Assembly (NCBI GenBank): GCA_028532765.1 | Contig: JAQQAR010000068.1 | Location: 1 to 37,624 of the forward strand | Length of the DNA stretch: 37,624 nucleotides | Reading direction: 5' to 3' | DNA from: Sphaerochaetaceae bacterium | GTDB taxonomy: Bacteria; Spirochaetota; Spirochaetia; Sphaerochaetales; Sphaerochaetaceae | Shown: in pieces, positions 1 through 37,624 of the stretch | Position numbering within the stretch: position 1 is the stretch's first letter | Layout of the letters: each line of letters begins with the position of its first letter | The notes under the pieces: generated by a model | What the model saw: the letters and a program-made list of their open reading frames with translations, nothing else | Database searches by the model: none | What the model was told of the DNA's origin: nothing | Translations under genes and position numbers: made by a program

Positions 1-1959
1 GTGGGAAATGGAAACCTTGCCTATACCGTCGACTGTACCGGGACACAGAGCCAGATTGCCCATACCAAAGGTAAGACCCCACTATGCACCATGTCCAGCT
101 GGGGTTTGCACAACTACCCAGGAAAGGAAGAGAAGCACTACGATCGGCTCATCCTGAAGCAATATGAACATGCAGGCAGGACTGTCGGATATATGAGTGA
201 TGATACCGCCCAAGAGGAGCTTTTTCATGATCTCAGGGTGAATCCTCACCGATGCAATCTTGCTCATATTGGTTTGCAAGCAAGTGGTCCGTATGACATC
301 AACAATGGTACATCCTTCACACAGGAACTGGATCTGTACAGTGGGGTTATTACCAGCGACTTTATTGTAGAAGATGAACCTGTACAGGTTCATACCCTCT
401 GCCATCCAAGGCAAGACCAACTCTCCTTTCGCCTATCGTCTCCACTCTTCAAGAGAGGGAAATTACATCTTGTCTTACGCTTTCCCTATCCATCCCATGA
501 TATTACTGCCAGTGATTATACAAAACCTGAGAGTCACCAAAGTGTTTTGGTGGAGTATGGTGATGGCCGATATTGCATCAAGAGAACCGTTGATACAATG
601 CAGTATGAGGTACATATACTGCTAAGCAAGCATGCCTGCCTTAGACAATCAGCAACACATGAGTTCATGATTACTGCTTCCCAAGAGATGCTGGAGGTTG
701 GTGTGTTGTTCCAACATGGGCAGGAGAGGCAAGAAGTAGTGGACTTCAACCAAGCACTTGATGCTTGTACTCTTCACTGGGCTTCCTTCTGGCAGGATGG
801 TGCTTTTATTGACCTTTCCTCCTCATCAGATCCAAGAGCACAAGAATTACAGCGAAGAGGGATCCTCTCACGCTATCTGCTTGCCATCCAGTGCAGCGGG
901 AATACGCCTCCACCAGAGACTGGTCTTACCTGCAATAGCTGGTATGGCAAGTTCCATCTGGAGATGCACCTCCTTCATGCTGCACACTTTGCCCTTTATG
1001 GTCAGCCTCATCTGTTGGAGCGTTCTCTTTCCTACTATCTCGATATTCTCCCTGGGGCATATGAAAGGGCCAAAAGCCAAGGCTATCAGGGTGGGCGATG
1101 GCCCAAGATGACAGACCCAAGTGGAAATGACAGTCCCTCTGCCATTGGTACCTTGCTCTGTTGGCAACAGCCTCATCCGATATTCTACGGTTCTCTCCTA
1201 CGCAAAACGCATCCAGAGTCAGACATGTTGCCCTCTTGGGTTCCAGTCATCAGGGCAACTGCCGACTTTATGGTGGATTATGTCATCTGGGATGAGAAGA
1301 GAAAATCTTACATCATTGGTCCTCCGGTAATTCCTGTACAGGAGAACCATGATCCTGAGCAAACCGTCAACCCGACCTTCGAGCTCTCCTATTGGAGATG
1401 GGCGCTCTCTGAGGCCATCGATTTCATGGAACAGTTTGAGCAACCGGTTGATCCCAAATGGAAGCATGTTTTGGACAATCTGGCCCCTCTCCCGATGAAA
1501 GATGGGCTCTATCTTGCACAAGAGAACTGCCCCGATACCTACACAGCCTATGCCTACGACCATCCCTCCCTTCTGTTCAGTCTTGGTCTGCTCGACGGAA
1601 AGGATGTCGATCATAAGGTTATGGAACAATCCCTTATGAGCGTTATGGAGAAGTGGCAGCTCAATGAGCTATGGGGGTGGGACTTCCCCTTGATGGCCAT
1701 GACTGCAGCAAGATTGGGAAAACCAGCATTGGCTCTTGACCTCTTGTTGATGGACTCACCGAAAAACACCTATACTGCCAATGGGCATAATGCCCAAAGA
1801 CCGAAAGAAGACCTTCCCCTGTACCTTCCTGGTAATGGTGCACTCCTTCTTGCCCTTGCCCTGATGGCTGGAGGCTGGGAGGGAAGTGATACTCCGTATC
1901 CAGGTTTCCCAAAAGACGGGTGGATTGTACAGGCAGAAGGTCTGAAAACGTTTTGGTAG
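1..1959 (+). CDS. Six-hairpin glycosidase-like protein, 5'-partial
   Basis: The frame is open from the first base. The GTG at position 1 is probably internal, because the first residues (GNGNLAYTVDCTG) resemble a conserved segment that normally lies some way into this family. The 652 visible residues have an N-terminal beta-sandwich-like half and a C-terminal helical half from about residue 290. The latter contains a conserved block with ETGLTCNSWYGKFHLEMH, GGRWPKM and WQQPHPIFY, as seen in unclassified (alpha/alpha)6-barrel (six-hairpin) glycosidases. I infer a carbohydrate-active enzyme; substrate and catalytic residues cannot be assigned. The acidic residue in KFHLEMH is a plausible catalytic candidate. 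No signal peptide is visible because the N terminus is missing. The gene is followed after 7 bases by a membrane protein on the same strand. Confidence 0.65.
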   Translation: MGNGNLAYTVDCTGTQSQIAHTKGKTPLCTMSSWGLHNYPGKEEKHYDRLILKQYEHAGRTVGYMSDDTAQEELFHDLRVNPHRCNLAHIGLQASGPYDINNGTSFTQELDLYSGVITSDFIVEDEPVQVHTLCHPRQDQLSFRLSSPLFKRGKLHLVLRFPYPSHDITASDYTKPESHQSVLVEYGDGRYCIKRTVDTMQYEVHILLSKHACLRQSATHEFMITASQEMLEVGVLFQHGQERQEVVDFNQALDACTLHWASFWQDGAFIDLSSSSDPRAQELQRRGILSRYLLAIQCSGNTPPPETGLTCNSWYGKFHLEMHLLHAAHFALYGQPHLLERSLSYYLDILPGAYERAKSQGYQGGRWPKMTDPSGNDSPSAIGTLLCWQQPHPIFYGSLLRKTHPESDMLPSWVPVIRATADFMVDYVIWDEKRKSYIIGPPVIPVQENHDPEQTVNPTFELSYWRWALSEAIDFMEQFEQPVDPKWKHVLDNLAPLPMKDGLYLAQENCPDTYTAYAYDHPSLLFSLGLLDGKDVDHKVMEQSLMSVMEKWQLNELWGWDFPLMAMTAARLGKPALALDLLLMDSPKNTYTANGHNAQRPKEDLPLYLPGNGALLLALALMAGGWEGSDTPYPGFPKDGWIVQAEGLKTFW

Positions 1960-1966
1960 GAGTGGC

Positions 1967-2626
1967 ATGAAAAGAGAAGTGGGACGCTTGGTGCGTCTAT
2001 CCATTGGTTTGTTTGCCTATGCAGTTGGTATTGTACTGACGATGCAGGCACATATAGGCTACAGCCCATGGGATGTGTTCCATGCCGGACTGTCAGCCCT
2101 GTTTTCCATGAAGATAGGCAGTATGACGATTATTGTTGGGCTCTTGCTTGGACTCATTGTGGTCCTGGGTGGTGAAAAGATTGGAGTGGGAACCATCAGC
2201 AATATGGTGGTCATTGGCCTTTTTATCAATGTCTTGCTGGATAGTGGACTGTTCCCAGAGCGTGCTCATCCTGCCCTCGGTGCGCTGCAGATGATCGGCG
2301 GGCTTTTTGTCATCTCCTTTGCCTCCTATCTCTACATCTCCTCTGGGTATGGGGCGGGTCCGCGTGACTCCCTGATGGTATTTCTCTCCAGGAAAAGTGG
2401 ATGGTCAGCCGGTACCTGTCGTGGGATCCTGGAGATTGCAGTCTCCCTGGTTGGATTTCTCCTAGGAGGTATGCTGGGGTGGGGGACCCTTCTCAGTGCT
2501 GTCTTGATCGGATTCTGCATCCAGATAACTTTCAGTGTGCTACGCTTTGATCCAAAGAAAGTCCACCATGAAAATATGGTGGACAGTTACAAGAGAATGA
2601 AACGTTTTATTGTACGTGTAAGATAA
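1967..2626 (+). CDS. YczE/YyaS/YitT-family integral membrane protein
   Basis: A 219-residue hydrophobic protein with about five membrane helices. The N-terminal stretch with LFAYAVGIVLTMQAHIGYSP and WDVFHAGLS, and the later GYGAGPRDSL, are typical of the YczE/YitT family of uncharacterised bacterial membrane proteins. An AGGAG lies 4 bases before the ATG, supporting this start. It begins 7 bases after the glycosidase-like gene and may be co-transcribed with it. The gene converges with ddc. The two stop codons lie inside one small palindrome, TAAGATAATCTTA (2619-2631), leaving 2 bases between the genes and no obvious strong terminator. Function is unknown; transport or a sensory role are both possible. 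Confidence 0.8.
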   Translation: MKREVGRLVRLSIGLFAYAVGIVLTMQAHIGYSPWDVFHAGLSALFSMKIGSMTIIVGLLLGLIVVLGGEKIGVGTISNMVVIGLFINVLLDSGLFPERAHPALGALQMIGGLFVISFASYLYISSGYGAGPRDSLMVFLSRKSGWSAGTCRGILEIAVSLVGFLLGGMLGWGTLLSAVLIGFCIQITFSVLRFDPKKVHHENMVDSYKRMKRFIVRVR

Positions 2627-2628
2627 TC

Positions 2629-4086
2629 TTATTGCAGTTCAGTTGCCAACGTGTCTATCAAGGTAAGCAATTCTGAGAGATGCTCCTTGGTAAGGGTTGG
2701 GTTGAGTAGGGTGAACTTCAGATAGGTCTGATTCTTGTACACGGTCTGACCGATAACCACTTGATGGTGGTGCAACAACTCCTTCCTGATACGCTTGTTC
2801 AATTCACAGCTACCAACGTGACGGAATACTACGCTGCTGAGCTCCGGTTCAATGGCAAGTGTGAATGATGGGTGCTCCAACAATGTTTTTGCGAGATAGG
2901 CGGCATTCTCTGTGCAGGTGTCGATGATCTTGCTATACCCATCTTTACCCCTACACTGGAAGGCCATCCATACCTTCAAGGCATCCCCTCTGCGTGTGGT
3001 CTGCAAGCTCTTTCCCACCAGATTGGTATATCCTTCCTCTTCATCTTCCTCCCTGTTCAGATAGTCTGCATGAAGGGTGAATACAGAGAAGTGCTCCTTG
3101 TTTTTTACCAGGAGCGCTCCGCAGCTGATAGGGAGAAGAAACATCTTATGGAAATCGACGGTGATGGAATCACAGAGTGAAAGGTTCCCCAGTCTTGAGC
3201 GATAGGTCGGGGAAAGTTGTAGTCCACTTCCGTAGGCTGCATCAGCGTGGAGGAACATTCCCTCACGGTCACAGACTTCCCGCAATGCTCCAACTGGGTC
3301 GATGGAACCGTAGTCGGTTGTCCCGATGGTTGCCACCACACAGAAGGGCAGAAGGCCATCTTGCTTATCCGACTCGATCATCGCGTTGAGTTTCTCTACA
3401 TCCATCCTGCATAGGTCATCAACGGGCACCTTTCGTACAGCATTGTAGCCAAGGCCGAGCAGATGGGCACTCTTTTCCATGGAGAAGTGAGAGACTTCAC
3501 TTGTGTAGAGCCTGAGCTTGTGGTAGGAGGGTGGAAGACCTTCCTTTTTTACATCATGGCCAAGCTTTGTACTACAGTACCAGTCACGGGCCATGGTAAT
3601 GGCACTCAGGTTCGATTGGCTTCCCCCGGAGGTGAATACACCATCACTCCCTTCTTTGTAGCCATAGAGTCTGCAAAGCTCGTTGACCACTGCTACCTCA
3701 ACCTCGGTTGCAACTGGACTCTGGTCCCAGCTATCCATCGACTGGTTGAAGGTTGCGATGATCAACTCACTGGCAATTGACTCCAAGAGAGCAGGGCTAT
3801 GCAGGTGAGCCATGTAATTTGGTGACCAGGTCCTGAGAAAGTGGGGGAGAATTGTCTCTTTCACCTGTTCCAGGAGTGCTTCCCAACCAATTCCAAGGGA
3901 TGGAAGCAGGGAGAACTGTGCAAGTGCTTGTTGTAAAGCTTCTACCGAAGCGCCTTGGTAGGCTCCCTGATCACTCACCGAGGCAGTAATCGCCTCGATG
4001 GTATCAGTTAACACATGCTTATACTGATCTTTCTTTTCCTTCTCTGGTCCGAGAAAGTAAGGAAGGTTAGTTGGATTTTGTGACAT
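2629..4086 (-). CDS. ddc: L-2,4-diaminobutyrate decarboxylase (PLP group II)
   Basis: A pyridoxal-phosphate decarboxylase of the glutamate/aromatic amino acid decarboxylase family. It shows the HADAAYGSGL segment and the DFHKMF motif whose lysine should form the internal aldimine with PLP. Its partner, a diaminobutyrate transaminase, points to L-2,4-diaminobutyrate as substrate and 1,3-diaminopropane as product. An open frame begins at an ATG at 4092, but the AAGG ribosome site is only 3 bases away from it. The next ATG (4086, MSQNPTN) has 9-base spacing, so I prefer it (485 residues). The start lies inside the 3' end of dat, so the two are translationally coupled. Tyrosine or glutamate decarboxylase is less likely given this context. 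Confidence 0.85.
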   Translation of the reverse strand: MSQNPTNLPYFLGPEKEKKDQYKHVLTDTIEAITASVSDQGAYQGASVEALQQALAQFSLLPSLGIGWEALLEQVKETILPHFLRTWSPNYMAHLHSPALLESIASELIIATFNQSMDSWDQSPVATEVEVAVVNELCRLYGYKEGSDGVFTSGGSQSNLSAITMARDWYCSTKLGHDVKKEGLPPSYHKLRLYTSEVSHFSMEKSAHLLGLGYNAVRKVPVDDLCRMDVEKLNAMIESDKQDGLLPFCVVATIGTTDYGSIDPVGALREVCDREGMFLHADAAYGSGLQLSPTYRSRLGNLSLCDSITVDFHKMFLLPISCGALLVKNKEHFSVFTLHADYLNREEDEEEGYTNLVGKSLQTTRRGDALKVWMAFQCRGKDGYSKIIDTCTENAAYLAKTLLEHPSFTLAIEPELSSVVFRHVGSCELNKRIRKELLHHHQVVIGQTVYKNQTYLKFTLLNPTLTKEHLSELLTLIDTLATELQ

Positions 4087-5422
4087 CTGCATCTACCTTG
4101 CGTATTGCTTGCTCGGTGATTTTGAGCATGGTTTCAATCTCTTCATGAGTGACATTCAGTGCACAGAGGCAACGCATGACTGATCCATGTCTGCCGCCTT
4201 TTTCCATGATAAGGCGATTCTTGAAACACTCCTGCTGCACACGAGTTGCGATATCCCCACTGCAGGGGAGAGAACCAAGTTGGTCCTTCTTTCCTTTTGG
4301 GTCTACAAACTCGATGCCGAGCATCAAACCTTTTGCACGAATGTCTCCAATGATGGAAACCTCTTGCTTGAGCTTCAGTAAAGCTTTTTCAAGATGGGCT
4401 CCTTTCTCCTGTACTTCAGTGAGGAAGGCAGGATCGCTGACTCGGTTCATGACTACTGTACCAGCTGCCATGGCGATTTGGTTTCCCCTGAAGGTGCCTG
4501 CATGTGCTCCTGGTTGCCAGGCATCGAGCTTCTCATGGTAGATTACCACTGCCATCGGTTGGCTCCCTCCAATTGCCTTGGAAGTGAGAATAACATCGGG
4601 TGTGATACCGGCATACTCGAATGCAAAGAACTTGCCTGAACGACCGACTCCGCACTGGATTTCATCGACGATCATGGGGATTCCGAGTTCCTCGGTAACC
4701 CTCCTGACAGTCTGCAGGAATTTTATAGGAGCGGGGATGACGCCACCCTCACCCTGGATAGGTTCAAGAATCACTGCTGCCGGTCTGGTGATTCCACTCT
4801 CCGGGTCCTTGAGCGTGCGCTCAAAGTAGGCACAAGCTGCATCTACTCCGGCTTCACCTCCAAGGCCAAACGGGCAGCGGTAGGAGTACGGGTAGGGGAA
4901 GAAGTGTACGTCACTCATAAGGCCGTTGACGTTTGTTTTGGCATTCAGGTTGCCTGTAAGTGCAAGGGCACCGTGACCCATTCCATGGTATCCACCACCG
5001 AATGCAATAACGGAGGAGCGACCGGTGGCAGTCTTGCAGAGCTTTATAGCGGCATCCACTGCATCGGTTCCGCTCGGACTGCAAAACTGGAGTTTTCCAT
5101 GTTGCCTGAGTTCTTCAGGAAGCAAGGAGAGGAGGGTATGAACGAAGGTATCCTTGACTGGGGTGGTAAGATCGAGTGAGTGCAGTGGTGCACCACTTTG
5201 GAGAAGGTCGATCATGGTCTGTGTGATTTCACTGTCGTTGTGACCGAGGGCCAGGGTGCCAGCGCCGCAGAGGAAATCAAGATAGGTGTTTCCTTCTACA
5301 TCGGTTACTACAGAACCTTTTGCCTTCTTGATGGCAATGGGGAATTTTCTGGGATATGTGCGAGCGTTTGATTCTGTTTGATTCTGTCGGTCAAGATAGA
5401 ATTGGTTGGTATTTTCAGTCAT
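4067..5422 (-). CDS. dat: Diaminobutyrate--2-oxoglutarate transaminase
   Basis: A 451-residue class III (fold type I) aminotransferase. It transfers an amino group from glutamate to aspartate semialdehyde, giving L-2,4-diaminobutyrate. Visible features are the FGGGYHGMGHGAL block, EPIQGEGG, the VDEIQCGVGRSGKF segment with the cofactor aspartate, and TSKAIGG with the PLP lysine. The overall pattern matches the Dat/EctB group rather than ornithine or acetylornithine aminotransferases. A GAAGGAAA ribosome site precedes the ATG. It is the first gene of a two-gene operon with ddc, overlapping it by 20 bases (26 with the longer ddc start). No ectA or ectC is present, so ectoine synthesis is unlikely and 1,3-diaminopropane production is the best reading. 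Confidence 0.88.
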   Translation of the reverse strand: MTENTNQFYLDRQNQTESNARTYPRKFPIAIKKAKGSVVTDVEGNTYLDFLCGAGTLALGHNDSEITQTMIDLLQSGAPLHSLDLTTPVKDTFVHTLLSLLPEELRQHGKLQFCSPSGTDAVDAAIKLCKTATGRSSVIAFGGGYHGMGHGALALTGNLNAKTNVNGLMSDVHFFPYPYSYRCPFGLGGEAGVDAACAYFERTLKDPESGITRPAAVILEPIQGEGGVIPAPIKFLQTVRRVTEELGIPMIVDEIQCGVGRSGKFFAFEYAGITPDVILTSKAIGGSQPMAVVIYHEKLDAWQPGAHAGTFRGNQIAMAAGTVVMNRVSDPAFLTEVQEKGAHLEKALLKLKQEVSIIGDIRAKGLMLGIEFVDPKGKKDQLGSLPCSGDIATRVQQECFKNRLIMEKGGRHGSVMRCLCALNVTHEEIETMLKITEQAIRKVDADVTKSN

Positions 5423-5684
5423 TACCGGTTTCCTTCTATTTCATGATGGGGTATGTACTAAATGTAGTATCTAGTCCTTTTCTATGAAGTGTGGTACATC
5501 CCTTCACAAGAAGGGGAAGCGTGAAAAGCACGCGTACTATGTGTATAGAACGCGCAAGAATGGATACTATCAATTTCTGGTGTATTTTACTAGTAATAGT
5601 CGGACAATTGTACGGAATTTTGCTGGATATTTCCCGTAGGTACGTATATGCGGAAAAAATTATAAGAAATAATTGGCTAAGCTC

Positions 5685-5713
5685 TTTACATTGCTAGAAT
5701 ATTGGTGTATTAG
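5685..5713 (+). promoter_or_regulatory. Predicted promoter of the YtrABC-like operon
   Basis: TTTACA (5685-5690), a 17-base spacer and TATTAG (5708-5713), 34 bases before the first ATG of the operon. The -35 matches the consensus at 5 of 6 positions and the -10 at 4 of 6. The -10 lies inside the palindrome 5706-5725. Sequence inspection only. Confidence 0.5.
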
Positions 5714-5725
5714 ATAGCTAGTACA
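5706..5725. promoter_or_regulatory. Candidate GntR (YtrA-type) operator
   Basis: TGTATTAGATAGCTAGTACA is a 20-bp palindrome with 8 of 10 base pairs symmetrical. It overlaps the predicted -10 box, so a bound repressor would block initiation. YtrA-subfamily GntR regulators bind TGTA/TACA-ended inverted repeats upstream of their own ABC operons, and this operon encodes such a regulator as its third gene. Autorepression is therefore inferred. Confidence 0.55.
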
Positions 5726-5746
5726 GTAAACAACTAGGAGGCGTGC

Positions 5747-6634
5747 ATGGAACAAGCAATGCAAGAGAACGCGCTTGCCGTCCAGGACGGACAAGAGGTC
5801 GTAGTGCACATGCAGAATATTGGTTTCTCATATGCTCAGAACCGTCTATTCAACCATCTTGATCTGGAGATCAGGAGAGGGAATATTTATGGGTTGCTGG
5901 GGAAGAATGGGGCAGGGAAGACTACGTTGCTGAAGATTCTCAGCGGGCAGCTCTTCATCGAAGAAGGTGAGACAAAGGTGTTGGGGGAGAATCCCCAGAA
6001 GAGGACTCCGTCCTTGTTGAGTGAGATATTCTATCTTCCTGAAGAGTTTCCTCTGCCGAAGATGAAAGCAAGCGAGTATCTTGCGATGCGATCCCCCTTT
6101 TATCCCAAGTTCGATCATGAGAAGTTCAGTCAGTATTGTAGGGAATTCGATATTGATCTGAATCAGCGTCTCGATCAGATGTCTCTGGGACAGAAAAAAA
6201 AGGTATTGCTCTCTTTTGGGCTTGCCACCAACACTGCTCTCCTGATTTTGGACGAGCCAACGAATGGACTCGATATTCCGAGCAAGCGGCAGTTCAGACA
6301 GACGGTTGCATCAGCCATGACCGAGCAGAGAACGTTTATCATCTCAACTCACCAGGTACGTGATATGGAAAATCTGATCGACCCGATCATCATCCTGCAT
6401 GATGGCAAGGTGATATTCAACGATACGGTAGAATCGGTGAATGAGAAGTATGTTCTCTCCCTCACCACAGAACAGCCTAAGGCTGACGAGGGTATGTACA
6501 CCGAGAAGGTGCTTGGAGGCTGGATGGTACTGAGTGAACGTACTGATGACAGGGAAGGAAAGCCCTTAGACCTGGAGACATTGTTCAATGTAATCGTTGA
6601 GCAATCGAAGGGTAGTGCAGGAGGTGTGAGATGA
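5747..6634 (+). CDS. ABC transporter ATP-binding protein (YtrB-like)
   Basis: A 295-residue single ATPase domain. The Walker A is GKNGAGKTT near residue 52. The signature is degenerate, LGQKKK, in place of LSGGQ. The Walker B is LLILDEPTNGLD, and the switch histidine is in STHQVRD. An AGGAGG lies 5 bases before the ATG. The next gene is the cognate permease, overlapping by 4 bases (ATGA), and a YtrA-type GntR regulator follows. This arrangement matches Bacillus ytrABC-like systems, which respond to cell-wall or membrane stress such as some antimicrobial peptides. No substrate can be read from the sequence. The protein is cytoplasmic, at the inner face of the membrane. Confidence 0.85.
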   Translation: MEQAMQENALAVQDGQEVVVHMQNIGFSYAQNRLFNHLDLEIRRGNIYGLLGKNGAGKTTLLKILSGQLFIEEGETKVLGENPQKRTPSLLSEIFYLPEEFPLPKMKASEYLAMRSPFYPKFDHEKFSQYCREFDIDLNQRLDQMSLGQKKKVLLSFGLATNTALLILDEPTNGLDIPSKRQFRQTVASAMTEQRTFIISTHQVRDMENLIDPIIILHDGKVIFNDTVESVNEKYVLSLTTEQPKADEGMYTEKVLGGWMVLSERTDDREGKPLDLETLFNVIVEQSKGSAGGVR

Positions 6635-7422
6635 ATCGGTTTTCTGCGTTAGTGAAACGAGAGGTAAAGACCAGTCAGAAGGACTTGTTTGCCTACGGGC
6701 TGGTAATTGTTCTTGTGATGTTTGCATCGGAGACGCTGCAGAGTGTCTTTGCCCGGTATGCTGGGGTACCGTTCCCGGCTGAATCTTACAACGAGATGTT
6801 CCCTTCTTTCCTCTTGCTTGGGGGATTGATCATCAGCAGCCTGATGTTCAGTGAGGATATGTTCGGCAAGGATACACAGCATGATTGGTTGATGCTTCCT
6901 GCAACGAACCTTGAGAAGTTCCTATCAAAGGCTCTGCTGATGATCGTGGCGTATCCGATAGCACTTCTCGTATTGTTCTTTCTCATTAGTGTAGTGACTG
7001 AGCCTATCCAGTTGATCATCTTCGGGAATCCGATGGCGATGTTCAATCCATTCAGGGATGGGGATCTTGGAATTCTTCTTGCCCAGTACTGGGTCTGGAC
7101 CTCTGTGTTCCTCCTGGGTGGTACGTACTTCAGAAAGGCACATTTTATCAAGACCGTGTTGGCAATAGGTGTGATCGCTCTGGTCCTCGGAGGGCTTGGC
7201 CTGTTGTTCACCAGAATTGTGTTTGCGATTAAATTTGGTTCCTCATTGCAGGTATTCGATGCAATGTTCTATCTCAGTCCAGTAAATTTGAGCAGGACGT
7301 TGAGTCCATTGAAGGTCTTCAGCATCATCACCCAAATATTCTACTATGCTGTGTTGCCGATCTTCTGTCTGGTAACCGCGTTCTTCAGGGTTGAGGAGGT
7401 CCAAGCCACCGATGCAGTTTAA
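6631..7422 (+). CDS. ABC transporter permease, YtrC-like
   Basis: A 263-residue protein with about six hydrophobic segments, beginning with a short cytoplasmic N terminus (MNRFSALVKREVKTSQKD) as is usual in ABC-2 type permeases. The start ATG overlaps the stop of the ATPase gene (ATGA), indicating translational coupling. It should form the membrane channel with the preceding ATPase, probably as a homodimer. The sequence is weakly conserved in this class, so I rely on topology and context for the call. The 3' end overlaps the start of the GntR gene. Confidence 0.75.
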   Translation: MNRFSALVKREVKTSQKDLFAYGLVIVLVMFASETLQSVFARYAGVPFPAESYNEMFPSFLLLGGLIISSLMFSEDMFGKDTQHDWLMLPATNLEKFLSKALLMIVAYPIALLVLFFLISVVTEPIQLIIFGNPMAMFNPFRDGDLGILLAQYWVWTSVFLLGGTYFRKAHFIKTVLAIGVIALVLGGLGLLFTRIVFAIKFGSSLQVFDAMFYLSPVNLSRTLSPLKVFSIITQIFYYAVLPIFCLVTAFFRVEEVQATDAV

Positions 7423-7798
7423 TACACATTCTCCAATCTATATGCAAATTGCCGAGTATATTCATGACTTGATCCTCAGCAATGTCTGGGAGGATGGTCA
7501 GAGAATACCTTCGGTACGCGATATGGCGATGGAACTGGAGGTGAATCCCAATACCGTTATCAGGACATACTCACTTCTGCAGGAAGAGGGTACGCTTGAG
7601 AACCAACGAGGGATTGGGTATTTCACCGCAAAGGATGCAAGGACGCTGGTCCTTCAAAAACGACGTGAACATTTCCTCAAGCGGGAGCTACCCTCACTGT
7701 TTGAAACCATGGAGCGTTTGGGTCTGACCATGAATGATTTACAACAGTATGCTGACAATAAGGAGAAGGACGATGAAATCGAGCCACAAAAAGAGTAA
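7412..7798 (+). CDS. GntR-family transcriptional regulator, YtrA subfamily
   Basis: A 128-residue protein with an N-terminal winged helix-turn-helix: PIYMQIAEYIHDLI, then GQRIPSVRDMAMELEVNPNTVIRTYSLLQEEG. The short C-terminal tail has only two helices, as in the YtrA subfamily, rather than a large FadR- or UTRA-type effector domain. A TTG at 7391 would extend the frame, but the GAGGAGG at 7393-7399 can only serve the ATG at 7412 (12-base spacing), so I choose that. The start overlaps the permease end by 11 bases. It probably represses its own operon through the palindrome at 5706-5725. Confidence 0.88.
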   Translation: MQFNTHSPIYMQIAEYIHDLILSNVWEDGQRIPSVRDMAMELEVNPNTVIRTYSLLQEEGTLENQRGIGYFTAKDARTLVLQKRREHFLKRELPSLFETMERLGLTMNDLQQYADNKEKDDEIEPQKE

Positions 7799-7943
7799 TA
7801 GGATGTTGATAGGAGCAGGGATCTTTTTGGTTGTCTATCTCCTAGCCAGTGTGATCTTTGGGTCATTTCTTATTGACCGGTTCTCAACCCAGGAGTTGCC
7901 GAATAGAAATGTCACCCATGTGACAGTCTGGCGAAATTGGTAA
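7773..7943 (+). CDS. Small single-helix membrane protein
   Basis: A 56-residue protein: a basic N terminus (MKSSHKKSNR), one hydrophobic helix (about residues 11-32) and a short hydrophilic tail. The open frame extends upstream to 7734, but AGGAGAAGG just before the ATG at 7773 fixes the start. The start lies inside the GntR gene, and a strong hairpin follows 20 bases after the stop, so it is the last gene of the ABC operon. I do not recognise a family. A regulatory or accessory subunit of the transporter is an inference from position only. Confidence 0.6.
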   Translation: MKSSHKKSNRMLIGAGIFLVVYLLASVIFGSFLIDRFSTQELPNRNVTHVTVWRNW

Positions 7944-7963
7944 ACAAGACCTATATGTATATT

Positions 7964-7988
7964 GGAGGGTCGGATTATCCGACCCTCC
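7964..7988. terminator. Hairpin between convergent genes, likely terminator
   Basis: A perfect 11-bp stem, GGAGGGTCGGA with its complement, around a TTA loop. It is followed by TTT on the + strand. It lies between the end of the ABC operon and the convergent lactonase gene and could serve both, although the T tracts are short. Confidence 0.7.
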
Positions 7989-7995
7989 TTTCACG

Positions 7996-9003
7996 CTATC
8001 CAATGAAGTTCAAACAAACTGGCTGCTCCACAATAATCCGATGATTGCATAATCCACACAGTCCTGTCCTGCGGTTGATAGGGTAGCTGGTAATTGAGTT
8101 GCTGCTGCCGTTTGCAACCACGAGATGAGCACCGGAAGGCGAGAAGGTAAAATTTCGGGGTTCCTTTTCTGTCTTGCAGTGGCCTATGAAACGCAATGTT
8201 CCATTCTTGTTTTCACAACGGTAGATTGCAATGCTGTCGTGTCCCCGATTGGAACAGTAGAGAAAGCGATACTTTTCATCAAAATGGATGTCAGCCACGG
8301 TGTTTTCTTTTTTGTACCCAGGTTCTAACGTGCTGATTCGTTGTATCAGGACTGGTTGATTGGAAAGTCTGTATACTAAAACTTCAGATGAGAGTTCACT
8401 GGCTACGTAGAGAAACTTCTCATCCTTTGATAGTTCAAGGTGTCTGGGGCCACTTCCTGGTGGGGTAATGATAGTTCCTTTCTCTGCCATATCACTTTGA
8501 TACCAAAGAACTCTGTCCAGTCCCAGGTCGGCTACAAAGAATGAGCTTCCATCCTTGGTGAATCTGCTGCTGTGGATATGGGATCGTTCTTGGCGGGTAG
8601 GGTGGGTTCCCTTGCCAGTGAAGGATTTCTGGAAAAGTAAGGTAGGTGTCTCCAATACAGAGAAGATGGTAAGCACTCCGTCTGCATAGTTGGAAACGAT
8701 AAGCATCGAATGATCGGGGCTGAGTGAAAGATGACAGGGAGAACCTCCTCCGGTTGGAAGGGTGTAGAGTAGTTTGCAGGTATGGTTCGGATACACTTGG
8801 ATGGCGTATACATGCCCGTCTGTCTCTGTCTCACTGACGCTGTAAAGAATGTTTCTCTCAGCATCAAAACACTGGAAGGTTGGTTGTTCTATTTTCATGG
8901 AACCGGAGTGATAGGTCATAATTCCCATTCGTTCATCAAAGAGAAAGCAGTTCAGCCCCTCCACAGAATCAGAGACCCTGCTACCAACAACCAGTGTTTC
9001 CAT
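7996..9003 (-). CDS. Lactonase-family beta-propeller (6-phosphogluconolactonase type)
   Basis: A 335-residue protein of the YbhE/Pgl lactonase family (seven-bladed beta-propeller). Recognisable blocks are PTFQCFDAERNILYSVSE, GGGSPCHLSLSPD, the HPTRQERSHIHSSRF segment with clustered histidines, FVADLGLDRV and GSGPRHLELS. The reaction in characterised members is hydrolysis of 6-phosphogluconolactone, but many family members have other or unknown substrates. No signal peptide is seen, so it is cytoplasmic. A GAGGGA precedes the ATG. The gene stands alone, converging with the ABC operon, with an AT-rich upstream tract at 9040-9060 that probably holds its promoter. Confidence 0.8.
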   Translation of the reverse strand: METLVVGSRVSDSVEGLNCFLFDERMGIMTYHSGSMKIEQPTFQCFDAERNILYSVSETETDGHVYAIQVYPNHTCKLLYTLPTGGGSPCHLSLSPDHSMLIVSNYADGVLTIFSVLETPTLLFQKSFTGKGTHPTRQERSHIHSSRFTKDGSSFFVADLGLDRVLWYQSDMAEKGTIITPPGSGPRHLELSKDEKFLYVASELSSEVLVYRLSNQPVLIQRISTLEPGYKKENTVADIHFDEKYRFLYCSNRGHDSIAIYRCENKNGTLRFIGHCKTEKEPRNFTFSPSGAHLVVANGSSNSITSYPINRRTGLCGLCNHRIIVEQPVCLNFIG

Positions 9004-9095
9004 GAATATCCCTCATTTTTATCGATTACACCGAGTGTAGTATATATATAATAAATTATCTACATCACTCTCCCACATAAAACCAAAATACCCAC

Positions 9096-9124
9096 TGGAC
9101 AGCAATAGATTATTTCCGTATTAT
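9096..9124 (+). promoter_or_regulatory. Predicted promoter of tRNA-Val
   Basis: TGGACA (9096-9101), a 17-base spacer and TATTAT (9119-9124). Both boxes match the consensus at 5 of 6 positions. The expected start of transcription is about 8 bases before the tRNA. Confidence 0.7.
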
Positions 9125-9138
9125 AGTCAGAGTAATTC

Positions 9139-9210
9139 GGGCGCGTAACTCAGCGGGAGAGTGCTACCTTCACACGGTAGAAGTCGTTGGTTCAAACCCA
9201 ATCGCGCCCA
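9139..9210 (+). tRNA. tRNA-Val(CAC)
   Basis: A full cloverleaf can be folded by eye over 72 bases. The acceptor stem is GGGCGCG with CGCGCCC, the D stem ACTC with GAGT, and the anticodon stem CTACC with GGTAG around loop TTCACAC. The T stem is GTTGG with CCAAT around TTCAAAC, with discriminator A. Anticodon CAC reads valine codon GUG. The 3' CCA is not encoded. A terminator and a DUF4143-type ATPase follow downstream. Confidence 0.93.
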
Positions 9211-9240
9211 TTAGCAAATCTCTTATTTTTCGTTCATATG

Positions 9241-9277
9241 AAAGCCATCCTCTAGGAAAAAGAGAATGGCTTTTTAT
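9241..9277 (+). terminator. Terminator after tRNA-Val
   Basis: AAAGCCAT and ATGGCTTT form the base of a stem that continues with CTCT/AGAG, and a T-rich tail follows. It lies 30 bases after the tRNA. Confidence 0.75.
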
Positions 9278-9296
9278 TATTCTTTTTACTAATATA

Positions 9297-9354
9297 CGGA
9301 GATTGCAACCAATACTTGTAATCTCCGTAATCATAGGATACAATCTTCCTATGA
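9297..9354. promoter_or_regulatory. Two tandem inverted repeats at the start of the DUF4143 gene
   Basis: The first repeat is CGGAGATT (9297-9304) with AATCTCCG (9320-9327). The second is TCATAGGA (9331-9338) with TCCTATGA (9347-9354). All arms are perfect 8-mers, and the last contains the ATG of the ATPase gene. They may be operators or an mRNA fold that hides the start codon. Confidence 0.5.
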
Positions 9355-10547
9355 TCGTACGAAAAATTGAACCAGTGATAAGGCGCTTAATGGGCGAGTA
9401 TCCCGCTGTGACCATATTCGGCCCCCGCCAATGTGGCAAGACCACGTTGGCGCTTTCCCTGTACCCCGGTTTCTCTCACGCGAACCTCGAGGACTTGCAG
9501 ACTCGCAAGCTTGCTGAGGAAGATCCGTACGAATTTTTCATTCGGTATCCTGAACCTGTTATAATCGATGAGATCCAAAGGGTCCCATCGTTGCTAAGCC
9601 TTGTACAGGTCCGCATAGATGAACGCAAGGAGATGGGACAATATATCATCACGGGAAGTCAGCAGATACGTTTGCAGAATACGGTCTCGCAATCTCTTGC
9701 CGGACGCACTGCTGTAGTCAACCTGCTACCTTTGTCGCTGGATGAGTTGGCAAATGCAGGTATTGCCATGGACCGCGATCAGCAACTGGTCTCTGGATTC
9801 ATGCCTTATCTCTTCCAAGCTCCTGGGAGGACCCCATCCGACTACTACCGGAGCTACCTTACCACCTACGTGGAGAGGGATGTCGCATCGGTGGGAGCTG
9901 TCCATGACCTCTCGCGTTTCCTTGCTTTTCTTACACTTCTTGCGGGGAGGTGTGGCCAGTTGGTCAACAACTCGGCCTTGAGTGGCGAAGTTGGAGTCAG
10001 TAGCACGACAATAGGTTCCTGGCTTTCTATTCTTGAGGCATCGCATCTGGTGTATATCCTTAGGCCCTGGTTCACATCCCGCACCAGCCAAATTGTAAAG
10101 ACCCCAAAGATCTATTTCTGTGATGTCGGGTTTGCTGCGCATCTTCTAGGTATCAGCACTCCTGCCCAGATGAATAGGGATCCTCTTATGGGCAAGCTAT
10201 TTGAGAATATGATTGTAATGGAGGCGGTGAAAGCGCGCTACAACGCAGGTAAGAGCAACCAGCTGTACTTTTTCAGGAATAGCAACGGACTGGAAGTGGA
10301 CCTCTTGGTCGGGCAACAGAGAAAGCTCATTCCTTACGAGATTAAGAGCGGCAGAACTATGGATAGCAAGCACACGCTGAACCTAAAGAAGTTCATTTCC
10401 AAGTATCCTGATGATATCGCGGAAAACGGCGGTGTCATATATAGTGGGGAGTCAGTCGAGAGGTTCAAGGGGTATACATATCGCAATTTCCATGACTGTG
10501 CTCCGTTATTCGAGGATAACGCCCCCTCTTTTACTGTATCCTTCTAG
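9351..10547 (+). CDS. AAA-type ATPase with DUF4143 C-terminal domain
   Basis: A 398-residue protein with a Walker A, GPRQCGKTT (residues 24-32), Walker B-like PVIIDEIQ near residue 70, and the sensor segment ITGSQQ. The DUF4143 part follows: TYVERDVASVG and then a winged-helix-like GVSSTTIGSWLSILEASHLVY. Near the C terminus, FFRNSNGLEVDLLV and YEIKSG resemble the D and ExK parts of a PD-(D/E)XK nuclease fold. The frame is open from 9303, but the family normally starts close to the P-loop, so the ATG at 9351 is preferred. There is no good ribosome site, and the start codon sits in an inverted repeat. Proteins of this family are common, often horizontally spread, and of unclear function. The gene stands alone beside a tRNA. 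Confidence 0.85.
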   Translation: MIVRKIEPVIRRLMGEYPAVTIFGPRQCGKTTLALSLYPGFSHANLEDLQTRKLAEEDPYEFFIRYPEPVIIDEIQRVPSLLSLVQVRIDERKEMGQYIITGSQQIRLQNTVSQSLAGRTAVVNLLPLSLDELANAGIAMDRDQQLVSGFMPYLFQAPGRTPSDYYRSYLTTYVERDVASVGAVHDLSRFLAFLTLLAGRCGQLVNNSALSGEVGVSSTTIGSWLSILEASHLVYILRPWFTSRTSQIVKTPKIYFCDVGFAAHLLGISTPAQMNRDPLMGKLFENMIVMEAVKARYNAGKSNQLYFFRNSNGLEVDLLVGQQRKLIPYEIKSGRTMDSKHTLNLKKFISKYPDDIAENGGVIYSGESVERFKGYTYRNFHDCAPLFEDNAPSFTVSF

Positions 10548-10602
10548 TGACCATATTGTGCTATGTCAAGAGAAAATCCGTTAAAAGAAATCTTCACTCC
10601 CA

Positions 10603-10635
10603 CCAGCCTTCAGCCTGGCTTTTGCTTTTTCTAGG
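10603..10635 (+). terminator. Probable terminator of the DUF4143 ATPase gene
   Basis: CCAGCC-TTCA-GCCTGG forms a 6-bp stem with one mismatch, followed by CTTTTGCTTTTT. It lies 56 bases after the stop codon. Confidence 0.45.
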
Positions 10636-10679
10636 TGATGGTATGTGTTTTGGTGCTAGACTCTTGCTGAGTGGGCTAT

Positions 10680-11186
10680 TTATTGGCTAGAGATAATGGA
10701 TATCACAGGTATATTTACAGCAATATATGCAATGAGGAGCATTGAAAGGACGATTTTTTCTGATGTGATGAACCTTACGGGCTTCCAAAATTCCTTGTTG
10801 ATCAAATATCGGTGCCGCAACACTCCATAGGCAAAGAGCAGAATGAATCCTGCTAACAGAAAATACCCTTGGAGGATCAAAAAGTCTTCATAAAATAAGC
10901 CTATGAATTCCACGAGCATCTTTCCCATGATGAAGATCAGTATCCATGAACCATAGGTGTTCAATTCATTATCTCGTTGAGAGCGGCGTATGCTCTTTGA
11001 GAGAATCAGGAAGGCTGCAAGAGTAAGGCTGTTGATGACGAGTATGCGTATGCTCAGGAGAAAAGTCTTCTCTGCTTCGAGTCCTCGAAGCACCGGGATA
11101 ATTTGTGGAATGTTGTTGTAAAGGACCACATTGAGTACTAAAAGAATAATAGATAGAACGCTAGCTCCAATAGCAAGTTTTCTCAT
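10680..11186 (-). CDS. Hypothetical integral membrane protein
   Basis: A 168-residue protein with five predicted membrane helices (about residues 7-27, 45-65, 82-100, 103-121 and 144-165) separated by short polar loops. A GAGAGGGA precedes the ATG at 11186. I do not recognise a family. No partner gene is adjacent on the same strand. It lies between a DUF4143 ATPase and a tRNA 3' remnant, so it may belong to a small horizontally acquired segment. Confidence 0.65.
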   Translation of the reverse strand: MRKLAIGASVLSIILLVLNVVLYNNIPQIIPVLRGLEAEKTFLLSIRILVINSLTLAAFLILSKSIRRSQRDNELNTYGSWILIFIMGKMLVEFIGLFYEDFLILQGYFLLAGFILLFAYGVLRHRYLINKEFWKPVRFITSEKIVLSMLLIAYIAVNIPVISIISSQ

Positions 11187-11200
11187 GATCCCTCTCTAAT

Positions 11201-11222
11201 CTCCCGTGTACGGGATTCGAAC
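11201..11222 (-). other. tRNA 3'-end remnant
   Basis: Read on the minus strand, this stretch has a T-loop TTCGAAT, the 3' half of a T stem (CCCGT) and an acceptor-like ACACGGG. The matching 5' T-stem arm and the rest of a cloverleaf are missing. It looks like the last ~22 bases of a tRNA gene, as left by integration or deletion at a tRNA. Confidence 0.4.
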
Positions 11223-11757
11223 AAATTCTACGACACATCATCGAACACAACCTTCGTGCTGATAGTTCAAACTCAAAAGTACTCAAGAATATGTTTTCAA
11301 GCAACGCTTAACCCCACTGGTTGTGGTAATTTGGCCTACATATGGTATCGCCTCGTCGGTGAGCTGCGTGTAGCCACTCTGGCTGCACGATCGCTTGGGC
11401 TTGTAGGGCATGAGGGGGGGTACTCCTACGGGCAAAAAGAAAGCTCGGGAGGAATTCCCGAGCTCACGATTGGACTTGTCTGAGTGTACAGTAGCGTGCA
11501 AGACGAACTGAGCACAACTGTTATTTTCTGATAATTTAACGATTGGTTGCATGGCTAATTACTCGAGCACAGCTTGTTGCATCTTTATTAACGACAGCTA
11601 CTGGGGCCCCCCGTCTTAAAATGAAAACTACAGAAGTATATTTCTCTTAAGGAGAAACAATCCTTTGGTATTGGTGATTGGTATTCAAATACCATCAAGG
11701 TATTCTCTCTATGTATTAGAGCATACTGGTTTCTCTCCTGCCAAGTGGGGAAGGCAG
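11223..11757. other. Structured intergenic region without a convincing gene
   Basis: About 535 bases without a supported gene. It holds a hairpin GTGTAGCCA/TGGCTGCAC near 11370-11390. A second hairpin, AGCTCGGGA/TCCCGAGCT (11441-11463), is followed on the minus strand by a TTTCTTTTT tract, so it has the look of a minus-strand terminator. A cluster of GGTATT/AATACC motifs lies at 11665-11705, including the palindrome GGTATTCAAATACC. A short non-coding RNA on the minus strand between about 11640 and 11440 is possible but not recognisable as a known family. Confidence 0.35.
11441..11463 (-). terminator. Orphan terminator-like hairpin
   Basis: A 9-bp stem, AGCTCGGGA with TCCCGAGCT, around a 5-base loop. 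On the minus strand it is followed by TTTCTTTTTG. No minus-strand protein gene lies immediately upstream, so the transcript it would end is unknown. Confidence 0.5.
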
Positions 11758-11786
11758 TAGACGATATTACTAATTAGTAGTATATT
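11758..11786 (+). promoter_or_regulatory. Predicted marR promoter with operator in the spacer
   Basis: TAGACG (11758-11763), a 17-base spacer and TATATT (11781-11786). The spacer contains the perfect 12-bp palindrome TACTAATTAGTA (11768-11779), a size and position expected for a MarR-family operator. Only 6 bases separate the -10 from the marR ATG, so the transcript would start at or next to the start codon. Confidence 0.55.
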
Positions 11787-11792
11787 AGAAAT

Positions 11793-12242
11793 ATGAAGAA
11801 CAAAAAGTCGTATGGAGCCGATAATGATTTGAATTTGAAAGCCTTGGTAACACTTTCACGATGTTTCCAATCGGTGAGGCGACGCGAGATGAGGACCATC
11901 AAACAGGTAGGTCTAACAGCAGCCCAGTTTGGAGTGCTTGAGATTCTCTACCATAAAGGAAATCTTCGTATTGGGGAGATTCTTGAAGGTACGCTCTCCA
12001 CTGGCGGAAATATGACGGTGGTCATTGAGAATTTGGAAAAGACTGGATTTATAGTGAGATACCCCGATCCCCAGGATGGAAGGGCGAGTCTCATACGTAT
12101 AACCGAAAAGGGCTTTAAGCTGGTGGAAACCATGTTTCCCGGCCATGTAGCGAATATCGGTGGTATTTTCAGTGTATTGAGTACAGAAGAGAAACAACAG
12201 CTTGTTGAGCTGCTGAAGAAGCTTGGCTCTTCCAATGGATGA
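11793..12242 (+). CDS. MarR-family transcriptional regulator
   Basis: A 149-residue protein with the MarR winged helix. It shows GLTAAQFGVLEILYHKG, then IGEILEGTLSTGGNMTVVIENLEKTGFIVRY as the recognition region, and DPQDGRASLIRITEKG as the wing. Flanking helices would form the dimer. There is no Shine-Dalgarno sequence before the ATG, and the predicted -10 is only 6 bases away, suggesting a leaderless message. The gene is followed by wrbA, whose coding sequence begins 38 bases after the marR stop. Such pairs usually respond to quinones, oxidants or phenolic compounds. Self-repression through the palindrome 11768-11779 is inferred. Confidence 0.88.
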   Translation: MKNKKSYGADNDLNLKALVTLSRCFQSVRRREMRTIKQVGLTAAQFGVLEILYHKGNLRIGEILEGTLSTGGNMTVVIENLEKTGFIVRYPDPQDGRASLIRITEKGFKLVETMFPGHVANIGGIFSVLSTEEKQQLVELLKKLGSSNG

Positions 12243-12280
12243 CCAAGAGAATAGAACGATTAATTATTAGGAGTTTTGAT

Positions 12281-12889
12281 ATGGCTAAGGTAAATTTGGC
12301 AATAGTGTTTTATAGTATGGGTGGTTCGAACTATCAGATGGCAAAGTGGGCAGCCGAGGCGGCTAAGGAAGCTGGCGCTGAAGTGAAGCTGTTGAAGGTT
12401 GAGGAGCTTGCTCCCCAGTCCGCGATAGAGGGGAATCCTGCTTGGAAGGCTACCGTGGAGGCAACAAAGGATATTCCTGTTGCCACAGTGGATGATCTTG
12501 ATTGGGCCGATGCCATCATTTTCAGTACTCCAACGCGTTTCGGAGTTATGGCGTCTCAGATGAAGCAATTCCTCGATACAACAGGTGGGCTATGGGCTCA
12601 AGGTAAAACAGTAAACAAGGTGGTCAGCGCAATGTCTTCGGCACAGAATCCTCATGGTGGGCAAGAGGCTACCATCCTTTCCCTCTACACGGTCATGTAC
12701 CATTGGGGTGCTCTGGTAGCAGCTCCCGGTTATACAGATCCGGTATTATTCGCTGCTGGTGGTAATCCCTATGGGACTTCCGCCACCATCGGTCAGGATG
12801 GGAAGATTGTCGGTGATATTGAACCTGCGGTCAAACATCAGGCCAAGAGAACTGTCTCCGTGGCACAGGCATTCAAGAGCGGTAGATAG
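12281..12889 (+). CDS. wrbA: NAD(P)H:quinone oxidoreductase, flavodoxin-like WrbA
   Basis: A 202-residue flavodoxin-fold protein of the WrbA family, which reduces quinones by two electrons using FMN and NAD(P)H. Visible features are the phosphate-binding start VNLAIVFYSMGGSNYQMAK, the FMN-contacting STPTRFGVMASQMKQFLD, and the family block with SSAQNPHGGQEATILSLYT and HWGALVAAPGY. The frame opens earlier, at 12239, but AGGAG at 12269-12273 sits 7 bases before the ATG at 12281 and the family begins there. It is cytoplasmic. Co-transcription with the upstream MarR regulator is likely. A long hairpin terminator follows. Confidence 0.92.
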   Translation: MAKVNLAIVFYSMGGSNYQMAKWAAEAAKEAGAEVKLLKVEELAPQSAIEGNPAWKATVEATKDIPVATVDDLDWADAIIFSTPTRFGVMASQMKQFLDTTGGLWAQGKTVNKVVSAMSSAQNPHGGQEATILSLYTVMYHWGALVAAPGYTDPVLFAAGGNPYGTSATIGQDGKIVGDIEPAVKHQAKRTVSVAQAFKSGR

Positions 12890-12942
12890 AAAGAGTCATA
12901 TGGTTCATTATCCCCCAAGATGAGGGTAGTGAATGATAATTA

Positions 12943-13009
12943 AGGTACCGTACCCATATGGGCAACAAAGAAGACAAAAGCTTCTGCCCCATGGGACGGT
13001 ACTTTTTTT
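12943..13009 (+). terminator. Long hairpin terminator after wrbA
   Basis: GTACCGT (12945-12951) pairs with ACGGTAC (12996-13002). Inner pairing continues through CCCAT/ATGGG, GGGCA/TGCCC and GAAG/CTTC, and seven T residues follow. It is a long, nearly continuous stem. Confidence 0.85.
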
Positions 13010-13374
13010 CAAAAATGTCGGTATTCTGAGAGTTGTCGACGGTGTATCCCTGCTACGTAGAAGAGGCGCTCCTTTCTAGCTGCATAAGTCCAATATGAGT
13101 AGGCCTCTTCGAAGGCCTTTTGTGGTTAGTACTTCTATCAACCATTTACTCAAGCGGTCGTGCAAACTTCACTAAAGATAATGTGCCGTGCAACATATCC
13201 CATGTTGGAGATTCAATGCTTGTCCTGAGAGGATATTGGATGAACTTGCTCTGTTGTTATAAAGCAGGAACAAATACTGTTATTGATAAGAATGGGACAC
13301 TTACAACAAATGTCCCATCGATTTCAGACACGATTGTCTGGCTGTCTTGATCATCGAGTAGAAGGAAACCCAGA
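13010..13374. other. Intergenic region with one orphan hairpin
   Basis: No supported gene. AGGCCT-CTTCGA-AGGCCT followed by TTTTG (13101-13122, + strand) looks like a second terminator but has no recognisable gene before it. Short frames on either strand lack ribosome sites and family features. Confidence 0.4.
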
Positions 13375-14085
13375 TTATTCAGATATATTGAAAGAAATAG
13401 TATCGGGGTTGTATCCGGCTTTGGCAAATCTGAGATAGTACAACATATCAGTAAAAGTACCATCTTGTAGACTGATAGCGTATTCACCGGCAGACACATT
13501 CTCATCTTCAGCATGACAGTCTGTAAAACTGAATTCCAATGGAGATCCATCCATCGCAAATAGCAAGAAGTCGTTTGCAGTTAAATCGGTCATTCTCTCA
13601 ATACTTTCTGAAGAAATCGTTTCCAATACGGTAAAATTTATCTCATTTGCATCATCAAAGAAAATTGTGACCTCTGTATCGGTTTCATTAATCCTGCTTG
13701 CAAAAGTAAATGATTCAGTCTCAGCAATAATAGTTGGAGATAGATGATCACCGGTATACATCTTGAAAACATATTCTCCAGTATGATTAAAATCAGCAAG
13801 CATTACCAAAGTAAGGGAATCAGAAGTTGAATCGAGCAAACCGTAATGTGCGATTCGGTTAGGACTTTCCTCATCAGTAAATACATCTATCTCATAATCC
13901 GTAGAATCAAAAGTAATAGTACGTGGAGGGGTAAAAGTGAAATCTCTGGTAAATTCTATGGTGAGACTATCTTTTCCTACTGAATAGTCCGAAATCCCGA
14001 ATTCTGCGAGATTTTCAGCCTCTTTACATCCGCTAATCATCACTATCACAAGGATTGCCAGGAGAGCTACGTATTGCTTCTTCAT
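13375..14085 (-). CDS. Hypothetical lipoprotein
   Basis: A 236-residue protein with a lipoprotein signal: MKKQYVALLAILVIVMISGC, with the lipid-carrying cysteine at residue 20. The rest is acidic, threonine-rich and beta-strand-like, with repeated phrases of the type TITFDSTDYEIDVF and VTIFFDDANEINF that suggest Ig-like or beta-sandwich modules. An open frame runs upstream to 14367, but AGAGAGG lies 7 bases before the ATG at 14085, and only this start gives a lipoprotein signal. It is probably anchored in a membrane, facing the periplasm or the cell surface. I recognise no family. It is divergent from the sugar ABC operon. Confidence 0.7.
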   Translation of the reverse strand: MKKQYVALLAILVIVMISGCKEAENLAEFGISDYSVGKDSLTIEFTRDFTFTPPRTITFDSTDYEIDVFTDEESPNRIAHYGLLDSTSDSLTLVMLADFNHTGEYVFKMYTGDHLSPTIIAETESFTFASRINETDTEVTIFFDDANEINFTVLETISSESIERMTDLTANDFLLFAMDGSPLEFSFTDCHAEDENVSAGEYAISLQDGTFTDMLYYLRFAKAGYNPDTISFNISE

Positions 14086-14464
14086 AATCATACCTCTCTT
14101 CTGATGTATCTTCTTATAGGCCCTTTTAACTATATCATGAAGGTAGATATTACATACAATAATTCGCAGAAAATGATATCGTTGACAGGTGAAACTGTGA
14201 ACAAGGTTTTCAGAACTGGTACAATTGTTTGAGCAAAATTGTTGATGGTCCATCAAATACCGTAAGAAAACAAACCTTCTTAAGAAAATAACATACCTTT
14301 TCTCTCCTTTCTCGAGATTTGGCTTGAAAGCGTAAGATATCTTACCAAACTCAATAGAATACCTCATGTACTTCTGACATACCCGACCTTAGGATTTTAT
14401 TACTAGATGCGGCGTTGCCGCAAAAAAACAATCTATTTTTATGATTCCTTAAAAGGAGGGACAC
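14086..14464. other. Divergent intergenic region before the sugar operon
   Basis: About 380 bases between the lipoprotein and the sugar ABC operon. No gene is supported. It contains the perfect 6+3+6 palindrome at 14408-14422 and an AAAGGAGGG ribosome site (14453-14461). A weak promoter candidate, CTGACA with a T/A-rich -10 about 17 bases later, lies just before the palindrome. Confidence 0.4.
14408..14422. promoter_or_regulatory. Palindrome upstream of the sugar ABC operon, candidate operator
   Basis: TGCGGCGTTGCCGCA has perfect 6-base arms and a 3-base centre, 42 bases before the ATG. It is followed by A residues rather than T residues, so it is not a + strand terminator. An operator or a 5'-UTR structure is more likely. 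Confidence 0.35.
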
Positions 14465-15451
14465 ATGAAAAAAACTCTAGGCATTTTATTGGTTCTGGTA
14501 ATACTGGGATCGGGCGCTCTGTTCGCCGCTGGTGTGCAAGAATCTGGTCTAACTAAGGTTGGTATTGTAAATCTACCACCAGAAGAATCCGGATATCGTC
14601 AGGCTAATGTTGAAGACATGAATGCTGTATTCTCAGAAGCAAACGGCTATGACGCAAAACAGACCAACACCATGGACAACAGCGAGCAGATCGCTGCAGC
14701 AAAAGGCTACATCCGAGACGGAGTGGACTACCTTTTGATCTCAGCAGCAAACGCTTCTGGATGGGATGACACCTTGAAGTCCGCAAAGGATGCTGGAATT
14801 CAGGTAATTCTCTTTGACCGTGCAATTGACACCGACCCTTCCAATTACCAGGCCGCTATTCTCTCTGACATGGCCTATGAAGGTGAAAAGGCAGTGGAAT
14901 GGGTATTGGGACTTGATCTTGATGAGATCAACCTGATCCTTATTCGCGGACAGATGGGTTCTGCAGCAGAAATTGGCCGAAGTGCAGCAGTACTGGACGC
15001 CGCAAAAGCAGGCAAACTCAACATAGTTGCCGATGGAACCGGTGGAGACAGCTGGAGCCTTGAAGAAGCCCGTAAAGTTGTTGAAGCAGCAATTGCCGCT
15101 GGCAAGGATTTCAACGTCATCTACGCTCAGAACGATGGTATGGCACAAGGTGCCGTGCAGGCTCTTGAAGCAGCTGGAATCAGCCATGGTAAGGGTGGAA
15201 AGGTCAAGGTTATTGGATTTGACTTCAACCGCTTTGCACTCAGAAACGTACAGGCTGGTTACTGGGATGCTGACATGCAATGTAACCCACGTCAGGCAGC
15301 TCAGATCTCTGAATGGATCAAGAGTGGAAAGATGCCCAGTGGCATAGTCTACCAGGAAGAGTTGCTCTTAACTACTGATACGATTACCGATGAACTCATC
15401 GAGAAATGGGGAATCAATGCCGATCCAGGTAAAGGCGTAATCACAAGGTAA
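14465..15451 (+). CDS. Sugar ABC transporter substrate-binding protein
   Basis: A 328-residue type I periplasmic binding protein (ribose/galactose/galactofuranose class). A signal peptide, MKKTLGILLVLVILGSGALFA, is probably cleaved near residue 22. The core shows the expected order: VGIVNLPPEESGYRQANVEDM, then AAAKGYIRDGVDYLLISAA, ILFDRAID, VIYAQNDGMAQGA and VKVIGFDFNRF. AAAGGAGGG precedes the ATG. It captures a monosaccharide outside the membrane and delivers it to the two permeases. A hairpin after its stop (15486-15520) separates it from the ATPase gene. The exact sugar is not readable; similarity of the whole operon to ytfQRT-yjfF favours galactofuranose or a related pentose/hexose. Confidence 0.85.
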   Translation: MKKTLGILLVLVILGSGALFAAGVQESGLTKVGIVNLPPEESGYRQANVEDMNAVFSEANGYDAKQTNTMDNSEQIAAAKGYIRDGVDYLLISAANASGWDDTLKSAKDAGIQVILFDRAIDTDPSNYQAAILSDMAYEGEKAVEWVLGLDLDEINLILIRGQMGSAAEIGRSAAVLDAAKAGKLNIVADGTGGDSWSLEEARKVVEAAIAAGKDFNVIYAQNDGMAQGAVQALEAAGISHGKGGKVKVIGFDFNRFALRNVQAGYWDADMQCNPRQAAQISEWIKSGKMPSGIVYQEELLLTTDTITDELIEKWGINADPGKGVITR

Positions 15452-15485
15452 GTATTTGTAATCACAACAAAGTAGTATTTGCAGT

Positions 15486-15520
15486 GCGGTGCGTAGAAAT
15501 GATTCTACATGCCGCACCGC
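15486..15520 (+). terminator. Intra-operon hairpin after the binding-protein gene
   Basis: GCGGTGCG pairs with CGCACCGC, and an inner stem TAGAA/TTCTA continues it. There is no T tract. In binding-protein operons such hairpins protect the 3' end of the first cistron or partly terminate, giving more binding protein than membrane parts. Confidence 0.6.
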
Positions 15521-15558
15521 AATTAGCTCGTACCGTATCAGTAAAAGGAGAACTTTGA

Positions 15559-17067
15559 TTGTTGTCAGAAACCATACTTGAAATGAAGGATATCAGCAAA
15601 TCATTTCCTGGTGTCAAAGCTCTGGATTGCGTAGACTTCAAGCTCCGAAAAGGTGAAATCCATGCACTCATGGGCGAAAACGGGGCGGGCAAATCTACAC
15701 TCATTAAAGTCATTACCGGAGTCTATGAAAAAGACGCCGGCTTGATTACCTTACAGGGAGAACCTATTCACTTTAAAGCCCCTGAAGAAGCACAAAACAA
15801 GGGAATAGGTACCGTCTATCAGGAAATAATGCTGTGTCCCAATTTGACTGTTGCTGAAAATATGTTTATCGGCCGTAGTCACAGCCCATTCGTTAATTGG
15901 AAGCAGATGAATGAAAAGGCAGCCCAGTTGCTCGATTCCCTGGGAATCCCCGCAAGTCCAGTCCAGGAACTTGCAAGCTGTTCAATTGCCGTACAGCAAA
16001 TGATTGCCATCGCGCGAGCAGTGGATATGGACTGTAAGATTCTCATACTTGATGAGCCAACATCCTCCCTTGACGAAGACGAGGTACATAAGCTCTTTGC
16101 GCTCATGCGTGAGCTGAAAGAGCGGGGAGTGGGCATCATCTTTATCACACACTTCCTCGAACAGGTGTACGAAGTCAGTGACAGGATCACGGTACTTCGC
16201 AACGGAAAGCTGGTTGGTGAATATGAAACAACCTCGCTCTCCCAAATCGAGCTCATCTCAAAGATGCTGGGTAATGTGCTCGAGGATGTTACTAAACTAA
16301 AAAAACATGAACCGATCGTATCTGATACTTCCATCCCTGTCTTTGAAGGAAAAAAACTTTCAAGTTCCGCAGGGGTTAGACCCTTCAACTTTGCCATACA
16401 AAAAGGTGAGGTGAACGGGTTTGCAGGCCTGCTCGGCTCCGGACGCAGCGAAAGTGTCCGTGCCATATTCGCCGCAGACAAGGTTACTGGTGGTGAAGTA
16501 AAGATGAAAGGCAAGAGGGTGAAGATCAAGACACCCCTGCACGCAATAAAACATGGAATAGGCTATTTGCCTGAAGATCGCAAGGGCGATGGCATTGTCG
16601 AAGACCTGTCGGTACGAGACAATATCATACTCACCCTGCAGGTCCTAAATGGCTTCTTCAAACCAATTCCCAAAAAGCAGGCGGAGCTATTTGCCGATGA
16701 GTATATCAAGAAGTTGAATATCAAGACTCCAACCTCCAATACTCCGATCAAATCACTTTCTGGAGGGAATCAGCAGAAAGTCATACTGGCCCGCTGGTTG
16801 CTCACCAATCCAGAGTATTTGATTCTGGATGAACCAACCCGTGGTATTGATGTTGGAACCAAGGTTGAGATCCAGAAACTGGTCCTCAATCTCGCATCCA
16901 AAGGGATGAGCCTGACATTCATCTCTTCAGAAATTGAGGAGATGCTTCGAACCTGTTCCCGATTGATAGTCATGAAAGACCGCGAAATAGTCGGGGAACT
17001 CAGGGGAACTGATTTGACGGAGAACGATGTTATGAACGTAATAGCACAGGGGGGAAAGAACAAATGA
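15559..17067 (+). CDS. Sugar ABC transporter double ATPase (RbsA/MglA/YtfR type)
   Basis: A 502-residue protein with two fused ATPase domains, as in the monosaccharide CUT2 class. In domain 1 the Walker A is GENGAGKST, the Q-loop is YQEIML, the signature region is degenerate (ELASCSIAVQQM) and the Walker B is ILILDEPTSSLD. In domain 2 the P-loop is GLLGSGRSES, which lacks the usual GKT/S lysine as is typical of this class. It has a good signature (LSGGNQQK) and LILDEPTRGID. The start is a TTG, with AAAAGGAG 8 bases upstream; a second TTG follows immediately. It energises the two downstream permeases and overlaps the next gene by 4 bases. Confidence 0.9.
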   Translation: MLSETILEMKDISKSFPGVKALDCVDFKLRKGEIHALMGENGAGKSTLIKVITGVYEKDAGLITLQGEPIHFKAPEEAQNKGIGTVYQEIMLCPNLTVAENMFIGRSHSPFVNWKQMNEKAAQLLDSLGIPASPVQELASCSIAVQQMIAIARAVDMDCKILILDEPTSSLDEDEVHKLFALMRELKERGVGIIFITHFLEQVYEVSDRITVLRNGKLVGEYETTSLSQIELISKMLGNVLEDVTKLKKHEPIVSDTSIPVFEGKKLSSSAGVRPFNFAIQKGEVNGFAGLLGSGRSESVRAIFAADKVTGGEVKMKGKRVKIKTPLHAIKHGIGYLPEDRKGDGIVEDLSVRDNIILTLQVLNGFFKPIPKKQAELFADEYIKKLNIKTPTSNTPIKSLSGGNQQKVILARWLLTNPEYLILDEPTRGIDVGTKVEIQKLVLNLASKGMSLTFISSEIEEMLRTCSRLIVMKDREIVGELRGTDLTENDVMNVIAQGGKNK

Positions 17068-18149
17068 GCAATATGAAGAAGAACATTTCTCACCTCGTAC
17101 TTCCTCTCTCGGTGATGGCACTTCTCATTGTTATCAATCTGATAAAGGGTGCAGATTATTTTGCCATCAGCATGGTCAACGGAGCATTCTACGGGAATAT
17201 ACCGAATATCCTGTTCGGTGCCTCTGAGTTGGTCATTCTTTCCATAGGCATGACGCTGGTTACTGCAGCCTCACGAGGGCAAGATATCAGCATTGGGGTA
17301 AGTGCAACCATCACTTCAGCCGTATTTGTGCAGTATGTCCTCCAAGCCAGTGAAGTCACCCTGGTTACCATATTCATCGGTTTCCTCTTGAGTTGTCTTA
17401 TGGGCTTGGTCCTTGGAGCCTTCAACGGTACCCTGGTTTCGATATTCAAGGTTCAGCCAATGGTTGCTTCCCTTATACTCTTTACCGGTGGCCGGTCCAT
17501 AGCTTTCATGATTGATGGGAAACTCTCTCCCATTCTGGCTAATGATATATCGAATAAAATAGGTACGGTAATACCAGGCGTACCAGTGCAGACAGCAATA
17601 ATCCTCACTGCTGTTTTTATTGCTATCGTGGCAGTGGTATTCAAGACCACAAACCTGAGACTCTATGTAGAGACTGTAGGAATAAACCCGAACGCGGCGC
17701 GTCTGAACGGTATCAACCCGAAGAAAATCATATTCCTGACCTTCTTGATCATGGGAATATGTACTGCGGTTGCCGGTTTTATTGCTGTGAACAAGGCAGG
17801 ACGGCACGACAGCGTCAACTTGCTTAAACTGATCATGATGGATGCGATTCTTGCCGTGGCTATCGGTGGAAACTCTTTGGGTGGTGGAAAGTTTAGCATT
17901 ACCGGTTCCATAATTGGTGCCTATACGATAGAGATGCTGAACAGGACCCTGCTCAGGCTGGAGATAGACCCATCGATGATCAAGGTCTTCAAGGCTGTTT
18001 TCATTATTATTCTTATGGTGGTTGCCTCTCCGGTGGTCAGGGCTTTCATGAGCAAGAATCTGGATAAGTTCCGTACATGGAGACTCTCTTCAAGCCAACA
18101 AAAGGGACATATCTCCACCACAAATATTGCCGGGAAGCAGGGGGAATAG
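17064..18149 (+). CDS. Sugar ABC transporter permease (RbsC/YtfT type)
   Basis: A 361-residue hydrophobic protein with eight to ten membrane helices of the BPD_transp_2 family. Characteristic segments are TLVTAASRGQDISIGVSATI, FNGTLVSIFKVQPMVASLI, ARLNGINPKKI and the cytoplasmic motif DAILAVAIGGNSLGGGKFS near the end. The ATG overlaps the ATPase stop (ATGA). With the next gene it should form a heterodimeric channel, as YtfT and YjfF do in E. coli, and unlike ribose systems, which use a single permease. Confidence 0.88.
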   Translation: MSNMKKNISHLVLPLSVMALLIVINLIKGADYFAISMVNGAFYGNIPNILFGASELVILSIGMTLVTAASRGQDISIGVSATITSAVFVQYVLQASEVTLVTIFIGFLLSCLMGLVLGAFNGTLVSIFKVQPMVASLILFTGGRSIAFMIDGKLSPILANDISNKIGTVIPGVPVQTAIILTAVFIAIVAVVFKTTNLRLYVETVGINPNAARLNGINPKKIIFLTFLIMGICTAVAGFIAVNKAGRHDSVNLLKLIMMDAILAVAIGGNSLGGGKFSITGSIIGAYTIEMLNRTLLRLEIDPSMIKVFKAVFIIILMVVASPVVRAFMSKNLDKFRTWRLSSSQQKGHISTTNIAGKQGE

Positions 18150-18150
18150 G

Positions 18151-19248
18151 ATGGCATCTGTGAACGTAATCAAACAAAAAGCAAGACTATCAAATTCAAA
18201 TATTCTGTTTCTAATAGCTGCGGTCATCTTTGTACTGATGTACCTGTTTGCAATCATCACCTTTCCCAATAGTTTTCTGCAATTTCAGACATTTTTCGAT
18301 TTATTTAACCTCAATGCACCACTGATCATCATGACCCTCGGCTTATGTATCGTCATGATCGGAGGAGGCATCGATATCTCGATCGGATCGGTGACCGGAT
18401 TGGTGACAATGGCCTGTGCAGTCTTCCTGGAATCCAGGATGGGGAGTATTGGGGGAGCCATCCTTGTAGCTCTGGGTATCGGTATTGCATTTGGAATTCT
18501 GCAAGGATACCTTATCGCCTATCTTGAGATCCAACCATTTATCATTACGCTCTCTGGGTTGTTCTTGGCACAAGGCCTCCTGACTACACTCCATAAGGAT
18601 CCGATCAATGTAACCATGCCTGCATTCGTGAGTTTAAGGGATTTTGATATCGTGATTGCATGGCTAGGTACCAGAAACAGGCTGGGGGTTTTTATTCCGT
18701 GTGAAATAAAACCAGGTACGCTGATCTTTATTGTCCTTCTCGTCATTCTTGCATCCCTTATGAAGTGGTCCCGTTTTGGGCGGAATGTCTACGCCGTCGG
18801 TGGAAACACCCATAGCGCCATGATGCTCGGCATCAATGTTAAGAGGACAATATTCATCACCTATGTGATTAGTGGATTGACAGCCGGTATTGCAGGCTTT
18901 GTCTACATCATGACAACAGGAGCCGGCAATGTCGGTAATGCTGCAGGAGCAGAAATGAAAGCAATAGCATCGGCTATCATAGGTGGTACATTGCTTAATG
19001 GTGGGGTAGGGAACCTGCTTGGGGCTCCAATAGGTACATTGACCCTTTTGATCATTAATGAGCTGATACGAGCAGCGGGGGTTCAATCCAACTGGCAAGC
19101 TATGGTAAGCGGACTCCTCTTGTATTTCTTCATTGTGCTGCAAAGCGTAATCATGTCGCTCCGTGACAGGAGGAAATTCAGCATAGCTCTTCCGCCTTGG
19201 CTACGACTTTCAGGGAAAGAACAGATTGAGGGGCAAAGAGAGCAGTAA
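18151..19248 (+). CDS. Sugar ABC transporter permease (YjfF type)
   Basis: A 365-residue second permease of the same family. It shows TLGLCIVMIGGGIDISIGSVTG, LIAYLEIQPFIITLSGLFLAQG, GGNTHSAMMLGINVKRT and the late motif EMKAIASAIIGGTLLNGGVG. The frame is open from 18127, but the ATG at 18151 follows directly after the previous stop (1-base gap) and has a GGGGGAATAGG ribosome site. It ends the four-gene sugar uptake operon. Two consecutive permeases plus a double ATPase match the ytfQRT-yjfF arrangement. Confidence 0.88.
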   Translation: MASVNVIKQKARLSNSNILFLIAAVIFVLMYLFAIITFPNSFLQFQTFFDLFNLNAPLIIMTLGLCIVMIGGGIDISIGSVTGLVTMACAVFLESRMGSIGGAILVALGIGIAFGILQGYLIAYLEIQPFIITLSGLFLAQGLLTTLHKDPINVTMPAFVSLRDFDIVIAWLGTRNRLGVFIPCEIKPGTLIFIVLLVILASLMKWSRFGRNVYAVGGNTHSAMMLGINVKRTIFITYVISGLTAGIAGFVYIMTTGAGNVGNAAGAEMKAIASAIIGGTLLNGGVGNLLGAPIGTLTLLIINELIRAAGVQSNWQAMVSGLLLYFFIVLQSVIMSLRDRRKFSIALPPWLRLSGKEQIEGQREQ

Positions 19249-19290
19249 CAGCAGAAGAGTTGCTAGGTCTTCGGATGGTAATCATTTATT

Positions 19291-19320
19291 TTCCCCCAAA
19301 GAATTGTTTCGGAGGGGGAA
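19291..19320. terminator. Hairpin between convergent sugar and ATPase/TOPRIM operons
   Basis: TTCCCCC (19291-19297) pairs with GGGGGAA (19314-19320). It lies just after the sugar operon and just beyond the stop of the convergent gene. No T run follows on either strand, so termination efficiency is uncertain. Confidence 0.45.
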
Positions 19321-19324
19321 TGTG

Positions 19325-19930
19325 TCAGTTATTTCGATCCTCTTCTAACGCTTCTGCATCCATCAATAGAAACAACTCCCTCGCGAAATCACATTTGAAG
19401 GGCACTGATGGCTCATCTTGGTGAGTTCGCAAATTCTTAAGAAGGTTGTAGTTGATAGCTAGAGGCATGTCCCCTTTGGTATAGCCTCCTTCGATGAAAG
19501 CCTTGAATAAAGGCATGTACTCATTGCTATGCATGGGTGTCGTGAAGTGATTCCTACTGACACATGATGTCCACCATCTCTGCATCTCCGATTGATCAAG
19601 ATGCATGGAAAGAAAATCTTCAAAGTTCATATGAGAAAAAAGGAAATCTGGGATGTCGATGGATTTTCTCTGATAGTTATCCATGTCTGCATTATCGTTG
19701 CGTTTATACCTGTCCCAATCCACCCAGATATAGATAGTTGTATTTCTATTATCCTTCCTTACTTCCCTAAATTTTTTCACTACCGAGGCAAACAAGCCTC
19801 CATTCGAAGGCCGCGGTATAAAATGCAGTGGTATATCTTCTTCTTCAAGATACCGGTTCAGCTCCTGGATATAGGCTTTCTCTGAAGCTCCCTCACACAC
19901 GATGATTATGTTACGGTTTCTTCTATACAT
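19325..19930 (-). CDS. TOPRIM-like protein, RloB/AbiLii type
   Basis: A 201-residue protein. Its first strand and acidic turn, RNIIIVCEGASEKAY (Glu13), and the later IYIWVDWDRY (Asp71 and Asp73) give the E...DxD pattern of a TOPRIM nuclease/primase fold, as in RloB and AbiLii proteins. The frame extends to 19987, but AGAAGG lies 7 bases before the ATG at 19930, the fold begins there, and this removes a 41-base overlap with the ATPase. It is the second gene of a two-gene operon with an AAA ATPase. By analogy with RloAB-like, AbiL and PARIS systems it is likely the toxic effector of a phage-defence pair. A DUF4435-type assignment is an alternative. Confidence 0.65.
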   Translation of the reverse strand: MYRRNRNIIIVCEGASEKAYIQELNRYLEEEDIPLHFIPRPSNGGLFASVVKKFREVRKDNRNTTIYIWVDWDRYKRNDNADMDNYQRKSIDIPDFLFSHMNFEDFLSMHLDQSEMQRWWTSCVSRNHFTTPMHSNEYMPLFKAFIEGGYTKGDMPLAINYNLLKNLRTHQDEPSVPFKCDFARELFLLMDAEALEEDRNN

Positions 19931-19946
19931 CAATGAACCTTCTGCC

Positions 19947-21212
19947 CTATATATATGAATGAGGGATTCCAGAAAAGGTTCCATCAAGATATTGTTTCCT
20001 AAAGTTTGTCACGTTTCTTACCCCTTCAAAGTCAGAGACCCGCTTGAAAACAGTCCCTTTCTTCAATGTCTTGGTAACGATACCAATCTCTGATACACGC
20101 ATCATGTCTTGTTCCATGATATCTGTATTGTGCGTGGTGAATATCAGCTGTGCGTTTGATATGTTGTATCTTTTATCTTTGAACATCCTCACAATTTCTG
20201 CAAACAAGTAGGGGTGGAGGGAGTTTCCCAGCTCATCGATTACAAGAAGGTTTCCTTTTCTTAGTGCAGTGATTACTATACCGAGCAGACAGGCAACTCG
20301 CTGAGTACCCAAAGATTCATCCTTAAAATTGAACTGAACCTCATTGCCAAAGATATCTTCGTGATACGAATTGATCTCAGTTGCCGTAATTATTTTGTTT
20401 GAGATGTTGAATTCATACTGACTTGCAGGAAAGGAACTATCTTCTTTTCCAATTTCGTCTTTCTTGTACTCCATGCGAGTGATATCGATATCCAGTTTTC
20501 GTAGTATGGTGACAATATCTTTAAAAGCTTTTTGAGGATCCATACCTGAGTCGGTATTCGTCAGTCTGTCCAGTCCAAAAGAAAATGGAAAATCGTTGCT
20601 TGGATATACCTCAACGTTATTGGTGATGAATCCATATGCAACTGTCATGGAGTCGTTCAGGCCAGCATAGTTCTTCCCCACTACAGAGAGGAAAGGAGTC
20701 CTGAACTGTTGTTTTTGATCCAAGCATTCCACTGAAAATATGGTATCAAGCTTCTTTGATGGATATACATCGGTTGCGATGGCTGTGAAAGACCTATTCC
20801 TGTTATCAATAGAAAAGACAACTTCATTATTCTTTACCAGTCTCTCGGTAACAATTGCCTCTCCGTTCACTTCCAAGGAATAAAGAAATTTCTTGTCTTC
20901 CTTGAGAAATTCGAGTGCAAATGAGGTGATATTATCTAGGGGATGCAATTTGTTCGTGGAGATAATCTCCGGATTATAACGGTTTTTTATAATCCCGACA
21001 AACGAAGCGAGCGCCTTTATAATATTGGATTTTCCTGATGCGTTCGCACCATATATTGCCAGACACGGGATGGTCCGGACGTCACCCTCTTCGAGAAATG
21101 GTAAGAGTTCCATCTGCATATATCTATTTGGGGCCTTCCTCTCCGCGTATGACATTGGGAGAGTGAGGTCCAGGATAGATCTATAATTTTTTATTTGAAA
21201 AGATATAATCAT
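19947..21212 (-). CDS. AAA ATPase of the SMC/OLD-like class (RloA/AbiLi type)
   Basis: A 421-residue ATP-binding protein of the AAA_15/AAA_21 type. The N terminus, MIISFQIKNYRSI, is the classic first strand. The Walker A is YGANASGKSNI (residues 55-62), the signature-like segment is DESLGTQRV, the Walker B is LLVIDELGNSLHP (near 325) and the switch is TTHNTDIM (near 360). AAAGGAG stands 11 bases before the ATG. Downstream by 16 bases is the TOPRIM-like partner. In characterised systems of this architecture the ATPase senses a phage component and controls the nuclease partner; here that is inference. The pair sits between a sugar transporter and its probable sensor, consistent with later insertion. 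Confidence 0.8.
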   Translation of the reverse strand: MIISFQIKNYRSILDLTLPMSYAERKAPNRYMQMELLPFLEEGDVRTIPCLAIYGANASGKSNIIKALASFVGIIKNRYNPEIISTNKLHPLDNITSFALEFLKEDKKFLYSLEVNGEAIVTERLVKNNEVVFSIDNRNRSFTAIATDVYPSKKLDTIFSVECLDQKQQFRTPFLSVVGKNYAGLNDSMTVAYGFITNNVEVYPSNDFPFSFGLDRLTNTDSGMDPQKAFKDIVTILRKLDIDITRMEYKKDEIGKEDSSFPASQYEFNISNKIITATEINSYHEDIFGNEVQFNFKDESLGTQRVACLLGIVITALRKGNLLVIDELGNSLHPYLFAEIVRMFKDKRYNISNAQLIFTTHNTDIMEQDMMRVSEIGIVTKTLKKGTVFKRVSDFEGVRNVTNFRKQYLDGTFSGIPHSYI

Positions 21213-21245
21213 AATTATCGAAACTCCTTTAGGGGACTGTTTACA

Positions 21246-21300
21246 GTATTATGTAACCACATTGGTATGTCAAGATAAACAAAAAATATGTTTATCTTGA
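21246..21300 (-). promoter_or_regulatory. Promoter and 11-bp inverted repeat upstream of the ATPase/TOPRIM pair
   Basis: On the minus strand a perfect TTGACA (21273-21268) is followed by a 16-base spacer and TAATAC (21251-21246). The -35 overlaps a perfect inverted repeat, TCAAGATAAAC and GTTTATCTTGA (21270-21280 and 21290-21300) around a 9-base A-rich centre. It could be an operator controlling the defence pair, or alternatively a terminator for the response-regulator operon. Confidence 0.5.
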
Positions 21301-21332
21301 TTTATCATTGAGACAGTAATCTATACACCTTC

Positions 21333-21365
21333 ACCAATATTTTTTGGAAAATGATAGATATTGGT
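21333..21365. repeat. Inverted repeat ACCAATAT...ATATTGGT
   Basis: Perfect 8-base arms separated by 17 bases, between the response regulator and the ATPase gene. The half-site ATTGGTAT recurs at 21261. Role unknown. Confidence 0.35.
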
Positions 21366-21457
21366 ATAACAAAGGCAGTTATACTGAAGTAGTTGGTCTG
21401 ATCCCATTTTAATATTGCAATTCTTAGAGAAGTGAAGACTATAGAGACCCCTCATCT

Positions 21458-23047
21458 TCAATTCTGGCATTTTCCTCCGGATCTGAATTCCCGGGGGGAG
21501 ATGCCTGTATGTTTCTTGAAAATGAAACTGAAATAATGGGGATCTCCAAATCCTACCTCATATGCGATATCTGCGCTTCTGAGCGCTGTCGTCAGCAGCA
21601 GGTCTTTCGATTTATTGATACGGACCCGAGTAAGATATTCAATGAAGGTCTCCCCGGTCTCTTGGGAAAAAATGGTACTGAAATGGTTTGGACTCACGTT
21701 CACGATTGATGCCACTGAATGCAAGGAAATATCCTGATCGGCAAAATGAAGGTTGATATGCTGCTTTGCCTTCTGGATCATTTCATAATACTTTCCTGCC
21801 GATTTGGACTCCCTGAAATCGATGAACGTATCCAGGATCAATTTCACCCCTTCACAGAACGTCTCTTTTGAACTTGCAATCTCTGAAAGTTGCGTTTTCT
21901 GTGACAACCATGGAATAACATCCTGGGAAACACCGCCCAATTCATCAATGATCTTTGATATAGCAACCATCAGATCATAGAGAAGGTAATACCCTATGAG
22001 CGTAGTCTCGAATGGGTGGTCTCCGATCATGGTAATATACTGGGCGATGATCTCATCAACACCAGATTTCTTCACATATTTCAGCCTCTCCGAGATGGGG
22101 CTCCCGTCAAGTTTCAAGAAATCAATTTCAGAAAAGGCATTCAGGTCATGCGTTCCGATGATCAGTTTCTGACCAGTCTTGACAGAGAAATTCACAGCTT
22201 GTTCAGCTTCGGCGAATGATTGGGAGAGGCTCCCGATCCGTTCAACCAACGAGCCTAACCCAATAGCGACCATACAGTCAGTGTTTCGCTCAACTTCATA
22301 TTTTATCGCCTGTCCTAGGGTATAGGCAGTCTCTTCGAGTGATTCGGAAACAAACTGCTTCAACAGTAGGATGAATGAATCCCTGCTTTGTGAAAAGCAT
22401 AATACCTCTTCCTGATTGTCTATAAGGCTGTTTATGTGGAGCTTGGCGGTGATCAATTCAGAATAGTTCTCACAGGAGGTGGAAAGCTTGATGATCGCCA
22501 CAAGGTATCCATGAGCGATAAGGTCAATGCCCATATCACCAGCTTTTTCAAGTGCATCCTCTGTCTTGACAATTCCAGTTACCAGGTCACAGAGCCAGCG
22601 TTCCCTGATCAGGTCCGAATTGGACTGGGCCTGCAGTTTCAGATTTTCTATACTAGAAAGATGCCGTTTTTCTTGTTCAATCCTATCTACCAGTTTGTTG
22701 AGTGTAGAGAGTATATCTGAGGCGGAAATAGGTTTAAGTATGTATTCATCGACGCCAATAGATATCGCTTCCTGTGCATACTGAAATTCATCATGACCTG
22801 AAATTATGACTATCTTTATCCAGGGAAGAATCTTTTTGATGATTCTGGAAAGGCTCAGTCCATCAACAAACGGCATTCTGATATCAGTAATCAGTATGTC
22901 CGGTTTCACATCCTTCATAATGGACAGAGCCATCTCTCCATCTGATGCTTCACCGACGAGAACAAAAGGGCCTGTCCCCGACTGTATACTGTTTCTCAGT
23001 CCCTCACGTACTACTATCTCATCCTCTGCAATAAAAACCTTATACAT
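21458..23047 (-). CDS. YesN-type response regulator with AraC DNA-binding domain
   Basis: A 529-residue regulator. The N-terminal receiver (residues 1-120) has the acidic pair Glu8-Asp9, phosphoacceptor Asp55 in ILITDIRMP, and the lysine in YILKPIS. A middle region of about 300 residues is typical of YesN proteins. The C-terminal 100 residues form two AraC helix-turn-helix motifs: ISLHSVASIVNVSPNHFSTIF and RSADIAYEVGFGDPHYFS. The frame opens at 23068, but the receiver begins at the ATG at 23047, which overlaps the kinase stop by 8 bases. It should be phosphorylated by the upstream kinase. The nearby sugar ABC operon is the likeliest target. Confidence 0.9.
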   Translation of the reverse strand: MYKVFIAEDEIVVREGLRNSIQSGTGPFVLVGEASDGEMALSIMKDVKPDILITDIRMPFVDGLSLSRIIKKILPWIKIVIISGHDEFQYAQEAISIGVDEYILKPISASDILSTLNKLVDRIEQEKRHLSSIENLKLQAQSNSDLIRERWLCDLVTGIVKTEDALEKAGDMGIDLIAHGYLVAIIKLSTSCENYSELITAKLHINSLIDNQEEVLCFSQSRDSFILLLKQFVSESLEETAYTLGQAIKYEVERNTDCMVAIGLGSLVERIGSLSQSFAEAEQAVNFSVKTGQKLIIGTHDLNAFSEIDFLKLDGSPISERLKYVKKSGVDEIIAQYITMIGDHPFETTLIGYYLLYDLMVAISKIIDELGGVSQDVIPWLSQKTQLSEIASSKETFCEGVKLILDTFIDFRESKSAGKYYEMIQKAKQHINLHFADQDISLHSVASIVNVSPNHFSTIFSQETGETFIEYLTRVRINKSKDLLLTTALRSADIAYEVGFGDPHYFSFIFKKHTGISPREFRSGGKCQN

Positions 23048-24512
23048 TGAATCCAACCTCTGGAACACTGAAATATACGGTAGTGCCCTTCTTGTACCGA
23101 CTTGTTATTTCCAGCTTCGTACTTGTATCATAATACAGCTCTAGTCTCTTGTTGACATTATACAGTCCATACACATTGTTCAGATCCTCGGGGTCAGCCG
23201 AACCATTGATCTGTTCCATGATGTTCACAAGTTTCTCTTCCGTCATCCCGATACCATTGTCTTCAACGGAAAAACAGAGCCGATTGTTTTTGCGCCAACC
23301 CTTCACCGTCAAGAAGCCTCGACCTCTCTTGTTCTTGATCCCATGGTACAAAGCATTTTCAACAAGTGGTTGGAGCACCAGTTTCAAGATCTGACAGTCT
23401 GCCATCTCGGGTGAGTATTCAATATCATAATCCAGAATATCCCTGTATCGGATTTTCTGAATCGTCAGATAACTTTTGACATGCTCAAACTCCTCGCGGA
23501 CCGTAAGGAAGTCTTTACCCTTGTTCAGAGAGATCCTGAAAAAACTGGAAAAGGCTCGGGTAATATCGATCACCTGATCATTCTTCTTCTCCTCGGCAAG
23601 CCAGACGATTGTATCAAATGTGTTATAGAGAAAATGCGGTGTTATCTGGGCCTGCAAGGCTTTCATCTCTGATTTCTGCAGGTTTTGTTGTTCCCGAACA
23701 TTCTCTGCGATCAAGGCTTGAATTTTTACAGCCATGATATTCAGGTTGTCGGTCAGCCCGTCAAGCTCACTTACTTGGGGGAGTTGTACCCTGGCAGTGA
23801 AATCTCCCTCAGCAATCTTCTTTGACAAGTTCTCAAGCCTTGTGATTGGAGTATTGATACTGGTTGTCACTGAACGCTGGGTAAAGACAGCGAAGATTGT
23901 AACAAACAGTACCGTGAAAATCTGAATGACAGTGAGTATGAACGTAATACGCTTGTGATGCTCGTTTGTGATTGTTGCTGATTCAATAACACGAACAATG
24001 AAATCCTGCAGGATGTCTGATATTAGGGCAGAAACCCCTCTGATTTCATCGAGGCTCTCTTCATTTTCACTGACCAGGGAGTGGTTTGCCATCTGGTTCC
24101 CCAGCCGGTCAACATTTCGCTTGAGCGTATCGACCGCCCGCCCGGCTACCTCAAGCATCTGGCGGTTCTCCCGCTCCTCAGTCGTTCGCATGATGTCATC
24201 CAGGCTCTCATTGATCCCATCTATGATGGCATACTGGTTGCCTTCATCGAATTTCTTGTTTCCTGCAACGATATCCCAAATCTCGTTGGAGATATCCTCC
24301 TTTACCGTCTGGTTGAGGCTGTTTGCCTTGCTGACATTGGTTATGATCAGGTCATAGCGAGTCATCTGGACAACAAATGAAAAGACCGTGATAACAGGAG
24401 GAGTGATCATCAGAAGGATGATTATCACATAGGAGATCTTAATTCTCTCTTTTATGCTTCTGCTTTTAAACACAGAAAAAATCTTATCAACAATAGAAAT
24501 ATTATTTTTCAT
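23040..24512 (-). CDS. YesM-type sensor histidine kinase
   Basis: A 490-residue membrane kinase of the His_kinase/HATPase pair typical of YesM/LytS proteins. Membrane helices lie near residues 25-48 and 188-210 and enclose a helical periplasmic sensing domain. A HAMP domain follows (about 211-265), then the phosphorylated His293 in QITPHFLYNTFD. The ATP-binding N box is LQPLVENALYHGI (380-392) and the G box DNGIGM (418-423). The frame runs upstream into the preceding gene, but the true start is the ATG at 24512, one base after the binding-protein stop. It probably reads the occupancy of the binding lipoprotein encoded just before it. Confidence 0.9.
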   Translation of the reverse strand: MKNNISIVDKIFSVFKSRSIKERIKISYVIIILLMITPPVITVFSFVVQMTRYDLIITNVSKANSLNQTVKEDISNEIWDIVAGNKKFDEGNQYAIIDGINESLDDIMRTTEERENRQMLEVAGRAVDTLKRNVDRLGNQMANHSLVSENEESLDEIRGVSALISDILQDFIVRVIESATITNEHHKRITFILTVIQIFTVLFVTIFAVFTQRSVTTSINTPITRLENLSKKIAEGDFTARVQLPQVSELDGLTDNLNIMAVKIQALIAENVREQQNLQKSEMKALQAQITPHFLYNTFDTIVWLAEEKKNDQVIDITRAFSSFFRISLNKGKDFLTVREEFEHVKSYLTIQKIRYRDILDYDIEYSPEMADCQILKLVLQPLVENALYHGIKNKRGRGFLTVKGWRKNNRLCFSVEDNGIGMTEEKLVNIMEQINGSADPEDLNNVYGLYNVNKRLELYYDTSTKLEITSRYKKGTTVYFSVPEVGFNV

Positions 24513-24513
24513 G

Positions 24514-25533
24514 CTAGTACCCACGAGGTTCAATGAGGGAGAGGTCATCGGTTTCATAGAATACCTCTTCATGTACATATTGCAGGCGAGGAATGCTTTC
24601 ACCAGCTGCCAGTTTTTCAGCCAGCTTGATGATTTCAGGGCCGGTTTTTGGGTTGCACTCGATAACACAATTAACCTTACCTTCGCGAAGAGCATCAATG
24701 GCTGCCTGTTGTGCATCAATGGTGATAATGACGATGTCAGTACCTGGAATAATTCCTCTCTCTTCCATTGCCTCGATAGCTCCAAGGGTCATTCCATCAT
24801 TGTGGGAATAAATAACATCGATATCGTCATGCATATCGAGAAATTCAACAGCGAGTTCGTATCCCTTTGAACGAAGGAAATCACCAGATTTGCTATACAC
24901 AATCTTGAACTCAGGGTGCTCTTCTAAGACTTCCCTGAAGCCTTCAGCTCTTCCGAGTGCTACCGAGGAACCTTCTGTGCCGAATAATTCTACTATATTG
25001 ATATTGTCCCCGGTTTTGTCGAAACGCTCACGTTCGTTTTTGAATTTATCCAATAGAAATAACCCAGCATTTCTGCCTTCTTTCAGGCTATCGGTTCCAA
25101 TAAATCCTGCATATAAGGATGGATCTGCAACATCGATTTTCCGGTCAGTAACCAAAACAGGAATCCCGGCATCACGGGCTTCTTGCAGTACATTATCCCA
25201 GCCATCGGTTACGATCGGTACAAAGACGATTACATCAACTTGATATGCAATAAAGGAACGCAATGCCTTTATCTGGTTCTCCTGTTTTTGTTCAGCATTG
25301 TCATACACCAGCTGCACCCCTCGTTCTGCTGCTGCTTCCTGTACTGAGCGGGTGTTACAAGTTCTCCAGGCGCTTTCAGCACCTATCTGCGAAAATCCAA
25401 CGATAATACCTTCCTCATCGATGGTTTGAGAACGTTTCTCTTCTTGAGCACCGCATCCGACCAAAAAACTTATGATGATGAGAGAAATGATGATAAGGAG
25501 TTGCTTACTGATTTGCTTATTGTTATGAAACAT
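24514..25533 (-). CDS. YtfQ-like sugar-binding lipoprotein of a sensor system
   Basis: A 339-residue periplasmic binding protein with a lipoprotein signal ending LVGC (Cys27). The core closely follows the galactofuranose-binding YtfQ pattern: IVGFSQIGAESAWR, NAEQKQENQIKALRSFIA, VLVTDRKID, ELFGTEGSSVALGRAEGF, SKSGDFLRSKG and YSHNDGMTLGAIEAM. AAAGG precedes the ATG. No permease or ATPase gene follows; instead the kinase and response regulator do. This order (binding lipoprotein, kinase, regulator) is that of three-component sugar sensors such as XylFII-LytS-YesN. I infer that it presents sugar to the kinase rather than to a transporter. Confidence 0.88.
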   Translation of the reverse strand: MFHNNKQISKQLLIIISLIIISFLVGCGAQEEKRSQTIDEEGIIVGFSQIGAESAWRTCNTRSVQEAAAERGVQLVYDNAEQKQENQIKALRSFIAYQVDVIVFVPIVTDGWDNVLQEARDAGIPVLVTDRKIDVADPSLYAGFIGTDSLKEGRNAGLFLLDKFKNERERFDKTGDNINIVELFGTEGSSVALGRAEGFREVLEEHPEFKIVYSKSGDFLRSKGYELAVEFLDMHDDIDVIYSHNDGMTLGAIEAMEERGIIPGTDIVIITIDAQQAAIDALREGKVNCVIECNPKTGPEIIKLAEKLAAGESIPRLQYVHEEVFYETDDLSLIEPRGY

Positions 25534-25564
25534 TAAAAGAACCTTTATACGTGAGTGTTACCCT

Positions 25565-25594
25565 ATTATACATTCACTACATAAGAATTAACAA
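25565..25594 (-). promoter_or_regulatory. Predicted promoter of the binding protein-kinase-regulator operon
   Basis: On the minus strand: TTGTTA (25594-25589), an 18-base spacer and a perfect TATAAT (25570-25565), 31 bases before the ATG. Confidence 0.6.
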
Positions 25595-25601
25595 GGAAAA
25601 T

Positions 25602-25622
25602 AGGGGAGGTGTAGGCTCCCCT
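25602..25622 (-). terminator. Terminator of the hppA operon
   Basis: AGGGGAG and CTCCCCT form a perfect 7-bp stem with a 7-base loop. On the minus strand it is followed by ATTTTCC. It lies between the unknown gene downstream of hppA and the next promoter. Confidence 0.6.
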
Positions 25623-25664
25623 GCAGGTATACTTATGGACAACAAATGTAAGTATGTTACTTCA

Positions 25665-25754
25665 TTAGCGGTGGAGTAGAATGTTTATCAGGTTCTCAAA
25701 CAGAACCTCATCAACAATGTGTTCTCCTTTTCGTAATAGCACTCCTTTCCTCAT
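25665..25754 (-). CDS. Possible 29-residue small protein
   Basis: An ATG 7 bases after the stop of the unknown gene opens a 29-codon frame rich in charged and leucine/isoleucine residues (RKGEHIVDEVLFENLINILL), a composition that looks coding. No ribosome site is seen. It may be a coupled small protein, or the C-terminal part of the preceding gene shifted by a frameshift. Low confidence. Confidence 0.25.
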   Translation of the reverse strand: MRKGVLLRKGEHIVDEVLFENLINILLHR

Positions 25755-25761
25755 CAAGATA

Positions 25762-26532
25762 TTAGAAGAAGTTGGCACTCTTTCCCCAGTCATAATCAAC
25801 TTCTTTCAGTTGCTCACGGGAAAGCATAGGGTAGAAGATGATTTTCTTGCCTCTGGCAAGATAGAATCCATTATCAATGATTTGATAGGAAAACTTGGTA
25901 TCAAAGGATCGATCCACAGTCTTGGTGATTTTATCCTTATTGCTCTGGATAGTGGCAATACAATCCTTCAGATGATCAAGATCCCGTTCATACATGCTTC
26001 CAATATTGCCGGTATCCTCTTTCTCATTGAAGTCAATGATGCGAATATCATTGAATATTATCGCAGGAACAGTAATCTTCTTTGTTCTGTCATTGATGAT
26101 ATAATCCGCCAACATATGTGGCTCCAACGAACTGACAACAAGTGGATGTACAGGACAGTGTTCTTTATAAAGTCCATACCCTCTCCAATTGTCAGGCGTG
26201 GTATACGGGGCAGCTTCCAAGCAAAGCGTAGAACCATCCTTGTTAACCAGGTAGATGTTCTTATACTGTTCAAGAGGAATATGCTCAATCACCCGGTATA
26301 TCGACAAATAGAGCGAATGCTTCACTTCTCCGCTTGCATGCGTCACACATTTCTCTTTTGCATAGTCCCAATCGAAGTAATCACCAAACCCACCCTCGAC
26401 CTCAGCAAACATGAGCCGTTCGGCAGAGCCTTTCTTTGATCCTCTTGCCATATATGCTCCAAACGGTTTTGGTTCCAACTGACTACAAATAAGAGCTTCA
26501 ATTGGGGAGAAAACAACATAGTAATAATTCAT
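25762..26532 (-). CDS. Unknown soluble protein co-transcribed with hppA
   Basis: A 256-residue protein with no signal peptide or membrane segment. Features include an N-terminal MNYYYVVFSPIEALICSQ, then GAYMARGSKKGSAERLMFAEVEGGFGDYFDW, a mixed alpha/beta middle, and several Tyr/Asp-rich stretches. AGGAG lies 7 bases before the ATG. It starts 17 bases after the pyrophosphatase stop, so the two are probably on one mRNA ending at the hairpin 25602-25622. I do not recognise a family. A role linked to pyrophosphate or ion balance is suggested by position only. An antisense frame of similar length is judged a shadow. Confidence 0.75.
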   Translation of the reverse strand: MNYYYVVFSPIEALICSQLEPKPFGAYMARGSKKGSAERLMFAEVEGGFGDYFDWDYAKEKCVTHASGEVKHSLYLSIYRVIEHIPLEQYKNIYLVNKDGSTLCLEAAPYTTPDNWRGYGLYKEHCPVHPLVVSSLEPHMLADYIINDRTKKITVPAIIFNDIRIIDFNEKEDTGNIGSMYERDLDHLKDCIATIQSNKDKITKTVDRSFDTKFSYQIIDNGFYLARGKKIIFYPMLSREQLKEVDYDWGKSANFF

Positions 26533-26549
26533 ACGTACACTCCTATTGG

Positions 26550-28700
26550 TTAATTCATGAGAAGTGAAAACAAGTTATACTTACTAAAAATTGAAACAGC
26601 AATTAAGGAAACGATTGCCATGATTTTAATCAGAATATCTAGAGATGGGCCGACTGTATCCTTGAGGGGATCTCCAACGGTATCTCCTACCACAGCAGCT
26701 TTATGAGCATCGGAACCTTTGCCACCGAAGTGCCCATTTTCCACGTATTTCTTGCCATTATCCCATGCTCCTCCTGCATTTGCTGTATACAGAGCAAGCA
26801 TGACAGAAGAGAGTGTTGTTCCAATCAATAGCCCCCCAACAAATTCGGCGCCAAAGAGGAATCCGGTAAAAAGGGGAGTGAGAACGGCAATAAGAGCAGG
26901 ACTCTTCATTTCAGATAGAGCACCCGCACTGCTTATGCTGATACACGTCTTATAATCAGGAAGACTTGTTCCTAAGATAATGCCAGGATCTGCCTTGAAC
27001 TGTCTTCTGACCTCTTGGACCATCTTTCGTGCAGCATTTGCAACGGCTCTTATCAATATTCCACTAAATAGATAGGGAAGTGCTCCCCCAACCAAGGCAC
27101 CAACGAGCGTAAGAGGATTCACCATATTCAAAATCATAGCCGCACCATGTACAGCATGTTCACCGGCTTGTGCATATAAGTACGAAGAAAAGAGAGAAAG
27201 AGCGGCAAGGGTTGCAGAACCGATAGCAAATCCTTTACCAATCGCTGCTGTGGTATTTCCCACAGCATCCAACTCATCAGTAATGCCACGAACATCAGGA
27301 TGCAGTTTTGCCATCTCACTGATACCACCAGCGTTGTCAGCGATCGGTCCGTACGTATCAACAGACACGGTAACCGTTACAAAGCTGAGCATGCCGATAG
27401 CAGCCATGGCTACGCCATACAGACCAGCTGTAATATTTGCAGCAATAATTGCAACTCCTAGGATGATAACCGGACCAATTACAGAAATCATACCAACACT
27501 CATTCCTTCGGTGATGGTAAGGGCTGCGCCTTCCGCGCTACTTGCTGCTATCTTCTGTGTTGGCTTGAAATCATAACTGGTATAGTACTCAGCGATTTGC
27601 CCAATCACAATGCCACTAACAATACCAAGAACAGCGCATACCCAAGGAGAAAATGCACCGAGCGCAAATCCTATGGTATGCAAGTCTTCGCCGGTAAATA
27701 CGAAGTATGAGATAAACCCAGAAGAAATTATGGTTAATCCTGCGCCGACAAATGTTGCAGCATTCAGTTCCTTATGTGGGTTGGAGGACACTTTCTTTAC
27801 GAGTAAATAAAGAATTCCCACCATTGAAGAGATAATACCAACAGCAGCAACAAGGAGGGGGACATAGATAAGTTTAGCAACAAGACTGGCATCTATCCCT
27901 CCCCGAGAAAAATAGATATATGCAGCAAGTATCATTGCTGATACCAATGCTCCTACATAACTTTCCAGCAAGTCAGAACCCAGACCAGCCACATCTCCAA
28001 CATTGTCTCCAACGTTATCAGCAATAGTTGCTGGGTTTCTTGGATCATCTTCAGGTATTCCTGCTTCAGTTTTTCCGACTAAGTCAGCTCCCATATCAGC
28101 AGCCTTCGTATAGATTCCACCTCCAACACGGTTAAACATAGCAATGATAGAACAACCTAAAGCATAGGCACTTATGGTCATCGTGAAGGGAATATCACTA
28201 ATACCAAGCCAGTTGGTATGGAATCTAAGATTTTCAGGAGCGACCTGTTTTAAAAGAACCCCGAATACCAGATAGACAATGGCTAGTCCAAGAAGGGCAA
28301 AACCCCCAACAGAGAGGCCCATAACAGACCCCCCTCTAAAAGCCACACGTAATGTTTTCCCCAAATTTCTCGTATTACGAGCTTCATTAGAGACGCGTAC
28401 ATTACTGATTGTCGCGATATTCATTCCAATCCATCCTGCACTGGCACTCATTAAAGCTCCAAATACAAAAGCTATGGCACTACTGAGGGATACAACAATA
28501 CCCAGTAGAATCGCAATGAGAACTACTACTTTTACAATAACGGAGTATTCAAGCACCAAGAAAGCTCTTGCCCCTTCTTGGATTGCAGCAGCAATTTGTT
28601 GCATCTCCGGTGTTCCTGAATCCTTTCGTTTCACCCCATAATAGTTGATCGCGGCAAAGGCTAATGCAGCAATAGCTGCGATGACAATAAATCCAATCAT
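26550..28700 (-). CDS. hppA: K+-dependent membrane-bound ion-translocating pyrophosphatase
   Basis: A 716-residue protein with about sixteen membrane helices. It hydrolyses pyrophosphate and pumps H+ or Na+ across the membrane. The substrate-binding block is present: DMGADLVGK (residues 202-210; most members have DVGADLVGK), DDPRNPATIADNVGDNVGD (218-236) and the EYYTS motif (371-375). In GNTTAAIGKGFAIGSA (from 481) the alanine after GNTT marks the K+-dependent subfamily; K+-independent enzymes have lysine there. Whether Na+ or H+ is pumped cannot be decided by eye. AGAGGGAG precedes the ATG. It leads an operon with an unknown soluble protein. Confidence 0.95.
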   Translation of the reverse strand: MIGFIVIAAIAALAFAAINYYGVKRKDSGTPEMQQIAAAIQEGARAFLVLEYSVIVKVVVLIAILLGIVVSLSSAIAFVFGALMSASAGWIGMNIATISNVRVSNEARNTRNLGKTLRVAFRGGSVMGLSVGGFALLGLAIVYLVFGVLLKQVAPENLRFHTNWLGISDIPFTMTISAYALGCSIIAMFNRVGGGIYTKAADMGADLVGKTEAGIPEDDPRNPATIADNVGDNVGDVAGLGSDLLESYVGALVSAMILAAYIYFSRGGIDASLVAKLIYVPLLVAAVGIISSMVGILYLLVKKVSSNPHKELNAATFVGAGLTIISSGFISYFVFTGEDLHTIGFALGAFSPWVCAVLGIVSGIVIGQIAEYYTSYDFKPTQKIAASSAEGAALTITEGMSVGMISVIGPVIILGVAIIAANITAGLYGVAMAAIGMLSFVTVTVSVDTYGPIADNAGGISEMAKLHPDVRGITDELDAVGNTTAAIGKGFAIGSATLAALSLFSSYLYAQAGEHAVHGAAMILNMVNPLTLVGALVGGALPYLFSGILIRAVANAARKMVQEVRRQFKADPGIILGTSLPDYKTCISISSAGALSEMKSPALIAVLTPLFTGFLFGAEFVGGLLIGTTLSSVMLALYTANAGGAWDNGKKYVENGHFGGKGSDAHKAAVVGDTVGDPLKDTVGPSLDILIKIMAIVSLIAVSIFSKYNLFSLLMN

Positions 28701-28720
28701 ATAGCTCCCTCTTTGCTATG

Positions 28721-28749
28721 ATTGTAAGCCATAATGCCCGTGATATCAA
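28721..28749 (-). promoter_or_regulatory. Predicted hppA promoter
   Basis: On the minus strand: TTGATA (28749-28744), a 17-base spacer and TACAAT (28726-28721). Each box matches at 5 of 6 positions, and the -10 lies 20 bases before the ATG, giving a short leader. Confidence 0.6.
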
Positions 28750-28906
28750 AGAAGATATGTACCGTATTGTTACGATAGCAAATAACAATCTTGTGCAGGA
28801 GAGAAATCAATGGCATACAATTCCCTCTTCATAAAGATATCCATACATCGCTTGCTGATTTGGTTTTACTTATAGGCTTACCATATAAACCACCAGTCAG
28901 TACCAC

Positions 28907-30481
28907 TCACATTTCTTTCAATCGATCCTCTGATGAAAGATCAATAAGCCATCCATGGACAGATGGACTCCAGGGGCGAGTGTAGGTTATTCCATCGTAC
29001 GTCTCTGCTATAAGATTCAAGGAGCTGTCGGGATATGTGCTCAACCAGCTGAGAACCCAAGCGAACGACTCTGGGACAATGGCTTGTGTATCTCCACTTC
29101 GCCAGATGATATCACCCAACACGTCTAAACCGTTATCTTGGAGTGCGTCCATCTCATCGGTAATCATGTAGAGATGCCATATATCTTCACCAGTACGATT
29201 CCGGGCAAGGAGAGTAGCATAGCCATAAGGGGCTTCTGGCAATGGCTCTGATCTGAAGTTCTCATTGGTCAGTTCAATACTCCAGCCATCATCGTGAGGT
29301 GACCAAAGCAAGTGGTATTCCTCATTATCCAGATCGAGACCAACAAGATGTAATGGTTCATCGCTATCAGAAGCCAATAATTCATTTAGATGGGAGAACT
29401 GAGAGAGAGTGATATATGTACTTTCTCCGGCATACAGGATGCTGTCCTCTAGCAGATCCTCTCCGAATGCATATACATCATAGTATTCATCAGTGGCAAG
29501 ATAGAGGTACCAAATATCAAAGTCGGTATTGTTCTCCACATACAGCTCATATGTATCAAGGGAGACATCATACTGGAGGTTTGCGATAGTCAATTCAATA
29601 TTCCAGATATCTGTAGTGGGAAACCACAGTCTTTTATATATGTCACCATCGGTATCTTCTGCAAGAATTTCAACCCTGCCATATGTATCAAACGGTAACT
29701 GATCGGCTATCCAGGGAACATCATCAGTTGCTATGTGAACGATACGTGTTGGAAGGAGTACCATATCACCTAAGAGATTGGTACTCGCAATTTCATCATT
29801 ATCAGTGGGATCAATGACATAGAGTGCACTAAGGGGGTACTCCGTCCCATTCGTGATAAGAAAATAGTCTCCTTGTGAGGGAGGGATTGTTACATCATCA
29901 AAAGAGAAGGTGAGTTCATCTTCAGTAATCTCGATATTCCATGAATCGGTTTCTGGCAACCATGAGAAGCTATACCGATCTCCATCGATGTCGATTGCAT
30001 TGACTGAGTATGATTCTTTTCCTTGTTGCTCTAAGGCTTGTTGTAATAACGGAAACTTGAATAGTGCAATTCTCTGTTGACCGTGGTGAATCAGAGCCTC
30101 CGGTTCTAACAGATTATCCATCTGGTCATTTGAGCGGTACATGCTCTCATTGAATATATCAAGCTGTACCAGTGTGTAGCCGGTTTCATTGCTTACAATA
30201 AGATACTCGCCGTAACGTGGAACATCTCCATAGTGAAAAACTCGCTTGGGTTTTATCAATTGTGCAATCGAATTTTGTTGTTCATCAGGTGCATCCAGTG
30301 CAGCAATTGGTGTCTCTGTTTCAGGTGAAGTAGTAGAAAGATCCTCAATTGAAATGGGGAAGACAACCTCACTTTCTATTTCATGCATAGGCTCGGCTGT
30401 AGTGGAAGTAGCACAGGATACCAACAGGAGTAGCATGCCAAGTACCAGTATGATCACTGTATGAAATGCATCTCTTTGCAT
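28907..30481 (-). CDS. Four-repeat lipoprotein of unknown family
   Basis: A 524-residue acidic protein with a lipoprotein signal ending LLLLVSC (Cys23), then a low-complexity linker to about residue 80. Four modules of about 95 residues follow (about 92-186, 205-297, 310-404 and 420-515). Each starts with a strand plus an N-x-T turn (VSNETGY, ITNGTEY, ENNTDF, RNRTGED) and a Tyr/Leu strand. Each ends with W-x-P-x4-W-x-I-[ED]-[IL], with tryptophans at 174/181, 286/293, 393/400 and 504/511. AAAAGGA precedes the ATG. It is probably an exported, membrane-anchored beta-rich repeat protein. I do not recognise the module. The gene stands alone. Confidence 0.8.
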   Translation of the reverse strand: MQRDAFHTVIILVLGMLLLLVSCATSTTAEPMHEIESEVVFPISIEDLSTTSPETETPIAALDAPDEQQNSIAQLIKPKRVFHYGDVPRYGEYLIVSNETGYTLVQLDIFNESMYRSNDQMDNLLEPEALIHHGQQRIALFKFPLLQQALEQQGKESYSVNAIDIDGDRYSFSWLPETDSWNIEITEDELTFSFDDVTIPPSQGDYFLITNGTEYPLSALYVIDPTDNDEIASTNLLGDMVLLPTRIVHIATDDVPWIADQLPFDTYGRVEILAEDTDGDIYKRLWFPTTDIWNIELTIANLQYDVSLDTYELYVENNTDFDIWYLYLATDEYYDVYAFGEDLLEDSILYAGESTYITLSQFSHLNELLASDSDEPLHLVGLDLDNEEYHLLWSPHDDGWSIELTNENFRSEPLPEAPYGYATLLARNRTGEDIWHLYMITDEMDALQDNGLDVLGDIIWRSGDTQAIVPESFAWVLSWLSTYPDSSLNLIAETYDGITYTRPWSPSVHGWLIDLSSEDRLKEM

Positions 30482-30741
30482 AGCTTCATTCCTTTTCCCA
30501 AATGGGAAGTATTACCGCAATAGCTATGATATAACTATCATCCTGGAATGAGAGAATGGCAAGAGTAGGGGAGGGCTGAATGAAATAAATTGTGTGCTAG
30601 AAAGTGATAATATGAGAAATTGGCTGTTATGCAGTTCGGGGTTGTTGGTTTCTTTTCATAGCAGAGCATAGTTCTCTATATACGTAAACTATAAAACACA
30701 TTCAATCTCGAAAACAGGATAATCATCATTGCTGAGATGCT

Positions 30742-30954
30742 TTACAGGAATCTGTTTTGCTGTGTGTCTTGAAGTAGTAATGCTGCTGGAATATTCAATT
30801 CCTCATGAAGCCTTCTCATCATAGAAAGACTGAGAGGTCGTTTTCTGTTCAAAATTTCAGACACTTTGCTCTGACTACCAATAATGGGAACGAGATCTTT
30901 TCTGGACAGTTCTTGTTGATCCATTACAAACAAAATTGCATCGATTGGACGCAT
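30742..30954 (-). pseudogene. Truncated HigA-like antitoxin (HTH domain only)
   Basis: The 70-residue frame matches the C-terminal helix-turn-helix half of HigA antitoxins: PIDAILFVMDQQELSRKDLVPIIGSQSKVSEILNRKRPLSL and MMRRLHEELNIPAALLLQ. Full HigA proteins have about 50-60 more N-terminal residues. Upstream of the ATG the frame hits a stop after two codons, all frames are closed, there is no ribosome site, and no HigB toxin gene lies next to it. It is most likely a remnant, though it could still bind DNA. Confidence 0.6.
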
Positions 30955-31008
30955 GAAATACTAGGATTGAGATTCATTATCTATCAATCAAAGAACCACT
31001 ACCACAAC

Positions 31009-31051
31009 AAGACCGTCAGCTAGGTAATACTACCTGTATACCGACGGTCTT
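31009..31051 (-). terminator. Hairpin downstream of the FKBP gene
   Basis: AAGACCGTC pairs with GACGGTCTT over 9 bp, with an inner AGGTA/TACCT stem. It lies 45 bases after the FKBP stop on the same strand. The tail (GTTGTTG-like) is only moderately T-rich. Confidence 0.55.
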
Positions 31052-31095
31052 GGATAGGTGATTTAGTTGGTTGAAAGAATCAATCAGAAAACAGA

Positions 31096-31560
31096 TCAGT
31101 GTACATGACCATGTTCAATTTCTTCCTCTGTAGCCTCACGGACATCTTCGATTTGAACATCGAAATGGAGGGTCACTCCAGCAAGAGGGTGGTTTGCATC
31201 CAATGTAATGGTGTCATCCACAACCTCTTTAATGGTCAATAGTTGTACTTGACCATCTTCTCTCTGGGCCTGAACAGTCATCCCCACCTTGACTTCAGTT
31301 CCCTCAGCAAACTGGTTCTTGGAAACTGCAACAGTCTGGGAAGGATCATATTCACCATACCCTTCCTTGGGTTCGACGGTTACTGATACTTTGTCTCCCT
31401 TTTCTTTACCGTGAAGTTCTTTCTCCAGCCCTGGAATGATCATCCCGGAACCGACGATGAAAGAAAGCGGTTCACGGTTTTCTGAACTATCAAGAACTGT
31501 TCCCTGGTCGTTTTTCAATGTGTAGTTCATACTCACTACATGCTTGTCAGAAATCTGCAT
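31096..31560 (-). CDS. FKBP-type peptidyl-prolyl isomerase, SlyD-like
   Basis: A 154-residue cytoplasmic FKBP with the insert-in-flap arrangement of SlyD proteins. It shows SMNYTLKNDQGTVLDSS, GSGMIIPGLEKELHGKEKGDKV and EPKEGYGEYDP, then the IF domain (VSKNQFAEGTEVKVGMTV), and finally LDANHPLAGVTLHFDV. It accelerates proline isomerisation and acts as a chaperone. The tail ends in HGHVH, a much shortened version of the histidine-rich metal-binding tail of E. coli SlyD. A GTG at 31572 could extend it, but AAGGTGG is spaced correctly for the ATG at 31560. Confidence 0.9.
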   Translation of the reverse strand: MQISDKHVVSMNYTLKNDQGTVLDSSENREPLSFIVGSGMIIPGLEKELHGKEKGDKVSVTVEPKEGYGEYDPSQTVAVSKNQFAEGTEVKVGMTVQAQREDGQVQLLTIKEVVDDTITLDANHPLAGVTLHFDVQIEDVREATEEEIEHGHVH

Positions 31561-31865
31561 AAAAATAGCCACCTTACAAATAGATTACAACCTGTTATTC
31601 CTCTCATGAAACAAAAGCCAGAGGTGGTATTACCACCATGACGTGATTCTATAAAAACAACCTTCGATATAATTCAAATTAAATGGATGTATATAGGAGA
31701 TAAAAGATTGTATTTTTAGAAGCTACTAAAAATATCAATAATCGGAAAGGGGATGGTGAATTTTTTCCTAATAGCAGCATAGAGAGAAGAGGTGGAAGTG
31801 TACAAGTAACCATAGGTATTTCAGCGCAGCCTTCCATGTATTAGGTTCACATCGATGCATTTTTT
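31561..31865. other. Intergenic region with a 15-base palindrome
   Basis: About 305 bases without a gene. GGTGGTATTACCACC (31623-31637) is a perfect 7+1+7 inverted repeat about 60 bases upstream of the FKBP start and could be an operator. The remainder is AT-rich with no recognisable motif. Confidence 0.4.
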
Positions 31866-32636
31866 TCATCGCATGGCAACGCGTTTCTGTTCATACATCC
31901 TACTGTCGGCTACCTTGAAGAGTTCATCACTGGTAGTTCCATCCTTAGGATAGTGAACATTCCCAAAGCTTATAGATAGGTTCAGGTCAACAGAATCAAT
32001 GGTTATTGGCTCTGTAACGGCCTCTACAAGCTGTTGTAATTTTTGCGTAAGGTTGTTACCTGATTTTTGGCAAGTAAGGAGGAGGATGAATTCATCCCCT
32101 CCGTAACGGATAGCTGAATCCCCATCAGCCAGTCGTTCTCTTATTACCTTGCCGATATGTCGTAACACTTCATCCCCAAACATGTGTCCATACTTATCGT
32201 TGAGTTTCTTGAATCCATTGACATCCAATACTGAAAGACACAGAGAGGTACCTTTGGTGGTTGCATCCTTGAGCGCAGCATCAAATTGTTCGGTCATCCA
32301 TAACCGATTGTTCAGTCCCGTAAGCACGTCGGTACGAGCTGCGTCAAAGAGTGCCTGTCTCCCCTTGATGTTGATAATGAGAATAAATCCATATGACCAT
32401 CCGATAGCCCAGGGGACTAGCGTGAAAAAGATTATGGGGGTCAGCTCCTGATTGGGATCTTTCTGGAAATCGCTGTTAAGCACTGAGAACAGCCATCGAA
32501 AGAAGAAGGCAACAAACATCAGGGCGAATGTGACTGCAATGATTATATAGACAATACGTTCAAGCCCTTTCACCTTCCAAAGCAGGACCACAATAGTCAA
32601 GGCAAGGACAATCATCATGAGAAGATCATTGATCAT
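31866..32636 (-). CDS. Diguanylate cyclase, GGDEF domain (C-terminal part of a split gene)
   Basis: A 256-residue product from the ATG at 32636 (GAGGG 7 bases upstream). Four or so membrane helices precede a complete GGDEF domain from about residue 95: DVLTGLNNR, then SVLDVNGFKKLNDKYGH with the metal-binding aspartate, and the active motif RYGGDEFILLL. It should make cyclic di-GMP from GTP at the membrane. The reading frame continues upstream without a break to a TGA at 32757-32759, and beyond it to an ATG at 32981, giving more membrane helices. The gene is therefore an interrupted longer sensor cyclase. Translation may restart here. Confidence 0.8.
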   Translation of the reverse strand: MINDLLMMIVLALTIVVLLWKVKGLERIVYIIIAVTFALMFVAFFFRWLFSVLNSDFQKDPNQELTPIIFFTLVPWAIGWSYGFILIINIKGRQALFDAARTDVLTGLNNRLWMTEQFDAALKDATTKGTSLCLSVLDVNGFKKLNDKYGHMFGDEVLRHIGKVIRERLADGDSAIRYGGDEFILLLTCQKSGNNLTQKLQQLVEAVTEPITIDSVDLNLSISFGNVHYPKDGTTSDELFKVADSRMYEQKRVAMR

Positions 32637-32756
32637 ATATCGCCCTCTTGCATTATGTAGGTTCAAGAGAGTCGAAAGAAGATAGCCTATTCCATAGAGA
32701 ATCTCAAAAGGAACGCGTACAGAGTCTAGAGGATGAAGACCCTTGAACCTGATGGC

Positions 32757-32981
32757 TCACTCGAAGATGAGCAGTGGTGTGGTAATTGTTGCAATATTGT
32801 TCAGCACAATGGCCATACTGCCAAGCGTTGGCTCGAGCCACATGGGAAAGAATCCTAATGTGGTCAGTAGTGCTCCAACTGCCCAAAGGCTGTTGCCCTG
32901 TAATGTAGGGTATAATCGCCAGATGAAAATCATCATGACGGAAGTGAGAATTCCAACTGTACCCTGAGACCATCGCTCCAT
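32757..32981 (-). pseudogene. N-terminal membrane part of the interrupted diguanylate cyclase
   Basis: 74 codons in the same frame as the GGDEF gene, separated from it by a single TGA (32757-32759). It encodes hydrophobic helices (VGILTSVMMIFIWRLYP; GNSLWAVGALLTTLGFFPMW; MAIVLNNIATITTPLLIF). After the stop the frame goes on with AIRFKGLHPLDSVRVPFEIL and then GIGYLLSTLL into the next fragment. A glycine (GGA) or arginine (CGA) codon changed to TGA would explain it. The region has no good ribosome site before the ATG at 32981. Confidence 0.65.
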
Positions 32982-33012
32982 TGGGATTGACCATACAAGA
33001 CTACAGCACAGA

Positions 33013-33041
33013 AAGCCCGTCCTTTGTAGGAGGGCGGGCTT
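33013..33041 (-). terminator. Terminator of the pyruvate dehydrogenase operon
   Basis: AAGCCCG pairs with CGGGCTT, with an inner TCCT/AGGA stem and a TTGT loop, 20 bases after the lpd stop. The following bases on the minus strand are TTTCTG. Confidence 0.65.
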
Positions 33042-33061
33042 CCAAACTTTGTCTTAGTCTC

Positions 33062-34468
33062 TTATCTGTTAAGAGTATCAGTTGCTGTACCTTCTGCAAG
33101 CTCTGCAGCTACCGCAAACGTCTCACTGAGGGTAGGGTGAGGGTGGATACTGAGGGCAATATCCTCGGCAACGGTACCCATCTCCAAGGCAATTACCGCC
33201 TCAGAGATAAGCTCACCTGCATTCTTTCCACAGATCCCAGCTCCCAGCAAACGTCCTGTCTTCTCGTCAAAGAGTGCCTTGCTGACTCCCTCTGCTGCGA
33301 CAGCACTTAGCGCCCTACCGTTTGCCATCCAAGGGAAAGACCCCTTCTTGTAGGCTATTCTCTTCTCCTTGGCCTCATTTTCACTTAGCCCAACCCATGC
33401 TACTTCAGGGCTGGTATAAGCGACGGAGGGAACTCCCATGGGAGTAAAGGCTGAGGCTTGTCCTGAAGCTACCTCGGCGGCCACCTTGCCCTGGTGACTG
33501 CTCTTATGGGCGAGCATCGGATCGCCCACAACGTCTCCAATGGCGAAGATGTGAGGAACATTGGTCCTAAGCTTCTTGTCCACCTCAATCCAACCACGTC
33601 CAGTTGTCTTGATACTCGTATTCTCAATTGCTATTCGGTCGGAATTGACTTTTCTTCCCACTGCCACCAGAACAGCATCAGCATCGATGGTAGAGGGAGC
33701 CTTATCCCCAGCTAGGTGGAGCGTAAGTGCATCCTTCTTTGCTTCTACCTTTTCCACCTTTGTGGAGGTGTAGATGGCTTCGTACTGCTTCTTGATCTTC
33801 TTCATCAAAGGCTGCTTGAGATCTCGGTCAGCCGGGGGGATCAAGGAATCCATCATCTCGATGATGGTTATCTTTGATCCAAGTGCGTGGTACATGGTAG
33901 CCACCTCCAGCCCAATGATTCCTCCCCCTATGATAGCGAGACGATCGGGGATGTGCGTGAGCTCCAAGGCTTTGGTAGAATCCCAGATACGTTCATCTGC
34001 ATAAGGAATACCGGGGATCTGTACCGACCTGGACCCAACCGCTATGATCAGGTCCTCAAAGGTAAGCTTCAGCTCTTCCTTCTCAGTCACTACCTTCAGT
34101 TCATTATCAGAAAGGAAGGACCCTTCACCAACAATACGTTCAACCTTACGAGCCTTGCACAGTGAATCCAACCCGGAGGTAAGGGTTTTGATAACCGAAT
34201 CCCTATGGGATCTGATCTTCTCCAGGTCAAAGGAAGGCTTACCGAAGGAGACCCCAAGGGGAGCCAGCTTCTCAGCCTCTTCGATCACTTCTGCAATGTG
34301 CAGCAATGTCTTGGAAGGAATGCAACCTACATTCAGACATACACCTCCCAGTACTGCACTCTTCTCAATGATGGTAACCTTCCTACCTAAATCAGCGGCA
34401 CGGAATGCCGCACTATACCCACCGGGTCCTCCTCCGAGGACCAAAAGGTCTGTTTTCTTCTCTTGCAT
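33062..34468 (-). CDS. lpdA: Dihydrolipoyl dehydrogenase (E3)
   Basis: A 468-residue flavoprotein that reoxidises dihydrolipoamide on E2, passing electrons to NAD+. It has the FAD fold GGGPGG (residues 12-17), the redox cysteines Cys44 and Cys49 in GGVCLNVGCIPSK, the NAD-binding GGGIIGLEVA, the FAD segment IFAIGDV, and the catalytic C-terminal histidine in HPHPTLSE. A TTG at 34477 is in frame, but AAGGAGG lies 9 bases before the ATG at 34468. It is the last gene of the aceE-aceF-lpd operon, 14 bases after aceF. Confidence 0.95.
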   Translation of the reverse strand: MQEKKTDLLVLGGGPGGYSAAFRAADLGRKVTIIEKSAVLGGVCLNVGCIPSKTLLHIAEVIEEAEKLAPLGVSFGKPSFDLEKIRSHRDSVIKTLTSGLDSLCKARKVERIVGEGSFLSDNELKVVTEKEELKLTFEDLIIAVGSRSVQIPGIPYADERIWDSTKALELTHIPDRLAIIGGGIIGLEVATMYHALGSKITIIEMMDSLIPPADRDLKQPLMKKIKKQYEAIYTSTKVEKVEAKKDALTLHLAGDKAPSTIDADAVLVAVGRKVNSDRIAIENTSIKTTGRGWIEVDKKLRTNVPHIFAIGDVVGDPMLAHKSSHQGKVAAEVASGQASAFTPMGVPSVAYTSPEVAWVGLSENEAKEKRIAYKKGSFPWMANGRALSAVAAEGVSKALFDEKTGRLLGAGICGKNAGELISEAVIALEMGTVAEDIALSIHPHPTLSETFAVAAELAEGTATDTLNR

Positions 34469-34482
34469 CTGTACCAACCTCC

Positions 34483-35808
34483 TTAGAGTAGTACTCGTCG
34501 CAAATCGCCCAACAGGGATGCGAGATACGTAGTAAAGCGAACTCCAGCAGCACCATCAATGACCCGATGGTCATAGGCTACTGAGAAGGGTAGAACGTCT
34601 CGGGGCGTAAACTCCTTGCCATTCCAAACCGGCTTCTTTGCAAGTCTTGAGACTCCAAGGATTGCAACCTGTGGTGGATTGATAAGGGGAGTGAATCCAG
34701 TACCCCCGATCCCTCCAAGGCTTGAGATACTGAACGATCCTCCTGAGAGGTCCTCTGGTTTCAGCTTCCTGTCCCGGGCTCGCTGGCTGATGCTTGCAAG
34801 TTCCCTTGCAATCTCTGTAACGCTCTTCTTGTCTGCATCCTTCAGGACCGGTACGATCAATCCCTCTGGGGTGTCGACCGCAATACCGATATGGTAGTAG
34901 TGCTTGAGAATCAACTCACCACTGTCCTCATCAAATGAAGCATTCATCTCTGGGAATTTCTTCAATGCTGCGACAACAGCCTTTACGATGAAGGGGAGGA
35001 TGCTGATGCTTACCGGGTCTTCACTTCTCTTCATCTCCTCCTTGATCGTTCTCCTCAATGCTTCAAGTTCAGTGACATCAGCCTCATCGTACTGGGTGAC
35101 ATGGGGGATGATCTGCCAGCTTTTCTGCAGGTGTGGTCCCGATATTTTCTGGATACGGGTAAGTTTCTTGCGCTCAATCTCCCCATACTCTGAAAAGTCT
35201 TCCAGCTCAATCTTGCCGAAGGAAGCCGGAGTTCCACCACCACCGCTCAGTGCCTTTTTCACCAAAGCCTGTACATCTTCATGCAGGATACGACCATTGG
35301 GCCCGCTCCCTTTTACCTTAGCGAGATCAACCCCGAGTTCCCTTGCATATTTGCGAAGTGAAGGGGTTGCATGGTATACAGCCCCAGGAGCCTGTTCATT
35401 GACAAGATCCGGTTTTACTTCTTGTTGAACTTGCTGTTTCGGCTGTTCAGGCTTAGGTGCTTCTATGGCTTCTTCAACCTTCTTTTCTTCCTTTTTTTCT
35501 TCTGGTTGTTCTTTTTTAGGCTCTTCCTCAGTACTCTTCTTCTCTTGTTCTTCTTCACCTTCAGCTTCAGCTTCGATTTCAATCTCAGCTACCGGAGAGT
35601 CCTTGGAAACAGCATCTCCCTCTTTGACCAGAACCTTTGTTATGGTTCCTGCAAAGGGAGAGGGAATGTCAATGACAGCCTTCTCACTTTCAAGCGCTAC
35701 TACTGAGTCATCGACCGCGATAACATCACCAACCTTGATGTAAACATCAATGATTGGTACATCAGAGAAATCCCCGATATCTGGTACTAGAATTTGTTTT
35801 GTTGCCAT
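34483..35808 (-). CDS. aceF: Dihydrolipoamide acetyltransferase (E2 of pyruvate dehydrogenase)
   Basis: A 441-residue E2 protein with one N-terminal lipoyl domain: residues 1-76, lipoylated Lys43 in [13 protein letters not shown] flexible linker very rich in Glu, Lys, Gln and Pro follows (about 80-135). The E3/E1-binding domain ([28 protein letters not shown]) comes next, then the catalytic domain ending in the active-site DHRVIDGA. One lipoyl domain is fewer than E. coli AceF, which has three. Its homodimeric-type E1 partner (aceE) lies 13 bases upstream and E3 follows. It transfers acetyl groups to CoA and forms the core of the complex. Confidence 0.94.
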
Positions 35809-35821
35809 ACTGTATCTCTCC

Positions 35822-37399
35822 TTAACTCAGTAATGGATTGGGCTTGTCGACATCGATAGCATACTTCTTGATCGCTTCGCTCACTTTCTTGGCAGGAATG
35901 GTACCTTCATCGGCAAGACCTTTCAGCGCTGCAACAGCGATGTAGTACCTGTCAACCTCAAAGAAGGTCCTCAGTGCATGTCTGAAATCGGATCTGCCAA
36001 ATCCATCTGTGCCGAGGATAGTGACCTTGGAATTGGGAATGAGCCTCCTGATCTGCTCAGGATATGCCCTGAGATAGTCGGTGCTTATCACCACTGGACC
36101 ATCGTGTCCTTCCATGACCTTGGTCAGATACGGAACCTTTGCCTTTCCTTCGGGGTGGGTGAGGTTGTATCGTTCAGCCTCGACACCGTCACGGTGCAAT
36201 TCATTGACCCCGAGAATACTCCAAATGTCCGATTCCACTCCAAAGTCCTCCGACAGGAGCTCAGCCGCTTCAATGACTTCTCGTAGTATTGTTCCGCTTC
36301 CCATCAACTGTACGACAGGATTCTTGTTCTTCTTTGCTTTCTTGAAGAGATAGGCACCCTTCTTGATCCCTTCCTCAGCACCCTTGGGCATCTCTGGATG
36401 AGTATAGTTCTCATTCATCAGCGTAATGTAGTAGAAGATGTTCTCATCATCCTCATACATTCGCTTCATTCCATCCTGGATGATCACAGCAAGCTCATAG
36501 GAGAAAGTCGGGTCATAGGCCTGACATGTGGGGTGGGTGGAAGCCAAGAGCAATCCATGCCCGTCCTCATGTTGCAATCCTTCCCCGTTCAGGGTGGTTC
36601 TCCCTGCAGTAGCTCCCATCAGGAAGCCCTTTGCACGACTGTCTCCTGCGGCATAGATGAAGTCACCGACTCGTTGGAAACCGAAAATGGAATAGAAAAT
36701 AAAGAAGGGAATCATCGAGACCTGGTGGTTTGCATAACTTGTGGCTGCTGCTATCCATGAGGACATCGCTCCGGCCTCAGAGATTCCTTCTTCGAGAATC
36801 TGTCCTTTCTTATCTTCGCGATACCACAGGAATGACTCCTTATCCACTGGTTCATAGAGCTGGCCATCCGGTGCATAAATACCAATTTGTCTGAAGAGGC
36901 CCTCCATGCCGAAGGTGCGTGCTTCATCAGAGACAATGGGGACAATCCTCTCCCCGATGTTCTTGTCCTTAACCAGCTTGGTAAGCAGGCGGACAAATGC
37001 CATGGTAGTGGAAAGTTCTCTCTCTCCAGTGGAGGCATACATATCCTCAAAGCTCTTGGTTGTGGGGACCGTCAGTTTTTCGCCATCCTTATGGCGGTAG
37101 GGAACAGGTCCTCCCATTATCTCACGTCGCCTAGCAAGGAATTTACCTTCTTTGCTCTCAGGATCCGGTTTGATAAACACCATGTTCTTTGCCTGTTCAT
37201 CATCAATGGGTACATGGAAATGGTCCCTGAAGGCGAGAAGATCGCTCTCTTCCATGTGTTTCAGGTTATGAGCACCCATAGCACCCTCTCCGCTGCCCAT
37301 ACCAAAGCCCTTGATGGTCTTGAACAGAATGACCGTGGGGGCTCCTTTGTGGTTTGTTGCTGCATGGAATGCCTGGTAGATCTTCCTGGGGTCATGGCC
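35822..37399 (-). CDS. aceE: Pyruvate dehydrogenase E1, homodimeric type, 5'-truncated by a junction
   Basis: The C-terminal ~525 residues of an AceE-type E1, which decarboxylates pyruvate with thiamine diphosphate. Matching blocks run from [48 protein letters not shown] and [24 protein letters not shown] to [26 protein letters not shown] and the final DKPNPLLS. Homology is continuous to the glycine codon at 37397-37399 and then stops; the next bases belong to an unrelated sequence. About 360 N-terminal residues, including the main thiamine-diphosphate motif, are missing. The ATG at 37300 is internal and is not a start. AAGGAGAG for aceF overlaps the region after the stop. Confidence 0.93.
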
Positions 37400-37561
37400 C
37401 TGCAGCTGCGGCTACAAGCGACCGGAACCCAAATCCCGTCGTCGCTACTGCTGATGCTCCCCTATGCGCTGACCGTGGTGGTCCTCGTTCTGGCCTCCTG
37501 GCGACGGCGGGGAAGCGATGAGCCGGCAGCCCTCGGGCAAAACCTCGAACCCATCGATTAG
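37400..37561 (+). CDS. C-terminal fragment of a nucleoside/simple-sugar ABC permease (foreign segment)
   Basis: 53 codons reading LQLRLQATG, then PSSLLLMLPYALTVVVLVLAS and DEPAALG, ending in TAG. This is the recognisable last helix and tail of permeases of the YufQ/BmpA-associated (BPD_transp_2) type. By hand count it is 64% GC (104 of 162), well above the neighbouring genes. It starts exactly where aceE homology ends and runs on the opposite strand. The upstream 90% of the permease is absent. I judge it to be joined DNA rather than a local gene. Confidence 0.6.
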   Translation: MQLRLQATGTQIPSSLLLMLPYALTVVVLVLASWRRRGSDEPAALGQNLEPID

Positions 37562-37606
37562 ACCGTAGCAAAGAGCAACATCAAGAGACGGAGTAGAAGA
37601 TCGATC

Positions 37607-37624
37607 ATGAATACGAACGCAGAT
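37607..37624 (+). CDS. Start of a gene cut by the window edge
   Basis: An ATG at 37607 with GGAG at 37590-37593 upstream opens MNTNAD and runs off the window. It follows the permease fragment by 45 bases and would be in the same operon. Too short to identify. Confidence 0.35.

Follow-up and report, generated by a model that had tools for sequence, protein, structure and literature searches.

A predicted Sphaerochaeta lipoprotein with four tandem copies of an apparently uncatalogued spirochaetal domain

What kind of protein is encoded at positions 28907..30481 on the minus strand of a 37,624-nucleotide stretch of Sphaerochaetaceae DNA (contig JAQQAR010000068.1, hereafter the window), and what could be the use of its repeated architecture? 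The open reading frame has an ATG start and 524 codons and possesses homologues in related genomes; its 524-aa product is almost certainly a lipoprotein, predicted to consist of a long disordered tether followed by four homologous domains. A reading of the letters alone (the original prediction) had described it as a lipoprotein built of four copies of an unrecognised module of ~95 residues, and the analysis presented here takes up the anchor, the modules, their relatives and their genomic surroundings.

Residues 1-23 (30413..30481, minus strand) form a signal peptide with the lipobox LVSC at residues 20-23, thus the window protein (MQRDAFHTVIILVLGMLLLLVSC) carries the signal peptide with a Cys-ending lipobox by which bacterial lipoproteins are recognised. 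According to the sequence the lipidated residue is predicted to be Cys23, and the model places a helix at residues 2-21. The lipobox Cys is retained in most homologues and is absent from L082 and L083. The following acidic tether (residues 24-83; 30233..30412, minus strand) was mostly predicted to be disordered in the full-length AlphaFold2 model, with pLDDT <50 at residues 23-68 and 77-84, and it was among the quicker-evolving parts in three of the four ortholog pairs.

The modules occupy residues 84-188 (29918..30232), 197-300 (29582..29893), 303-407 (29261..29575) and 414-518 (28928..29242), all on the minus strand. Each is supported by module alignment and profile match, additionally by the full-length model for modules 2, 3 and 4, by a separate AlphaFold2 prediction for module 1, and by a match to the profile of single-domain relatives (E 1.7e-6) for module 3. 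Between any two modules 21-36 residues are identical in an alignment of 90-106 residues, and the z-scores of the six pairs against shuffles lie between 5.8 and 20.7, every pair scoring above all shuffles; the closest pairs are 1-2 and 3-4. Near its beginning each module has an N-x-T turn (residues 98, 211, 317 and 428), and towards its end the pattern W-x-P-x4-W-x-I-[ED]-[IL] (residues 174, 286, 393 and 504), which occurs four times in the protein and not once in 20,000 shuffled versions. When the module profile (23 rows, the window gene's own four modules included) was run over the whole genome, it found exactly four copies, all in the window gene, with E 1e-27 to 1e-33. The predicted lipid anchor, the four copies and the two motifs had been read correctly from the letters; as for the ~95-residue length, the repeat unit itself is real and the estimate was slightly short, since the domain has ~105 aa and the repeat spacing is 107-112 residues.

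The fold of the module is confidently predicted to be a small two-helix alpha/beta sandwich. AlphaFold2 returned a model of module 1 with pLDDT 93 and pTM 0.85 (from an alignment of 89 related domains), in the order strand, strand, helix, strand, helix, strand, strand, strand. The same strand/helix order appears four times over in the full-length model, in agreement with the repeated beta-rich units of the original prediction; its low pTM (0.31) is expected of domains joined by flexible links. Foldseek against solved structures gave no match under E 0.001 (best E 0.06), and a fold search against viral structures gave nothing significant. VIA Z-scores of about 6, reaching 6.1, were obtained to Ig-like and transthyretin-like sandwiches, values which are inside the stated noise of the tool. 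Such look-alikes, for instance the extracellular domain of PepT2 and the beta domain of VHL, resemble the module as small two-sheet sandwiches, but they show neither Foldseek significance nor sequence similarity to it. The absence of a fold match does not imply a new fold.

The domain could not be named from the catalogues either. In Pfam no model reached its cut-off for the window protein (best 13.5 bits, DUF1818, cut-off 25), NCBIfam gave zero matches, and the Pfam scan of all 89 domain rows produced only scattered sub-threshold matches, the best with E about 0.007. With the homologues as queries both collections again returned scattered sub-threshold matches which name no family, and sequence and profile searches of the PDB sequences gave no significant match to the module. 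The profile search proposed with the original prediction therefore ended with no confident match to a characterised family in Pfam, NCBIfam or PDB. The CV39L lectin (6gxs) was considered as a candidate on account of its summed E of 1e-6 and was rejected, since this value adds five pieces each under 5 bits. Several 25-residue stretches of CV39L do resemble the A-x-D-x-D-G-x-x-Y-x-x-x-W segment of the module, nevertheless the matches stem from the short repeats of CV39L itself, and the summed E is no evidence of kinship. In the literature searched, no paper was found on the window protein or on LCCL in Sphaerochaeta. A tandem-domain lipoprotein is of an ordinary kind, while the domain family itself appears to be uncatalogued.

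The module, which the original prediction could not name and for which Pfam, NCBIfam and PDB gave no name either, is no orphan: it is distantly related to small secreted spirochaetal proteins and has LCCL-fused relatives. Searched against 393 genomes of the phylum, the module profile detected small secreted proteins (105-330 aa) from numerous families (E 1e-3 to 7e-9), whose type signature is NxTGxxIxxLYxSxxxxWxxDxLG and for which no Pfam or NCBIfam name was found. In the reverse direction, a profile built from the small proteins alone recovered the window gene (E 1.7e-6), and hhalign of the tandem against the single-domain profiles gave a probability of 98.5 and E 1.5e-15. Both groups share the N-x-T-G start, D/N-x-L (D/N-L-L-G), L-x-x-G and A-x-D-x-D-G-x-x-Y; across the 89 domain rows the Asn of the first turn is conserved in all 89, Leu42 in 83 and Tyr87 in 79. 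Judged by these comparisons, the module represents a branch, amplified in tandem, of a spirochaetal family of small secreted domains. A 461-aa protein (L117:2303-3685) was also noticed; its N-terminal domain belongs to the small family, and its C-terminal part has no Pfam match.

The two groups differ in several respects. The single-domain rows have an invariant Trp (21/21), whereas no Trp is among the common residues of the tandem modules at that place; compared with the small NxTG proteins, the tandem modules lack both the LYxS serine and this Trp, which follows the second strand, but have an extra helical insert near residues 58-70 and the terminal W-x-P-x4-W. Since the invariant Trp and LYxS are wanting in them, the tandem modules are regarded as a homologous sister branch and not as members of the small-protein group proper. 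We infer that the tandem branch probably lost the Trp and acquired the insert and the terminal pair of Trp, the ancestral state itself being a reconstruction. The Trp motif, originally noted at the ends of the modules, is characteristic of the tandem branch, and the wider family does not have it. Apart from one record below E 0.001 (Subdoligranulum, 2e-4 and 9e-7), plasmid searches for the single-domain relatives gave weak matches only, consequently spread beyond the spirochaetes is not established.

Five other genomes of the genus, one of them of the same species, possess orthologs with 85-99% identity, and a protein search over genome contigs found only a near ortholog, in Sphaerochaeta sp. 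S2. More distant four-module homologues occur both in another six genomes of the genus and elsewhere in the family, in other genera; altogether 12 of the 26 genomes of the genus carry the four-module form, and 20 of the 139 genomes of the family have the module. The gene is under purifying selection, with a whole-gene dN/dS of 0.25-0.28 against orthologs from four other species; in this comparison dN was lowest in modules 1 and 2 and higher in module 4.

Within the Sphaerochaeta family the module number varies: one (L084), three (L087, L098 and L100) or four (the window and others). Additionally, LCCL-domain proteins of the same bacteria have LCCL and then two (L088-L091 and L102) or four modules of the window type, and L092 is a shortened LCCL-plus-module form; LCCL stands at the head of several paralogues and of one homologue. 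Two papers (PMC3683062, PMC12839204) describe LCCL as occurring in secreted proteins, and some of these proteins bind LPS or bacteria. The Pfam scan found no LCCL (PF03815) in the window protein. In the two-module forms several LCCL scores are slightly below the Pfam cut-off (22.6) and those of L090 and L091/L016 are above it, and the best score, 63.3 bits, belongs to L097. The latter (L097:5266-7221, genus g179) is a lipoprotein with a clear LCCL (63 bits) ahead of four modules, and the papers searched held no description of bacterial LCCL proteins of this type. In other parts of the phylum, domains of the wider family are found single, paired, or fused to an NlpC/P60 peptidase.

In the module tree the modules group by position over genera, 1 with 2 and 3 with 4, the deep forks being weak. 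The first modules of the LCCL proteins fall on the 1/2 side and the second ones on the 3/4 side, again with a weak deepest fork. A recent duplication of the modules was rejected, because the tree holds the positions together across genera. The tree would fit an ancestral two-domain protein, each half of which may later have been doubled.

The lipoprotein gene stands by itself in the window, with a decayed HTH gene on one side and, on the other, what we take from its sequence and not from a family search to be an H+-pyrophosphatase, and this place is kept in the orthologs. The isolation of the gene from other systems, as originally stated, holds for the window lineage and fails for others. In three genomes (G001, G002 and G005) a Cys-type sulfatase (PF00884, SGSH_C) flanks the homologue on one side and a radical-SAM/SPASM enzyme on the other, and sugar ABC transporter genes precede it; upstream, these loci have a LacI-like regulator, a solute-binding protein and two permeases. 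Radical-SAM SPASM enzymes of this kind are typical of anaerobic sulfatase maturation. The maturase (anSME) adjoins the module gene also in G022, and the gap between the two is ~45 bp in all four genomes. No signal peptide is evident in the paired sulfatase, which would accordingly act in the cytoplasm. The sulfatase/maturase linkage is lineage-specific, a clue and not a rule; as a general function it was rejected, since the maturase without the module gene (G020, G019, G016, G023, G004 and G003, where the maturase locus has other neighbours) and the module gene without maturase matches (G011 and G014) both occur. In the window genome the maturase is on another contig, and there is no close copy of the paired sulfatase. 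By simple counts, which are too weak for an association, the maturase is present in 10 of the 12 four-module genomes and in 8 of the 14 others of the genus.

Two observations concern the maturase locus itself. In G002 an IS1595-like transposase ORF splits the sulfatase-maturase gene (L081:7548-9859). Furthermore, the anSME neighbourhood of Sphaerochaeta (L104-L110) is a variable slot in which other cassettes replace the module gene: a second sulfatase with other transporter-like genes, or another ABC transporter cassette that includes a 439-aa protein.

With regard to function, we lean towards extracytoplasmic binding or adhesion by the four-module lipoprotein. The anchor, the tether and the four domains, together with the LCCL and NlpC/P60 company and the sugar context of one lineage, make multivalent binding the best guess, and the occurrence of one, three or four modules, or of LCCL with two or four, is expected of additive binding domains. 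The lipidated Cys23 would anchor the protein in the outer membrane and a flexible stalk would present four independent domains, each of which might hold the same type of extracellular ligand, weakly, on a surface between beta sheets and loops, so that four copies would provide useful avidity. The likeliest class of ligand would be carbohydrate, either a host or plant glycan or an envelope polysaccharide. Genome context and architecture make a glycan ligand possible, though doubtful when taken as a separate claim. Against the binding model speak the lack of a solved relative or significant fold match in the searches, the restricted sulfatase linkage, the presumably cytoplasmic action of the paired sulfatase, the two homologues that have no lipobox Cys, and the low pTM of the full-length model, by which the arrangement of the domains is not fixed. 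The best explanation overall, to which we give somewhat less than even credit, is a tethered lipoprotein giving multivalent extracellular binding, with glycans as the leading guess.

The same architecture might instead belong to a structural envelope protein, a spacer or coat of the outer membrane or a tie to the layer beneath, with no specific soluble ligand. This is unlikely, albeit the most serious of the competitors: the fold is kept at the low inter-module identity given above, module number and genome context vary, and the NlpC/P60 fusion of a relative suggests life near the cell wall; however, the position-specific identity of the modules over genera suggests distinct jobs and not a plain spacer, and a domain confined to 20 of 139 family genomes is no core envelope part. 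An accessory role, in which the protein captures sulfated oligosaccharides for an adjacent uptake and desulfation pathway, would explain the position of the gene, with sulfatase and anSME on either side of it in three genomes and ~45 bp away from anSME in four, and the regulator, solute-binding protein and permeases upstream. It is improbable in view of the maturase neighbourhood being a hot spot with other cassettes in other species, the separate contig and missing close sulfatase copy in the window genome, the module gene without maturase in G011 and G014, and the counts (10/12 versus 8/14), too weak for an association. To a similar low degree probable is that the modules bind protein and not glycan, in Ig-like style, as an adhesin, an inhibitor or a secretion-partner lipoprotein; the best structural look-alikes are of the Ig-like/transthyretin-like type, but their Z of ~6 lies within noise and Foldseek had no match under E 0.001. 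Multivalent binding by the tethered lipoprotein is accordingly the reading that we prefer. A bolder version of it, which we consider unlikely as a whole, is that the module founds a new and widespread spirochaetal family of extracellular binding domains, covering the free-standing small secreted, the LCCL- and NlpC/P60-linked and the four-fold lipoprotein forms, and that in Sphaerochaeta the tandem form serves to capture glycans.

Neither the domain nor its widespread single-domain relatives seem to be listed in the main catalogues, and many spirochaetal secreted proteins are thereby left hypothetical; definition of the family would annotate these proteins jointly. The lineage flanked by sulfatase and maturase provides a concrete and testable guess about the ligand and, if it is true, a surface glycan-binding protein would be at hand for a phylum with poorly understood surface lipoproteins.

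Two further loci of the window deserve mention. Directly upstream of the lipoprotein gene there is a 70-aa HTH remnant (30742-30954, minus strand), and at the orthologous places in L077 and L103 a 143-aa HTH protein is preceded by a short HigB-like ORF; apparently a toxin-antitoxin pair is in decay at this place. At 19328-21212 (minus strand) an AAA ATPase (AAA_21) is followed by a 220-aa ORF; the two match AbiLi (E 2e-68) and AbiLii (E 2e-9) of PADLOC, and this pair is likely a phage defence system of the AbiL type.
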